A stretch of 64,000 nucleotides of DNA, from contig NZ_JAQISW010000001.1 in assembly GCF_028618435.1 (NCBI RefSeq), forward strand, positions 1 through 64,000, given 5' to 3'. This document shows positions 1 through 64,000 of the stretch, piece after piece. The DNA is from Bartonella sp. MM73XJBT.G (lineage in GTDB: Bacteria; Pseudomonadota; Alphaproteobacteria; Rhizobiales; Rhizobiaceae). The notes beneath the pieces were generated by a model, which was not told the origin of the DNA, ran no database searches, and saw nothing but the letters and a program-made list of their open reading frames with translations. A program made the translations under genes and the position numbers. The stretch's first letter is position 1. The number at the start of each line of letters is the position of its first letter.

Positions 1-56
1 AGCAAGAGATATCTTAAAACATAACACCCTAGGTGAACGTTTGTGTGGATGGGAAC

Positions 57-269
57 ATGGCTAGAAGAAAAACAAGAGACGATATAGAGCTTACAGAAGC
101 GGAAAAAGAAATCCTTCAAGAAATCATTATGACCTATAAAAGTGTAAAGGTGATGTCTCGTTATACGAAATGGATTGTACTGATTATACTCTTATTAGCG
201 CTTGATTTTTCACGTATCCTAGATGCCATAGAGAGTATTTTTACACAAAAACCAAATATCCGACTCTAA
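57..269 (+). CDS. Small single-pass membrane protein, hypothetical
   Basis: About 70 residues. The N-terminal half is charged and probably helical (RRKTRDDIELTEAEKEIL). It is followed by one hydrophobic segment, roughly residues 38-55 (WIVLIILLLALDF), and a short polar tail, so it is probably a small inner-membrane protein. I start it at the ATG at 57; an in-frame GTG at 33 would add eight residues. I do not recognise a family and assign no function. The 3' end of the reading frame is echoed just downstream by a decayed copy (283-366), which suggests an old tandem duplication. The gene lies at the window edge, so its operon context is unknown. Confidence 0.45.
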   Translation: MARRKTRDDIELTEAEKEILQEIIMTYKSVKVMSRYTKWIVLIILLLALDFSRILDAIESIFTQKPNIRL

Positions 270-282
270 ACATACTCTGAGA

Positions 283-366
283 CGCGCGAAATTCTTTAGA
301 AAATGGTTTCTTAATTTTGCTCGTCTCATGGAGGCGATAGAGAATGTCTTTGCACATTTAAAATAG
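283..366 (+). pseudogene. Decayed second copy of the small membrane protein
   Basis: Read in the frame that ends at the TAG at 364-366, this stretch gives a peptide ending NFARLMEAIENVFAHLK. It lines up with DFSRILDAIESIFTQK at the end of the gene just upstream, including the Lys-Trp that precedes the hydrophobic part. It has no start codon with a ribosome site and the hydrophobic core is missing, so I read it as the remnant of a tandem duplicate. Confidence 0.4.
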
Positions 367-528
367 TGGATTTCAAAGAATTCAAAAAATTATTAGAGAA
401 TGTTGGAGGGAAAAGATGAGCTTCGTAACGGTATGTTGGAAAATCCTATTCCCGAACTTTTGTTAATGCTCCCAAACCTTTAAAAAAATTACAAAGAATC
501 AATACGTTATACATAGAAGAAAATTGTA

Positions 529-618
529 TGGCGGAGAGAGAGGGATTCGAACCCTCGATATGGTTTCCCATATACACGCGTTCCAGGCGTGCGCCTTCAA
601 CCACTCGGCCACCTCTCC
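529..618 (-). tRNA. tRNA-Ser (anticodon GGA)
   Basis: On the minus strand a 90-nt class II tRNA folds with acceptor stem GGAGAGG/TCTCTCC, anticodon loop CTGGAAC (anticodon GGA), a long variable arm and a T-loop GTTCGAATC. The 3' CCA is encoded (529-531). It reads UCC and UCU serine codons. It closely resembles the tRNA-Ser(CGA) at 6245-6334 on the opposite strand. Confidence 0.96.
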
Positions 619-1253
619 AGGAGTCTCGCACTATACTCAGAAAGAAATAACGTGCAAGCCCAAATTATATATTCAAAACTTTAAAAACAAATTCATTTAT
701 TAAAATTAAAAGCTGATACCTTTTGAATAACGAGCACATCCTTTCTTTTTAAGAAAAAACTTTTTCCGTGGATAGTTATGTACAATGCAAGAATGGGAAT
801 AAAAAGTTTATCCCCACTCATAAATTTTCATGCTCACTTACACACCTTCTGCTTTATGAAAAAACACTGCTCTTAAATTGGTAAACGATCTATATTTTCT
901 TCAAAATGAAATGATTAAACATCTCTCGCCTATTCACACTGATTATACCAACAATAAATAGAATAAAAACAATATGAATTTCATTTTAATAAAAATTATT
1001 TTCAACCTCCTCCCCTCCCCCAAGAATGAGGATTCTTAACCATGACAAATCTGATTTAAAATTGCTTTCTCTTAAAATGAGATCTATCTGCTCATCACTT
1101 TTATGTTTCACTTCATCGGCAATAAGTTTTAATTTATTAATGACAATTTATCACTATAAATATGTTGCCTATAATTGTTCTAAAAGATAATGAGTCACAA
1201 TACTAAAGATCTAAAACCTTACACAATGAGTGTGTTTTTTTCTCTCCACGTTC
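619..1253. other. Intergenic stretch without a recognisable gene
   Basis: About 635 bases of AT-rich sequence between the tRNA-Ser gene and the 3' end of the phosphotransferase gene. It has a C-rich run near 1006-1020 followed by a short inverted repeat (AAGAAT/ATTCTT, about 1022-1038). No reading frame here looks coding and I see no tRNA or clear terminator. Confidence 0.6.
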
Positions 1254-3788
1254 TTACCACTGTATATCCTTGCTCAGAGCGCGTACAGCCCGTGCAGTTT
1301 CACATTGTAGTGCTTTTTGTGCTAAAATTTTCATCTCTTCGAAACTATGAGTCTGCAAACACGCCTTTACTGGAGAAATATCGCAAGATATCATAGAAAG
1401 CTCATTAATTCCCAATCCAGTCAAAATCATCGCACCAAAAGGATCTCCAGCGACACCCCCACATACACTAACCCAACATTCATGTTGTGCTGCTCCCCGA
1501 ATAGTCTGATAAATCATACGCAAAACCGCTGGATCAAGGCTATCCGCTTCAGACACAAGGTATGGATTTTGCCGATCAACAGCCATTGTATACTGTGTTA
1601 AATCGTTGGTTCCAATTGAGAAAAAATCAACATGGGCGCTCAACACATCTGCCATAATAGCCGCTGCTGGAACTTCGATCATAATACCAAGTTTTAATTT
1701 AGGTGCATCAATATCATTGCGGATTTCTTCTGCAATCTTTTTTATGGTAACAATCTCTGAGACAGACATCACCATTGGAAACACAATCCATAGATCTCCG
1801 CCCTCTTTTGCTGCCCGATACAAAGCACGTAATTGAGGAACCAAAAGATCACGCCGACGTAACAAAAGCCGCGTTCCTCGAACACCTAAAAAAGGATTAT
1901 CTTCTTTAGATAAATGTAAATGCGTAACCTGTTTATCCCCACCAATATCGAGTGCACGAATAATTAATGGCTTATCTCCTACAGCTGCAATCATCGCCCG
2001 ATATATATCAAATTGGGTCTCTTCATCCGGAATATGTGGATTCTCTAAAAATAAAAATTCTGTGCGCATGAGTCCGATACCTTCAGCCCCCAAATCAAAC
2101 GCAACAGGAACCTGATTTGCATAATTGGCATTAGCCATGATACGAATTCTTTGACCATCTGTCGTTTGCAATGGTAATCGAGACGCACTTATCTCACTAA
2201 CACGTTTTTGCGCAACACTATCAATATGTCTTTGAGCATCTTCAATATCTTCAAGCATAGGATTAAAATAAATGAATCCGTTATCACCATCAATAATAGC
2301 TTGAATATCAGACTGAACCGCTAAAATATCATCACCTACAGCAACAACCATCGGAATACCAAGAGTACGCGCTAAAATAGCTGTATGAGAGAGTGGACCT
2401 CCCCATGCTGTTACTAATCCTTTTACTTTTGTACTATCAAGTTGTGTAACATCAGAAGGAGAAAGATCATTTGTAACCAGAATAACACCACTTGGAATAT
2501 CATTTAAAAAGAAAGACCTATAGGATGGATTTATTTCACCTAAAACACGACGACCAACATCAATTAAATTAACCGCACGTGCTGCTAACAAAGGATTATC
2601 CACCTTAGAAAACATATCTGAAAATTGCCGAACCGCTCTATCCCAAGACCAAGCAACACCATGACCTTCTGCTATAAAACGACAAGCTTGAGCTATCAGA
2701 TTTTCATCTTCAAGCAAAACCATTTGCGCAGAAAAAATCGCAGCAGAATCCGCTCCCATACGCACTGTAATATCAGAAATCACCGATGCCAATTTATGTT
2801 TTGTTTTTGTAAGAGCATTTTCAAGACATGCCGCACCAACTGCAAAATCAATTGGCTGGTCTATTATGGAAATATCATTTTGCCTTAGAACAAAAATCTT
2901 ACCAAATGCTAACCCCGAACTTGCTCCAACACCAGAAATGCCTTTTTGCATGGAACGTGGATACCAACCATGCAAAGTCTTTGTATGAGATTCCATCTCT
3001 CTCACCATGCATTTTTCACTAATACTTACTTTCTTTACAACAGAAATGGCATCCTGAAGAAGTTGTGCTCCTTCTGCAGCATCTGTAGAAAAAATCAGAA
3101 CATCACCGTTTTTTGCGCCTAATTGCAATAAACCAACCAAATTTTTCATTTCAACGGCATATTGACCATGGCGAACTCTGATAGAGTTTTTAATCCTTTT
3201 TGCAAAATCAACCCAAAGAGAAGCTGGTCGTGCATGTAGACCACTTGGATAATCTAAAGTCCATTCCTGACACATCGAAAGATCACCAATAAAAGTTTTT
3301 TCTTTCTTTATATCCTGATAAAACAAAGTTGTAACAATTTGCCGTTTGTCTGTAGTTGTCGCAAGTACTTCAAGTTGTTTTTTATCAAATAAAAGAGACG
3401 TCAATTTTTTGCAAATTTCTCTATAAAGATCTGGACACGCTGCAATGGCAATAATCAAATGTGCTTTCTTTCCATCCTGCCACTCAACACCTGCAGGAAC
3501 CTGTATAACAGCAACAGCATCTTTGATGATTAAATCACAATTTTCAACAAAGCCATGAGGAATGGCTATGCCATTCCCAAGCCAAGTATTCGTTATTTCT
3601 TCACGTGCAAGCATGCTTTCCAGATAGCATTTGTCAACCGCGCCAACCTGTACAAGTAACTCAGCAGCAGCATAAATCGCATCATTTTTATGATTAAAAG
3701 CAGCGGCAAGTTGTATAGATTTCATAGACAAGATTTCACTCTCAGTAAAATCTATATTCATTGCTTCTGCTTTCTCAAATCCCATCAT
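1254..3788 (-). CDS. Fused PTS protein: EIIA(Fru)-HPr-Enzyme I (multiphosphoryl transfer protein)
   Basis: An 844-residue protein joining three phosphocarrier modules of the PEP-dependent phosphotransferase system. Residues about 12-160 are a fructose/mannitol-type EIIA with active His78 in AIPHGF. Residues about 175-262 are HPr with His185 in GLHARPAS. Residues about 283-835 are Enzyme I with His468 in GGPLSHTAI and the PEP-domain cysteine in SVCGGVAGDP. All three phospho-histidines are present, so the relay from PEP through EI and HPr to EIIA should work. Fusions of this kind are known as FruB/MTP in other proteobacteria, usually beside fruK and fruA. No kinase or EIIBC permease gene is present in this window, so the partner transporter is elsewhere, or the protein is mainly regulatory. 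The start ATG is at 3788; a second ATG follows immediately. Confidence 0.9.
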   Translation of the reverse strand: MMGFEKAEAMNIDFTESEILSMKSIQLAAAFNHKNDAIYAAAELLVQVGAVDKCYLESMLAREEITNTWLGNGIAIPHGFVENCDLIIKDAVAVIQVPAGVEWQDGKKAHLIIAIAACPDLYREICKKLTSLLFDKKQLEVLATTTDKRQIVTTLFYQDIKKEKTFIGDLSMCQEWTLDYPSGLHARPASLWVDFAKRIKNSIRVRHGQYAVEMKNLVGLLQLGAKNGDVLIFSTDAAEGAQLLQDAISVVKKVSISEKCMVREMESHTKTLHGWYPRSMQKGISGVGASSGLAFGKIFVLRQNDISIIDQPIDFAVGAACLENALTKTKHKLASVISDITVRMGADSAAIFSAQMVLLEDENLIAQACRFIAEGHGVAWSWDRAVRQFSDMFSKVDNPLLAARAVNLIDVGRRVLGEINPSYRSFFLNDIPSGVILVTNDLSPSDVTQLDSTKVKGLVTAWGGPLSHTAILARTLGIPMVVAVGDDILAVQSDIQAIIDGDNGFIYFNPMLEDIEDAQRHIDSVAQKRVSEISASRLPLQTTDGQRIRIMANANYANQVPVAFDLGAEGIGLMRTEFLFLENPHIPDEETQFDIYRAMIAAVGDKPLIIRALDIGGDKQVTHLHLSKEDNPFLGVRGTRLLLRRRDLLVPQLRALYRAAKEGGDLWIVFPMVMSVSEIVTIKKIAEEIRNDIDAPKLKLGIMIEVPAAAIMADVLSAHVDFFSIGTNDLTQYTMAVDRQNPYLVSEADSLDPAVLRMIYQTIRGAAQHECWVSVCGGVAGDPFGAMILTGLGINELSMISCDISPVKACLQTHSFEEMKILAQKALQCETARAVRALSKDIQW

Positions 3789-5060
3789 GAATTCAAACTA
3801 CCTCACATTTGAATACAAGTGCCCCTGATAAGTTTCACTTCAAAGCCACATTTTTAAAAATACAAGATGTGCACAACATCATGGCTTTTTGTTTTACGCA
3901 ATTCAATAGAGCTAACTGAGGTGCTTAAATACCTCAATAAACCGATAAAATAATTGGATATTATAATCCCGCGGGTAGCTTAAACCATCATAAGCAAATC
4001 TAACTCTTAACTTTTACTTTACAAAAACAAAACCTCAAATTTTACAGCCCCAATCACCTGAAAAACTATGTTTTAAAACGCTCTCTTCAGCCAAAGTTAT
4101 TCAACATAACTTGCCATTATTCTCCCTTTAAGAAAGCATTCTCCTCAATCATTTGTAACTCAGCTAACATTTTGACTCTTCCTTCAAGTTGATTTAACTT
4201 TCTGTGTCCCTCTTATCAATTTATTACATCATCAAAAATTGTCTCATGCAACTTACTATTTTTAAATTCTGTGCGCTCACCCTACGATACTCATCCATCA
4301 ATTATATGATATTGATATATTTTAAGCTAATCCTTTGCTTCAATCAATATCGCAAACACATAATACTCTCTGATACGCATTTGCAAAGAACGCACATCCT
4401 CTAAACACCATCATAAAGCAATAAAACTAAGAAAAACTCTATAGATAATCTTACTTTCTAGACATTTCTACAAATGAGATAAATAAAGTACAAAACTTAA
4501 AAATAATTACGGCCTTAACCTTACCCCTTATGCTTATTTATTTTTACAATAAAGAGTGAAATTAGAACTAAATACTCTCGAAGATAGCTGATTGCACATC
4601 GGCTGTTTTTATATCTTCAATCCTCCTTCAAAATATAATTTCACTCTCGATTGACTGGAGCGCTTTAATACATATTCTCTTTATAGCAGCTTTAATCATT
4701 TAATCTTATGGATTTTTATTCCTTCTTTTTTAAAAGAACGATCCCACCTGCCCCATCACCAGCACACGTGCCTATGAAAAGATTCATCTTTATCAAAATG
4801 ATTGTATTAAATTTCTCAATAATTTTCCAAAAACAAATTGCCTCTTTTATAAAAAATCACTCAGCACTTCTTCATGCATAAAAAGAAAGTAAATTCTTCT
4901 CACTTTTATCACATACAAATTTATCAACAAATTACATCATAATATCAATACCTTCAATGCAAACACAACGCAGCACAAATTTTTCTCTCATGGAAAAAAT
5001 TCATTTACCCAATTCTACCTTTTTCGTTTTTCGTATACTTTCTAGATTCATCATAGTACC
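3789..5060. other. Long intergenic region, no supported gene
   Basis: About 1.3 kb between the phosphotransferase gene start and the rplU-rpmA terminator. Short open frames exist (for example near 4204-4404 and 4957-5139), but their composition looks random and none has a convincing ribosome site. The only structured element I see is a terminator-like hairpin at 4586-4610, listed separately. Confidence 0.55.
4586..4610 (+). terminator. Orphan terminator-like hairpin
   Basis: AGCTGAT and ATCGGCT form a 7-bp stem (one G-T pair) around a 5-nt loop and are followed by GTTTTT. No gene precedes it on the plus strand, so it could end a small RNA or be a relic. Confidence 0.35.
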
Positions 5061-5066
5061 AACGCA

Positions 5067-5100
5067 AAAAGGGAAAGATAGAATGTTATCTTTCCCTTTT
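5067..5100 (-). terminator. Rho-independent terminator of rplU-rpmA
   Basis: A perfect 10-bp stem, GGGAAAGATA (5071-5080) with TATCTTTCCC (5087-5096), has a 6-nt loop. It is flanked by A's on the left and T's on the right, so it can work in both directions. Read on the minus strand it ends in a T-run about 100 bases after the rpmA stop. Confidence 0.85.
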
Positions 5101-5191
5101 AATGCTTATTGCTTAAAAACTACAACTGCAATTCAATGAAATTCCAAAATATAATGAAACCCCAATTGATTGCTAGAGAAAATGCTACAGA

Positions 5192-5461
5192 TTACTCCGC
5201 TGCCTCCACCATAGGGATAACTGAAACATAGGAACGGTTACCCGCTTTCCGTTGAAAAGAAACCTTTCCTTTTGATAAAGCAAAAAGCGTATGATCTTTT
5301 CCCATGCCGACATTGTCACCAGCATGCCAACGTGTACCACGCTGACGGATGATAATATTCCCAGCAATAACGGTTTCACCACCAAATTTTTTAACGCCTA
5401 GACGTTTCGATTCTGAATCGCGACCATTACGCGAGGAACCACCAGCTTTTTTATGTGCCAT
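5192..5461 (-). CDS. rpmA: 50S ribosomal protein L27
   Basis: An 89-residue protein with the L27 start [22 protein letters not shown] and the conserved segment [23 protein letters not shown]27 binds the large subunit near the peptidyl-transferase centre, where its N-terminal tail contacts tRNA. There is no N-terminal extension that would need processing. It follows rplU by 12 bases and must be cotranscribed with it; the hairpin at 5067-5100 ends the operon. The length is normal for the family. Confidence 0.98.
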
Positions 5462-5473
5462 AGACGCTCTCCT

Positions 5474-5950
5474 TTAATCTTTCTTACTTTTTGATGATAC
5501 AGCCGCTTTCTTCTGCGATGCAGCCTTTTTTTCAACTGTTTTCTCAGCTTTCTTCTCAACAGTGGCATTTTCTGTTTTTTTTGCTGCCATTGTTTCCTCT
5601 TTTATGGGTTTTGTAACTGCTTTTTTAGACGTTGAACCACCCATTAAAATTTCTAAAACACGCACTGTTGTAAATTCTTGACGATGACCACGCGTGCGTT
5701 TAGAATTCTGACGGCGGCGTTTCTTAAATGCGATAACCTTGCGCCCACGTGCCTGTTCTAAAATCTCAGCCGTCACCAGTGCATCAGCAACAACAGGCGT
5801 CCCAATAACCGCATTACCTTCTTGGCCAACCATCAAGATATCATTGAATTCAACAACATCACCCGCATTTCCACTAACTTTTTCAACTTTTACCACTTGG
5901 TTAGCAACAATGCGGTATTGCTTACCACCGGTTTTAATGACTGCGAACAT
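5474..5950 (-). CDS. rplU: 50S ribosomal protein L21 with lysine/alanine-rich C-terminal tail
   Basis: Residues 1-103 are a standard L21 ([14 protein letters not shown]... [24 protein letters not shown]), which binds 23S rRNA in the large subunit. The remaining 55 residues form a low-complexity tail built from Lys, Ala, Thr, Glu and Ser, ending [12 protein letters not shown]. Typical L21 proteins stop at about 103 residues, so the tail is a lineage extension that is probably unstructured and basic. It is in frame with no sign of a lost stop codon. The gene is first in a two-gene operon with rpmA. L21 identity is certain; the role of the tail is unknown. Confidence 0.96.
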
Positions 5951-6175
5951 TTTTTATCCTTCCGTTCACTCCAGCTTTTATTTAATTTCTACCTTGAAAT
6001 AAGGGAAAATAGGCTGCTTTTTATCAGTCGTAACCACTGTTAAAGGAGGATAAAACCTTCCTCAACAAAAATATGCGCAGATTTCCCCACGCTCATATTC
6101 TGCCTATATGAATGAATTTCTATTCTCTGTCAATAAAGTCCCATAAAAAATAAAAAAAGGTTGTACCAAAAACAA

Positions 6176-6204
6176 TTGAAGGTTATCTACCCGTCATATA
6201 CTAT
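6176..6204 (+). promoter_or_regulatory. Sigma70-like promoter of tRNA-Ser(CGA)
   Basis: TTGAAG (6176-6181) and TACTAT (6199-6204) are spaced by 17 bases and lie about 40 bases before the tRNA. A 7-bp hairpin (AGTGCGG/CCGCACT, 6218-6238) lies between promoter and tRNA and would be in the 5' leader. Confidence 0.5.
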
Positions 6205-6244
6205 ACTTAACTCAAATAGTGCGGATTTTTGCCGCACTTCATAT

Positions 6245-6334
6245 GGAGAGGTGGCTGAGTGGTTGAAAGCACCGCACTCGAAATGCGGCATAGGGGTGAC
6301 TCTATCGAGGGTTCAAATCCCTCTCTCTCCGCCA
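6245..6334 (+). tRNA. tRNA-Ser (anticodon CGA)
   Basis: A 90-nt class II tRNA: acceptor GGAGAGG/TCTCTCC, anticodon stem CCGCA/TGCGG around loop CTCGAAA (anticodon CGA), a long variable arm, T-loop GTTCAAATC and encoded CCA (6332-6334). It reads UCG serine codons. The acceptor and T arms are nearly identical to those of the minus-strand tRNA-Ser(GGA) at 529-618. Confidence 0.96.
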
Positions 6335-6535
6335 AAGCGCTCAATAAAGCATCTTTTTTAAATATTTTTAATGCATGTAGCTTTTCTGTAGCTTGTCAGC
6401 AGATTTTGTATATTTTGACACCTAGTTTTGTATCAATGTTATTCTTTTCAAAGTTTTTTTGGATTTCTGGCACGTTATTAAAAAATAAAAGAAATTTTGA
6501 AGAATTCGGTCAAATTGACCGAATTGTACTGCAAT

Positions 6536-6925
6536 TTAATCTAGTGGACAAACACGAATAATGTGGCCGTCGGGATCTTTGATGAGGAAGGTACGTCCAA
6601 ATATGTCAGTATATGGTTCCTTCAAGACATTTATCTCAACGGTGGTTTGCTCTTGCCATTCCGCATATAGCTTATCTACATCTTCTCCTGTAGGCAACAT
6701 AATACCAATTTCTGAAAAACGAGGCACATTTTCCTCAGGCGCATCACCCCCAGACCAAAGTGCAAAGAGTGCATCACCCGAAGAAGCAAATGCAACATAG
6801 CGTGGCGAAATGAATACAGGCTCTTTCTTGAAGATGAATTTGTAAAAAGCGGTAGAATGCTCTACGTTTGATACGTATACCAACTGTAGATTTGGGGTAA
6901 CAAGATAAGTAGGAATATTACTCAT
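6536..6925 (-). CDS. VOC-fold (glyoxalase/bleomycin-resistance-like) protein
   Basis: A 129-residue single-unit protein of the vicinal oxygen chelate superfamily. It has the two beta-alpha-beta-beta-beta modules: LQLVYVSNVEHSTAFYKFIF at about residues 13-32 and a second module from about 70 to 127 ending FLIKDPDGHIIRVCPLD. The DPDGHIIRV segment is typical of the family's C-terminal strand and carries an acidic/His pair. Members range from glyoxalases and dioxygenases to drug-binding proteins, so the substrate cannot be inferred. It is a single gene, convergent with the upstream tRNA-Ser, with an ATG start at 6925. Confidence 0.8.
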   Translation of the reverse strand: MSNIPTYLVTPNLQLVYVSNVEHSTAFYKFIFKKEPVFISPRYVAFASSGDALFALWSGGDAPEENVPRFSEIGIMLPTGEDVDKLYAEWQEQTTVEINVLKEPYTDIFGRTFLIKDPDGHIIRVCPLD

Positions 6926-7591
6926 AAATTCTCCATGATTTAGTAGCTGTTGCTTGACACAATATACCTATTAGAGGATATTTCAACAAGAGTTTGTGAT
7001 GCTTCCGTTCGCAGTGTGCTCTATTGATCTGTTTTTACGCGTTTATTGCTCGAAACTGCTATTCCATAGTCTTCTCTAACCTGATTTTGTCAACAATATA
7101 ATCAGCAGCTGGTGTGATAGGTTCAACAGATTTTAATTTTTATGATGTCTCGTTTTTTAATTTTCTGCTGTTAAGATTCAATCTAACAAACAATAGCTCA
7201 ACGATAGATGTACGTAAAATAGCGGGTTATCACACATTATTTTTTCATAAATCTCTTTTGCACATAATAAAAAAATACTTTCAAATTATATTTAGATAAT
7301 CTATTGATTTATAATGGTAATTTATCTTTCCGTATGTTGAATAAAAATCTCGAATATTTAAAATTTTTCTTATTTGAAATTTGCTTATTTATCTTGAATC
7401 AATCAGTATTGTTTTTTTGTGCCTCATAAGCAAAGAGAATAAGAACTATTAAAAAAATAAAAATGCTTTTTGTAGACTACCTAAAGACAAAGATTATCGC
7501 AAAATTTTGAGCGCGCAAACAGAATGATGATGCTGTTACCTTGCACCCTCATTCATAGGTGTAAAGATGATAATGCACAGTGGGTTCTGTA
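6926..7591. other. Intergenic stretch, no supported gene
   Basis: About 665 AT-rich bases between the VOC gene start and the pgi stop. Short frames such as 7114-7299 are dominated by Phe, Asn and Leu codons and lack a ribosome site. I see nothing functional here. Confidence 0.55.
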
Positions 7592-9256
7592 TTATTTTGC
7601 ACGTCTTGCCTGAATATGTGCTAACAACCCTAATGTTGAGCTATCGCGTTTATCTGCTTTATTTTCTCCGCGAAGTATTGGTAATAATTCATCTGCTAAT
7701 TCTTTACCAAGCTCAACACCCCATTGATCAAATGAATTAATGTCCATTAAAATACCTTCGACAAAAATACGATGCTCATAAAGTGCGATGAGACGACCGA
7801 GCGCAAAAGGTGTCAATAAATCTTGAATCAACGTAATACTAGGGCGGTTTCCTGCAAAGCTTCTATGAAGTGCTAAATTATCTGCCTCACACGCATCAGT
7901 GCCATTCTTTAAAAGAATATGCCGTGTTTCCTCAACACTGCGTCCTTTCATTAAGGCTTTGGATTGCGCTAAGCAGTTTGCTACCAACATATCATGCATA
8001 GGACATAAATTTTGCTCATGCCCTTTGATAAATAAAATAAATTCTACAGGAATAACATCGGTTCCTTGATGCAGAAATTGAAAAAAAGCATGTTGACCAT
8101 TGGTCCCTGAATCACCCCAAACAACTGGACCACTTGAAAAATTTAATGGTTTGCCATCCAGCGAGACTTGCTTCCCATTTGATTCCATATCAAGTTGTTG
8201 TAAATAAGTTGGAAAATGCGCTAAACGCTGTGCATAGGGAATTACAGCACGTGATGAATAACCACAAATAACACGATGCCAGAACCCTAAAAGAGCAAAT
8301 CGAATAGGAATATTTTTATGCAAAGGCATGGTTTTAAAATGTTGGTCCATTTGCAGAGCGCCTTGGAGAAATTGACGAAAATTATGCCCCCCTATTGCAA
8401 ACATCACAACAAGACCAATAGCTGACCAAATTGAATAACGGCCTCCAACCCAATCCCAAAATCGAAAAACTCTCGAAGAATCTATGCCAAACTCCTCTAC
8501 TTTATCAAGTGCACTCGAAACAGCAACAAAATGCGTGTGGAGAGCTTCTTCCCCTAAATATGAACAAATCCACTGACGGGCAACTTGAGCATTTGCCATT
8601 GTTTCAGCCGTTGTAAAAGTTTTAGAAGCAATGACAAATAGCGTTGTTGCTGGATTCAAAACAGAGAGAACATCAAAAATATCTGCACTATCCGCATTAG
8701 AAACAAAATGGCAATGGGGACCATCATGATAAGGTTTTAATGCACGTGTAACCATCGCCGGTCCAAGATCAGAACCACCAATACCAATATTTACAATATC
8801 GGTTATCTTCTCACCACCATGCCCCTTATAGCAGCCATCACGTACCTTTTCAGAAAATCTTTCCATATCTTGAAGGACGTCTTGAATATCGGGAATAAGA
8901 TTATGGCCACCCAGCATGAAAATTTCGTCAGCAGGTAAACGTAATGCAATATGAAGAACAGAGCGCTTTTCGGTTGTATTAATAGCTTGACCCGAAAACA
9001 TTGCATCACGTCGGCCTAATACATCTGCTGCGACAGCTAAATCATCTAGAAGTTGCAACGTTTTAAATGTTACACCACATTTTGAAAAGTCAAAAAGAAG
9101 ATCATCAAGTCTGAGAGAAAAATGGGAAAAACGCTGACCATCCTCTACAAAATGCCTACGAATATCATAGACCCTATCCTTTGCAGCATGGCTTTTTAAA
9201 GCTCTTAATGCGGCTTCAAAAGCCTTTTCATTTCGAATTGAAAAGCCATCTCCCAT
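7592..9256 (-). CDS. pgi: Glucose-6-phosphate isomerase
   Basis: A 554-residue cytosolic enzyme interconverting glucose-6-phosphate and fructose-6-phosphate. It shows both family signatures: DWVGGRYSIWSAIGL in the middle and QWGVELGKELADELL near the C-terminus. Catalytic surroundings are present: the Glu in LDMESNGK, the His in GTNGQHAFFQ, and a phosphate-binding serine/threonine loop (SKTFTTAET). Length is normal for bacterial Pgi. It is a single gene between an empty 0.7-kb stretch and the RND efflux operon, with an ATG start at 9256. In organisms with incomplete glycolysis it serves gluconeogenesis and the pentose phosphate route; that role is not shown by the sequence. Confidence 0.97.
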   Translation of the reverse strand: MGDGFSIRNEKAFEAALRALKSHAAKDRVYDIRRHFVEDGQRFSHFSLRLDDLLFDFSKCGVTFKTLQLLDDLAVAADVLGRRDAMFSGQAINTTEKRSVLHIALRLPADEIFMLGGHNLIPDIQDVLQDMERFSEKVRDGCYKGHGGEKITDIVNIGIGGSDLGPAMVTRALKPYHDGPHCHFVSNADSADIFDVLSVLNPATTLFVIASKTFTTAETMANAQVARQWICSYLGEEALHTHFVAVSSALDKVEEFGIDSSRVFRFWDWVGGRYSIWSAIGLVVMFAIGGHNFRQFLQGALQMDQHFKTMPLHKNIPIRFALLGFWHRVICGYSSRAVIPYAQRLAHFPTYLQQLDMESNGKQVSLDGKPLNFSSGPVVWGDSGTNGQHAFFQFLHQGTDVIPVEFILFIKGHEQNLCPMHDMLVANCLAQSKALMKGRSVEETRHILLKNGTDACEADNLALHRSFAGNRPSITLIQDLLTPFALGRLIALYEHRIFVEGILMDINSFDQWGVELGKELADELLPILRGENKADKRDSSTLGLLAHIQARRAK

Positions 9257-9444
9257 AAGCTTATCCTATATGGTTATTGATAATGAAATCTACGGACAAA
9301 CAATAACAAAGCAGAAAACGTCTCCTTGATTGCTCACTCTTTTCACCGCTCACACAAAAATGAAGGAATATAAAAGTAAAAAAATAAGATCGGAAAATGA
9401 TATTTTTATAAAAATAAACTTTCAAACCTTTTCTACTCGATATA

Positions 9445-12400
9445 TCATTTAACTTGATTGAGTTCTTTTGTTAAGCGCAAATCTTCTTCTGCTTTTGATC
9501 TTATAAAGCGCCCTAAAAAAAGATAAACAACCGGTGTAACGTAAAGTGTAAAAATAGTTGCTAAACCTAAACCACCAACGATAACCCAACCTAAAGCTAT
9601 ACGCGCTTCTGCACCAGCACCTTTGGCTAAAACCAAAGGAATACCCCCTAAAATGGCACAAATCATTGTCATACAAACTGGACGAAGGCGAATATTTGCT
9701 GCTTCTTCTACAGCTTCACGCACGTTTCTTCCCTGATCACGTAATTGATCTGCAAATTCAACAATCAGAATACCATTTTTTGCCATAACGCCAATTAACA
9801 AAATTAATCCAATTTGACTGTAAATATTAAGACTCACACCACTTAAGAGCATAGCAATTACAGCACAACCAATCCCTAATGGAACAGTGGCCATGATAAT
9901 GAATCCTGAAATAAAGCTTTCAAACTGAGCCGCTAAAACCAATAAAATGATCAAAAAAGCAATGCCAAAAACAATCATAAAATTGGAAGATGTTTCATTA
10001 AGTGTTTCGGCTTCTCCTAAGGGAACCACATAGGTTCCTTTTGATAACAAAGGAGAAGCAATTTTCTGCACAGTTTGGTAAGCTTCCCCTAAAGTGATAC
10101 CTGGAGCAAGATCTGCACTTAAAATGACAGCACTCATGCGCTTTTCCCGTTTTAATTGGGGAGCGATAGCTTTTTCATGCAAACGCGCAATAACCGATAA
10201 AGGAACATATCGATTGTCTTTCGTCTTTAAAAAAATATTTTCTAAATCGCTAGGACTCTTCATATGATTTTTACGCGATATCAATTTAACATCGTAAGAA
10301 TGATCATCCACGTTAATGGAACCAATCTTTTTACCATCCAACATTGCTTGTAATGTATCGCCCAAATTGGTGATATCAATCCCTAAATCGGAGGCTTTTT
10401 TTCGATTGATTTCAATAAAAAATTGCGGTTGTGTGGCATCAACAGTAAGACGTGGGCGAATAAAATGCCGATCTGCTTGTAAAGCACGCACCAACTGATC
10501 AGCAATAGGTTGTAATGTTGCATAATCATTACCAAGAATTGCAAATTGTAACCCTTGCCCCGTTCCTCTCACACCTAGAGAATTTCCCTGTGCAGCAAAC
10601 ACAAAAACTGCCGGAAATTGCCTAACCTTCGCATTAACATCTTTCACAATTTCTTGCTGACTACGTACACGTTTATCCCAAGGTGAAAGCAATAAAACCA
10701 AAAAAGCAGTATTGGGTGAACCACCAATACCTGCAATAGAGTAATTGTTAGCAATCTCACCTGCATCACGTAATGGCTGTAAACTTTCTTCAATTTGCTC
10801 TACCTGCTCGTTCAAATATTGTGTTGAAATACCTTGAGGTCCATTAATGACCAAAAAGATAAGGGCTCTATCTTCTGCTGGTGTTAATTCTTGTTGCAAC
10901 TTCGTATAGCCTCCAACGCAAAGCGCTGCAAAAACAAGTGAAGCAATAACAACAGCCCAAGGCTTTTCTAAACATTTATGCAAACTGTACGTATAGGCCT
11001 TATGAAATAAAGAACCCCATTTATATAAAAAAGTAAAATGATGATGGAATTTTTCTTCTTTCTCCTCAATATGTTCTTTGAGAAAACGTGAAGCCAACAT
11101 AGGACAAAGCGTTAAGGCAACGATTGAAGAAAGCAAAATAGAAATTGCCAAAACAAAACCAAATTCTCTAAAAAGTCCTCCAACTTGTCCAGGAAGAAAA
11201 GAGATAGGGACAAACACAGCCACTAAAGTCAACGTTGTTGCGATAACAGCAAAAAAGACTTCACGGGTTCCTAATACCGCTGCGGCCCTAGAACCTATGC
11301 CCATATTGCGCCATCGAACAATATTTTCCAGAACAACAATGGCATCATCTACAACAAGCCCTGTAGCTAAAACAAGCCCTAAAAATGTGAGAATATTCAA
11401 TGAAAACCCTACAAGATAAATAGCGGCAATAGTACCAATCAAAGCGACTGGAAGAGATAAAGCAGGTATCAGCGTTACACGAATGTCTCTGAGAAAAAGA
11501 AAAATAACCAAGACAACGCTCAAAATAGCTATGATCAATGCAACCTCAACCTCATGAAGGGCGCTTTTAATAAAAATTGCATCATCACTAATAACATCTA
11601 TATGTACAGAAGAAGGAACGATACTTTTGAGATTATCAACAACGGCTCTCACGCCTGCAGAAATGTTAAGCGTGTTGGATTGTGCTTTACGCACAATACC
11701 TAATCCAATCCCTGTCTTTCCGTTGATACGAAGAATAACGTTTTCTATATCGGGTGATAAAGTTACATGCGCAACATCACCAAGATGTACATGAGGCTTT
11801 AAAACAACTTGTTCAAAAGATTCTGGTGTTGTTAAACGTGCAGTGGCACGAACAACTAAAGCTTGCTTAGAATTGCGTAATGATCCTACTGGAACATCCG
11901 TTGTCATATCAGCAAGAACACGTGAAATATCTGCGACAGTTAATCCATAACTTGCAAGTTTTGCTTGATCTATATCAATCTGAAAAATCTTTGTGCGAGC
12001 ACTTGCAACCTGGATATCTCCAACACCATCAACAGCAGAAATTGCATCAACAATCTGATCGTCTACAACTGTTGTTAAATCATCAATACTCATTGTTGGT
12101 GATGTCACAACCAAATACATCATGGCTGCAGCATTCGAATCTGCTTTAATGATCAAAGGAACATCTGCATTTTTGGGTAAAGAATAAGCAATGCGAGACA
12201 GAGCATCACGGATATCAGATGCCGCTACATTCAAATCAACACCAACATTAAAATTAATCTGCACAAGAGAGCGCCCAAAAGAAGATGTTGAAGAAATCGT
12301 CTTAACCCCTGAAACGCGAGAAACAGCATCTTCTATAACTTTTGTCACTTCACGATCAATTGTTTCCGCCGACGCACCAGAAAACACCGTCACAACCGTT

Positions 12401-12582
12401 GTTACTGGCGTATCAACATCGGGTAATTCTCGCACATCAACATTCAACCACGCTGCAAATCCTGCAATGATGATCATGGCATTCAAAACAAAAGTAAAAA
12501 CCGGTCTGCGAATAAATAAGGCAATAAGACCACTTTGCTCCGCCTGTGATATTGGCTGTTTTGTGCTCAATTCTTGGCCCAT
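9445..12582 (-). CDS. RND-family multidrug efflux permease (AcrB-like)
   Basis: A 1045-residue inner-membrane proton antiporter of the HAE1 type. It has the classic two-fold repeat: a TM helix at about residues 27-47, a large periplasmic loop to about 340, helices 2-6 at about 345-480, a second periplasmic loop, and helices to the C-terminus. The proton-relay aspartates of TM4 are present as D412-D413 in TGLVVDDAIVVLEN. It would form a trimer with the adaptor encoded just upstream. The adaptor stop and this ATG overlap by one base (TAATG), so translation is coupled. No outer-membrane channel gene is adjacent, so it must use a TolC-like protein encoded elsewhere. Substrates cannot be inferred. 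Confidence 0.95.
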   Translation of the reverse strand: MGQELSTKQPISQAEQSGLIALFIRRPVFTFVLNAMIIIAGFAAWLNVDVRELPDVDTPVTTVVTVFSGASAETIDREVTKVIEDAVSRVSGVKTISSTSSFGRSLVQINFNVGVDLNVAASDIRDALSRIAYSLPKNADVPLIIKADSNAAAMMYLVVTSPTMSIDDLTTVVDDQIVDAISAVDGVGDIQVASARTKIFQIDIDQAKLASYGLTVADISRVLADMTTDVPVGSLRNSKQALVVRATARLTTPESFEQVVLKPHVHLGDVAHVTLSPDIENVILRINGKTGIGLGIVRKAQSNTLNISAGVRAVVDNLKSIVPSSVHIDVISDDAIFIKSALHEVEVALIIAILSVVLVIFLFLRDIRVTLIPALSLPVALIGTIAAIYLVGFSLNILTFLGLVLATGLVVDDAIVVLENIVRWRNMGIGSRAAAVLGTREVFFAVIATTLTLVAVFVPISFLPGQVGGLFREFGFVLAISILLSSIVALTLCPMLASRFLKEHIEEKEEKFHHHFTFLYKWGSLFHKAYTYSLHKCLEKPWAVVIASLVFAALCVGGYTKLQQELTPAEDRALIFLVINGPQGISTQYLNEQVEQIEESLQPLRDAGEIANNYSIAGIGGSPNTAFLVLLLSPWDKRVRSQQEIVKDVNAKVRQFPAVFVFAAQGNSLGVRGTGQGLQFAILGNDYATLQPIADQLVRALQADRHFIRPRLTVDATQPQFFIEINRKKASDLGIDITNLGDTLQAMLDGKKIGSINVDDHSYDVKLISRKNHMKSPSDLENIFLKTKDNRYVPLSVIARLHEKAIAPQLKREKRMSAVILSADLAPGITLGEAYQTVQKIASPLLSKGTYVVPLGEAETLNETSSNFMIVFGIAFLIILLVLAAQFESFISGFIIMATVPLGIGCAVIAMLLSGVSLNIYSQIGLILLIGVMAKNGILIVEFADQLRDQGRNVREAVEEAANIRLRPVCMTMICAILGGIPLVLAKGAGAEARIALGWVIVGGLGLATIFTLYVTPVVYLFLGRFIRSKAEEDLRLTKELNQVK

Positions 12583-13718
12583 TATATATCCATTCCATAA
12601 ACTGCTGATAATTGCTGTTGATGGGACTTTGGATCATCAATAATTACTTTACTTCCTGGATAAAGCATTTGCACCCCTTGAATAACAACTTGATCACCAT
12701 TCTCCAGAGGGGCTTTCACGAAAACTTGATCTGCTTCATGCTGAATAATCGATACAGGAACAGACTCTACTTTTCCTTCTCTCACACGCCAAACAAATGA
12801 CCCTTTACTGTTCCATTGAATCGCGAGAGGATTAACAACAGGAAAAGATCCTCCATGAAATTGTAAGGCAACAGAAAAGGACATACCAGACATGAAGGTA
12901 TCTTTTTCATTATTGATTTCAACCTGAACATGAAGCGTGCGACTTTCTGGGTCAACGACATTATCAATCGCGTAAATATGACCAACAAAAGATTTATCTG
13001 GCTGCGCTGTTAATGTTGCTGTTACCTTATCTCCTTTATGGATACGCGATACATATCGTTCAGGGATCCATATATCGACCAAAATACGTTCTCTATTCTC
13101 AATACGACCGATTACAGTATTAAGGGTCACATTATTTCCCGCATCAACAGGTAGAATACCAACAACTCCAGGAATCGGTGCACGAATTGTTCGCCGCTCG
13201 AGATCTAACTCAGCATTCCGTAACACTAAATTTGCATTATCTAATTCTAAACGTGCCGTAATTTCTTGCACTTCCGTTGCTGTATTGCTAGCTCGTAATT
13301 TAAGAATACGTGAAAGTGTTAAAGCATTATTATCACGTTGCACTTTTGCTTTTGCGGCCGCTATCTCTTCCTTTTTAGAATCAAGCTTTGCAATCACGTC
13401 TCCCACTTGTACTTTTGTACCAGCAGACACAAAAAACTTATCGATAACACCTGATGATAAAGGGGTTAAATCTACTTCAGCAAGCGCTTTTCCGCTCCCA
13501 ATAACGTTAAGATGTTCATAAAAATCTTGCGTTTTTACAAAATCAACAACAACATTCGTCGGTGGTCTTCCTATTTTTCCCTTTGAAGCTTTATACGATA
13601 TACCTGTTTTATCCACCGTAGAAATAGGTTGCTCTACACTCTTTTTTCCAACCCAATAAGCGACCGTTAAAACGACAATTAATAACACCAATGGAAAGAT
13701 CTTTTTTAATAATGCCAT
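12582..13718 (-). CDS. RND efflux periplasmic adaptor (membrane fusion protein)
   Basis: A 378-residue HlyD/AcrA-type adaptor linking the inner-membrane pump to an outer-membrane channel. Residues about 5-24 form an N-terminal membrane anchor without a lipobox cysteine. A split lipoyl domain (LTPLSSGVIDKFFVSAGTKV and RTIRAPIPGVVGILPVDAG) flanks a short helical hairpin at about residues 105-165. The beta-barrel and membrane-proximal domains follow (ERYVSRIHKGDKV and the C-terminal 100 residues). It is first in a two-gene operon with the permease. Repeated motifs 130-180 bases upstream probably carry its control region. Confidence 0.93.
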   Translation of the reverse strand: MALLKKIFPLVLLIVVLTVAYWVGKKSVEQPISTVDKTGISYKASKGKIGRPPTNVVVDFVKTQDFYEHLNVIGSGKALAEVDLTPLSSGVIDKFFVSAGTKVQVGDVIAKLDSKKEEIAAAKAKVQRDNNALTLSRILKLRASNTATEVQEITARLELDNANLVLRNAELDLERRTIRAPIPGVVGILPVDAGNNVTLNTVIGRIENRERILVDIWIPERYVSRIHKGDKVTATLTAQPDKSFVGHIYAIDNVVDPESRTLHVQVEINNEKDTFMSGMSFSVALQFHGGSFPVVNPLAIQWNSKGSFVWRVREGKVESVPVSIIQHEADQVFVKAPLENGDQVVIQGVQMLYPGSKVIIDDPKSHQQQLSAVYGMDI

Positions 13719-14083
13719 ACATCTACCCTTGCTGTATCATGTTTACCTGAAATAGTTTTCAACAGTAATAATATCGGCGTTTTACATAACAACCAAACAG
13801 CAGGTATATATCTTACCCCCCACCGCAAAAACATATCTTATCTCTGGCTGACTATCGTTCATAGACTAAAAGGTCAAGTTAACTATCGTTCATATTGCTT
13901 TGTACGATCATAACAAAAAAATGATCTTATTAAAAATTCAATTGAATCGATAATATATTATAACTTTTTTAATATCTCATAAAAAAAGAGATTTTTTTTA
14001 TGATGACCCAAGTTTCACTTGCATTTCTTTAATGAAACGATTAGGAACCTTTTGTCTTAGACATATAGAAAATTAAAATGTGT
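13719..14083. other. Efflux operon upstream region and tRNA-Arg leader
   Basis: The left half carries the efflux control region (see 13849-13894). Further right is a perfect A/T hairpin, CATAAAAAAA (13978-13987) with TTTTTTTATG (13993-14002), followed by the tRNA-Arg upstream region. No open frame looks coding. Confidence 0.5.
13849..13894 (-). promoter_or_regulatory. Candidate promoter flanked by two 13-bp direct repeats (efflux operon)
   Basis: ACTATCGTTCATA occurs exactly twice, at 13851-13863 and 13882-13894, 31 bases apart (about three helical turns). Between them on the minus strand lies a good -35 box TTGACC (13872-13877); the matching -10 position falls in the proximal repeat and is weak (TAGTCA). 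Paired repeats around a promoter before an RND operon suggest repressor operators. No regulator gene is adjacent. Confidence 0.45.
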
Positions 14084-14160
14084 GCACCCGTAGCTCAGCT
14101 GGATAGAGCACCAGACTACGAATCTGGGGGTCAGGAGTTCGAATCTCTTCGGGTGCGCCA
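14084..14160 (+). tRNA. tRNA-Arg (anticodon ACG)
   Basis: A 77-nt tRNA with acceptor stem GCACCCG/CGGGTGC, D-arm AGCTCAGCTGGATAGAGC, anticodon stem CCAGA/TCTGG around loop CTACGAA (anticodon ACG, normally edited to ICG), T-loop GTTCGAATC and encoded CCA (14158-14160). It decodes CGU, CGC and CGA. Confidence 0.97.
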
Positions 14161-14780
14161 TTATTAGCAAAATCAATATTTTACTCACAAACTCAAGTTC
14201 TTGAAATTCTTCTAATACGTGATTTATTTTTTGCTTATCTTTGAATTTCTCATAGCTTTTTATTCCATTCTATTGTGAGTCGTTTCTTTAATTTTTGATA
14301 GAATGGGATGTTTGTGGCCTTTAATTTAATCCAAAAGTGTTTTCATTAGCAATAATCGTAACGATTGCATAAGTTGGTGGGTGTTGTTGCTTTCTTTTCG
14401 CAATCTATGCACTTGTTTTTGATTTCTTCTGGATTATACTTTCCAATCAGTTGGATAATTTTTTTACTTGCTTATTTCTATCTTTTCCATCAAGGGGGCT
14501 TTAGATGTGTCCCCACAAATTGTGGTTTACTGCCTTCTAAAATTTTTTCAACGGACTATCCGGAATAACAAATATAAGATATCAATATCGCTGCATAAAA
14601 AGTTTTTAAATTAATTACCCAAAAACTTTCTTCTGATGTTCATCATTCGTTGATATTGAAAGTAATATTGCAGACTAGCTAAAAACTTACCGAAACTTAA
14701 AACACAAAGATTCTTTTTTCTAAAAACTCGTTAAAACTCCTCTTGTCGTTCTTTAGCATTATCTCTTGCGCGACATATCA
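14161..14780. other. Intergenic stretch, no supported gene
   Basis: Some 620 AT-rich bases between tRNA-Arg and the fhs promoter. The open frame at 14365-14568 is hydrophobic and Phe-rich with no ribosome site, and I do not call it. Confidence 0.5.
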
Positions 14781-14840
14781 TTGACCTCTATGATATCTTA
14801 CACTTTATATTCTCTATGGATTCTTATTAATCCAGAGAAT
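14781..14840 (+). promoter_or_regulatory. Candidate fhs promoter with overlapping hairpin
   Basis: TTGACC (14781-14786) and TTTATA (14804-14809) are separated by 17 bases. A 12-bp interrupted palindrome, ATTCTCT-AT-GGATT (14809-14822) with AATCC-AGAGAAT (14829-14840), overlaps the probable transcription start, 46 bases before the fhs ATG. It may be an operator rather than an RNA structure. Confidence 0.45.
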
Positions 14841-14885
14841 AGAGATTCTAAACATTAATAAAAGCTCATTTTAAAGAATTTTTCC

Positions 14886-16559
14886 ATGCCTAAAACAGAT
14901 ATTGAAATTGCTCGCACTGCTAAAAAGCAGCATATTACTGAAATTGCACAAAAAATTGGTATCTCCCATGAAAACCTTATTCCCTATGGACATGATAAAG
15001 CCAAAATTTCTTCCTCCTACATAAAATCGCTCAATAAAAACCCAGATGGTAAACTTATCCTCGTCACGGCCATCAATCCCACACCTGCTGGAGAAGGCAA
15101 AACAACCACAACTGTTGGACTGAATGACGCTCTTAATCTCATTGGCAAAAAAACAATAGCCACTTTGAGAGAACCATCTTTAGGCCCCTGTTTTGGTATA
15201 AAAGGCGGTGCCGCAGGTGGTGGTTATGCGCAAGTCGTTCCAATGGATGACCTTAATTTACATTTTACTGGAGATTTTCATGCTATTACAGCAGCGCATA
15301 ATCTTCTTGCCGCAATGATCGATAATCATATCTATTGGGGAAATACTCTAAACATTGATCCACGTCGCATTGTTTGGAAGCGCATTCTTGATATGAATGA
15401 CCGTGCATTGCGTGATATCGTTATTTCATTGGGAGGCATAACAAATGGTTTTCCTCGACAAACAGGTTTTGATATTACTGTTGCATCAGAAATTATGGCA
15501 CTCCTTTGTCTTGCTGAAAATTTAGAAAACCTTACACGAAGACTCAAAAAAATTATTGTTGCCTATCGTTATGATAAAACACCCGTAACAGTGGCTGATC
15601 TCAACGCAGAAGGCGCAATGGCAGTTCTTCTAAAAGACGCTATACAGCCCAATCTTGTACAAACAATTGAAAATAATCCTGTTCTCGTTCATGGAGGACC
15701 TTTTGCCAATATTGCTCATGGTTGCAACTCAGTTATAGCAACAAAAACCGCTTTAAAACTCGCTGATTATGTTGTCACAGAAGCAGGATTTGGAGCCGAT
15801 CTTGGAGCAGAAAAATTCTTCAATATCAAATGTCGGCAAGCAGGTATTGTGCCAAATGCAACAGTGATTGTTGCAACGATTCGTGCATTAAAAATGAATG
15901 GTGGTGTGGATAAAAATAACCTGACAGAAGAAAATATCACCGCTTTAGAAAAGGGATCAGCTAATCTTTTACGACATATCAAAAATATGGAGCTCTACGG
16001 TATTCCTTGTGTTGTAGCGATTAATCATTTTGACAGTGATAGCGATGCTGAAATAAGAACATTACAAAAAATAGTTGCAACAACTGGACATAAAGCTATT
16101 ATTTGTAAGCATTGGGAACAAGGTGGAAAAGGTGCAGTAGCGCTTGCACAAGAACTCGTCACCTTAATTGAAAAGCAAGATTCCCATTTTAAAGTTCTCT
16201 ATCAAGATGATATTCCCCTCATTCAAAAAATTAACTGTATTATAACAAAGCTGTACGGTGGGCGTAGCGCCATCATCTCAGCTCCTATTCTTAAACAACT
16301 TGAATCTTGGGAAAAAGAAGGTTTTGGAAACTACCCTATTTGTATGGCAAAAACACCTTATTCTTTTTCTGCTGATCCCAAGCAATATGGTGCTCCTGTT
16401 GATTTTGACATTCCTGTACGAGAAGTTCGTCTCTGTGCAGGAGCCGGCTTTATTGTTGTCATTTGTGGAGATATTATGACCATGCCCGGCTTACCGCATT
16501 ATCCCGCCGCTGAAAAAATTTATCTTGACGAAAATGATCAAATACAAGGACTTTCATAA
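14886..16559 (+). CDS. fhs: Formate--tetrahydrofolate ligase
   Basis: A 557-residue cytosolic enzyme making 10-formyltetrahydrofolate from formate, ATP and tetrahydrofolate, feeding purine synthesis and initiator-tRNA formylation. The ATP-binding loop [14 protein letters not shown] lies at residues 66-79. Other family hallmarks are [23 protein letters not shown] and the C-terminal [20 protein letters not shown]. Length matches the family (about 555). It is monocistronic: a promoter lies just upstream and a long hairpin follows at 16626-16670. The gene is common in Firmicutes and patchier in proteobacteria, so past horizontal transfer is possible; I see no flanking sign of recent transfer. Confidence 0.97.
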
Positions 16560-16625
16560 GTTTATAACCGTAAACTCTATCATTTATTATAAAAAGAATT
16601 TTATTACAAAAAGAATAGAATTTTA

Positions 16626-16670
16626 AAAAGCTATATAGACAAATATCTTATTTGTATGATATAAGCTTTT
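16626..16670 (+). terminator. Hairpin between fhs and rpsU, probable fhs terminator
   Basis: An extended stem pairs AAAAGCT (16626-16632) with AGCTTTT (16664-16670) and, inside it, ACAAATA (16639-16645) with TATTTGT (16649-16655) around loop TCT. The 3' arm ends in four T's. It lies 67 bases after the fhs stop. Confidence 0.5.
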
Positions 16671-16709
16671 GTCCTTTTGGATATGCCTTTAAAGGGACGT
16701 AGGTTTTCC

Positions 16710-16715
16710 TATAAT
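16710..16715 (+). promoter_or_regulatory. Candidate -10 box of rpsU
   Basis: A perfect TATAAT lies 28 bases before the rpsU GTG. The -35 region is only loosely conserved (TTTAAA at 16688-16693, 16-base spacer), so promoter assignment is tentative. Confidence 0.4.
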
Positions 16716-16743
16716 TTATGACACTGAAAAAGCAGGATAAATA

Positions 16744-16977
16744 GTGCAAGTACTCGTTCGTGATAATAATGTTGATCAAGCGCTCCGTGCGTTGAAAAAA
16801 AAGATGCAGCGTGAAGGTATCTTCCGTGAAATGAAAATGCGTAGTTATTATGAAAAGCCGTCTGAGAGGCGTGCTCGTGAAAAAGCTGAGGCTATTCGTC
16901 GTACACGTAAGCTTGCTCGTAAGCGTGCGCAAAGAGAAGGTTTTGTTAGTAACGGACGAACTGGTGTAATAAAGTGA
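16744..16977 (+). CDS. rpsU: 30S ribosomal protein S21
   Basis: A 77-residue, very basic protein ([46 protein letters not shown]...). S21 is a small-subunit protein near the anti-Shine-Dalgarno end of 16S rRNA and takes part in initiation. The start is a GTG at 16744, which gives the family's usual N-terminus (MQVLVRDNN). The C-terminal Arg/Lys-rich extension to 77 residues is usual for alphaproteobacteria. It is monocistronic between fhs and an empty 1.3-kb region. Confidence 0.97.
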
Positions 16978-18310
16978 TGTGCTTTTGATGCATTATAGGA
17001 TTGCATAAGGAATAGAGAGTAAGATACCCTGAGATTTTGTTTTATAGGCAATTGCAATGGGTTTTTGGCGCGTGTTTTTTTGTGTTATGTTGTCTAGGGC
17101 TTTAGTTATATAAACGAATGTGTTATTTATCTACAAAGTGATAAATTTTTATCATAGAGGTAGCGTTTACTTCACTCTTGTAATTCTAAAAATAGATAAA
17201 AAACGATGCTTTAGATATTGAAGGGACTTGTTCTTGTGTAAAATGTGTATTGAGTGTAAGGTGTTTTATCATCACTTTTCGCTATAATTTCCCTTCTTCT
17301 TTTTATCTCTCAAATAACTGTTTCCTATATGCATGTCTAATGATGATTTTCTTCTTTTGCCCTTAAATATTCTGCATCTTTCGGAAATTTTAGATCAAAT
17401 TGCAAAACACAAATGATTATCGCAATATGCGATTGTATGTGTAAGGATATGAAAATACATAATCCTCTGTCTCTTTGTCTATGTAATTAACCTCATAAGC
17501 GTATCGAATAATCCCTCCTCTTTCATAAAACTTTTTATACTGAGCTGAAATAAAATTGATAACTTATTGATTTATCGTCATAAATAATCTTCTTTCATCT
17601 TCTTTCATATCAGATAATAACTCCGCATACAGCAAACTCTCTCAACATCTTCTCATATTGAATCAATCTTTTTTTCTTGTACATCGACACGCAGGGGCGC
17701 CTGCAAATAAAATAAAAATGCATTTTATAAACGTTCTAAATAATAGGAACTGTATAACATTGAGACCTTTGACATAGAATGATGATGTGCCTGCTTTAAT
17801 GTACGGATAAACAATATCATTGCATAAGGTCTTATATATCAATCTACCCTATAATATTACTCATATTTTAAACTTAAATGCTCCATTCAGCGTATTCTTT
17901 TATCCATTCAAAACTATCTTCTCAAGCCAAAGCATAATCCCTTTACTGAACAGTTTTCGTATTCATAACATGCATAACTGTGCTTTTATTTCGAGAAACG
18001 CTCTTGGAAAAAAGAGACAAAATTCTAGCTCTGGCTTCCTATACAAAAACTGCTCTGGCCACAATATACTTTTCTGTTTTAATATTTTTCTCACGCAGAC
18101 AACTCGCTAAAAGTCCAATATTTATTTACAACTATTACCTCATAATCACCCTAAAGTACTCAAAAATTCAAATTTTTGTTTTCTTTATTTTGCTCTTTTC
18201 GTAACAATTTTTTCATTGTTTAGATCTCTTTAACGGGCGATATGGCATAATTTTTATCCGTCTCCAATCTTATTTTCCAGATTTTAAATGACCAATATAT
18301 GATGAAATAA
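16978..18310. other. Long intergenic region, no supported gene
   Basis: About 1.3 kb between rpsU and the SH3-like gene. Frames at 17820-18110 and 17980-18204 have skewed AT-rich composition and overlap each other, so I reject them. Small hairpins occur (ATCGCA/TGCGAT at 17419-17433; GCAGG/CCTGC near 17691-17704), but none has a T-tail. Probably decayed coding sequence. Confidence 0.5.
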
Positions 18311-18321
18311 AGGAGTTCAGT

Positions 18322-18882
18322 GTGCAAAATTCTCGTTGGTTTCGCGTTTTAATGCTTGCATCATGTATCTTAATAGCAAAAGTCATTGTGTTGGGTACAC
18401 CAGGTTTGTTGCACGCACAAACCTTTAATCAGAATTTAGGACCTAGTGGTTTACCGCTTCCACGATTTGCTTCGATTAAACCTACGCGTGTTAATGTCCG
18501 TGTTGGGCCAGGAAGCAACTATTCTATTATTTTTACCTACAAAAAGAAGGGGTTACCTATTGAAATCATCCAAGAATATGATCAATGGCGCAAAATTCGT
18601 GATGCAGAAGGCGATGAAGGGTGGGTATATCAATCACTTTTATCAGGAAAACGAACGGCTATAACTATTCCATGGCAAAAAGATAAAACAAAAAGACTAA
18701 TGCTACGAAAAAAACCCACCGATAATGCACAACTTGTGGCAGAGGTGGAGCCTAATGTCATTGGCAATATCCACCAATGTGATGGACAATGGTGCGAAAT
18801 TACTCTTAATAATGTTCATGGATGGCTTCATCAACCTCAATTATGGGGGATTTATCCTGATGAAAAAATAAAAGGTTGGTGA
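18322..18882 (+). CDS. Exported protein with two SH3-like domains
   Basis: A 186-residue protein starting at GTG (18322) after a good ribosome site, AGGAG (18311-18315). Residues 1-32 form a signal peptide with likely cleavage after LLHAQ, so it acts in the periplasm. Residues about 52-108 are a bacterial SH3-like fold (VNVRVGPGSNYSIIFTYKKKG, then DEGWVYQSLLSG). A second, more divergent copy spans about 122-178 (LMLRKKPTDNAQLVAEV... GWLHQPQLWG) with a Cys153-Cys158 pair that could form a disulfide. Such domains often bind cell-wall peptides; here the ligand is unknown. It faces irr tail to tail, with 46 bases between. Confidence 0.8.
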   Translation: MQNSRWFRVLMLASCILIAKVIVLGTPGLLHAQTFNQNLGPSGLPLPRFASIKPTRVNVRVGPGSNYSIIFTYKKKGLPIEIIQEYDQWRKIRDAEGDEGWVYQSLLSGKRTAITIPWQKDKTKRLMLRKKPTDNAQLVAEVEPNVIGNIHQCDGQWCEITLNNVHGWLHQPQLWGIYPDEKIKGW

Positions 18883-18928
18883 ATGCTCAAACGCATCAAG
18901 TTCAATTTTTATTTCTCATTGAACATGC

Positions 18929-19441
18929 CTATTCCCTATCACAAGATTGATTCTTTTGTTTCAATCGAACAATCAAATCAACATGTGAAATTTCCATACC
19001 CTCTGGTGGTGTAGGCAAATTTCCAATAATAGGAAATTCTTCTAAATTGCAAGGAATATCAAGAATATGATTTTCACCTTCTATATAAAAATGGTAGTGA
19101 TCAGAGGTATTTGTATCAAACCAAGTCTTCGAACCCTCTACAGCAATAATCCGTAATAATCCCGCTTCCGTAAATTGATGAAGCGTATTGTAAACCGTTG
19201 CTAAGGATACAGGAACACCTACCCTCACCGCTTCCTCATAGAGCTCTTCAGCAGTAATATGACGATTGCCTTGAGAAAAAATCATATGTGCAAGTTCTAA
19301 CCGTTGACGTGTTGGGCGCAACCCATTTTCACGCAAACGTTTTTCTAACATAGAAGTGGAATAATACTGCATACCCTCTCCACACTCTTTTGTGGACTGT
19401 TGCTCTTCATTCATATCTAAATTGTCTGCACTTCCTGACAT
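18929..19441 (-). CDS. irr: Iron response regulator Irr (Fur family)
   Basis: A Fur-superfamily transcription factor. The winged-helix DNA-binding part is at about residues 35-100 (LRPTRQRLELAHMIFSQGNRHITAEELYEEA... SLATVYNTLHQFTEAGLL), followed by the dimerisation/regulatory domain. Its position divergent from fabA-fabB and its sequence match rhizobial Irr, a haem-responsive regulator active under iron limitation. The N-terminal GCPWHD haem motif of Bradyrhizobium is absent. The usual His cluster of the C-domain reads DHYHFYIEGEN (H115, Y116, H117). I start at the ATG at 19441 (170 residues). An ATG at 19372, with a better ribosome site (GGAGAGG) and 147 residues, is a real alternative; a TTG at 19510 also exists. 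Confidence 0.88.
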   Translation of the reverse strand: MSGSADNLDMNEEQQSTKECGEGMQYYSTSMLEKRLRENGLRPTRQRLELAHMIFSQGNRHITAEELYEEAVRVGVPVSLATVYNTLHQFTEAGLLRIIAVEGSKTWFDTNTSDHYHFYIEGENHILDIPCNLEEFPIIGNLPTPPEGMEISHVDLIVRLKQKNQSCDRE

Positions 19442-19673
19442 ATTACAAACCAAAATATCTTCCTGCTTTAAGTAAGATAAAAATAAAAAAATGGGAACAG
19501 GATGGTACAATCTTGTATTCCATTTTTAAATAATTATCTATGTAGAATACATAAAAAAGGGCTTTTGTCATTAAAAATGATATAAAATCATTTCCCTCTC
19601 TTTAAAATTTGCTCTAAAAGTAGATTGGGGAAAAGCGCAGAAATAAAGATATATGCAAATAAATGGAGTAACC

Positions 19674-20183
19674 ATGGCTGAACAAAAGTCTCGCTACACT
19701 TATGAAGAGCTTCTAAGCTGCGCTCGCGGCGAAATGTTTGGTAAGGGTAATGCGCAATTGCCGGCACCGCCAATGTTGATGATTGATCGAATCACTCAAA
19801 TCAGTGAAACTGGTGGTAAATACGATAAAGGGATGGTTCGTGCTGAATTTGACATTACACCAGATCACTGGTTCTTTAATTGTCACTTTATAGGTGATCC
19901 CGTTATGCCAGGATGTCTTGGACTAGATGGTATGTGGCAATTAACAGGTTTTTTTCTTGGTTGGCTAGGAGAACCAGGGAAAGGGAGAGCGATATCAACA
20001 GGTGAAGTAAAATTATCAGGTATGGTAACACCACAAACAAAACTTCTTGAATATGAAATAGATTTTAAACGTATTCGACGGGGAAATTTAGTCTTAGGAA
20101 TAGCTGATGGATGGCTCAAAGCAGATGGAGAAACTATTTATAAGGCAAATGATTTACGCGTTGCTTTATTCAAAGAAGATTGA
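19674..20183 (+). CDS. fabA: 3-hydroxydecanoyl-[ACP] dehydratase/isomerase
   Basis: A 169-residue hot-dog-fold enzyme that dehydrates 3-hydroxyacyl-ACP and isomerises trans-2-decenoyl-ACP to the cis-3 form, the branch point to unsaturated fatty acids. The active site is intact: His71 in [16 protein letters not shown] and Asp85 in [10 protein letters not shown]. The start at 19674 is set by GGAG five bases upstream and gives the family's [14 protein letters not shown] start; an in-frame ATG at 19653 lacks a ribosome site. It is first in the fabA-fabB-fabI operon and divergent from irr. Confidence 0.97.
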
Positions 20184-20240
20184 ATGTTATTTTCATCAGA
20201 AATAATTTTTTACTATTCTGTATGGAATAAGGAGGTATGA

Positions 20241-21461
20241 ATGCGTCGAGTTGTTATAACCGGAATGGGAATTGTTTCCGCGATTGGAAATGACCCCCAA
20301 GCTGTTTTAACCAGTTTACGTGAAGCAAAATCCGGTATTTCTTACGCACCTCAATATGCCGAGTTAGGCTTTCGTAGCAGAGTTTACGGTAAACCTGATA
20401 TTAATATAGAAGAACTTGTAGATCGACGTGCTCTACGTTTTCATGGGCGTGGAACCGCATGGAATCATATCGCCATGGATCAAGCAATTGCTGATGCTGG
20501 TCTAGAGCCTCATGAAGTATCAAACGAACACACAGGTATTATTATGGGTTCTGGAGGTGCTTCAACGCAGTCAATCGTAGAAGCTGCTGATATTACACGC
20601 CAAAAGAGTCCGAAACGTGTTGGACCTTTTGTTGTCCCTAAAGCGATGAGTTCTACTGCATCTGCAACACTGGCAACTTTTTTTAAAATAAAAGGGGTCA
20701 ACTATTCAATCTCTTCAGCTTGTGCTACCTCCAATCATTGTATTGGGAATGCTTATGAATTGATCCAATATGGTAAACAGGATCGCATCTTTGCCGGCGG
20801 CTGTGAAGATTTGGATTGGACACTCTCTGTTTTATTCGACGCTATGGGCGCTATGTCTAGCAAATATAATGACATCCCTCATAAAGCTTCACGTGCCTAT
20901 GATGTCAATCGTGATGGATTTGTTATTGCTGGTGGTGCTGGTGTTTTAGTGCTTGAAGAACTAGAATGCGCTAAAGCCCGTGGGGCAAAAATCTACGGAG
21001 AAATCATTGGATATGGCGCGACATCCGATGGACATGATATGGTCGCTCCATCAGGAGAGGGAGCAGAACGATGCATGCGCATGGCCCTTGCAACAGTCCA
21101 CGATAAAATTGATTATATCAATCCCCATGCAACAGCAACGCCTGTTGGAGATCCTCCTGAAATAGAAGCTATCCGGCGTATTTTTGGAGCAGGTGATCAA
21201 TGTCCCCCCATTTCTGCTACCAAATCTCTAACAGGGCATTCCTTAGGAGCCGCAGGTGTTCACGAAGCAATTTATACATTGTTAATGATGAATCATAATT
21301 TTATCTGTGAAAGTGCCCATATTGAAGAACTTGACCCAGCTTTTGCTGATATGCCAATTGTTCGTGAACGACATGATCATCAACAACTGAATACTGTATT
21401 GTCAAATACTTTCGGCTTTGGTGGTACCAATGCAACGCTTATTTTTCAACGCTATATATAA
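20241..21461 (+). CDS. fabB: 3-oxoacyl-[ACP] synthase I
   Basis: A 406-residue thiolase-fold condensing enzyme that elongates acyl-ACP, including unsaturated chains made through FabA. The catalytic triad is present: Cys161 in [14 protein letters not shown], a His in [11 protein letters not shown] (about 294) and a His in [12 protein letters not shown] (about 331). The C-terminus has the family's [14 protein letters not shown]. It lies 57 bases after fabA with its own ribosome site (GGAGGT) and 47 bases before fabI, so the three are one operon. Pairing with FabA supports FabB rather than FabF. Confidence 0.97.
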
Positions 21462-21508
21462 ATGAAAGTTCTTAGTAATTGAAAAAATACGGTCTTACGG
21501 AGAATAAT

Positions 21509-22318
21509 ATGAAAGGTTTGATGGAGGGCAAACGCGGCCTTATTATGGGAATTGCGAATGATCATTCAATTGCTTGGGGGATTGCCTGTCAACTCGCACA
21601 AGCAGGGGCTGAATTGGCCTTAACTTATCAAGGAGATGCTTTCGGGAAACGTGTTCAGCCCCTAGCAGATGGGCTTGGCTGCAAATTAGTTCTAGAATGT
21701 GATGTTGAAAAAATTGAAAATGTCGACGACGTCTTTGAGAAACTTGAAAAAGAATGGAAAACTATTGATTTTATTGTCCATGCTATTGGTTTTTCAGATA
21801 AAAATCAGCTAAAAGGACGTTACGTTGATGTTACAACGCGTGAAAACTTTCAACGTACAATGGTTATTTCAGCTTATTCCTTTACTGAAATTGCTCAGCG
21901 CGCGGGAAAGCTTATGCCTAATGGAGGGGCACTTTTAACTCTTACCTATGGCGCTTCACAGCAAGTTGTTCCTAATTATAATATCATGGGGGTAGCTAAG
22001 GCTGCTTTGGAAGCTATGGTCCGTTATTTAGCGGCAGACTTTGGCCCGCAAAATATCCGCGTCAATGCTATTTCTGCGGGTCCTGTTAGAACCCTAGCAG
22101 GCAATGGCATTGCAGCTGCCCGTGCAATATTTTCACATCAACGTCGGAATGCTCCATTACGTCGTACTGTGAATATTCATGAAATCGGAAAATCCGCGCT
22201 TTATCTCCTCTCTGACTTATCATCAGGCGTTACAGGTGAAATCCACTATGTTGATTCAGGCTATAATATCATGTCTATGCCAATACTTGAAGAACTGAAA
22301 AAAACTGAAGATTCTTAA
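21509..22318 (+). CDS. fabI: Enoyl-[ACP] reductase (NADH)
   Basis: A 269-residue short-chain dehydrogenase-like enzyme that performs the last step of each fatty-acid elongation cycle. It has the FabI cofactor motif GIANDHSIAWGIA (residues 14-26) instead of the usual TGxxxGxG, and the catalytic pair Tyr157...Lys164 (YNIMGVAK) with the Y-x6-K spacing of FabI. I start at the ATG at 21509, preceded by CGGAGAATAAT; an upstream TTG at 21479 has no ribosome site. It is last in the fabA-fabB-fabI operon. It belongs to the triclosan-sensitive class by family; sensitivity itself cannot be read here. Confidence 0.96.
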   Translation: MKGLMEGKRGLIMGIANDHSIAWGIACQLAQAGAELALTYQGDAFGKRVQPLADGLGCKLVLECDVEKIENVDDVFEKLEKEWKTIDFIVHAIGFSDKNQLKGRYVDVTTRENFQRTMVISAYSFTEIAQRAGKLMPNGGALLTLTYGASQQVVPNYNIMGVAKAALEAMVRYLAADFGPQNIRVNAISAGPVRTLAGNGIAAARAIFSHQRRNAPLRRTVNIHEIGKSALYLLSDLSSGVTGEIHYVDSGYNIMSMPILEELKKTEDS

Positions 22319-24211
22319 GACGGATAAAAAACATTTAACTTAAAAAAATAAAACCGATCACCTGTAGAGTGCTTTAGTCGCGTATTGAGCGGCTTTCTTT
22401 ACGAGACTAAACTTCATAGAGACGGACTTCAAGTCCAATCTGTTGCATATATGATGATATACAATTTTCACCGATGGAACATGACTGGTTGGAAAAAAAA
22501 GAAATCATTATGAAATAGCAAACTGTTTGTTTTAAGTTTTTTTAATGCCTCTGATGAAAAGGGAAATGAAACCCTGTTGTCGTATTACGCTTTCCTTTTC
22601 TATTTTCAAGCCAAGGATAATCCATATATTTTTCTCAATCTAATCTTTATGAATATAAGGCAAAGGACGTATACGATCCTCTATAAAGATAATCAAATAT
22701 CAAACCAATTGTGTCATTGTTATTGTTTTCAAAATATTTTATAAAGAAACGATCTATCTCAATCCATTTTGCTGGAAAGCTTTGTGTTTTATGGAGTTGT
22801 TTTCCTAACAATACCCATGCTTTTTCAGCTTCTTGTAAATCAATATCCAATCCCAAAACATAACATATTTTAGATAAAATATTAAGATGATTTAGTGCTT
22901 TCTTTACTGTCTCGGCTTCTATATGCCAAATAGAAGCAAATATGTTGGGTATCTCTGTTTGATTTATCTCTGAAACGGAAAGACAATTTAATTTGGAAAG
23001 AATATAAAGGCATAAAGCTAGGAACTATCTTCCGGGCTTTACAATCATCCTTTAATTCAGCTGCACAACTTTCACAGCAATATTTTTTCAATAATGAAGA
23101 TTACGTCTCCCCTCATGCCTTTGTTTATCATGTGTTTTTTTAAAGTCACGTCCTTCATGCAAAACAGAATACCCTAAATCTAATGCACTTTGGTTGTAAA
23201 CTCATATGTTTTTTTAAGAAATATCTCGCTCCCAAACCCATTTGGCAATGGGAGTAACCGTTAGTATAACCATAAAGCTATTTACATACCCCCATCTTTC
23301 CACTTATGAAGAAAAAAACGACACCATCATTATATTTGCTTTCCCCAATGGGGCAATAGTTTTTAGAAATTGAAACGATTCATAAGAGGCATCTTTAGTC
23401 GTTTCTTAACATCTTTATTCACACAACTTTTCCCTCTTGTAACGTGCAAGAGAATGATTTTCGTTGATTCAACATAGAAAGACTTGAAATAAGAGAATCT
23501 CGTAATATTAAAGATTCTAATTCAATATAAATAACTCAATCTTATCTTTATAATCGTATTATTTTTCGGTTTAAATAACAGCCACAAATATAATAATATT
23601 CTTTCAATTTTAGACCTTTATATTTGAATTAAAATAAGTCGTTTTTTGCATATAAAAAAATACAATTAATGTGTAGGAAAAAAATCCGTAAATATCTCTA
23701 CTGAACTGTCTCAAATGCCAAAATCTGCCTCAACATTGTGAACCGGAAAAGTGTGTGATAGCGTTTGGCTTTCTCCTTCACAAACGTAAAGATGTTAAGC
23801 AGAATGGGTTTTGTGTATTTCACAGGGATTTTAATTATACTGTTTATGGTACCATTGTAAAATGGAGTTGCGTAAAGATGCCTTTTTTAAAAAGTACATA
23901 AATGAGCAATAGTGTTTTGTTTTAATTGAAGGACATACCCCCATTAAAGAACGAGAAAAACAAAATACCTCTTTCATTATATTACACAAATATACGTAAG
24001 TGGAAACGATAAGTTATTTTCAAAGAGGGACTTAACAAGAGCCAAAACTTTTATATTTCAACTCTATTTCATAAAAAATCGAATGACATGAATCTGTGAT
24101 TTTCTGAGATATGATAGTCTGATACAAACATCAATACAATCTATTTTATATTTCTATCATAGTATGTTTCTATTTTTTGCGATTTAAATTATTTAAAAAC
24201 ACAGGATGCCG
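22319..24211. other. Decayed intergenic region of about 1.9 kb
   Basis: Between fabI and gpsA. The left third holds the fragmented minus-strand gene at 22647-23201. To its right, short minus-strand pieces still read like protein, for example VTPIAKWVWERDIS around 23222-23262, but are cut by stops. From about 23300 to 24211 I see no coding signal. This is the longest stretch without an intact gene in the window. Confidence 0.5.
22647..23201 (-). pseudogene. Fragmented gene of unknown function
   Basis: Three adjacent minus-strand pieces in different frames look like one broken gene. The first piece (23201-23088) reads VYNQSALDLGYSVLHEGRDFKK and ends ...RRNLHY. The second (from 23091) starts KKYCCESCAAELKDDCKARK and loses sense near 23030. 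The third, in another frame, reads LYILSKLNCLSVSEINQTEI, then ALNHLNILSKICYVLGLDID, ending LIFDYLYRGSYTSFALYS at 22647. Each piece is well composed but has no start with a ribosome site, so at least two frameshifts separate them. I do not recognise the family. Confidence 0.45.
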
Positions 24212-25216
24212 TTATATTTCATCCTTGAGAGTGCGGCTTAGTAATGTGTTAGCCGCTTCTGTTATGTTTTTACCACAATAGAGAATTTGATAAATTTGTT
24301 CTACGATAGGCATTTCCAATCCAATACGTTTTGCTAACGTATATACTTCCTTGGTATTTAAATACCCTTCCACAACCTGACCAATTTGTTTTTCCGCTTC
24401 TTTTATATCTATTCCTTTACCAAGAAGTATTCCAAAACGGCGATTACGCGACTGATTATCAGTACATGTCAAAACCAAATCACCTAAGCCTGTCATCCCC
24501 ATAAATGTGGAAAGCTCAGCTCCCATAGTGCCCCCTAAACGACTGATTTCAGCGAGTCCTCGTGTAATGAGAGCTATTCGTGCATTTGCCCCAAATCCCA
24601 TGCCATCTGATATTCCTGCACCAATAGCAATAACATTTTTGACGGCTCCCCCTAATTGAACACCAATCATATCTGAGCTTTTATAAACTCTAAAACTTTT
24701 GTCACAATGAAACAGTTGCTGCAATTCTTTACCAAACCCAACATCAGAAGCTGCTATCGTCATTGCTGTAGGCCAGCCGATAGCGAGTTCTTTAGCAAAA
24801 GTTGGTCCAGAAAAAACAGCTAAAGGGACTTTTTCACCTAAAATCTCACGAGCGACTTCTTGTAAGAGACGTCCTGTACCCTGTTCTAAACCTTTCGTTG
24901 CCCAAATAACGCGCGAATATTGATCCAAATAAGGCTGAATATTATACAACACTTGATGAAATACATGGCTTGGAACAGCAATTAGTATATTATCACTTGC
25001 TGTTATCGCAGTTTTAAGCGAAGCTTCAGGGAATAAGTTTTCAGGAAATTGAATGTCAGGTAAATGTACTTGATTACAGCGTTGTTCTTGTAATTTTTTG
25101 ATGTGTTGAGAATTATATCCCCAAAGTAAAATATTATGACCATTACGAGCAAGAGCAATCGCTAACGCAGTACCAAAAGAACCAGCACCAATAACTGTCA
25201 TTGCAACGGTTTTCAT
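24212..25216 (-). CDS. gpsA: Glycerol-3-phosphate dehydrogenase [NAD(P)+]
   Basis: A 334-residue cytosolic enzyme reducing dihydroxyacetone phosphate to sn-glycerol-3-phosphate for phospholipid synthesis. The Rossmann dinucleotide-binding motif [20 protein letters not shown] is near the N-terminus. The family segments [10 protein letters not shown] and [15 protein letters not shown] (with the active Lys) are present, as is [10 protein letters not shown] in the C-domain. Length is standard. It is a single gene, convergent with nothing nearby, with the decayed region downstream and the cyo operon on the same strand upstream. Confidence 0.97.
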
Positions 25217-25433
25217 TAAGTTTTCTGATTATTCTCTAAATTGCCGATTTTAGTTGCGCATTATCATTACAAATAACTTCAATGCTCTCTTTAATATAAC
25301 CCCTGTAAATAAAATATTACTTTTTCATTGCTTTATCTTACACTTAGCTCCTTTTTCCATACTCTACGAAGCTTTGCAACATCTCCTTTAGAGCTGATAC
25401 ATACCGCATCAGCTCTAAAGATATTTCTCATAG

Positions 25434-25925
25434 TTATTCTACAGGAGAGTACATATTGGGAACTTTCTCCATGGGCATTCCTGAATCCAGCATCTTTTCT
25501 GGCTGTTTTCTTATAGATATATCTTTGTTTGATAACTGCTCAGATGCTGAAGAATCATCCATTCTTGATATTTCCGGTTCAATAACACGTCCTGAACCAC
25601 CCATCATATTATAATTCAAATGGGAAATAGCCCACCAAGTTCCCCCAATAATAACAAAAACGCAAATAGCAGCAAACCATAAAGCGCTTAAATTCCATTT
25701 GGCATCTGGACCAGAGTTCAAGTGTAAAAAGAAAACAATTTGTACTATAATCTGAATAATTGCCATCCCAATAAGATACGCAACCTTTGTACTAATTGCC
25801 CAACTTGCCATCATTCCATACATCACAGGAATAAAAGAACCCAAGGTGAAGAATACAGCCAGAATAAAACCAACCAAATAGGAACCAATACTGGGACCAT
25901 GTGTTTCATTTTGCATGCTCATCAT
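25434..25925 (-). CDS. cyoD: Cytochrome bo3-type quinol oxidase subunit IV
   Basis: A 163-residue inner-membrane protein with three transmembrane helices (about residues 14-36, 42-64 and 76-97), matching CyoD (about 110 residues), which helps assemble the oxidase. The last 60 residues are an extra hydrophilic tail rich in Ser, Glu, Met and Pro that standard CyoD lacks. I start at the ATG at 25925, which overlaps the cyoC stop (ATGA) and is preceded by AGGAG; an upstream in-frame start at 25967 would lie inside cyoC. It is last in the cyoABCD operon. Confidence 0.92.
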   Translation of the reverse strand: MMSMQNETHGPSIGSYLVGFILAVFFTLGSFIPVMYGMMASWAISTKVAYLIGMAIIQIIVQIVFFLHLNSGPDAKWNLSALWFAAICVFVIIGGTWWAISHLNYNMMGGSGRVIEPEISRMDDSSASEQLSNKDISIRKQPEKMLDSGMPMEKVPNMYSPVE

Positions 25926-26590
25926 AACGCTCCTAATAGATAAACCATGGTGAAAACACCAACCCATACAATATCAAGTAAATGCCAAAAAATGGAAAGG
26001 CATGCTAAACGTGTTTTATTATTCTGATCCAAGCCATTACGACGAAGATGAAAAAACATCACAACCATCCACAGAAGACCAACACTTACGTGAAGTCCAT
26101 GAGTGCCAACCAAAGCAAAGAATGCTGACCAATAAGCAGAGAGAATTTCCCGTCCAAAAAGTTGTAGACCTGTTGAAGGATCAATACCCGCATAAGCATT
26201 TGGATCGTAATAAAACACCTCACTCAAAAGTTCATGGAATTCGTAAAGTTCCATACCAATGAAACAACACCCCAATACAAAGGTTATAGCCATCCATAAA
26301 CGCACACCACTGATGTTGTTTTTATGCGCTTGGACCATTGCAAAGCCATAAGTGACAGATGAAAATAATAAAAAAGCAGTCTCAACCAAAACAAACTTTA
26401 AATCAATAAATTCATTGCCGGCTTTACCGCCCCCATAAGAAGCAGAAAAGACAGCAAAACTTGAAAAAAGCGTTGAAAATAGAATTAAGTCTGAAAGAAT
26501 ATAAATCCAAAAACCAAACGTCATGACTGAGCTACTATCGTGGTGAAGTTTATCCACAGTACTCACATTATTCATTGTTACTGCACTCAT
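25922..26590 (-). CDS. cyoC: Cytochrome bo3-type quinol oxidase subunit III
   Basis: A 222-residue membrane protein with five hydrophobic segments, typical of the CyoC/CoxC family. It has the core motifs GFWIYILSDLILFSTLFSSF, the conserved acidic ETAFLLFSSVTYGFAM, and HGLHVSVGLLWM. Subunit III binds subunit I and lipids but no redox centre. Its ATG overlaps the cyoB stop by four bases and its stop overlaps cyoD, so the operon is translationally coupled. Length is normal (about 204-225). Confidence 0.96.
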   Translation of the reverse strand: MSAVTMNNVSTVDKLHHDSSSVMTFGFWIYILSDLILFSTLFSSFAVFSASYGGGKAGNEFIDLKFVLVETAFLLFSSVTYGFAMVQAHKNNISGVRLWMAITFVLGCCFIGMELYEFHELLSEVFYYDPNAYAGIDPSTGLQLFGREILSAYWSAFFALVGTHGLHVSVGLLWMVVMFFHLRRNGLDQNNKTRLACLSIFWHLLDIVWVGVFTMVYLLGAL

Positions 26591-28605
26591 ACTGTCACTC
26601 CTTGTTCTTTAAGAACAGCTGTAAAGGCATCTTCAGTTTTTTGTACTTCTTCAGCTGGAATATAATAACCATGGTGATCACCTGTTAATGAATGACACAC
26701 AAGCGTTGCAATAAAGCCAACCAGTCCGATCGCAACAAGCCACCAAATATGCCAAACAAGCGCAAAACCAACAACTAATGAGAAGAAGCCAGCAATAATT
26801 CCAGCCGATGTATTCGAGGGCATATGAATTTTTGTAAATCCACTTGTTGGGCGTTGATAACCACTTTTCTTCATATTCCAATAAGCATCATCAGACTGTA
26901 TCTTCGGAAGGAGAGCAAAATTATAGGAAGGAGGCGGTGAAGAGGTAAACCATTCAAGTGTACGTGCATCACCCCAAGAATCATTTAACGTTACCGGTAA
27001 GTGACCTTTATGCTTAATACCGTACCAAATTGCCAAAACAACCTGTAACACAAAACAAAGGATACCAAGTAAAATAATGAAAGCACCTAGAGCAGCGATA
27101 ATAAACATCGGCTGCCAACTAGGTTCCATGTAATGCTGAAGACGGCGCGTCGCTCCCATTAGCCCGAGGGCATAAACAGGGAAAAATGCAAGATAAAAAC
27201 CAATAAACCAACACCAGAAAGATGCAATCCCTAGCATGCGATTTGGTTTATAACCAAAAACTTTTGGAAACCAAAAAGCAAGTCCAGCTAGATAAGCAAA
27301 AACCACACCTCCAATAATTGTATGGTGGAAATGCGCTACTAAAAAGAGCGAGTTATGAAACTGCCAATCAGCAGGGACAATCGATAATAAAACACCAGTT
27401 AATCCACCACCAACGAAGGTAAAAATCATGCCCATGCACCAAAGCATTGGAGGTTCAAAACGTATCCTTCCTTTATACATCGTGAGCAACCAATTGAAAA
27501 CTTTTACACCTGTTGGAACAGCAATAATCATCGTTGCGATGCCAAAGAAGGTATTTACAGCTTCACCGCCACCCATTGTGAAGAAATGATGTCCCCAAAC
27601 AAGAAGCGAAAGGATCAAAATAACCAACATGGCCCATATCATGGAAGTGTAACCAAAGAGGCGTTTTGAAGAAAAAGTTGATACAACCTCAGAAACAATT
27701 CCAAAAGCAGGAACAACCAAAACATAAACCTCAGGGTGACCAAAAACCCAAACATAGTTAATCCATACCATTGGATTTCCCCCACCAACATTGGTAAAGA
27801 AATTCATACCCAAATAACGATCACAGGCCAAAAGTGCAAAGGCGACAGTTAAGACAGGATAAATAACTAAAATAAGGACATTACTAACAAAAGCACTCCA
27901 ACAAAAAACAGGCATCCTCATCATTGTCATTCCAGGAGCACGCATTTTAATCAGAGTTGCAACAAAATTGACTGCCCCCATTGTTGTCGCGATACCAGAA
28001 AGCTGAAGTGACCATAAATAATAGTCTACCCCTGTATCTGGACTCGTTTGCAATTCTGTAAAAGGTGGATACATGAGCCACCCACCACGACCAAAATTAC
28101 CAACACCTAGCGATATATTAATCAAGATTGCCCCAGCTGCCGTAATCCAAAAACCTAGATTATTTGCAAAGGGAAAAGCAACATCACGCGCACCAATTTG
28201 AAGCGGTATAAGGTAATTGAAAAGACCAAATAAAATAGGCGTAGCCATGAAAAAAATCATGATCGTGCCATGAGCCGAAAAAATTTGATCAAAATGCTCA
28301 GGGGGCAAATAACCCGCCGCTTCACTCCCAAGAGCTAAAGCTTGATGCGTTCGCATCATAAGTGCATCTGCAAAACCGCGAACAAGCATAATAATTCCAA
28401 GAATTATATACATTATACCGATGCGTTTATGATCAACAGTGGTAATCCAATTTCGCCATAAAATCCCCCACCACCCAAGCGCTGTTAAAGCAACAACAGC
28501 AATTAAACCAACCACAACAATCGCAATACATGTATACAAAACGATTGGTTCATGTGCAAGTGCATGAAAAGCACCTGCCGTAGGATCTGTAAGTCTTCCA
28601 AACAT
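26587..28605 (-). CDS. cyoB: Cytochrome bo3-type quinol oxidase subunit I
   Basis: A 672-residue haem-copper oxidase core with about 15 membrane helices; it reduces O2 to water and pumps protons. Haem and CuB ligands are present: His112 in AHGTIM, FGHPEVYVLVVP, WGHHFFTMGG and AHFHHTIIGG. The four residues that bind ubiquinol in E. coli CyoB (Arg71, Asp75, His98, Gln101) have counterparts at Arg76, Asp80, His104 and Gln107. With the missing CuA motif in subunit II, this makes it a quinol oxidase rather than a cytochrome c oxidase. It overlaps cyoC by four bases. Confidence 0.97.
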   Translation of the reverse strand: MFGRLTDPTAGAFHALAHEPIVLYTCIAIVVVGLIAVVALTALGWWGILWRNWITTVDHKRIGIMYIILGIIMLVRGFADALMMRTHQALALGSEAAGYLPPEHFDQIFSAHGTIMIFFMATPILFGLFNYLIPLQIGARDVAFPFANNLGFWITAAGAILINISLGVGNFGRGGWLMYPPFTELQTSPDTGVDYYLWSLQLSGIATTMGAVNFVATLIKMRAPGMTMMRMPVFCWSAFVSNVLILVIYPVLTVAFALLACDRYLGMNFFTNVGGGNPMVWINYVWVFGHPEVYVLVVPAFGIVSEVVSTFSSKRLFGYTSMIWAMLVILILSLLVWGHHFFTMGGGEAVNTFFGIATMIIAVPTGVKVFNWLLTMYKGRIRFEPPMLWCMGMIFTFVGGGLTGVLLSIVPADWQFHNSLFLVAHFHHTIIGGVVFAYLAGLAFWFPKVFGYKPNRMLGIASFWCWFIGFYLAFFPVYALGLMGATRRLQHYMEPSWQPMFIIAALGAFIILLGILCFVLQVVLAIWYGIKHKGHLPVTLNDSWGDARTLEWFTSSPPPSYNFALLPKIQSDDAYWNMKKSGYQRPTSGFTKIHMPSNTSAGIIAGFFSLVVGFALVWHIWWLVAIGLVGFIATLVCHSLTGDHHGYYIPAEEVQKTEDAFTAVLKEQGVTV

Positions 28606-28680
28606 TTCTCAACCCATTTCAAATGAAATTCAAGTTTTAAAGAAACCTTATATTAAAAGGGCTCTCTCTCTACTGACCCT

Positions 28681-29658
28681 TTAAATAACATCAGGATCAA
28701 ATACTGAACACAATGCACCCCATAGTGTCTGAGCAGCTGCACGCTTCATTAAATCTTCATTACATACCGTATTTTCATCGACACACCGATTAACAATACG
28801 ATAGTAAAGCCGCTGCTCAACAGGTGCAAAATAACGAACTTCAGCATCTTTCTCCTTCGCAGCAATATCACCCATACGAGGCGCAATAGAAAGTTGACGA
28901 TAAGATTTACGATCAAGTACTCGACCATTAGCCCGAGCTTTTACAATCCAATCTTCAAAATCCTGCGAAGAAACAGAATGCCAATTAAACCGCATCCCTG
29001 AAAAACCATCACCGCTGTAATTTGCTGAGGTCCCCTTGAATACGCCCTGTTCCTCAGCGATCAAATGCAACTTAGCATTCATCTGCGGCATAGCGTAAAG
29101 AACTGTACCTAATTTAGGAACCCAAAAGGCATTGACAGAATTTTCTGACGTCAATTGCAATAAAACTTGACGTCCCTCAGGCGCGTAAATTTCATTGACC
29201 GATGCAACACCATATTGAGGATAAATAAAAATCCATTTCCAATCAAGAGCTATAGCATCAATCTGCAATGGCTCTCCTTCACCCACAACCTCTACTGGAA
29301 GAGGCTTTGCAGGCTCAAGCTTATAGGTATAATAAGCCGTTAATGAACCTAAAACCATTACAATTACAATTGGAATACCCCACATTAAAGCTTCAATTTT
29401 ATTTGAATGTGCCCAATCAGGAGAATAGTTCGCTTTCGTATTCGATGCACGATATTTTATCGCTAAAAATACCACACTTACCATAACTGGAATGACAACG
29501 CAAAGCATAACAAACACACACACAACAATCAAAATAAGCTGTTGATGTGCTACATAACCTGATGGCTGAAGGACATCCATTTTACAACCAGACAAAAGCA
29601 GTGCTCCCCCTAAAACCACAAGCATTCCTAATTGTCGAACAAAGCTTTTCATCTTCAT
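28681..29658 (-). CDS. cyoA: Cytochrome bo3-type quinol oxidase subunit II (lipoprotein)
   Basis: A 325-residue subunit with a lipoprotein signal: a hydrophobic stretch ending LLLSGC, giving lipidated Cys25. Two membrane helices follow (about 40-65 and 90-112) and then a periplasmic cupredoxin domain. The copper-binding CxxxC of true cytochrome c oxidases is absent (the segment reads GMRFNWHSVSSQDFEDW), as expected for CyoA. It is first in cyoABCD, 75 bases before cyoB. Two ATGs six bases apart (29658 and 29652) could start it. Confidence 0.96.
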   Translation of the reverse strand: MKMKSFVRQLGMLVVLGGALLLSGCKMDVLQPSGYVAHQQLILIVVCVFVMLCVVIPVMVSVVFLAIKYRASNTKANYSPDWAHSNKIEALMWGIPIVIVMVLGSLTAYYTYKLEPAKPLPVEVVGEGEPLQIDAIALDWKWIFIYPQYGVASVNEIYAPEGRQVLLQLTSENSVNAFWVPKLGTVLYAMPQMNAKLHLIAEEQGVFKGTSANYSGDGFSGMRFNWHSVSSQDFEDWIVKARANGRVLDRKSYRQLSIAPRMGDIAAKEKDAEVRYFAPVEQRLYYRIVNRCVDENTVCNEDLMKRAAAQTLWGALCSVFDPDVI

Positions 29659-29758
29659 TTACCCCCGTCATATGCACTAAAATTTGCCATAAATATAATA
29701 CCTCATATTGTACAGATTTGAAAATAATTATCAAGTGAATTCAATGTCTATATTACTC

Positions 29759-30226
29759 TCATCCAACACTTAACTCTTTACCTTTACACCTTATTAATTG
29801 TTTTGCAATATACTCGAGCGCAAACCGATATCCATCACTTCCAAACCCACTTATGATAGCATCTACACCTGAAGATGTATAAGAATGATGACGAAAAGAT
29901 TCGCGTTGATAAATATGGGATAAATGAACTTCTACTTTTGGCCCTGAAAACATTTTTAGAGCATCAAGAAGAGCAACAGATGTATGACTATAAGCCGCTG
30001 GATTGATGATCAATCCAGAACTTAGTCCTATTGCTTCTTGTATCCATTCTACTAGCTGACCCTCATAGTTACTTTGATAAAAATTTATGATAACATTAAT
30101 TCTTTTTGCCCATTCTCTGCAACTTTTTTCAATATCTTCTAAAGTTTCAGTTCCATAAATTTCCGGCTCACGTTGACCCAGAAAATTTAAATTAGGACCA
30201 TTTAAAATCGTTATCATAACAGACAT
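29759..30226 (-). CDS. aroQ: 3-dehydroquinate dehydratase, type II
   Basis: A 155-residue dodecameric-type enzyme of the shikimate pathway, converting 3-dehydroquinate to 3-dehydroshikimate. Hallmarks: ILNGPNLNFLGQREPEIYG with the catalytic Tyr, NPAAYSHTSVALLDAL with the catalytic His, and VEVHLSHIYQRESFRHHS for substrate binding. The loop usually written QSNHEG reads QSNYEG here; that position varies among active enzymes. I start at the ATG at 30226, five bases after AAGGG; the reading frame is open a further nine codons upstream. It follows recF by about 50 bases on the same strand and may be cotranscribed. Confidence 0.94.
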   Translation of the reverse strand: MSVMITILNGPNLNFLGQREPEIYGTETLEDIEKSCREWAKRINVIINFYQSNYEGQLVEWIQEAIGLSSGLIINPAAYSHTSVALLDALKMFSGPKVEVHLSHIYQRESFRHHSYTSSGVDAIISGFGSDGYRFALEYIAKQLIRCKGKELSVG

Positions 30227-30279
30227 GGCAACCCTTTTCTTCTCGACCATCACTTATTAAAAAAGTATTTAGTATGTTT

Positions 30280-31413
30280 TTACAGTAATAAAGCGCCATC
30301 CTTAATCTCAAAAAATTCTGCACGTCCTTTTAAGTCATCAAATAAAAGAGGATCTGTTCCTGTCATAAATGTTTGCACAGCTAAATCATCAAGAATATCA
30401 AATAAAGCTGCACGTCGATGTGAATCAAGATGAGCAGCCATCTCATCAAGAAGAAGGATAGGAGCCCTTTCCGATATCATACCTGTTAAACGTGCATGAC
30501 ACAAAACCAAACCTGTCAATAGCGCTTTTTGTTCACCAGTTGAACAAGATGTTGCTGCTCTATTTTTATCCGCATAAAAAACTTGTAAATCTGTGCGATG
30601 TGGTCCCTCTAATGTCCGCCCAGCCGCACGATCCATTGCGCGATTACGCTGCAAGCGATTGCAAAATTGCTCTTCAACTTCAGTGGCTGATAGTTTCTTT
30701 AAAGCTGTTTCCAAAAAACCATCAATTTGCAAAAAAGCCCGCGGAAAAGGTACCTGTGATGGCATTTGTGTAAACATGTCATTTAAAAGCCGAATAACAT
30801 CAATACGCGCCGCAGAAATAGCTGTAGCCAATTCTGCCATCTGCTTTTCTAAAGCATCAAACCAAGCATAATCTTCATTGCCATCTAAAAACAAACGATT
30901 ACGTGCACGCATCACCCTATCATAATCGGCTATGCGGCGACTATGCAAAGGATCAATCGCCAAAACCATACGATCCAAAAAACGACGGCGCTCAAGCGAA
31001 GGACCTGTAAAAAGACCATCCATAGAGGGGGTTAAGATACTAATATGACAGTAATCTGTTAAGCAATCACTTGACTCATTCACACCATTAATATGGACCT
31101 TTCGACTGTTATCGCTAACCTCTAAAGCTGTACCAATCTTTACTTCACCATAAAGAGCACATTCAAGACATGCAAAGACAACAAATCCTTCACCTCCTCC
31201 ATCTATAAAGCTAACATCAGAATACGCAGCCCGTCGCAAACCACGACCCGGCGAAAGAAAAGATAATGCCTCTAAAAGATTCGTCTTGCCAGCACCATTA
31301 TGCCCCGTGAAAACCACATGCTGTCCCGAAAAATGAATATTAAAAAAAGAATAATTGCGATAACGTAAAAGCTTTAGCTGTCTCACAGCCACTTTATGCA
31401 CATAACTTACCAT
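30280..31413 (-). CDS. recF: DNA replication and repair protein RecF
   Basis: A 377-residue SMC-like ATPase that loads RecA at single-strand gaps through the RecFOR pathway. Walker A is GHNGAGKTN near residue 35, the signature region is STGEQKALLTGLVLCHARL, and Walker B is PILLLDEMAAHLD. The N-terminal LKLLRYRNY is typical of RecF. I take the ATG at 31413; a TTG three codons upstream is also open. It lies 20 bases after dnaN on the same strand in the classic dnaA-dnaN-recF order. Confidence 0.95.
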   Translation of the reverse strand: MVSYVHKVAVRQLKLLRYRNYSFFNIHFSGQHVVFTGHNGAGKTNLLEALSFLSPGRGLRRAAYSDVSFIDGGGEGFVVFACLECALYGEVKIGTALEVSDNSRKVHINGVNESSDCLTDYCHISILTPSMDGLFTGPSLERRRFLDRMVLAIDPLHSRRIADYDRVMRARNRLFLDGNEDYAWFDALEKQMAELATAISAARIDVIRLLNDMFTQMPSQVPFPRAFLQIDGFLETALKKLSATEVEEQFCNRLQRNRAMDRAAGRTLEGPHRTDLQVFYADKNRAATSCSTGEQKALLTGLVLCHARLTGMISERAPILLLDEMAAHLDSHRRAALFDILDDLAVQTFMTGTDPLLFDDLKGRAEFFEIKDGALLL

Positions 31414-31433
31414 GCATTGCAAAACAATTGCCC

Positions 31434-32555
31434 CTAAACGCGAATAGGCATCAGCACATAGAGCACATCCGCATCATCATTATCACGAATCAAAGCTGGC
31501 GCTCCAGCTTCATCCAACATAAAAACCATTTCATTGCTTGAAAGCTGCCCAGCAATATCCAAAAGATAACGTGAATTAAACCCTATCTCAAGTGGTGCAG
31601 ATGTGTAAGTTACAGATAATTGATCCTCCGCACTACCTGAATCAGGACTATTCACAACAAGCCTTAACTGTCCATGCTCAATCGTTAACTTAACTGCACG
31701 TCCCCGATCACTTGAAATCGTTGAAACACGATCAACAGCAGAAGAAAAATCCTGCCTATTAACAACTAATTCTTTATCATTTCCAAGAGGAATAACACGT
31801 TGATAATCTGGAAATGTTCCATCAATTAACTTTGACGTAAAAATCACAGAACCGACAGAAAAACGAATCTTTGTTTCTGAAAGCTCTATACATACCTCAC
31901 CATCATTTTCCTCTGAAAGAAGTTTTTGCAACTCTCCTACAGCTTTACGAGGAACAATAACACCAGGCATTCCCTCAACCCCTGAAGGAGCCTCCATCTC
32001 AACTTGTGCTAAACGATGACCATCCGTCGCCACCAAACGCAGTTTAAAAACATCATCATGAATAACATGGAAGTAAATACCATTAAGATAATAGCGGGTT
32101 TCTTCAGTCGAAATGGCAAATTGTGTACAATCAAGTAAATGTTTCAACCCTGATGCCGAGAGAGAAAAGCGATAACCAAATTGCCCAGGAAGAGACTCTG
32201 GAAAATCTGCTTTCGGAAGACATTGAAGCTGAAAATGCGCACAACCCGAAACAACGGACATTGTATTCGCTTGGCTCTCATCAACAGATAATACAACTTC
32301 ATTGTCATCAGGAAGTTTACGAATGATATCATAAAGCAAATGTGCCGGAACAGTTGTTGCTCCTGCCTGTTCAACATTGACTGTAAAAGATTCCGTAACC
32401 TCTAAATCAAGATCTGTTGTTTTTAACTGCACACAACTATCTTCTGCATCAATGAGAACATTTGACAAAATAGCAACAGTATTACGGCGCTCAACCACAC
32501 GGTGAACACGGCCAAGAGACTTAAGAAATTGATTGCGATCCACTGTAATGCGCAT
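31434..32555 (-). CDS. dnaN: DNA polymerase III sliding clamp (beta subunit)
   Basis: A 373-residue protein with three repeated clamp domains of about 120 residues; it dimerises into the ring that tethers DNA polymerase III. Typical segments are VVERRNTVAILSNVLI, LVATDGHRLAQVEM, FPDYQRVIP and the C-terminal ADVLYVLMPIRV, which shapes the partner-binding pocket. It is transcribed with recF and probably with dnaA, which lies 188 bases upstream on the same strand. Length is standard. Confidence 0.97.
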   Translation of the reverse strand: MRITVDRNQFLKSLGRVHRVVERRNTVAILSNVLIDAEDSCVQLKTTDLDLEVTESFTVNVEQAGATTVPAHLLYDIIRKLPDDNEVVLSVDESQANTMSVVSGCAHFQLQCLPKADFPESLPGQFGYRFSLSASGLKHLLDCTQFAISTEETRYYLNGIYFHVIHDDVFKLRLVATDGHRLAQVEMEAPSGVEGMPGVIVPRKAVGELQKLLSEENDGEVCIELSETKIRFSVGSVIFTSKLIDGTFPDYQRVIPLGNDKELVVNRQDFSSAVDRVSTISSDRGRAVKLTIEHGQLRLVVNSPDSGSAEDQLSVTYTSAPLEIGFNSRYLLDIAGQLSSNEMVFMLDEAGAPALIRDNDDADVLYVLMPIRV

Positions 32556-32743
32556 AAAAGCCCCATATGATTTAGCAAAAATGATAAAAATTCCTTAGAA
32601 TTAAAATAACAGATCCTTTTTAAAGAATCGCCTGCTAGAGTTTATTAAACCTCTTTTAAAATGGCAAGTCACTCCTGCATGAGAAAAAACAAATCCTTTC
32701 ATTAAATCTCTTAAAGTTTCTTCAAAGAAAGAAATGATAAATG

Positions 32744-34315
32744 CTATACAGCCTGTTCTCCAATTAACCGCTTCAGTAATTCAAGTTCCTTGGCCAAGGT
32801 CTGATCACCACAAACCAAATCTTCAATTTTACGCACAGCGTGTAAAACCGTTGTATGATCACGCCCACCAAAACGTCGTCCTATTTCTGGCAACGAGCGA
32901 GGCGTTAATACTTTCGCTAAATACATTGCGACCTGCCGTGGCTTCACAATCGTACGTGTTCGACGATTAGACAACAAATCCTGTTTGGAAACATTATAAT
33001 GGCGTGCTACCGTACGCTGAATTTCTTCAATACGAATGCGCTTAGGTTCACCTGGACGTGTCAAATGACCTAATAATTCATCGATCCGTTCTAAGGATAA
33101 ATCAGACTCAAAAGATTGACGAAATAAGAGCTGGTTAAACGCGCCTTCAATATCGCGCCCTGACCCTAAAACCGTTTTTGCAATATATTCCAAAACATCA
33201 TCAGAAATTGATATCATGCTATCGTCTTTCTGTGCCACCTTCAACCGCTGGCGCAACATTTGCAAACGCATTTCGTAGTCTGGTGCCTCAATTTCAAGGG
33301 CAACTCCTCCCTGAAGACGAGACCGAACGCGAAGATCAAGCGATTCTAATTCCGCTGGTGGACGATCTGCAGCGACAACAACCTGTTTTGCACTATCAAG
33401 CAACATATTAAGTAAATGGCAAAATTCATGTTGTATCGACTTGCCCTGCAAAAACTGCATATCATCAATAATCAAAAGATCGATATCGCGAAGCTGTTCT
33501 TTAAAAGAAAGAGCATCATTATCACGAATAGCTGTTGCAAAACGCCACATAAAATATTCAGCAGTTAAATAAATAACACGCGCAGAAGTTAAACGCTTCA
33601 ATGCAGAAGCGGCAATTGCTTGAAGCAAATGTGTTTTTCCTAAACCAACAGACGCGTGAATAAAAAGAGGATTAAAACGCAAAGCACTTTTATGCCCCTC
33701 TGCTATTGAACGTGCTGCCGCTAAAGCAACACGATTAGACGCCCCCTCAACAAAACTTTCAAAAGTATAGCGAGAATCAAGCGGAGATCCAAAAACTCCC
33801 GCTTGAGAACTTTTGACTGAATGCTCTACACAATTCTCAACAAAAGATGAGGTTGCCGGCTCCTCCAGCACAACAGAAGGCGCACTTGTTTTACAAACAA
33901 CATCTCTTGAAACCCGCTCCATACCGCGAACGATAACTTCAACACGAAGAATTGCTGAGTTCTCTTGTTTCCATAAATGAGTCAAAAGAGAACCATAGTG
34001 ATTATTAATCCATGAACGTAAAAAAGCTGTAGGAACAGAAAGTTTTACAAGAGTATGACTATACTCAGCAAGTTTCACACGACCAAACCAACTGGTATAA
34101 GCCTCAACACCAACCTGCGCCTTTAATTGTGCCATAACACGTATAAAAGCCGCCGCACCCTCCTCCTCTGAAACAATAGAATGCCCTATAGAAGCATTTC
34201 TACAAACAACCCCATCACTCTCTGCCACTCTATTCTTTATTATGTTCTCTGCCGACAGGATATTCACCGAAACCCTTTTAAAGGAACTAGCTTTAGAGTT
34301 CAATTTATCCACCAT
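32744..34315 (-). CDS. dnaA: Chromosomal replication initiator DnaA
   Basis: A 523-residue AAA+ initiator. Domain I is at about 60-145 ([21 protein letters not shown]), after an unusual 50-residue N-terminal stretch and before a variable linker. The ATPase domain has Walker [10 protein letters not shown] with Lys227 and Walker [11 protein letters not shown]. The C-terminal DNA-binding domain carries the DnaA signature [16 protein letters not shown]. It opens DNA at oriC by binding DnaA boxes. A perfect DnaA-box palindrome lies about 540 bases upstream. The first 50 residues lack family similarity; a start near MAQLKAQVG would be too short, so I keep the ATG at 34315. Confidence 0.97.
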
Positions 34316-34961
34316 CTTCCATCCTGATAAAAATAAAATTTTGTCCTGCCAAACAGCTAAAATAAACCTAGCGAAGGCAAAACGCCCTACCCCAAATAAG
34401 ATTACTCATCCTCCCCTAGGATAGCCTCATCACAACCCCACTAATAAAGATGACCAATAAGATTTACTTGCACTCATGATATGACCCACCCTTCTAAAAC
34501 GGTAAACATACCAACTAAGAAAACTAAAAAACCATCAAAAAATCTACCCAACACAAAAGCTTTAAAAAAGCCTAAACCAAAGATTTTATATTCAACAAAA
34601 TATAGGATAATGCGCTGATGTGACCCCTTCATGCTTTTTAGTCTTCATAAGAACCATACAAAACAGCAGAGGTAAAATGCAAGAGGTCAAAATAAAATCA
34701 AAAGCTCCCAAAAAATGCTTATTTCAATGAGAAATGAGAAAAATAATTGATTCAATTCATTTTTTTTCTGAATTTACCAAGCATTAAAGAATCTCTTCAG
34801 ATTTTAAAAAAAAAAAATAAAATGCTTGACAAAAAAGACTCTGTAAAAATCCACAAAGCTTGTGGATAACCATACTCCCCCTATAAACTTTCTCCCCTTA
34901 TTTCAAGAGGAGAATCGCTGTCGATTCTTGTTTTCAATAGAAACTTTTTGAAATAACAAAT
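34316..34961. other. dnaA upstream region (AT-rich, with DnaA-box palindrome)
   Basis: About 650 bases between dnaA and the rpsT terminator. It holds an A-rich run (about 34806-34818), the DnaA-box palindrome at 34849-34869, and no coding frame. The dnaA promoter must lie here, but I cannot place it with confidence. Confidence 0.5.
34849..34869. promoter_or_regulatory. DnaA-box palindrome upstream of dnaA
   Basis: ATCCACAA and TTGTGGAT (34849-34856 and 34860-34867) form a perfect inverted repeat with a 3-base spacer. The right half extends into an exact DnaA box on the minus strand (TTATCCACA, complement at 34861-34869). It is suited to autoregulation of dnaA or to an origin element. Confidence 0.55.
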
Positions 34962-34994
34962 AAAAAGCCAGTACCCTTACGGATACTGGCTTGA
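34962..34994 (-). terminator. Rho-independent terminator of rpsT
   Basis: On the minus strand AAGCCAGTATCC pairs with GGGTACTGGCTT (12 pairs, one G-T) around loop GTAAG and runs into TTTTTA. It lies about 25 bases after the rpsT stop. Confidence 0.88.
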
Positions 34995-35016
34995 TTCTTA
35001 ATAAAATAGAAAAATC

Positions 35017-35283
35017 TTAAACGCTGAGAGCCCTCAAACGCTTCGCTAAACGTGATACTTTCCTTGCAGCAGTATTTTTATGAAAAACGCCTTTAGAAAC
35101 CGCACGCATAATCTCAGGCTCAAAATTCTTAAATGCAATTTCTGCCGATGCTTTATCGCCCCCTGCTAGAGCATCATCAAACTTACGCATAAAAGTACGA
35201 ACGCGTGAACGGCGGGCCTTATTAACCTGTGTGCGTGCTGCAACCTTGCGCACCGCTTTTCGAGCAGAAGGTGTATTCGCCAT
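35017..35283 (-). CDS. rpsT: 30S ribosomal protein S20
   Basis: An 88-residue, highly basic helical protein ([39 protein letters not shown] ... [19 protein letters not shown]). S20 binds 16S rRNA and stabilises the small subunit. The [12 protein letters not shown] segment is the family's best-conserved part. It is monocistronic, with a strong terminator just downstream and an ATG start at 35283. Having rpsT directly upstream of dnaA is a common alphaproteobacterial arrangement. Confidence 0.98.
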
Positions 35284-35525
35284 AAATATAATCTCTCTTT
35301 CAACACCTTGGTAAAATGAGTTCCAATAACAACTCTACCAATGTAAACAAACCTAACCCAAGCAAAACTATAAAGCTGCTTATAACTCATGTGGTTTATA
35401 GCTCAATGTCAAAGCCAACGTCAATTAAATTTTCAAAGACAGACATAAAAAAACGAAGCCAAATTCTTTGATCCGCAACTTTATAGCTTAATCGTTTAAA
35501 GATATTCCTCAACGAACAACAGCAT

Positions 35526-38213
35526 TTAAACAGCTAGCTTACGCAAGACATATTGCAAAATTCCACCATGATGCAAATAATCTAGCTCATCTTCAGTATC
35601 AACACGGCATAACAATGGAACGGTTTTTACCGTACCATCAGAAAAAGTAATTTTTGCTACGGTCTTTTGACGAGGTTTCAAGTTATGAATACCCTCAATC
35701 GTTACCTTTTCATCGCCCTTTAAGCCTAAAGACTTCCAACTTAGCCCCTCCTCAAAGACAAAAGGAACAATACCCATACCAACAAGATTAGAGCGATGAA
35801 TCCTTTCAAAAGATTGTACAATCACTGCTTTGATACCAAGAAGATTAGTCCCCTTGGCGGCCCAATCACGTGATGATCCATTGCCATATTCAATACCTGC
35901 AAAAACAACGAGTGGAATACCTTCTTTTTTATACGTCATTGCTGCATCGTAAATGGTTTGTTCTACCGCTGAGGGATAATGAATCGTATAACCGCCTTCT
36001 CGACCATTTTCTCCTAACATGAAATTACGAATGCGAATATTGGCAAAGGTCCCACGAACCATAACTTCATGATTCCCACGGCGTGTCCCATATTGATTAA
36101 AATTAGCAACGTTAACACCATGATCCATTAAATACTTTCCAGCAGGAGAAGCGGCCTTAATAGAACCAGCAGGAGAAATATGATCTGTCGTGATTTTATC
36201 ACCAAATAAACCTAAAATTCGTGCCTCCTTAATATCTGATAAAATATCTGGTGTTTTCTGCATATCATCAAAATATGGTGGATTACGAACATAGGTGGAT
36301 TGCTCATCCCAAGAATAGGTAGCCCCCGTAGGAATCTGAACTTTTTGCCAATTTTCATCACCCTTAAACACATCAGCATACTTTTCAGCAAAAACCTTAC
36401 GTGTGACATTTTCTTCGATAAACGCCTGTATTTCTTGAGAAGTTGGCCAAATATCTCTTAAGTAAACCGGTTGACCATCTAAATCTTCACCAAGAGGTTC
36501 TTTGGTTAAATCTTTACACACCGTCCCGACAAGCGCATGTGCAACAACTAACGGGGGTGAAGCTAAATAATTTGCTTGTACATCAGGAGAGACACGCCCT
36601 TCAAAATTACGATTTCCTGAAAGAACTGCAGCAGCAATAACACCATTGTCATTAATCGTTTTGGAAATAGCTGGATGCAAAGGACCAGAATTCCCAATAC
36701 ATGTTGTGCACCCAAACCCTACTAAATTAAATCCTAATGCATCTAAATCTTTTTGCAGACCAGAATTTTTAAGGTAAGCTTCAACAACTTGTGAACCAGG
36801 TGCGAGAGAAGTTTTTACCCATGGTTTGCTTTTTAGACCTTTTGCTACAGCATTTCGTGCCAAAAGACCTGCTGCAATAAGAACACTTGGATTCGATGTA
36901 TTTGTACAAGAAGTAATCGCAGCAATCACCACATCACCATGACTAAGCGTATATCCTTCACCTTCAACCGGATAATGCTCATCTTGTCCTGAAGTTTTCT
37001 TATAGTCTTCAACCAATGCCTTCCCAAAACCTTGCCCAACATTTTCCAATGCAATACGCCCTTCCGGACGTTTAGGACCAGCCATAGAAGGAACAACTGT
37101 TCCCATATCTAATTCAATGGTATCGCTAAAAACGGGATGAGCCACCCTTTCGTCATGCCACATCCCTTGCGCTTTGGAGTAAGCCTCGACTAAGGCAATC
37201 CGATTTTCATCACGCCCTGTCATGTTGAGATAACGCACTGTCTCCTTATCAATTGGAAAAAAACCACAGGTTGCTCCATATTCAGGAGCCATATTCCCAA
37301 TCGTCGCCCGATCAGCAAGGGTCATATGCTCCAAACCAGGGCCAAAAAATTCCACAAATTTACCAACAACACCCTTCTGCCGGAGTATTTGGGTTACCGT
37401 TAATACGAGATCGGTGGCTGTGACACCTTCTTTAAGTTTTCCTGTTAGGCGAAAACCAATGACTTCAGGTAACAACATAGAAACGGGTTGGCCTAACATT
37501 GCCGCTTCGGCTTCAATGCCGCCAACACCCCAACCTAAAACCCCCAAACCATTGACCATCGTCGTATGCGAATCAGTTCCCACACAGGTATCCGGATAAA
37601 CCGTCTCATCCCCCTCTTCATTCTTCATCCACACACATTGTGCTAAATATTCGAGATTAACCTGATGACAAATCCCTGTTCCTGGAGGAACAACACGAAA
37701 ATTTTGAAAGGCTTGTTGCCCCCATTTCAGAAAACGATAACGCTCACCATTGCGTTCATATTCATGCTCAACATTTTCCTTAAAAGCCGTAGGAGTGCCA
37801 AAATCATCAACAATAACTGAGTGATCAATAACAAGATCAACAGGTATGAGAGGGTTAATTTTTTCAGCGTTCCCACCAAGTTTGACCATAGCATCACGCA
37901 TTGCAGAAAGATCAACAACCGCCGGAACACCCGTAAAATCTTGCATAAGAACACGTGCAGGACGGTAAGCGATTTCTGCCCCTGCGCTCCCTTTGTCGCT
38001 TAACCACTTAGAAACATTGAGGATGTCTTCTTTTTTAACTGTGCGCCCATCTTCAAAGCGCAATAAATTTTCGAGAATAACTTTCATCGAAAACGGTAAA
38101 TGCGAAATGCCTTCAAGTCCATTCTTCTCCGCTTCGATTAAGCTATAATAAGTATATTCTTTGCCACCAACCTTTAACGTTCTGCGACAATTAAAGCTAT
38201 CAATGTGAGTCAT
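35526..38213 (-). CDS. acnA: Aconitate hydratase A
   Basis: An 895-residue iron-sulfur enzyme of the TCA cycle interconverting citrate and isocitrate. The three 4Fe-4S ligands are present: Cys436 in SCTNTSNPS and Cys502/Cys505 in GFGCTTCIGNSG. Other motifs are SHTTMVNGLGVLGWGVGGIEAEA near residue 215 and the swivel-domain GIEYGNGSSRDWAAKG near residue 768. Length and N-terminus match the AcnA/IRP class. It is a single gene, divergent from ccmA. An Irr-like box lies about 200 bases upstream; acnA is a predicted Irr target in related Rhizobiales. Confidence 0.97.
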   Translation of the reverse strand: MTHIDSFNCRRTLKVGGKEYTYYSLIEAEKNGLEGISHLPFSMKVILENLLRFEDGRTVKKEDILNVSKWLSDKGSAGAEIAYRPARVLMQDFTGVPAVVDLSAMRDAMVKLGGNAEKINPLIPVDLVIDHSVIVDDFGTPTAFKENVEHEYERNGERYRFLKWGQQAFQNFRVVPPGTGICHQVNLEYLAQCVWMKNEEGDETVYPDTCVGTDSHTTMVNGLGVLGWGVGGIEAEAAMLGQPVSMLLPEVIGFRLTGKLKEGVTATDLVLTVTQILRQKGVVGKFVEFFGPGLEHMTLADRATIGNMAPEYGATCGFFPIDKETVRYLNMTGRDENRIALVEAYSKAQGMWHDERVAHPVFSDTIELDMGTVVPSMAGPKRPEGRIALENVGQGFGKALVEDYKKTSGQDEHYPVEGEGYTLSHGDVVIAAITSCTNTSNPSVLIAAGLLARNAVAKGLKSKPWVKTSLAPGSQVVEAYLKNSGLQKDLDALGFNLVGFGCTTCIGNSGPLHPAISKTINDNGVIAAAVLSGNRNFEGRVSPDVQANYLASPPLVVAHALVGTVCKDLTKEPLGEDLDGQPVYLRDIWPTSQEIQAFIEENVTRKVFAEKYADVFKGDENWQKVQIPTGATYSWDEQSTYVRNPPYFDDMQKTPDILSDIKEARILGLFGDKITTDHISPAGSIKAASPAGKYLMDHGVNVANFNQYGTRRGNHEVMVRGTFANIRIRNFMLGENGREGGYTIHYPSAVEQTIYDAAMTYKKEGIPLVVFAGIEYGNGSSRDWAAKGTNLLGIKAVIVQSFERIHRSNLVGMGIVPFVFEEGLSWKSLGLKGDEKVTIEGIHNLKPRQKTVAKITFSDGTVKTVPLLCRVDTEDELDYLHHGGILQYVLRKLAV

Positions 38214-38405
38214 GACTGTCCACCCTCATACTATAAACCACCCAATTTCCAGGAATGAACAACACAAACTACGAGTCAAGGTCGCAGCTTGAGCGCAGAC
38301 GCAATTACCTCCGCCATCCATTTCCCCCTCCACCTTTTATAGGTAAATGCGGAAATCAGCGCCAAAAACCATTCTACACCAGATCTTGATGTAACGTATC
38401 CCTTA

Positions 38406-38431
38406 TAGAACTATTTCTAGAACTATTCTAG
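38406..38431. promoter_or_regulatory. Irr-like operator between acnA and ccmA
   Basis: CTAGAACTATTCTAG (38417-38431) is a perfect 6-3-6 palindrome with core TAGAA-N3-TTCTA, close to the Irr box (ICE) described for Rhizobiales. A second TAGAACTAT begins 12 bases to the left (38406). The irr gene itself is in this window. The distance is 78 bases to the ccmA ATG and about 200 to the acnA ATG. Confidence 0.5.
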
Positions 38432-38437
38432 GGACAA

Positions 38438-38466
38438 TTGCATAAAAAAACGTGTTTTTTATGCAA
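38438..38466. repeat. Perfect 12-bp inverted repeat upstream of ccmA
   Basis: TTGCATAAAAAA (38438-38449) and TTTTTTATGCAA (38455-38466) flank loop ACGTG, 42 bases before the ccmA ATG. It may be an operator, or a hairpin in the ccm leader. There is no T-run after it on the plus strand, so it is a poor terminator in that direction. Confidence 0.6.
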
Positions 38467-38508
38467 TAATGCAATAAAGAATAGGGAAATATAAAAATAG
38501 GCAATCAC

Positions 38509-39120
38509 ATGGTGTTATCAGGCAAAGATTTAGCAGCTTACAGAAACGGAGAAATTCTGTTCAAAGATCTTTCTTTTTGTTTATTTCCACAGCAACTGAT
38601 GACAATCACCGGACCAAATGGCATCGGAAAATCTACATTACTGCGAATCGTTGTCGGTCTTATTGAAGCTGCTGAAGGCCATATCGTACTTAAAGACGAT
38701 GAACAAAGATACCCTGTTACAACTGCGTGTCATTATCTCGGGTCTCAAAATGCCATGAAACCCCGCTTATCTGTCATTGATAATTTGCAATTTTGGGCAG
38801 AGTTTTATGGTCAACCTCTTTACTCCCCCTATGAAGCCCTTACCGATATTGACCTTGCTGATCTTGAATCTTTACCTTTTAACACTCTGTCAACTGGGCA
38901 ACAAAGGCGTATCGCTCTTGCTCGTCTTTTACTTTCCTATCGTCCTATTTGGGTTTTAGATGAACCAATATCAGGACTTGATAGCTATGCTCAAAAACGT
39001 CTTGCTCGTATTTTTCAACGTCATCTCAATCAAGGGGGTATGATTATCGCCGCCACCCATAATTCCTTAGGTCTTCCAGAAAACCATACTATTGCTCTGG
39101 AAAAATTTTTACCTCTCTAG
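38509..39120 (+). CDS. ccmA: Haem exporter ATP-binding protein CcmA
   Basis: A 203-residue ABC ATPase of cytochrome c maturation system I. Walker A is GPNGIGKST at about residue 35, the ABC signature is STGQQRRIALARL, and Walker B is PIWVLDEPISGLD. With CcmB, CcmC and CcmD it releases holo-CcmE, delivering haem for covalent attachment to cytochrome c. It is first in the ccmABCDG operon, 11 bases before ccmB, with an ATG at 38509 after AGG. An Irr-like site lies just upstream. Confidence 0.95.
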   Translation: MVLSGKDLAAYRNGEILFKDLSFCLFPQQLMTITGPNGIGKSTLLRIVVGLIEAAEGHIVLKDDEQRYPVTTACHYLGSQNAMKPRLSVIDNLQFWAEFYGQPLYSPYEALTDIDLADLESLPFNTLSTGQQRRIALARLLLSYRPIWVLDEPISGLDSYAQKRLARIFQRHLNQGGMIIAATHNSLGLPENHTIALEKFLPL

Positions 39121-39131
39121 GAGAGCAGAAT

Positions 39132-39797
39132 ATGAAAGCACTGTTCTGGCGTGATCTTAAACTACTCTTAACGTCACAAACCTCTTCGCTAACAGGATTA
39201 TTGTTTTTCATCGCTGTTGTAATTATAATCCCCTTTGCCATTGGACCAGATCCAAAAATTCTTGCACAAATAGGTCCAGGGATATTGTGGTTTGGAGCCC
39301 TTCTCGCAGGACTTCTTAATCTGAACAAACTTTTTCAAATCGATCGCGATGATGGCAATCTCGACCAATTTATCCTTTCAGGACAAAGACAAAGTTTTAT
39401 GCTGATCGTCTTTACTAAATGCATCGCCCATTGGGTAGGAACGATGCTTCCTCTCATTTTTACCACGCCTATTTTAGCCCTCATGCTCCACTTAGATATC
39501 ACGATAACTTGTACAACAATACTTACCCTTTTATGCGGAACACCAGCTATTATTTTTATTGGCGCCATAGGAGCAGCACTTGCAAGCTCATTGTTACATA
39601 GCACGCTTCTTATTTTCATCATTATCTTGCCGTGGATCATTCCAGTTATGATTTTTGGCGTTTCAGCGGCGACAGCGCCAACAAATCCAAATGCCTCTTT
39701 TCTTACTTCCTTGGCTCTTCTTAGCGCTTTTTCACTTTCTTTGAGTCTCTTTAGCTCCTTTGTTGCCTCTCTAACGCTCAAGCTTTTATCAGAATAA
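39132..39797 (+). CDS. ccmB: Haem exporter membrane protein CcmB
   Basis: A 221-residue inner-membrane protein with six predicted helices, the permease partner of CcmA. The N-terminus (FWRDLKLLLTSQTSSLTGLLFFIAVVIIIPFAIGP) and the segment GILWFGALLAGLLNLNKLFQIDRDDGNLDQ are typical of CcmB. It lies 11 bases after ccmA and 37 before the ccmC start I use. Length matches the family (about 220). Confidence 0.95.
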   Translation: MKALFWRDLKLLLTSQTSSLTGLLFFIAVVIIIPFAIGPDPKILAQIGPGILWFGALLAGLLNLNKLFQIDRDDGNLDQFILSGQRQSFMLIVFTKCIAHWVGTMLPLIFTTPILALMLHLDITITCTTILTLLCGTPAIIFIGAIGAALASSLLHSTLLIFIIILPWIIPVMIFGVSAATAPTNPNASFLTSLALLSAFSLSLSLFSSFVASLTLKLLSE

Positions 39798-39834
39798 TAA
39801 AAGATGATTGCCGCATAGAAAAATTCCCCTTATT

Positions 39835-40623
39835 ATGAATTTCATGAATGAATTATCGCCCGCATATAAAATGAGGTCACTCCCTATAAGTTTTGCCCGT
39901 TTTATGAAAATAAGCAAAATCATTTTACCATGGCTCGCCAGCATAACGTTATGTCTTCTGATCTTAGGGCTTATTTTCGTGATGCATTCACCAGACGACT
40001 ATCAACAGGGTATGACTGTTAAGATTATGTACCTTCATGTCCCTTTTGCGTGGTTGTCTACATTCTGTTATATAACGATGAGTGCAGCAGCATTAGGAAA
40101 TTTGATTTGGAAATATCATCTTGCTGATATAGCTCTCAAATGTGGGGCGCCCATTGGAGCAATTTTTACTGCCTTGGCCCTCATGACGGGAGCGTTTTGG
40201 GGGCGCCCTACATGGGGAACATGGTGGGTATGGGATGCACGGTTAACATCGGTTTTAATTCTGCTTTTTATCTACCTTGCCATTATCTTGCTTGGACGTG
40301 CTTTTGACAATCAAGTAAAAGCCGCTCGCGCGACTTCAATTCTTACCCTTGTTGGCTTTGTTAATATCCCTATTATTAAGTTTTCCGTGAATTGGTGGAA
40401 TACATTGCATCAACCAGCCTCCTTATTACGTGCTGGAGGACCAACAATCGACAATGCTATGTTATGGCCTCTTATAACCATGTTATTTTGTTTCATCTTC
40501 ATGTTTATTGCGCTCTATTTGATGGCTATGCGAAATGAAATCAATAGCCGTTATATCAAAATACTTCAGATTAAAAAATCCCGTCGTGCACAACAACAGG
40601 ACTCTTCATCATGCTTGACCTAA
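39835..40623 (+). CDS. ccmC: Haem-handling membrane protein CcmC
   Basis: A membrane protein of about 262 residues with six helices, which presents haem to CcmE in the periplasm. It has the tryptophan-rich WWD signature in GRPTWGTWWVWDARLTS and conserved periplasmic histidines (MYLHVPFAW and NTLHQPAS). The start is uncertain: ATG codons at 39835, 39844 and 39871 and a TTG at 39808 are in frame without a strong ribosome site, and the family usually begins close to the first helix. It overlaps ccmD by 13 bases. Confidence 0.94.
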   Translation: MNFMNELSPAYKMRSLPISFARFMKISKIILPWLASITLCLLILGLIFVMHSPDDYQQGMTVKIMYLHVPFAWLSTFCYITMSAAALGNLIWKYHLADIALKCGAPIGAIFTALALMTGAFWGRPTWGTWWVWDARLTSVLILLFIYLAIILLGRAFDNQVKAARATSILTLVGFVNIPIIKFSVNWWNTLHQPASLLRAGGPTIDNAMLWPLITMLFCFIFMFIALYLMAMRNEINSRYIKILQIKKSRRAQQQDSSSCLT

Positions 40624-40844
40624 ATGGCATCCACAGCGGACTTTTAGGAAACTTATCTCAGAAAATCGATTTTTTCCTTGGTACCCTTAAACACAAGCAA
40701 ATTGTTGTTTTAAGCTATACGCTTTCTGCAATATCCCTACTCTGTCTTATTGGCTATATTCTTTGCAAAGCCCTATACCAAAAAAACACTCTCCAGCAGC
40801 TAAACAAAAAAGAGCTTTCAAAAAAAGAAAAATATAATGAATAA
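40611..40844 (+). CDS. ccmD: Haem exporter small subunit CcmD
   Basis: A 77-residue protein with one membrane helix (about residues 33-55) and a charged C-terminal tail rich in Lys. The family is short and poorly conserved; position between ccmC and ccmG, overlapping both by a few bases, is the main evidence. CcmD stabilises the CcmABC-CcmE complex and its release step. An N-terminal stretch of about 30 residues before the helix makes it slightly longer than many CcmD proteins. Confidence 0.8.
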   Translation: MLDLNGIHSGLLGNLSQKIDFFLGTLKHKQIVVLSYTLSAISLLCLIGYILCKALYQKNTLQQLNKKELSKKEKYNE

Positions 40845-41445
40845 CGTTCCTCCAAAACTTAAAAAAAATATATCTTTGCCTGTTTTCTTTGTTCTTTTTG
40901 GACCATTTGTGCTTTTTCTTCTTCTCATGGTGTTTTTTTTCAACTTTATGCATAAAAAATACCCGCAAGACCCTTCTCTTCTTCCAAATGCATTGGCTGG
41001 AAAACCAGCCCCCGAGATACACCTTCCTCTTCTTAATAAGGACAGTTATCTTCATTCAAAACAGTTTAAAGGACGTGTCACATTGATCAATTTTTGGGGG
41101 TCTTGGTGTTTACCCTGTCGCGAAGAACATCCTCTTCTTATGAAAATTGCACAAGATAAACGTTTTGATCTGATTGGTATTAATTATAAGGATAACAAAG
41201 CAAACGCACTGCGCTTTTTAAATCTTTTTGGTAATCCTTTTAAATTGATTGGCTTTGATGCTTTAGGATATACAGCTATTGACTGGGGGGTATATGGACC
41301 ACCAGAAACCTTTCTCTTGAATAAAGAGAGCATCATTATCGCTAAACATGTTGGCCCCCTAACATGGAAAATTTATCAAAAAAAAATTCTCCCCAAAATT
41401 GAACAAGCAATCGTAATAGAAGAAAATAAAATATCAACATATTGA
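40837..41445 (+). CDS. ccmG: Thiol:disulfide interchange protein CcmG/DsbE
   Basis: A 202-residue membrane-anchored periplasmic thioredoxin. One helix (about residues 15-38) anchors it. The thioredoxin domain carries the redox pair Cys91-Leu-Pro-Cys94 in FWGSWCLPCREEHP and the cis-Pro loop GVYGPPETFLL. It keeps apocytochrome c CXXCH cysteines reduced before haem attachment. It overlaps ccmD by eight bases and ends the operon. The remaining ccm genes (ccmE, ccmF, ccmH) are not in this window. Confidence 0.95.
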   Translation: MNNVPPKLKKNISLPVFFVLFGPFVLFLLLMVFFFNFMHKKYPQDPSLLPNALAGKPAPEIHLPLLNKDSYLHSKQFKGRVTLINFWGSWCLPCREEHPLLMKIAQDKRFDLIGINYKDNKANALRFLNLFGNPFKLIGFDALGYTAIDWGVYGPPETFLLNKESIIIAKHVGPLTWKIYQKKILPKIEQAIVIEENKISTY

Positions 41446-41843
41446 TCTATAAATATAATTTACCACTTCTCTCTATGAAATGAAAACACCGAATACTATG
41501 AGATTTTTTCAAATCCTTTTATCCTGAATCAAGAAAACAGCTAAGAAAAGGTTAAAAATGCCTTTTTGTTCATTTTTAATATAAGTATAATGAACAGCTT
41601 TTTAAATTGAAAAATAAAAAAATAAAAAAGAAGCCCTTTCCAGAGCAGAAAATATCTTTTACAAGGCACTCTTTTTTAAAAAGCATATCCAGTGAATAAT
41701 GATTTCAACAGAAAGATCATTGGCATACATCAAAAAATGCTAAGAAAAAAATATTCAAAGAGATTCATATGAGTTTATGCTTTAGGTTTTTATAGCGCGA
41801 ATAAAATGGGTTTTTGTTGCAATCATTATTTTTATGAAGTTGA
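41446..41843. other. Intergenic stretch between ccmG and hslO
   Basis: About 400 AT-rich bases between convergent genes. No coding frame of its own; long A and T runs but no strong terminator hairpin. Confidence 0.5.
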
Positions 41844-42845
41844 TTATATTTTTTCTTCCAAAAATTCTTGCAGTGTAAAACGATACACTTTCGAGCAAAA
41901 TTCGCATGTGACTGAAATATATTTATTTTTAACCATTTCATTTCGTTCTTCACTGGGAAAGCTTTCCAGCATTCCTTTAATTTTTTCACGCGAGCAAGAA
42001 CATTGGTCGACAAGAGAAAACGGATTAAAAACTCTCACACCTTGTTCATGAAAAAGACGGAATAAGAGCCGTTTACTCCCGACTTGAGGATCTGTTAATT
42101 CTGAACTTTCAATCGTTGCCATGAGTATTTTAGCTTCTTGCCATTGGTTATCTAATTGGGTTTGGTCTTTTGTTTCTTCTCGCTTTTGATAAAGGTCATC
42201 TATTCGATGATGGGATGATGCTTGGGGCAAAAATTGAGTCAAAATACCTCCAGCTCGCCAGCTTTTCTGAGGTTTTCCTTGGTTGTCACGATTGATTAAT
42301 ATAGCAACAGCCAAACGGATATCTGTAGAAATTTGCTCTGATTGATCAAAATAAGTACGAGCAGCTTCTTGTAAATTTGATCCATCTAATGCAACTATTC
42401 CTTGATAGGGTTGCATGTGAGGGCCTTGATCAATCGTGAAAGCTAAAGTACCCTTTCCTAAAAGTGTTTCTGAAGAGATTTGATCATTATCTATGGCTTG
42501 TTTAAGCTGTTCTTTATCAAAACGAGCGTATCCACGTAAACTAGAAGGAGGAGAAAAATCGCACACCAGCATATTAACCGGTCCATCGGAATGGGTTTGT
42601 AAAATAAACTTGCCCGTAAGCTTTAGAGAAGTTCCAAGTAGAACAGTTACAAGCAAAGCTTCGGCCAAAAGATAAGAAACCGGTTCAGGATATTGATGTC
42701 TGTTAAGAATAGAATTTAAAGTTTCCCCAAGTTGTACAACACGTCCACGAATATCAAGTTCTTCGACTTGAAAGGGAATAACAGTATCCTCTTCATGCAA
42801 AGAGATGTCGTTGAGAGAGGCATCATCTTTAGCTTGTTCACTCAT
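41844..42845 (-). CDS. hslO: Redox-regulated chaperone Hsp33
   Basis: A 333-residue cytosolic holdase activated by oxidation. The N-terminal substrate-binding domain spans about 20-240. The C-terminal zinc switch has Cys282-x-Cys284 in DQCSCSREKI and Cys314-x2-Cys317 in TCEFCSKVY, the exact CxC/CxxC pattern of the family. Oxidation of these cysteines releases zinc and exposes hydrophobic surface. It lies 39 bases after argF on the same strand, so argD-argF-hslO may be one operon, as seen in related Rhizobiales. Confidence 0.96.
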   Translation of the reverse strand: MSEQAKDDASLNDISLHEEDTVIPFQVEELDIRGRVVQLGETLNSILNRHQYPEPVSYLLAEALLVTVLLGTSLKLTGKFILQTHSDGPVNMLVCDFSPPSSLRGYARFDKEQLKQAIDNDQISSETLLGKGTLAFTIDQGPHMQPYQGIVALDGSNLQEAARTYFDQSEQISTDIRLAVAILINRDNQGKPQKSWRAGGILTQFLPQASSHHRIDDLYQKREETKDQTQLDNQWQEAKILMATIESSELTDPQVGSKRLLFRLFHEQGVRVFNPFSLVDQCSCSREKIKGMLESFPSEERNEMVKNKYISVTCEFCSKVYRFTLQEFLEEKI

Positions 42846-42884
42846 GGGCTTTACCTTTTATTGTAATTTGTTGTAGAGACGCTC

Positions 42885-43817
42885 TTATGAAGAGAAAAAT
42901 GCATCTTGTAAACACCAAGAAAGAATTGCTTTTTGAACGTGAAGACGATTTTCAGCTTCATCGAAAACAACTGAGTGCGGTCCATCAATCACAGTATCAA
43001 CAACCTCTTCACCACGATGAGCTGGAAGGCAATGCATAAAAAGAGCATCAGGTTTTGCTAATTTCATGAGAGCTTCATTCACTTGATAAGGCTGAAAAAT
43101 GGAATGACTGCGAGCACGAAATTCTTGCCCCATGGAAAACCATGTATCAGTCATAATACAATCAGCATCTTGAGCTGCTTTTTGAGGATTATGCGTTAGC
43201 GTAAGATGTGCACCCCACTTACGTGCCCAATGTATGAATTGCTCTTGTGGTTCACTACCCTTTGGAGTAGCAATGCGCAAATGAAAACCAAAAAGAGCTG
43301 CAGCCTCAATTAAGGAATGGAGCACATTATTACCGTCCCCCACCCATGCAAATATTTTGCCAGCAATTGGCCCTCGATGTTCCTCATAGGTTAGGATATC
43401 TGCTAGAATTTGGCAAGGATGTGTATCATCTGTAAGGGCATTAATGACAGGAATTTGTGCATATTGTGCCAATTCAAGCATACGTTGATGTTTTGTTGTT
43501 CGCAATATCACGATATCTACAAAACGGGATAAAACGCGTGCCGTATCAGCTATGGTTTCACTATAACCAAGCTGCATCTCTGACCCCGTGAGCATGATTG
43601 TGTCTCCCCCAAGTTGGCGCATACTGATATCGAATGAAATACGGGTTCTTGTGGATGGTTTTTCAAAAATCATCGCAAGTGTTTTTCCTATAAAAGGTTT
43701 TAAACTTTTCCCTGCCTTAAAAGATGCTTTAAGTGTTTTTGCATAATCAATCAGCGCACGTGCCATTGCTGGCGTTAAAATTGATAAGTCCGTGAAGTGA
43801 CGAAGAGCATTTGTCAT
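42885..43817 (-). CDS. argF: Ornithine carbamoyltransferase
   Basis: A 310-residue enzyme making citrulline from ornithine and carbamoyl phosphate in arginine synthesis. Carbamoyl-phosphate binding is shown by EKPSTRTRISFD near residue 53 and HPCQILAD near residue 132. The ornithine-side motif DTWFSMGQE and the C-terminal HCLPAHRGEEV with its catalytic Cys are present. Its ATG overlaps the argD stop by four bases, so the two are translationally coupled. Length is standard. Confidence 0.96.
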   Translation of the reverse strand: MTNALRHFTDLSILTPAMARALIDYAKTLKASFKAGKSLKPFIGKTLAMIFEKPSTRTRISFDISMRQLGGDTIMLTGSEMQLGYSETIADTARVLSRFVDIVILRTTKHQRMLELAQYAQIPVINALTDDTHPCQILADILTYEEHRGPIAGKIFAWVGDGNNVLHSLIEAAALFGFHLRIATPKGSEPQEQFIHWARKWGAHLTLTHNPQKAAQDADCIMTDTWFSMGQEFRARSHSIFQPYQVNEALMKLAKPDALFMHCLPAHRGEEVVDTVIDGPHSVVFDEAENRLHVQKAILSWCLQDAFFSS

Positions 43818-45031
43818 GTGTATAATATTTGTCCTTCTTTATTGATTTGCGAAAGATAAGAAATTGCTTTTTCAATACGATTCAAGCTTTCATCTATTTC
43901 TTCTTCCTTGATGATAAGAGGAGGCAATAAGCGTACAACATTATTGTTGGCAGCAACACTTAAGAGATATTCATTTTCCAAAACATTAACGACAAGATTT
44001 GAAGGTACGACACACTTCATGCCCACCATTAGGCCCATCCCATGAACTGCGCAGATAATATCAGGATAGATATTGAGAATGTGCAAAAGTCCACTTTTTA
44101 GTTTATCCCCCATGCGCTGAACATGGGTCAGAAAACTTGGCTCTAACAGAATATCAAGAACACTATTTCCTACAGCCATCCCCAGAAGATTTCCTCCAAA
44201 GGTTGAACCATGGGTCCCAGGCGTCATACTTTTTGCAGCTTTATCCGTTGCAAGGCAAGCCCCTAAGGGAAAGCCACCTCCTAATCCTTTTGCAAGAGTA
44301 AGAATATCAGGTGTAACACCACTCCATTCATAAGCAAAAAGCTTTCCAGTTCGTCCTATGCCCGTTTGGACTTCATCAAAAATCAACAATAGATCATTAT
44401 CATCGCATATTTTACGCAAAAATCTTAAATATTCATAGGAAACCGTTCGTATTCCTCCTTCTCCTTGAATGGGTTCAATCAGAATAGCGGCGGTATTTTT
44501 ATTAATAGCGTTACGCAAAGCAATTTCATCACAAAAAGGGACTTGAATAAATCCACCGGCTTTAGGTCCAAAGCCTTCAAGATATTTTTCATGCCCAGTC
44601 GCAGCAAGCGATGCAAGTGTCCGTCCATGGAATGCCCCTTCAAAAGTAATTATTTCAGTGCGTGCTGGATGACCAGCAGCATAGTAATAATGACGTGCCG
44701 TTTTAAAAGCGCATTCCAATGCTTCAGTGCCTGAATTACAGAAAAAAACCTTATCCGCAAAACTATTTGCACAAAGCCGCCTGGCAAGAGCTGTTTGTTC
44801 AGGAGACTGAAAAAGATTGGAAACATGCCAAAGTGTTTCAGCTTGTCTTTTGAGCGTATTAACCAATTTAGGATGAGCATACCCTAATGCATTAACAGCA
44901 ATGCCAGATGTGAAATCGAGATAATGTTCTCCTTTATCGGAAATAAGCCATACACCATGCCCCTGTTTAAAATGCAAATTTCGTCGTGCAAAGCATTCAT
45001 AAAGTGGTTGTATAGAGATGGCATCCATCAT
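43814..45031 (-). CDS. argD: Acetylornithine aminotransferase
   Basis: A 405-residue class III PLP-dependent aminotransferase converting N-acetylglutamate semialdehyde to N-acetylornithine; family members often also act on succinyl-diaminopimelate. PLP is held by Lys248 in LAKGLGGGFPLGA, with IFDEVQTGIGRTGKLF upstream and FCNSGTEALECAFKTAR for phosphate binding. It is first in argD-argF-hslO. The pairing with argF fixes the arginine role over the related ornithine or GABA aminotransferases. Confidence 0.93.
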   Translation of the reverse strand: MMDAISIQPLYECFARRNLHFKQGHGVWLISDKGEHYLDFTSGIAVNALGYAHPKLVNTLKRQAETLWHVSNLFQSPEQTALARRLCANSFADKVFFCNSGTEALECAFKTARHYYYAAGHPARTEIITFEGAFHGRTLASLAATGHEKYLEGFGPKAGGFIQVPFCDEIALRNAINKNTAAILIEPIQGEGGIRTVSYEYLRFLRKICDDNDLLLIFDEVQTGIGRTGKLFAYEWSGVTPDILTLAKGLGGGFPLGACLATDKAAKSMTPGTHGSTFGGNLLGMAVGNSVLDILLEPSFLTHVQRMGDKLKSGLLHILNIYPDIICAVHGMGLMVGMKCVVPSNLVVNVLENEYLLSVAANNNVVRLLPPLIIKEEEIDESLNRIEKAISYLSQINKEGQILYT

Positions 45032-45510
45032 AATTCCCTTTATATTTTAATCTTTTCAATATATATACAAAGCAATACTACAAATAAAACAACATGATGC
45101 ATTTCATTAAAGTGCTTTAAACATTTCACTCGATTAATGATTACATGGAATAGATCATTACACCAATTGAAAAAAAGTCAATGAAGGTTCTACAAATAAG
45201 CATTTTGGGAAAAAGCCTTAAACAAAAGTGGACGTTTAACCTATGATTGATTTGCAAGTTGGGGAAAACATTCTAAATAAACTCTTTGAGAGGCAAAGAC
45301 TCTTGTCATAGAGTGAGTGCATATTGTAACTTACACTATAGTTTAAGCAAGATAATGTGTTTTGATTTGTAAGTTCCGCAGGTTGAATGATTTTTTTATG
45401 CTCACTTAGAGTGTAAAATTCTTTCATTTAGTGCATTGAGAACATTATTAAAACATTTGAAGATGCAAAGGGGAAGCATCTCAGTGACGTAATCGGAATG
45501 GAGTGCTGAT
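45032..45510. other. Divergent region between argD and gcrA
   Basis: About 480 bases holding the promoters of both genes; no coding frame I accept. The gcrA ribosome site GGAG lies seven bases before its ATG. Confidence 0.5.
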
Positions 45511-46041
45511 ATGGGTTGGACATGTGAACGCGTTGAGCTTCTTAAAAAGCTCTGGAGTGAAGGGTTAAGTGCAAGTCAAATTGCCGCTCAATTAGGTGGG
45601 GTCAGCAGAAATGCAGTCATCGGCAAAGTGCATCGATTGAAGTTGCCAGGACGTGGCAAGACAGCACAGGGAAATACACGCGCGCAAAAAACTCCCGCAA
45701 GCAGCCCATCATCTCCACGTGTGCGTCGCAACACAGCGACAGTATCGCCAATAAACACATCATCTGTCAACGTTGAAGAAACAACTTTAAAGACAGAGTT
45801 TGTAGCAGAAGATGTCAAAGAAGTTGATATGCCTACAAAATCTAATGTAGTGGTGCCTATATCACGGCAACTTAATCTGCTACAATTGAGTGAAAATACA
45901 TGTAGATGGCCGGTTGGCGATCCATTATCAGCCGATTTTCATTTTTGTGGTGCTGATTCTGATGAAAATAGTCCCTATTGTGCCTTTCATGCTAAATTAG
46001 CATTTCAACCAATATCTGAAAGACGGCGAATAAGGGTATAA
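45511..46041 (+). CDS. gcrA: Cell-cycle regulator GcrA
   Basis: A 176-residue alphaproteobacterial transcription factor. The N-terminal helix-turn-helix (MGWTCERVELLKKLWSEGLSASQIAAQLGGVSRNAVIGKVHRLKL, residues 1-45) binds promoters carrying CcrM-methylated GANTC sites and sigma70. A variable Ser/Thr/Pro linker follows. The C-terminal domain ENTCRWPVGDP...FCGA...YCAFHAKLAFQP (about 127-168) carries conserved cysteines. Length matches the family (about 170). It is monocistronic. Confidence 0.96.
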   Translation: MGWTCERVELLKKLWSEGLSASQIAAQLGGVSRNAVIGKVHRLKLPGRGKTAQGNTRAQKTPASSPSSPRVRRNTATVSPINTSSVNVEETTLKTEFVAEDVKEVDMPTKSNVVVPISRQLNLLQLSENTCRWPVGDPLSADFHFCGADSDENSPYCAFHAKLAFQPISERRRIRV

Positions 46042-46995
46042 TATCCGCCGATATAATTTTATATTCTGCGCCTCATGATAAAATTTTAATGATAGAGTTA
46101 TTATGAGAAAGAGATTTAATGAGGTTTTTAATGAATGAGAACGTTTCTTCATGAAAATATTCAACGAAATTGTATCTTTTAGTGCTACTGCGCGGCCGTG
46201 TGTTATAAATCTACGTTTTTTATTTTCACGATTCTCTTTAATTTAATTGTACAGCTTTTAAAACTATCTATAGTAATATCTTTTGAATAATGCAGATTTC
46301 TCAATCTATCATATTTTTATTCTTTGTGTTATAATAGCGTAATGTTTTGTTTTACAAAAATAATTTATCGTTTAGCAACCTGAGTGAAATCCACAAATAT
46401 ATCTCTCTTATTTTAAGCTCTCTTATATTGAAGCAATCAAAACCTTTGGTTTGCACGTCATGTGCGAAGGGAGCCTATGCAGAGTAAAAACACTTTTAAA
46501 AAAAGCATGCCGCCGATAACCCCTCTCAAGTTCCAAGAGTTTTGCAATATTAGGGGCTAGAAAAATGTGTGATCGTGTGGCTTACACTTTAAGCGTAAAG
46601 ATGAAGGTATATAATCAATTTTATACGCTTCATGGAGATCACTATTTTATGCACTCTATTACAGAATAAGCTTGAAATTATTAAGAGATATTTCTCTAAA
46701 ATAAGCTCATGAATATGCAACACAAGTGTATTCTACTTGAAGCATTTTGTTTTTCATGAAGAGCATGGACTTAAAAAAACACGCGATAAATAAAAGCATG
46801 ATGCAATGCATAGTGCGTAAGACGAATAGTCTTTGTAATTCTTTATAAAAAATTAAAATAAGGAAATGTTATATTCAAGACTCTTATGCAATAGACAGAA
46901 ATTATAAATTAATATGTTATCATGCCTCTTCTATGATCTATAATATACGAGATCTTTTAAAATAAATATTCAACCTGAAACGAATACAGATAATA
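46042..46995. other. Intergenic region, no supported gene
   Basis: About 950 bases after gcrA. A structured stretch near 46511-46560 pairs CCCCT (46520-46524) with AGGGG (46552-46556) around an inner CTC/GAG stem, but I do not recognise an RNA family. The rest looks like eroded sequence. Confidence 0.5.
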
Positions 46996-47586
46996 TCACA
47001 TTCCTTTTCCCGACACAAAACGACGCAACCAAATATAAAGCGCACCTTCACCGCCATGCTGACGTGCTGCTTGCTCAAACGCATGAACATAATATCGAAA
47101 AGCTGGTGTTGATAACCAATACGGAACAAATCTATACAAAGCTCCATCACTCCCAATAGATCGACCTTTTCCTGTAATAACAAGAACATAACGCAATCCA
47201 CTCTGTTGAGAGGATTGTAGAAATTTTTTTAAGAAAAAATAAGCTTCTTCCTGCATATAACCGTGAAGATCAAGACGCGCCTCAAGAGGATAACGACCTT
47301 GGGCAATTTTACGATGTGCAACATGATCAAAGAAATGAATTTTATGCGTTTGTGTAACGGCTCTCTTTTCTTTTTTAATAATTGTTGAGCGTTGTTGATT
47401 TTCCTGCCCCCCTAGAGGAGCTTGAGTTATGCACTGTTTTTTATCATTAATATTTGCAATATTTTCTGATATAGAAGAGAGCCTCTTATCATGAAGCGGT
47501 GTTATTGTGCGACAAACCTTCTCCCATAAAAGGCGATCTTGTGAAGTTAATAAATCTCTTTTTTGTCTCCATTCACTTAAGGACAT
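46996..47586 (-). CDS. Smr-domain protein
   Basis: A 196-residue protein with a C-terminal Smr domain (about 105-192): LDLHGYMQEEAYFFLKKFLQ, then LVITGKGRS and RYVHAF..GGEGALYIWLRR. LDLHG and TGKG are the family's two signature motifs. Smr domains are nucleases or RNA/DNA-binding units, found alone or at the end of MutS2. The first 100 residues are charged and poorly conserved. Stand-alone Smr proteins are common downstream of mltA and timA in Rhizobiales; timA is its upstream neighbour on the same strand, 46 bases away. Exact function unknown. Confidence 0.88.
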   Translation of the reverse strand: MSLSEWRQKRDLLTSQDRLLWEKVCRTITPLHDKRLSSISENIANINDKKQCITQAPLGGQENQQRSTIIKKEKRAVTQTHKIHFFDHVAHRKIAQGRYPLEARLDLHGYMQEEAYFFLKKFLQSSQQSGLRYVLVITGKGRSIGSDGALYRFVPYWLSTPAFRYYVHAFEQAARQHGGEGALYIWLRRFVSGKGM

Positions 47587-47632
47587 TTCAATTTCTCATA
47601 AATTATTGAGTACTTATGGAAGAAAAGGTACT

Positions 47633-48325
47633 TTAATTTTCATCTTCTGTAGCGAAAAGCTTCCAGTTTGGGTCCGATGATAGGCTATTACGAACAAACG
47701 TCCAAATATCCTTAATTTCTATAATAGCATCGGTATCACCGTCTATACGCTCACCCTGTTCATTATAAGTAACAGAAATCATCTCACTGATAATACGTAC
47801 CGTTAAAAGTTCATCCTTTTCTTGCATTGCCGCCGCAACAAGCTCTATTTTATTAATTCCAACAAAAGTAAACTCTATTCTTTCTTTGTTTTTTTCTCGT
47901 TGTTCAATAGCAGAACAAAAGCTTTCAAAAACATCCTGACAAAGCAAGCTTTTCAGTTGACTGCGATCACCTTTGGCAAAAGCTGTTACAATCATCTCAT
48001 AAGCAATTTGTGCACCTTTTATAAAAGATTGAGGAGAAAAATGAGGATCAATTCTACGCAGTGCGCGCAAATTTTCATTTAAAATACTCCCCTCTGGTGC
48101 AATCGTATCAATTTCACTAAAATCGTCTTTTTGTAAATTTTTTTGATGAGGGAACGAAACAATATTATCCGTCGTTTCTGGATCAGCTCGTTTTTCAGAA
48201 CGACGTGAATAAGGATCAAAGGGAGGCTTTTCAAATCCAATTCTCTTCCCTAATACACTACGGAGTTGCACAAAAATAACAACCACAACAACAAGAGCGA
48301 TAACAAGTATAACGTCAAATTCCAT
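47633..48325 (-). CDS. Tim44-like membrane-anchored protein (TimA type)
   Basis: About 230 residues: an N-terminal helix (residues about 4-22, FDVILVIALVVVVVIFV), a charged linker, and a Tim44-like domain (about 85-228: FIKGAQIAYEMIVTAFAKGDRSQLKSLL... IKDIWTFVRNSLSSDPNWKLFATED). Mitochondrial Tim44 has such alphaproteobacterial relatives, which bind membranes or membrane protein complexes. I start at the ATG at 48325; an upstream TTG at 48337 sits too close to the GGAG. It is divergent from fxsA and in one strand unit with the Smr gene. Confidence 0.88.
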   Translation of the reverse strand: MEFDVILVIALVVVVVIFVQLRSVLGKRIGFEKPPFDPYSRRSEKRADPETTDNIVSFPHQKNLQKDDFSEIDTIAPEGSILNENLRALRRIDPHFSPQSFIKGAQIAYEMIVTAFAKGDRSQLKSLLCQDVFESFCSAIEQREKNKERIEFTFVGINKIELVAAAMQEKDELLTVRIISEMISVTYNEQGERIDGDTDAIIEIKDIWTFVRNSLSSDPNWKLFATEDEN

Positions 48326-48496
48326 GGGCGCGGTCAATCTCCAAAGCTTTAAGTTTGTAATAAAACATTGCAGTCAATATCATTTATCAATAAATATGTA
48401 AAATAGGGAATCCTACCATTCAAATATTTTTATAAATTTTATATAAGGAATGCTCTTAAGAACTTCTCCCCTACTCATCCAGAAGGAATTTTTCAT

Positions 48497-48991
48497 GTGA
48501 TAAAACTTTATTCTATAAATCCTCGTTTTTTTATCGTTATATTTCTCTGTATTCTGTTAATTGAGATTGCTGGTTTTATCTTTGTTGGTCAAGCAATTGG
48601 CATTTTGGCAACTTTGAGTTTGGTTGTTCTCACAACCATAATTGGGGTTATTTTATTGCGAATTCAAGGTCTTAGCCTTTTAAAAAACATACAAAGTGAA
48701 CTTATCCAAGGACGCACATTAGAAAACAATATTATTCATGATGCTTGCATCATGTTTAGTGCAATTTTGCTTATTCTCCCCGGTTTTGTAACAGATCTCT
48801 TGGGGATATTACTTCTTATTAAACCAATTCGCTCTTTTGCTTGGCATTTCTTTTCATCATTAAAAAATACGTTGAATTCCAATATGAAAAGAAAAAATAA
48901 TTCTGAAAAAATAATTGATCTTAACGCTGCAGATTACAAAATTCATGATACGACAGAATCCCCATGGCGCAAAAATGATGATAATCAGTGA
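48497..48991 (+). CDS. fxsA: FxsA family membrane protein
   Basis: A 164-residue inner-membrane protein with a GTG start at 48497 after AAGGAA. Hydrophobic segments at about 10-50 and 78-118 enclose the FxsA core: EIAGFIFVGQAIGILATL, GVILLRIQGLSLL, ILPGFVTDLLGILLLI. In E. coli FxsA affects exclusion of phage T7 by F plasmids; its native role is unclear. The C-terminal 45 residues are hydrophilic. It precedes secB by about 145 bases, a conserved neighbourhood in Rhizobiales. Confidence 0.92.
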   Translation: MIKLYSINPRFFIVIFLCILLIEIAGFIFVGQAIGILATLSLVVLTTIIGVILLRIQGLSLLKNIQSELIQGRTLENNIIHDACIMFSAILLILPGFVTDLLGILLLIKPIRSFAWHFFSSLKNTLNSNMKRKNNSEKIIDLNAADYKIHDTTESPWRKNDDNQ

Positions 48992-49135
48992 ATTTGCCTA
49001 AAAAATCTGCAACAAACGAAAAAAATAGTCAAGATAAAGCGCGCGTTCCTTGCAACCTTTAGCAAGGCATGATAACCAATTCGATTTTTAGATCTGAAAT
49101 AAATATACATAATTATAATGAGAGAGGTTCGTCGT

Positions 49136-49612
49136 ATGGCCGAAGGTGAAATGAACAACAGTGGCGGAGAGCCGGTTTTTGCTGTATTAACGCAATATTT
49201 AAAAGATTTATCATTCGAAAACCCAGGTGCTCCCCATTCATTGCGTACGCGTGAAAAATCACCACAAATTGATATCAATATTAATGTCAATGCTAACCCG
49301 ATTGGTGATGACAATTATGATGTCGTTTTATCTCTCTCCGTCAAAGCCAATGATAATACTGAAACTTTATTTCATGTAGAACTGATTTACGGAGGAGTTT
49401 TCCACCTGAAAAACATTCCACAAGAACATGTTATGCCTCTGGTCTTTATTGAATGTCCCCGTCTTTTATTTCCATTTGCGCGCCAAATTATATCTAATGC
49501 TACTCAAAATGGTGGTTTTCCACCTTTGTGGATTGATCCTATTGATTTTGCAGCTCTCTTTCAAAAGCGTCTCGCTGAAGAACAAAAAGACAATCAAATA
49601 CAGCCTTCTTAA
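49136..49612 (+). CDS. secB: Protein-export chaperone SecB
   Basis: A 158-residue cytosolic tetrameric chaperone that keeps secretory proteins unfolded and hands them to SecA. Typical segments are [40 protein letters not shown] and [33 protein letters not shown]. The start at 49136 is preceded by GAGAGAGG; an in-frame ATG at 49118 is also open. It ends in a clear terminator (49636-49675). Confidence 0.96.
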
Positions 49613-49635
49613 AAATTTGTTCTTTTGCTATCATA

Positions 49636-49680
49636 AAGCCCTTTAATATATTATTGATCTATTAAGGGCTTTTTTCTTTA
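49636..49680 (+). terminator. Terminator between convergent secB and maeB
   Basis: AAGCCCTT-T-AATA (49636-49648) pairs with TATTAAGGGCTT (49660-49671), with one bulged base, and runs into TTTTTTCTTT. On the other strand it lies just after the maeB stop and may also serve that gene. Confidence 0.82.
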
Positions 49681-51978
49681 AATGACTTTTGCCGCATGAT
49701 AAGCTGCAAGCATTGCAATATTGACAACATCTGTATCGCTTCCACTAAACGGTACAATTTGAACAGATTTTTCCAATCCAATTAAAATAGGACCGATGAT
49801 GGTTGCTTCTCCAAGTTCTTGTAACATTTTGCTTGCAATAGAAGATGCGTGATAGCTAGGCATAACCAAAATATTAGCAGGCTCTGTTAATCCCATAAAT
49901 GGATATTGCTGCATCAATTTTGAATTAAGCGCTACATCAGCACTCATTTCTCCATCAAACTCAAAATCAACTTTGCGTTCATGCAAAATATTAATTGCAT
50001 CCTGAATTTGCTGTGTGACATTCCCTTTCATATAACCAAACGTAGAAAACGCTAAAAACGCAACCCTTGGTTGACATCCAAATCCACGCACAAACGAAGC
50101 GGTTTGTTCCGCTATATCCGCTAGTTCTTTAGCATTAGGATTTTCATAAACGGCAGTATCCGCAATAAACACAGTTCGTCCACGGCAAATAGCCATTGAA
50201 ATACCAATCAGTCGTTCTTTTGGTTTTTCATCAATTGCCCGACGTATATCAACCAGCGCTGTTTCATAATTGCGTGTCACCCCTGTAACCATTGCATCCG
50301 CATCTCCTAATGCCACCATACACGCAGCAAAATAATTTCGATCATTATTGATACGGCGATGACAATCGCGCAACAGCCAGCCTTGGCGCTGCATCTTTTT
50401 ATAAAGATAATTTGCATAAGCATCTGTACGACAGGAAAGCTTAGCATTCATAATTGAGATACCTTCACGCTCCAGATCAATTCCAGCGGTAAAAGCCGTT
50501 TCTCTTACTTGCTCTTCACGACCAACCAAAATCGCTTTTCCTAATTGTTGATGAACATAGGAAACAGCAGCCCGCATGACTTGCTCCTCTTCACCTTCTG
50601 CAAAAACAATTTGTTTTGGCGCTTGACGAACATGGTTATAAATCCCACGCATCATTGAAGAAGTAGGGTCACGTCTCGCATTCAAATCGCGCTCATAAGC
50701 CTCTAAATCATCTATGTTCTTTTGCGCAACACCACTTTTCATCGCTGCTTTTGCTACCGCGATTGAAACAACCGTAAACAAACGTGGATCAAAAGGAACA
50801 GGAATGATATAATTCGGTCCAAATTTCAACCGCTTTCCATGATAAGCTTCTGCAACACTGTCAGGAACTTCTTCATGGGCTAAATTAGCAAGGGCTCTTG
50901 CCGCAGCAATCTTCATATCTTCATTAATAACGGTTGCACGCACATCAAGCGCACCACGAAATATATAAGGAAAACAAAGAACATTGTTAATCTGATTTGG
51001 ATAATCCGAACGACCTGTCGCAACAATGGCATCATTACGCACTTGCATAACTTCTTCTGGGGTAATTTCTGGATCGGGATTAGCCATAGCAAAAATAATC
51101 GGCTGCAGTGCCATGGACTTCACCATTTCAGGAGTTAATGCACCTTTAGCAGAAACCCCGAAAAATATATCTGCCCCTTCCATTGCTTCGGCAAGTGTTC
51201 GTTTATCGGTTCGGATAGCATGAGCAGATTTCCATTGATTCATTCCCTCTTTGCGCCCTTCATAGACAACGCCTTTGGTATCACATAGGATGATATTTTC
51301 AGCTCTAAAACCCATCGCCTTAATCAATTCAATACAAGCAATGCCGGCAGAACCAGCACCATTACAGACAAGCCGCGCATTTTGCATATCACGTCCTGTT
51401 AGCTTCAAAGCATTGAGCACACCAGCAGCGACAATAATTGCTGTACCATGTTGATCATCATGAAAAACAGGAATATTCATCACCTCGCGTAAGCGACTTT
51501 CAATCATAAAGCACTCAGGCGCCTTAATATCTTCAAGATTGATGCCGCCAAAAGAAGGTTCTAAATGGCGCACCAAATTGATAAAATTCTCTGGATCGTT
51601 TGTATCAATTTCTAAATCAATGGAATCAATATCGGCAAAGCGCTTAAAAAGCACTGCCTTACCTTCCATCACAGGCTTAGATGCAAGCGCACCTAAATTG
51701 CCTAAACCTAGAATAGCTGTTCCATTTGATATAACAGCAACAAGATTGCCCTTTGCTGTATAATCATAAGCCAATGCTGAATTTTGAGCAATTGCCTTAA
51801 CTGGAACCGCAACACCTGGAGAATAAGCAAGAGCTAAATCATGCTGTGTTGCCATAGACTTTGTTGCAACAATCTCAAGCTTTCCTGGCCGACCACGACT
51901 ATGAAAATCAAGAGCTTCTCGTTCGCTCGCACTGTAAACCGTTTGATACATTTTCTGATCCTGCTCGCTCTTTTTCAT
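49678..51978 (-). CDS. maeB: NADP-dependent malic enzyme with phosphotransacetylase-like domain
   Basis: A 766-residue two-domain protein. Residues about 15-435 are a malic enzyme (YSPGVAVPVKAIA, NLEDIKAPECF, FHDDQHGTAIIVAAGVLNAL, and the NAD(P)-binding GAGSAGIACIELIK), converting malate to pyruvate and CO2. Residues about 440-760 resemble phosphotransacetylase (IVFAEGEEEQVMRAA, FGYMKGNVTQQIQDAI, FDGEMSADVALN); in MaeB enzymes this part mainly mediates oligomerisation and regulation by acetyl-CoA. Domain order and length match MaeB. It supports gluconeogenesis and NADPH supply from TCA intermediates. Confidence 0.96.
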   Translation of the reverse strand: MKKSEQDQKMYQTVYSASEREALDFHSRGRPGKLEIVATKSMATQHDLALAYSPGVAVPVKAIAQNSALAYDYTAKGNLVAVISNGTAILGLGNLGALASKPVMEGKAVLFKRFADIDSIDLEIDTNDPENFINLVRHLEPSFGGINLEDIKAPECFMIESRLREVMNIPVFHDDQHGTAIIVAAGVLNALKLTGRDMQNARLVCNGAGSAGIACIELIKAMGFRAENIILCDTKGVVYEGRKEGMNQWKSAHAIRTDKRTLAEAMEGADIFFGVSAKGALTPEMVKSMALQPIIFAMANPDPEITPEEVMQVRNDAIVATGRSDYPNQINNVLCFPYIFRGALDVRATVINEDMKIAAARALANLAHEEVPDSVAEAYHGKRLKFGPNYIIPVPFDPRLFTVVSIAVAKAAMKSGVAQKNIDDLEAYERDLNARRDPTSSMMRGIYNHVRQAPKQIVFAEGEEEQVMRAAVSYVHQQLGKAILVGREEQVRETAFTAGIDLEREGISIMNAKLSCRTDAYANYLYKKMQRQGWLLRDCHRRINNDRNYFAACMVALGDADAMVTGVTRNYETALVDIRRAIDEKPKERLIGISMAICRGRTVFIADTAVYENPNAKELADIAEQTASFVRGFGCQPRVAFLAFSTFGYMKGNVTQQIQDAINILHERKVDFEFDGEMSADVALNSKLMQQYPFMGLTEPANILVMPSYHASSIASKMLQELGEATIIGPILIGLEKSVQIVPFSGSDTDVVNIAMLAAYHAAKVI

Positions 51979-52174
51979 CTCACTTTATTTTCTCCAAAAA
52001 CAGTGTAAATTCTGCTTGATAATGCATATAATCATTCGATTTGATTCATATGTTAGAAATCGCTATTCTTTGCCTTAGCAAATCTGATGATGCGTTTCAA
52101 TTTAGAGATAAATAAATATCGAAGTAAACAAAAAAGAGTAAAAGCTTCACTGAAAGGGAACAGGCTACGTAAAA

Positions 52175-54919
52175 ATGGATAAAAAAAACGACCATAAAAA
52201 TAATTTAATTCCACAGCCTGCTTCCCTCTCTGCTTCCTCTTCAGAACGTCTTACACCTATGATGGAGCAATACATAGAAATCAAAGCTGTCCATCATGAT
52301 TGCCTTCTTTTTTACCGAATGGGGGATTTTTATGAATTATTTTTTAAGGATGCAATTGAAGCTGCTCAAGCTTTAGGAATCACGCTCACAGCACGCGGAA
52401 AACATTTAGGGCAAGATATTCCTATGTGTGGTGTTCCCGTTCATGCTGCAGACGATTATTTGCAAAAACTAATTGCTTGTGGTTATCGCGTTGCTGTTTG
52501 TGAACAAACAGAAGATCCTGCTGAGGCAAAGAAACGTGGCTCTAAATCTGTTGTTCGGCGTGATGTTGTTCGCCTTGTAACCCCCGGAACGATAACAGAA
52601 GAAAAACTCCTTGATCCAACACGCGCAAATTATCTGATGACACTTTCTCGGATAAAAACTGGCGATAGAGAAGAATTTGCTCTTTCTTGGATTGATATCT
52701 CAACAGGCATATTTCGTGTAACAGAAAGCCGCCAAGAAAAACTTTTAGCAGATATTATGCGTGTAGACCCACAAGAAATCATTGTTGCTGATTCCTTTTT
52801 TCATGATAAATCGCATAAATCACTTTTTAATGTTCTTGATCGTATCGTTTCACCTCAACCGGCTTGTCTCTTTGATACCCTCACCGCTGAACGAGATATT
52901 TGCACTTATTTTAAACTCTCAACGTTGGAAGGTGTTGCCGATTATTCACGCTGCGAACTCTCTGCAATCGTAGCTGCTATTCGTTATATCGAAAAAACAC
53001 AAATCACGCATCGCCCCCCCCTCATGCAACCTGAGTGCCAAAATGAAAGTGCTACCCTTTTTATTGATGCTGCAACCAGACTAAGCCTTGAGCTTATTCG
53101 AACGACATCAGGTCAACGGGATGGAAGTTTATTAAAAGCTATTGATCGCACTGTAACAGGAGGAGGATCTCGCCTTCTCATTGATCGCCTTATTGCTCCT
53201 CTTACCATCCCTTCTGCTATTGATACGCGTTTAGATTCTATCGATTTTTTTCTCCGGAATCCTTCTCTTGCAGAAGCGATAAAGCTCACTTTAAAAGGGG
53301 GCCCAGATATGCCCCGCGCCGTTTCACGTTTGGCTCTTGGACGAGGAGGTCCCCGTGATATGGCAACGATTCAACGCGGCTTTGAAATCATTCGTGAAAT
53401 TCATCAGCTTCTTAATAATGAGCTCCCGCCTCAAGAAATAAGTGATATACAACAGGTGTTTTCAAATCTACCCGTTGCTTTACATTGCCATTTAGACCAA
53501 GCATTGGCTGATGATCTCCCACTGCTTAAACGTGATGGTGGTTTTATTCGTTCCAATTATCATCAAGAACTCGATGAAATGCGTGCTTTACGTGATGAAT
53601 CACGCCGTGTCATTGCTGAACTTCAAGCGCAATATGCCCAAGAAACAGAAATTAAGACGCTTAAAATAAAGCATAATAATATTCTAGGCTATTTCATTGA
53701 AGTCACCAGTACACAAGCATCTTCCCTTACAAATAACCCACAAGCTAAAGCACGCTTTATTCACCGGCAAACAATGGCAAATGCTATGCGCTTTACAACA
53801 ACAGAGCTTGCTGATCTTGAAAGTCGTATTGCCCATGCTGCCAACCACGCCTTGACACTTGAACTAGAGATATTTGATACGCTTGTTCAGGAAATTACCG
53901 AACAAGTTGATTTTATTCGTAAAGCCGCTGAAGCACTTGCTATTTTAGATGTTTCTGTCGCTTTAGCACATCTTGCTGAAGAACAAGGATATTGCCGCCC
54001 TAAAATTGATCATTCACTGACCTTCCATATCACCGCAGGACGCCATCCAGTTGTTGAGCAAGCACTCCGCAAACAAGCAGCAGAACCCTTTGTTGCCAAT
54101 AATTGTGATCTCTCTGCGCAAAAAAATCAGCAATATGCAGCAATCTGGCTTTTGACAGGACCTAATATGGGAGGAAAATCAACCTTTTTACGGCAGAACG
54201 CTCTTATAGCTATTATGGCGCAAATGGGATCCTTTGTTCCTGCAACCTCAGCACACATTGGCGTTGTTGATCGCCTGTTTAGTCGTGTTGGTGCTTCTGA
54301 TGATCTTGCTCGGGGACGCTCAACCTTTATGATGGAAATGGTTGAAACGGCAACGATTCTCAATCATGCAAGTCACCATTCTCTTGTTATTCTCGATGAA
54401 ATAGGACGTGGAACATCAACCTTTGATGGACTTTCTATTGCTTGGGCTGCTGTTGAATATCTCCATGAAGTTAATCACTGTCGTGCTATTCTCGCTACCC
54501 ATTTTCATGAAATGACAGCACTGACCGAAAAACTTGATAGACTGCACAATGTAACCATGAAAGTTAAAAATTGGAATGGTGATGTGGTTTTTCTTCATGA
54601 AGTCACACCAGGAGCCGCTGACCGATCCTATGGTGTACAAGTCGCAAAGCTTGCTGGACTTCCTTCAGCTGTTATTACACGAGCAACAGATGTCCTCCAT
54701 CAATTAGAACAAGGTGAAATGGCTGGAAAAGGACATAAACTCATCGATGATTTACCACTCTTTTCTCTTCAAACAACCTCTCCCCTTAACGAAGAAAGAA
54801 ACAAACATGATGTACTTCACGAAGCTTTAAAAAATATTCATCCCGATGAGCTTTCCCCTAAACAAGCTTTAGAAACAATTTATCACCTCAAACAACTTGA
54901 AAAAAATAATTCCTTATAA
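52175..54919 (+). CDS. mutS: DNA mismatch repair protein MutS
   Basis: A 914-residue ATPase that recognises mispaired or looped bases. The N-terminal mismatch-reading Phe-x-Glu motif is in [15 protein letters not shown] (about residues 46-60). The connector, lever and clamp domains follow. The ATPase has Walker [10 protein letters not shown] (662-670), Walker [17 protein letters not shown], and the His of [10 protein letters not shown]. The C-terminus ends [15 protein letters not shown], typical of proteobacterial MutS. It is monocistronic and plus-strand, divergent from maeB. Confidence 0.98.
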
Positions 54920-55957
54920 AAATAAACACTCTCTTTTATTAAAAAGCTTTCTTAATAGCAAATTAAAGTACCCTTTTTGATATGTTTTAGCATAAAGTAA
55001 CTGTTTACTGTATCCTCATCACTTTTCTGCGCAACATATTTTGATAAGCATAGAGAGAAAAACCCTGTGCATTTTCATATTTTCTTAGATCAAGATTAGC
55101 TCTTATACAAAAAAAATAATCAACATCGATTCTTTTTACAAAACAGTCCTTTTTTGCAAAGATTGTTACGAAATTTTCTCTCCCCTATGAATAAATAGAT
55201 TTAATGAATCATACTTTTTTACGATCAATATTATTGTTATCATAGCAACAGCTTTGGTTTAAAGCTGTCTGTGTTGGAACGCTCCCCAATTTTGCATGAT
55301 AAATTCATAGATAATGGATCGTAAATTTTGTTGATATTTTAAACGATAAAGAACTCTTTTAATGTTTTTACATATGTTGTATGAACAAACTCTACTGCTT
55401 TTGATTTTCCTAAAAAGCCTTTGAGCTCCTTCCCGCATCTCAAAAATGGAAATTCTCACTTAAATCTGGGCTGTTTTCAGACCAGATTCTAGAAGCTTTT
55501 CCTTGAATTCCAGTCATATGATTCACTTAAACTAAAGAATTGACAAGCTTCTTTTAAGAATATTCCCACACACTAAAAAATACTTAATGTTGAAGGCCGT
55601 TTTATATCACAGCCCTCAATAAGGGTGTTTTACGACATAACATGATAATATCACCAATACAGTAAATATCTTTCCTAAATATGCGTAAAAAGAGGTCGCA
55701 ATCTCCTACAAAACTTAGAAGATAATATGAAAAATCATCAATCCCCTTCTTCACCTATCTTATATAGCTAGTTGCTAAAACGAAAAATCTGCAACAAGCT
55801 TTTAAATCATATTTATGTTTTTTAATCATATTCACGATGACTCAAAATATTATGATAAGTTCGTAAACTTATAGAATAATCTGCTTAGAATATCGTGCAA
55901 AAAATCAGAGCATACTTTCTCTTTACCTTTTCTTATAAGGATGCATCCTTCATCTCA
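54920..55957. other. Intergenic region of about 1 kb, no supported gene
   Basis: Between convergent mutS and ilvD. The minus-strand frame at 55259-55459 is Arg/Lys/Ile-rich and unlike its neighbours in codon use, so I do not call it. No tRNA or clear terminator seen. Confidence 0.5.
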
Positions 55958-57796
55958 TCAAATATTACGAACAGCACCTTTTGCAGCAGAAGTTGTCATC
56001 GCAGCATAAGCTTTGAGAGCCTTTGAAACTTTGCGCTGACGCTTCTCAACCGGTTGCCAAGCATCTTTTCCTTTCGCTTCCATCTTGGCACGACGCTGTT
56101 TCATCTCAACATCATCAACCAACATATGAATGCTACGGTTTGGAATGTCAATTTCTATGATATCCCCTTCTTCCACCAACGCAATTTCTCCTCCTTCAGC
56201 TGCTTCTGGTGAAATATGGCCTATCGAAAGACCTGAGCTTCCCCCTGAAAAACGTCCATCCGTAACAAGTGCACAAACTTTGCCCAATCCTTTAGATTTG
56301 AGATAACTTGTTGGATAAAGCATCTCTTGCATTCCAGGTCCCCCACGCGGTCCTTCATAACGGATTAAAACAATTTCACCTGTTTTAATTTTATCATTTA
56401 AGATCGCTAAAACAGCTGAATCTTGACTTTCAAAAATTCTCGCTGGACCTTTAAAGGTCAAAATTGATTGATCAACACCTGCTGTTTTTACAATACAGCC
56501 ATCTTTAGCAAGATTTCCATAAAGAACTGCCAATCCTCCATCTTGTGAATAGGCATGCTCCCTATCACGAATCACACCTTTTTCACGATCAAGATCAAGA
56601 GTCTCATAGCGACAAGATTGACTAAAAGCTATCTGTGTCGGAATCCCCCCTGGAGCGGCACGATAAAATGCATAAACTGTTGATTCTTTGGTTTGTTTTA
56701 TATCCCAATGATCAAGAGCTTCTTTCATGGTTTTTGCGTGAACCGTATAAGTTGATGTATCAATGAGTCCAGCCGCATCTAGCTCGCCTAAAAGCCCCAT
56801 AATACCACCTGCGCGATGAACATCTTCCATATGGACATTCGCAACAGCAGGAGCAACCTTGCATAAAACTGGAACACGACGTGAAAGGTGGTCAATATCC
56901 GTCATGGTAAAATCTACCTCACCTTCTTGTGCCGCTGCTAAAAGATGCAGTACCGTATTGGTTGAGCCCCCCATGGCAATATCAACAGTCATGGCATTTT
57001 CAAAAGCCCTGCGTGAAGCAATAGAGCGTGGCAAAATCGTTTCATCATCTTTTTCATAATAACGCTTGGCCAATGCAACAATCTGCCTTCCAGCTTCTTC
57101 AAAAAGCATCCGTCGATCTGCATGTGTTGCGAGCACTGATCCATTTCCAGGAAGCGAAAGCCCCAAAGCTTCTGTTAAGCAATTCATGGAATTAGCCGTA
57201 AACATTCCTGAACAAGACCCACATGTAGGACAAGCAGCACGTTCCATTTCAGCAACTTCTTCTTCTGAATTCTGTTCTGAAGCGGCGGCAACCATGGCAT
57301 CAACCAAATCAACCCTTAAATCTTGATCTTTCCATTTAATCTTACCGGCTTCCATAGGCCCGCCTGAAACAAAGATTGTTGGAATATTCAATCGTAAAGC
57401 AGCCATTAACATTCCAGGTGTAATTTTGTCACAATTAGAAATACAAACAAGAGCATCCGCACAATGGGCATTGACCATATACTCTACAGAATCAGCAATA
57501 ATTTCACGTGAGGGCAGAGAATAAAGCATTCCATCGTGACCCATCGCAATTCCATCATCTACAGCAATGGTGTTAAACTCTTTTGCAACACCACCAGCAA
57601 TGGCTATCTGTTGTGCAACCAATTGTCCAAGATCTTTTAAATGAACATGCCCTGGTACAAATTGTGTAAAAGAATTCGCAATCGCAATAATGGGTTTACC
57701 AAAATCCGCATCTTTCATCCCTGTTGCACGCCAAAGACCGCGAGCTCCTGCCATATTACGCCCGTGTGTTGATATTCTTGAACGGTAAGAAGGCAT
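55958..57796 (-). CDS. ilvD: Dihydroxy-acid dehydratase
   Basis: A 612-residue iron-sulfur enzyme of valine, leucine and isoleucine synthesis, dehydrating 2,3-dihydroxy acids to 2-keto acids. Cluster ligands include Cys122 in [12 protein letters not shown] and Cys195 in [18 protein letters not shown]; Asp81 ([13 protein letters not shown]) and carbamylated-Lys-type Lys124 help bind Mg2+. The start ATG at 57796 follows GAGGGG and gives the family's [20 protein letters not shown] start; an in-frame ATG nine codons upstream (57823) looks like leader. It is a single gene flanked by long empty regions. Confidence 0.96.
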
Positions 57797-57823
57797 TATT
57801 TTTTTCCCCTCAAATAATTCCAT

Positions 57824-58845
57824 TTCGCTTGTTGTGCTGTAACTTCACCATAAAACAAGAGCTTTAATATTCAAAAAAGAAAAATACCTTGTCCTGAAGC
57901 ATTCGAAGCACAAAATTAAAGGCCTTACATAAACTTTCTCATAAAGTCATAAAGCTTTTATTTTGCTATTACCTGATAATCAATATCTAATCACAGAATA
58001 ACTACACGTTTGAGACAAATTCAAAATGATTCAGTGCAGAACAAACTATTCTAGATTTTTATATGTAAGATTTAGTGCGTATATTACATCAATCTGTTTG
58101 CGTAATTTCTGGAAGAAGAGGACAGCCTAATTGGTAAAGAATATGAAAGCATAATGGTATAAAAACCTACCATCTCCTTACACTCTAAGCTTTACACCTT
58201 TCAAAAGCATCCATAGCGATATCTTAAATAATGATAATTCTCTCATGCTTTTGTTTTTCACATTCTTCAATGAAGTCAAGATCTTCACGCAAATAGAGTG
58301 CTCCAGTGGAATGAACTTTTCCTACCAATTCACGCATTCATTTTAAAGAAGTATCTCTTAATATGCTCTAGCCCATTTCACCACCAAGCCCATGAATGGT
58401 ATAATATCCCCATAAATAAATAAAACTTATAGAGCACCACCACCTTTACATTTATGTAAAGAAAAATTTGGTAAAATCGTACATTTTACTCATCCAATGT
58501 TGTAAAAGTCATTGACAATTAAGATAATTCATAAAGGGAATATTCTTTCCTTCAAGTATTTTTTACCTACACGCCAACTCTACTTATGATGGGAAAACAA
58601 GTAATTTTAATTGATCAATACGAGAATACCTTAAATGAGGGAATCTCATAATTTTCAGGCTCTTTATTCCAGTTACAAAAAATTAATTATGAATAGTCAT
58701 CAATCTTTTATTTTAGTGATAACACCACATTGCAGAAAAATGCCAATCCTTCTAAGCTCCACACAATACTAAAACACCGCGGCCCTCACCAATAAAAGAA
58801 GGAAAAATCTAACAATACCGCTAAACAGCACAACACCCTTTAACT
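57824..58845. other. Intergenic region of about 1 kb, no supported gene
   Basis: No convincing frame. It contains a perfect 18-base palindrome at 58444-58461 (listed separately). A stretch around 58600-58655 resembles one near 23457-23518. Confidence 0.5.
58444..58461. repeat. Perfect 18-bp palindrome in an empty gap
   Basis: CTTTACAT-TT-ATGTAAAG is an exact inverted repeat (8-2-8). It is symmetric like a dimeric regulator site but has no start codon close on either strand; the nearest gene end is about 450 bases away. Confidence 0.5.
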
Positions 58846-58888
58846 GAGAAAAAATGGATAGAATTTATAAATAGATCCATTTTTTCTC
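58846..58888 (-). terminator. Terminator of the hsp20-DUF1150 operon
   Basis: GAGAAAAAATGGAT (58846-58859) and ATCCATTTTTTCTC (58875-58888) form a perfect 14-bp stem with a 15-nt loop. Because the stem contains six T's on its 3' arm read from either strand, it can act in both directions; it lies 13 bases after the DUF1150 stop. Confidence 0.8.
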
Positions 58889-58900
58889 GTAAAGCGCAAT

Positions 58901-59152
58901 CTAGTGTAGAGTAACAATCTGGAGTTCATGCTCATTGGCTCCAGCAAGAGCAATAGAGCGTTCATCGGATAAAATGATAGGATAACCTGTTTCACCAAAA
59001 AGCGCCCATATGGTAATGCCTGGAGTCATAGGTGGAAGATCTGGAAAGTTTTTAGCCAGATCATCTGTACAAACCTTTTTTAAATAAGCAATCTGTCCCG
59101 CATCAGAGTAGGACGTGTTCTGAAATGATAAGCTTTGTTTATGTTCTCCCAT
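58901..59152 (-). CDS. DUF1150 family small protein
   Basis: An 83-residue protein with the DUF1150 pattern: YSDAGQIAYLKKV near the N-terminus, FPDLPPMTPGITIWALFGETGYPIILSDER in the middle and ALAGANEHELQIVTLH at the end. The family is confined to alphaproteobacteria, is almost always next to an Hsp20 gene, and has no known function. Here it follows hsp20 by 26 bases with a shared terminator, so a role with the small heat-shock protein is likely by context only. Confidence 0.9.
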   Translation of the reverse strand: MGEHKQSLSFQNTSYSDAGQIAYLKKVCTDDLAKNFPDLPPMTPGITIWALFGETGYPIILSDERSIALAGANEHELQIVTLH

Positions 59153-59178
59153 TTCACTATTCCTTTACGCCTTAACTT

Positions 59179-59610
59179 TTATGACTCACTACAACTGACT
59201 TTAATTGGAATCTGTTTTATTTCTTTTTTTAATTTTGGTTGATACAGATTAATTGATAAAAGACCATTTTTCAACTCTGCATTTGTAACATTCATCCCTT
59301 CCGCAAGAACAAAGATCCGCTGGAATTGCCGCGCGGCTATACCGCGATATAAATATTGGTGATTTTGATTGTCTGTTTGTTTACCATGAATAACCAATTG
59401 ATTATCATCGAGCAAAATATTAAGATGATTAATCTTAAATCCAGCAACAGCTAAAGTTATCCGGATATGATTTGCATCATCGTTTTTATGTAAACGCTCA
59501 ATATTATAGGCTGGGTAAGCCTCATCACCTTTACCGATACGTTGTAATATTTTTTCTACAGTTTCAAATCCTAAAAGGAAAGGATTAGAGAAAGGTGTCA
59601 CATGTGTCAT
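59179..59610 (-). CDS. Small heat-shock protein Hsp20 (IbpA-like)
   Basis: A 143-residue chaperone of the alpha-crystallin family that binds unfolding proteins without ATP. The N-terminal arm is short (FSNPFLLGFETVEKILQRI). The alpha-crystallin domain spans about 33-125 (YPAYNIERLHKNDDANHIRITLAVAGF ... RGIAARQFQRIFVLAEGMNVTNAELKNGLLSINLYQP), with the family's GLLSINL strand. The C-terminal tail lacks a clear I-x-I beyond QIPIKV. The leader has a short stem covering the ribosome site (59621-59634), which may be a thermosensor. Operon with DUF1150. Confidence 0.94.
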   Translation of the reverse strand: MTHVTPFSNPFLLGFETVEKILQRIGKGDEAYPAYNIERLHKNDDANHIRITLAVAGFKINHLNILLDDNQLVIHGKQTDNQNHQYLYRGIAARQFQRIFVLAEGMNVTNAELKNGLLSINLYQPKLKKEIKQIPIKVSCSES

Positions 59611-59620
59611 TCATGAGTAT

Positions 59621-59634
59621 CCTCTTTAAAGCGG
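59621..59634 (-). promoter_or_regulatory. Ribosome-site hairpin before hsp20, possible RNA thermometer
   Basis: On the minus strand CCGCT-TTAA-AGAGG folds so that the GAGG ribosome site is paired, ten bases before the ATG. A G-A mismatch weakens the centre, reminiscent of ROSE-type thermometers before small heat-shock genes in rhizobia. The match is short. Confidence 0.3.
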
Positions 59635-59730
59635 CTTTACTTGACAAAACTCTATATAAAGTGTTCGCTGCATTCTTCTCATATAGCGAGCGCGAATGAT
59701 AACTTCAAGAGAGAAGATTAAGAGAGCTTA

Positions 59731-60492
59731 ATGTCTCAAAGTAATATAAAAATACCTCGAAATACCATAAATTTGTCAAAGGTGCGAAATTTATCTGGTA
59801 TATTATATAATGAAAATGAAATTGCAGAAATATTTCGCCGTTTTTCTGTGCAACGTCCAACACCTAAAAGTGATCTTAACTATATAAATACTTTTACACT
59901 GTTGATTGCCGTTGTTCTTTCAGCTCAAGCGACAGATGTAAGCGTTAATAAAGCGACAAAAGAACTCTTTCACCTTGCTGATCAACCAGAAAAAATGGTT
60001 GCATTAGGAGAAGAAGGAATAGCACGCCATATCCGTTCAATTGGTCTTTGGCGTGCAAAAGCACGTAATGTTTATGCACTTTGCAACTGTTTAATGGAGC
60101 AATATGGTGGTCAAGTCCCTGATACGCGTGAAGCACTTATGTCGCTTCCAGGCGTAGGACGTAAAACAGCGAATGTCGTTTTGAATGTTGCTTTTGGCCA
60201 GCCTACATTGGCGGTCGATACACATATTTTTCGCTTAAGCAATCGCCTTGGTTTGGCACCCGGCAAAACACCAGAGATTGTTGAGAAAAAATTATTAAAA
60301 ATTATACCGATTCATTATCTTCGTCATGCGCATCATTGGCTGATTTTGCATGGGCGTTATGTCTGCCAAGCACGTAAAGCACAATGTAGGCAATGCATTA
60401 TTGCTGATTTATGTAAAGCTGCAAGCAAAACAAATGCTATTCCAGCACCTTTGGTTGAAATTCAAGGTAATGGAGCGCCGATTTTTTTGTAA
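59731..60492 (+). CDS. nth: Endonuclease III (DNA glycosylase/AP lyase)
   Basis: A 253-residue base-excision repair enzyme removing oxidised pyrimidines. The helix-hairpin-helix LPGVGRKTANVV contains catalytic Lys145, with Asp163 in AVDTHIFRLSNR. The 4Fe-4S cluster is bound by Cys212-x6-Cys219-x2-Cys222-x5-Cys228 (VCQARKAQCRQCIIADLC), the exact family spacing. An N-terminal extension of about 25 residues precedes the usual start of the domain. It is divergent from hsp20 and upstream of rpmI-rplT. Confidence 0.97.
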   Translation: MSQSNIKIPRNTINLSKVRNLSGILYNENEIAEIFRRFSVQRPTPKSDLNYINTFTLLIAVVLSAQATDVSVNKATKELFHLADQPEKMVALGEEGIARHIRSIGLWRAKARNVYALCNCLMEQYGGQVPDTREALMSLPGVGRKTANVVLNVAFGQPTLAVDTHIFRLSNRLGLAPGKTPEIVEKKLLKIIPIHYLRHAHHWLILHGRYVCQARKAQCRQCIIADLCKAASKTNAIPAPLVEIQGNGAPIFL

Positions 60493-60548
60493 TACACTCT
60501 TGCTATTTTGTGTATACTAGCTTATGAAAGCGTCTCTGGAGAACCGCC

Positions 60549-60604
60549 CGGCAGGGCATGCCGTGGCTGTTTAAATGCTTATTCAAGTGTTGGTCCACTT
60601 GAAT
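60549..60604 (+). promoter_or_regulatory. Structured leader of rpmI-rplT
   Basis: Two hairpins precede rpmI: CGGCA/TGCCG (60549-60563) and a perfect 9-bp stem ATTCAAGTG/CACTTGAAT (60581-60604). There is no T-run after the second, so it is not a terminator. Leaders of this operon bind L20 in other bacteria, but I recognise no known family here. Confidence 0.4.
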
Positions 60605-60647
60605 GAATAAAATGTTCGGTTGAATTATTAATGTATGGAGTAGCAAA

Positions 60648-60851
60648 ATGCCCAAGATGAAGACCAAATCATCCGCTAAAAAGCGGTTTAAAATCACTGC
60701 GTCAGGCAAAATTAAAGTAGCAGCCGCCGGTAAGCGCCATGGTATGATTAAGCGTTCGAATAAATTTATTCGTGATGCACGTGGAACGATGGTTTTGAGT
60801 GAGCCAGATGCCAAGAAAGTTATTCAGTATTATTTGCCGAATGGTTCTTAA
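60648..60851 (+). CDS. rpmI: 50S ribosomal protein L35
   Basis: A 67-residue basic protein with the L35 pattern [22 protein letters not shown] and [21 protein letters not shown]. It is a component of the large subunit. Start ATG at 60648, after GGAG. It lies 33 bases before rplT in the usual rpmI-rplT pair; infC, often first in this operon, is not adjacent here. Length and sequence are standard. Confidence 0.98.
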
Positions 60852-60884
60852 ACCTTACGCTTTTGATTTTTAGGAGAGTATTAC

Positions 60885-61286
60885 ATGGCACGTGTAAAAA
60901 GAGGTGTGACAGCCCACGCTAAACACAAAAAAGTTTTGAAACAGGCTGAAGGTTTTTACGGTCGTCGTAAAAATACTATTCGTGCTGCTAAGGCAGCAGT
61001 TGATCGTTCAAAGCAATATGCTTATCGTGATCGCAAAAATAGAAAGCGTACTTTCCGCGCTTTGTGGATTCAGAGAATTAATGCGGCTGCTCGTGCAGAA
61101 GGTTTAACGTATGGACGTTTTATTGATGGCTTATCAAAAGCTGGTATTGAAGTTGATCGTAAAGTTCTTTCAGATATAGCAATCTATGAGGCAGAAGCAT
61201 TCTCTGCTTTAGTCGCTTCGGCAAAAAAAGCTTTAGAATATTTAAAAGATACAACACCTAATGCTTTTGAAAGCGCTGTCAAGTAA
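60885..61286 (+). CDS. rplT: 50S ribosomal protein L20
   Basis: A 133-residue protein with the L20 start [20 protein letters not shown], then [20 protein letters not shown] and [22 protein letters not shown]20 is needed early in large-subunit assembly and in several bacteria represses its own operon by binding the leader. The C-terminus runs about 15 residues past the usual end. It is followed by a terminator-like hairpin just before pheS. Confidence 0.98.
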
Positions 61287-61325
61287 GCCAGTCGTGTTCT
61301 CTTAAAGCATTTATTTATTCGAGGT

Positions 61326-61360
61326 CCCGTGCTGGCTATTGCGAGTGCGGGTTTTTTTTT
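61326..61360 (+). terminator. Terminator/possible attenuator between rplT and pheS
   Basis: CCCGTGC (61326-61332) pairs with GTGCGGG (61345-61351), including two G-T pairs, around a 12-nt loop, and is followed by nine T's. It ends only 20 bases before the pheS ATG. CTGGCT inside it (61332-61337) can instead pair with AGCCAG at 61286-61291, a possible alternative fold. Confidence 0.6.
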
Positions 61361-61380
61361 ATTAAAAAATAGGCAAAAAT

Positions 61381-62463
61381 ATGAACGATATTGAGCGTCT
61401 GGAACAAGAAATTTGTTTAGCCTTAGAAGCTGCAGGTGATGAACAGGCCCTTGAAGCAGTGCGTATTGCAGCATTGGGTAAAAAAGGGAGTATCTCTGAA
61501 AAATTAAAAGCATTAGGAAAGATGGAGGCGAGCGAGCGCCAAAAAGTTGGACCCGTTCTTAATGGATTAAAAAATCGCATTTTGGAATTATGGACGCAAA
61601 AGCGTGATCTTTTGAAAAGACAAGCAATGAATGCCCGTCTTTCTCGTGAAACGGTTGATATTACCTTGCCTGTTCGCTCTTCGCCTATAGAACGGGGACG
61701 TATTCATCCTATTTCACAAGTAATTGAAGAAATTATCGCCATTTATACAAAATTGGGTTTTTCACTTGCAGAAGGACCAGATATTGAAACAGATTATTAT
61801 AATTTTACAGCATTGAATTTTCCTGAAGGGCATCCAGCACGTGAAATGCATGATACCTTCTTTTTTGATATTGATAAAATGGGAGAACGCAAATTATTGC
61901 GGACCCATACCTCACCTGTACAAATTCGCACACTGGAAAAACAACAAGCACCAATACGGATCATTATTCCTGGAAAAACTTATCGTATGGATTCGGATGC
62001 AACGCATTCACCCATGTTTCACCAGGTAGAAGGTCTTGTCATTGATAAGACCTCCACTATTGCGCATATGATGTGGTTGCATGAGACTTTTTGTAAAGAA
62101 TTTTTTGAAGTTTCTTCAGTAAAAATGCGTTTTCGTCCCTCTTTTTTCCCTTTTACCGAACCATCTATGGAAGTAGATATTCAGTGTGATCGTTCTGGTT
62201 CAGAAGTAAAGTTTGGTGAAGGGCAGGATTGGTTAGAAATTTTAGGATGTGGAATGGTACATCCTCATGTGTTGAAAAATGTTGGTTTAGATCCCGATGA
62301 ATATCAAGGTTTTGCATGGGGCATGGGCATTGATCGTATTGCCATGTTAAAATACGGCATGCCTGATTTACGGGCGTTTTTTGATGCGGATCTGCGTTGG
62401 CTAGACCATTATGGCTTTCGTTTCTTTGATATGCCTGCTTTTTTTCCTAATAGAAATGTGTGA
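61381..62463 (+). CDS. pheS: Phenylalanyl-tRNA synthetase alpha subunit
   Basis: A 360-residue class II synthetase subunit charging tRNA-Phe. An N-terminal coiled coil (about 1-85) contacts tRNA. Motif 2 is in [11 protein letters not shown] and [12 protein letters not shown], and motif 3 is [24 protein letters not shown] and [10 protein letters not shown] are also typical. It works as an alpha2-beta2 tetramer with PheT, encoded 32 bases downstream. Ribosome site AGG is seven bases before the ATG. Confidence 0.98.
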
Positions 62464-62495
62464 TCTTATCAGAAGCTTTCATGTGAGGTTTTAAA

Positions 62496-64000
62496 ATGAA
62501 ATTTACTTTGTCGTGGTTAAAAGATCACTTAGAAACAGATGCATCTTTAGATAAAATTTGTGAGAAATTAACAGCTATAGGCCTTGAGGTTGACCATGTT
62601 GATGATCGTTCTTCTTTAAAAGGTTTTATGATTGCGAAAGTTTTAACAGCAGATAAACACCCAGATGCAGATAAACTCCAGATTTTATCCGTGGATACAG
62701 GCTCTGATACACCTGTTCAAGTTATCTGTGGAGCACCAAATGCACGTGCAGGCCTTGTCGGAGTTCTTGCATTACCAGGCACTTATGTTCCAGGACTCGA
62801 TGTGACATTATCCGTAGGAAAAATCCGTGGTGTTGAAAGTTTTGGGATGATGTGTTCATGGGCAGAGCTTGAATTATCCAATGAGCACGATGGCATTATC
62901 GAACTTCCAGAAGATGCACCTATTGGAGAGACATTTGCAGCTTATGCTGGTCTAGATGACCCAATCATTGATATTGGTTTGACTCCTAATCGCTCTGATT
63001 GCACAGGTGTTCGCGGTATTGCTCGTGATCTTGCAGCTGCTGGAATAGGAAAATTAAAAGAATTATCCTTACCACAATTCAAAGCGAGTTTTGAGACACC
63101 ACTTGATGTTTCGTTAGATTTTTCGCAAAGCACATCCTTGTGTTTAGGTTTTGCTTGGCGTGAAGTGCGCAATGTTCAAAATGGTCCATCACCGCAATGG
63201 ATGCAACAGCGTTTAAGTGCAATTGGTCTAAGACCGATTAATGCGCTGGTGGATATGACCAATTATATTAGTTTTGATCTTGGTCGTCCGCTCCATGTTT
63301 TTGATGCTGATAAAATTAAAGGAAATTTGTATGTGCGTTGTGCTCGTGCAGGGGAAAAACTTCAAGCACTGAACGGAAAAATCTATCATTTGAGCGTTCA
63401 GGATTGTATTATTGCCGATGAAGAAGGTGTTGTTTCCATTGCTGGTATCATGGGTGGTGAGAGAACAAGCTGTGATGAGACGACGCGGCGCGTTATTATT
63501 GAATCGGCGCTTTGGGATGCGCAAAGCATCGCACAAACAGGGCGCACATTAGGTCTTATCAGTGATGCACGTTATCGGTTTGAACGGGGTGTTGATCCGG
63601 CTTTTATGGAAACAGGGCTTGAAATTGCAACAGAACTCACCTTACGCCTTTGTGGTGGTGAAATATCCAAGGCAAAAATTGTTGGCTATCAGCAACAAGA
63701 AACCAAACAGATCGCTTTTCCTTTTTCTGAGATTAAACGTTTAACACATTTGGAAATAGAGCCTGAAAAAGTCATCTCTATTTTAGCAAAACTTGGATTT
63801 CGCATTGAGGGAAAAGGAGATGTCATTACAGTAAAAGTACCATCATGGCGTCCTGATATTATGGGTAAAGCCGATTTGGTAGAAGAAGTCATGAGGATTT
63901 ATGGGTTAGATAAAATTAAACCTATTCCTTTGGAAAGTTTCGCAGAAAATAAAGATCAAGTTTTAACATGCGTGCAAATTCGTTCACGCGCTAGCCGTTT
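62496..64000 (+). CDS. pheT: Phenylalanyl-tRNA synthetase beta subunit (3' end beyond window)
   Basis: It starts at the ATG at 62496 ([21 protein letters not shown]) and stays open to the end of the window, about 500 of roughly 800 codons. The EMAP-like tRNA-binding fold is present at about residues 40-150 ([30 protein letters not shown]). The B3/B4 domain follows, with the editing site ([31 protein letters not shown]). The B5 domain starts near residue 405. It forms the tetramer with PheS and removes mischarged Tyr. Confidence 0.97.

Follow-up and report, generated by a model that had tools for sequence, protein, structure and literature searches.

A probable Irr operator at the acnA promoter of Bartonella, followed by a structured acnA leader RNA

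In the stretch of DNA analysed here (the window; 64,000 nucleotides of Bartonella sp. MM73XJBT.G), acnA and ccmA are divergently oriented, with 295 bases between them. A preliminary description had placed an Irr-like operator between this Fe-S enzyme gene and the haem-handling operon that begins with ccmA, and had noted that irr is encoded in the same window. The gene models confirm the genes named there, and the features are as follows.

18929 to 19510, minus strand: irr, Fur-family iron response regulator (NCBIfam NF045678 and NF045677 above cut-off; Pfam FUR)
35526 to 38213, minus strand: acnA, aconitate hydratase, an Fe-S enzyme (NCBIfam TIGR01341, 1358 bits)
38403 to 38408, minus strand: predicted acnA -10 element (CTATAA), from conservation, overlapping the left TAGAACTAT
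38416 to 38432, no strand assigned: putative Irr box (ICE-type operator) TCTAGAACTATTCTAGG, the top Irr-matrix position of the window at 18.6 bits
38426 to 38431, minus strand: predicted acnA -35 element (CTAGAA), within the box, from a family alignment in which most rows are CTRGAA-N17-CTATAT-like
38509 to 39120, plus strand: ccmA, first gene of the ccm operon (NCBIfam TIGR01189; Pfam)
39132 to 39797, plus strand: ccmB, ccm operon
39808 to 40623, plus strand: ccmC-type gene, ccm operon
40837 to 41445, plus strand: thioredoxin-fold CcmG-type gene, ccm operon

The irr product scores 197 bits with the NCBIfam IrrA model, against a cut-off of 150. A separate palindrome, TATGTAGAATACATA, lies between irr and fabA at 19539-19553, and might be an irr operator of another type. 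On the ccm side, CcmA shows 69-92% identity in 36 named loci, all of them from Bartonella, the best match being that of B. elizabethae (92%), and the next named locus falls to 35%.

The site itself, CTAGAACTATTCTAG, is located at 38417-38431 and had been described as a perfect palindrome. An inverted repeat is indeed present at that place, but its 6-bp arms, CTAGAA/TTCTAG, flank a CTA centre that is not palindromic, and the gap to the ccmA ATG at 38509 measures 77 bases rather than the 78 given earlier. Such symmetry is common: the window contains 27 inverted repeats of the 6-bp/N3 type, compared with 21-42 in five Markov simulations, and the 2.23-Mb genome contains 4 exact copies of the TAGAANNNTTCTA core, compared with 9 of a reversed control. 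Palindromicity alone therefore carries no weight, and we rejected the idea that the palindrome is significant by itself. The site stands above chance because it matches the Irr boxes of other genes and because it is conserved. The second copy of TAGAACTAT was found where it had been reported, at 38406-38414, which puts it 12 bases left of the copy at 38418; it includes the predicted acnA -10, and it was rejected as a second Irr box, all starts from 38400 to 38424 other than 38416 falling short of 3 bits. Sites for LexA (GTTC-N7-GTTC), EcfG, Fur, RirA (IRO), CtrA and OxyR were considered and set aside on sequence grounds.

The similarity to Irr boxes was scored with a weight matrix trained on 20 mbfA and 20 rirA boxes of relatives, and on zero acnA sites. 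The mbfA boxes came from the 24 of 27 loci at which a box was found (the 3 box-less loci were left out), less 5 identical or near-identical boxes and with the addition of the box from the Bartonella sp. MM73XJBT.G genome. The 20 rirA boxes came from 29 loci, after exclusion of 5 without a box, 3 with a box far upstream and 1 repeat from a near relative. All of the training boxes had themselves been chosen for likeness to the TTTAGAANNNTTCTAAA consensus. With this matrix, 38416-38432 ranks first among all positions of the 64-kb window (the runner-up has 14.8 bits), and none of approximately 1,000,000 simulated positions reached 18.6 bits. In the 36 named Bartonella loci (307 kb), there are 36 matches of at least 14 bits, one per locus and each of them the acnA–ccmA box, and besides these 36 sites only 7 positions have at least 9 bits. 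The resemblance of the TAGAA-N3-TTCTA core to the Irr box, originally put forward by inspection, thus holds when it is measured against the boxes of other genes, both within the window and across the genus. The runner-up position, 1168-1184 (CCTATAATTGTTCTAAA), lies beyond the 3' end of a minus-strand open reading frame of 844 aa, whose end is at 1254, and has no obvious target gene.

The likeness to the Irr box or ICE of Rhizobiales, as seen at mbfA and rirA, extends from the core to a promoter position compatible with repression, the presence of irr in the genome and the conservation through the genus. On the local scale, the sites differ: the ICE at mbfA reads TTTAGAATTATTCTAAA, while the acnA–ccmA site TCTAGAACTATTCTAGG carries an outer C and G and, unlike the sites at mbfA and rirA, overlaps the predicted acnA -35 in a divergent region. 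The canonical box TTTAGAANNNTTCTAAA has exactly one mismatch-free copy in the genome, 17 bases before an mbfA-like gene, whose product has a Pfam VIT1 domain and scores 301 bits with the NCBIfam MbfA model, below the cut-off of 450. Of the 71 Bartonella genomes, 50 likewise have a single copy, counted irrespective of the adjoining gene. Upstream of rirA, no recognisable Irr box was found in the Bartonella sp. MM73XJBT.G genome or in G024, and therefore the Irr regulon is not constant. The Bartonella genomes G003, G056 and G063, like much of the family, have an Irr box at this place.

Conservation at acnA–ccmA, which had been proposed as a check on the operator, is strict within the genus. The box is present in 70 of 70 Bartonella acnA–ccmA sequences, from 69 of 71 genomes, in the forms TAGAACTATTCTA (56 sequences), TGGAACTGTTCCA (13) and TAGAATTATTCTA (1); the regular expression used for this count was composed after the sequences had been viewed. 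Two genomes were not read for the upstream site, namely G038, whose ccmA contains a stop, and G057, where the locus meets a contig edge; a second ccmA copy in G051 was not fetched, and that in G052 was counted as a sequence and not as a genome. In the 56 genomes outside the TGGAACTGTTCCA clade, the 13 core columns of the box have a mean identity of 99.9%, compared with 75-78% in the flanks. The ccmA match of G038 (G038:C1:132414-133021) falls into two overlapping pieces with an in-frame stop, a condition seen in this one Bartonella genome.

Outside the genus, the divergent acnA–ccmA pair was found in 37 of the genomes read from the same family; 22 of these carry a box scoring 9 bits or more, and the other 15 have no box at that level. 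Among the 22 boxes, 21 are at the same place and one (G100) is in another register. These genomes belong to a sample of 40 from the 119 same-family genomes outside Bartonella, which was non-random and consisted mostly of those with the best-matching ccmA; we take the family to be Rhizobiaceae in the GTDB sense. At the level of the order, 61 genomes were searched and 58 matched, yielding 30 loci, and none of the 28 that come from other families has a strong box. As their best score is just 10.8 bits, the strong box looks like a trait of the family.

The box coincides with what appears to be the acnA promoter. On the acnA strand, the window reads CTAGAA-N17-CTATAA, with the box covering the first hexamer. 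Most rows of the family alignment have CTATA at the -10, and no row is gapped between the -35 and -10 hexamers; this alignment omits 9 of the 40 family loci, which lack the hairpin used as an anchor, and includes 12 added Bartonella rows. Outside the TGGAACTGTTCCA clade, all 56 of 56 sequences agree in the TTATA columns of the -10. A scan for the E. coli consensus (TTGACA/TATAAT) found no promoter, and the acnA -35 is therefore deduced from conservation. Of the 22 scoring family genomes, 20 have 12-13 bases between the box and the acnA -10, a nearly fixed spacing, while the distance to ccmA across the same 22 ranges from 57 to 197 bases. Furthermore, in the three of 40 family genomes where ccmA is more than 650 bases from acnA, none has a box at ccmA; one of the three (G174) has a 10.4-bit site near acnA, although these cases are few. 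The fixed spacing, the loose ccmA distance and the lack of a box at the separated ccmA genes therefore tie the box to acnA. Of the earlier suggestion that both genes are Irr targets, only the acnA half is thus supported.

The proposal that Irr controls ccmA, or ccmA as well, thereby linking cytochrome c maturation to haem status, nevertheless has some evidence to build on. In all Bartonella sequences read, 77-100 bases separate the box from the ccmA match downstream of it, and the divergent acnA–ccmA linkage is old: the genes are within 650 bases of each other in 37 of 40 family genomes, and linkage was seen within the 1500 bases examined in 25 of the 28 loci of other families. Against this, in addition to the variable distance and the unboxed ccmA genes mentioned above, no consensus promoter was found on the ccmA side, and our literature search returned no report connecting Irr with ccm. 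We consider such control unlikely, while a side effect of Irr on the divergent ccm operon is possible. Just before ccmA, at 38437-38467, there is also an inverted repeat, ATTGCATAAAAAA..TTTTTTATGCAAT, which by eye is intact in its own species and a few others, and broken in many. Intact repeats of a different sequence stand at this place in G022, in G027 (which has an insertion) and in G053, perhaps as a result of repeated template-switch events.

Could the conserved block be the acnA core promoter only, with CTRGAA as the -35, CTATAT as the -10 and an incidental palindrome? Some features of the alignment point that way. The half-site on the -35 side is kept in 36-42 of 43 rows per position (A and G pooled at one), and the inner arm is less conserved; the two arms do not covary beyond what the column make-up predicts (684 of 5000 shuffles were as high, 43 aligned rows), and the -10 is retained in lineages with a negative box score. 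However, the alphaproteobacterial -35/-10 consensus is CTTGAC/CTATAT, of which CTRGAA is a poor version, and yet it is kept. Moreover, the inner arm TTYYA is kept in 34-42 of 43 rows although it lies in the spacer, which a sigma factor should not read; the TCTGGAA half-site recurs at rirA; and scores of 14-24 bits with the matrix are seldom reached at other places. A promoter without an operator is thus an improbable account of the block.

The one clear joint change of both arms is found in a single Bartonella clade, which carries TCTGGAACTGTTCCAGA, built of TCTGGAA half-sites. Its 13 genomes have a diverged CcmA (53-56% identity), and are presumably the insect-gut clade of Bartonella. A TCTGGAA or ACTGGAA half-site occurs in 11 of the 29 rirA upstream regions of the family, and CTGGAA is also present upstream of katG in G140 and within the G142 mbfA box. 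Because it recurs at these places, CTGGAA is most likely an accepted Irr half-site. Neither form of the site appears to mark a separate regulon, as no second exact copy was found in the six genomes searched: there were no further exact copies of CTAGAACTATTCTAG in G000, G026 and G024, and none of CTGGAACNGTTCCAG in G003, G056 and G063, G056 having one single-mismatch copy. With two mismatches allowed, CTGGAACNGTTCCAG gave 9, 8 and 5 forward matches, compared with 14, 26 and 3 for the reversed control (G003, G056 and G063, respectively), and the counts for both site forms exceeded the reversed controls in G063 alone. That a regulator other than Irr binds a related palindrome, with the TGGAACTGTTCCA form as its own consensus in one clade, is very improbable: the mbfA of this clade does retain TTTAGAATAATTCTAAT whereas its acnA–ccmA site reads TCTGGAACTGTTCCAGA, but the CTGGAA half-site belongs to rirA boxes, the katG upstream region and an mbfA box as well, no separate regulon was seen in the three clade genomes, with no second exact copy and one single-mismatch copy, and we know of no other factor with such a site.

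We therefore return to Irr. Judged by its sequence, 38416-38432 is likely to be a conserved Irr-type operator, chiefly of the acnA promoter. In the mechanism we propose, haem-free Irr would bind the box when iron or haem is short, and the bound protein would cover the -35 region and exclude RNA polymerase from acnA. Less acnA expression would mean less of an abundant Fe-S enzyme, so that iron would be spared. When haem is plentiful, Irr would leave the box and acnA would be transcribed; the acnA mRNA would then carry a conserved structured leader, which may add a second, post-transcriptional control.

A repressor placed on the -35 would agree with the reported action of Irr, which in the species studied is repression when iron is depleted (PMC3413700). 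The same paper states that Rhodobacter sphaeroides Irr binds the mbfA promoter and that, after Rudolph et al. 2006, acnA has a putative Irr box in Bradyrhizobium japonicum; the present site is comparable to the latter at the level of gene and regulator, and the idea that Irr targets acnA predates this analysis, having been put forward for Bradyrhizobium. In Bartonella, Irr is reported to work via the H-box at the hbp and hut genes (PMC3799009 and PMC4102455), a case that shares genus and regulator with the present site. According to other papers, rirA is apparently among the Irr-repressed genes (PMC7762939), and in intracellular Brucella AcnA is down and Irr is up (PMC5587712). Two published observations count against our reading: PMC3413700 gives no significant iron response for R. 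sphaeroides acnA, and the main text of a Brucella Irr DAP-seq study (PMC10374146), which concerns seven genes, does not contain the terms acn, aconit or ccm. Our literature search recognised no report of an acnA–ccm Irr site, which may stand in the tables of Rodionov 2006 or Rudolph 2006. An Irr operator at this promoter would make aconitase, and with it the entrance to the TCA cycle, part of the likely Irr regulon in Bartonella, which are users of host haem, and the same arrangement of acnA and box is common to many relatives in the family.

Downstream of the promoter, the region between the -10 and the acnA start codon has its own pattern of conservation, with the following features.

38214 to 38396, minus strand: acnA 5' leader RNA, from alignment and covariation, with the 5' end placed by the -10
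38218 to 38225, minus strand: acnA Shine-Dalgarno segment GGGTGGAC, which can pair with the P2 3' strand at 38253-38260 (8 of 8 pairs in the window)
38249 to 38326, minus strand: leader core, with P2 (38316-38324 with 38252-38260) and P3 (38311-38314 with 38295-38298)
38375 to 38393, minus strand: leader hairpin P1 (TACATC / GGTGTA), 5 of 6 pairs changed on both sides among 44 sequences

In the alignment of 44 leaders, 95.6% of the cells in the helices P1 (6 pairs), P2 (9) and P3 (4) are paired, and pairing falls to 38-45% when the partner strand is slid as a control. Two-sided changes occur in 12 of the 19 pairs, a number as high in 2 of 500 shuffles, and the covariation score was reached by none of 500 shuffles. 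The family rows of this alignment came from 37 genomes with an adjacent acnA, from which G098, G076, G168, G086 (insertion) and G180 were excluded; of the 17 Bartonella leaders tried, those of G007, G006, G002, G016 (start not located by pattern) and G022 are out. By eye, the G002 leader is without the core and the G016 leader is truncated, which speaks against a strict conservation of the leader. The P3 loop is nearly constant outside the main Bartonella group, being mostly AAATGRCYGYAC. The comparative evidence supports well the conclusion that the acnA leader would fold as a structured RNA with covarying pairs.

A covariance model of the P2–P3 core scores 62.5 bits in the window, whose sequence was in the training set, and this is the sole match there at E-values up to 1. 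Within one search, it matches each of the 36 named Bartonella loci, of which 5 had served for training, and none of 16 others. A further 45 loci gave 7 matches, all of which are acnA leaders of the family (two of these genomes having contributed to the training); the 28 order-level loci are all unmatched, as are the family genomes G168 and G076. Rfam 15 yielded no match up to E = 1 for the acnA leader in the 14 sources searched, and the literature search found no description of such a leader; the RNA is probably undescribed. As a leader on acnA, it is a concrete target for studying the translational control of aconitase.

The 3' strand of P2 has a second possible partner in Bartonella and some relatives, being complementary to the Shine-Dalgarno segment as well. 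This alternative stem forms 141 of 144 pairs in 18 chosen sequences, compared with 25-57% paired in slid controls; shuffles average 139.3 pairs and 268 of 2000 were as high, so its covariation is not significant. In 11 of 17 sequences, the energies of the two leader folds differ by no more than 4 kcal/mol, but in the window the sequestering fold is favoured by 7.8 kcal/mol. Most of the leader in the window (38205-38386) is not unusually stable, with a z-score of -1.3. By hypothesis, the leader could act as a switch that hides the ribosome site. In this respect it resembles translational riboswitches and attenuators, as it likewise has two possible stems that share one strand, with the second stem over the Shine-Dalgarno. 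Unlike the known leaders that hide a ribosome site, it lacks an Rfam family, and its second stem rests on complementarity rather than on covariation.

Combining both parts, we tentatively propose, as a possibility that we hold to be rather doubtful, that two iron-linked controls are stacked on acnA of this family: Irr acting at the -35, together with a family-specific leader of approximately 180 nt, in which the P2 3' strand would toggle between the core stem and the Shine-Dalgarno stem in response to a signal. This signal could conceivably be cluster-free aconitase itself, citrate or iron. If true, the stacked control would be a bacterial parallel to the aconitase/IRP switch.

Some other features of the leader were noted. 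A leader peptide starting at an ATG in the core was considered and dropped; by eye, 6 of the 8 Bartonella rows of the alignment outside the TGGAACTGTTCCA clade are without this ATG. The promoter and terminator scan returned one terminator-like hairpin, which is located inside the acnA leader and is followed by a U-rich stretch (38265-38291, minus strand); this element could be an attenuator. Finally, the leader of G086 (L142) measures 334 nt from the hairpin to acnA, compared with 158-189 nt in the other 33 family leaders measured, and therefore contains an insertion of roughly 160 nt.
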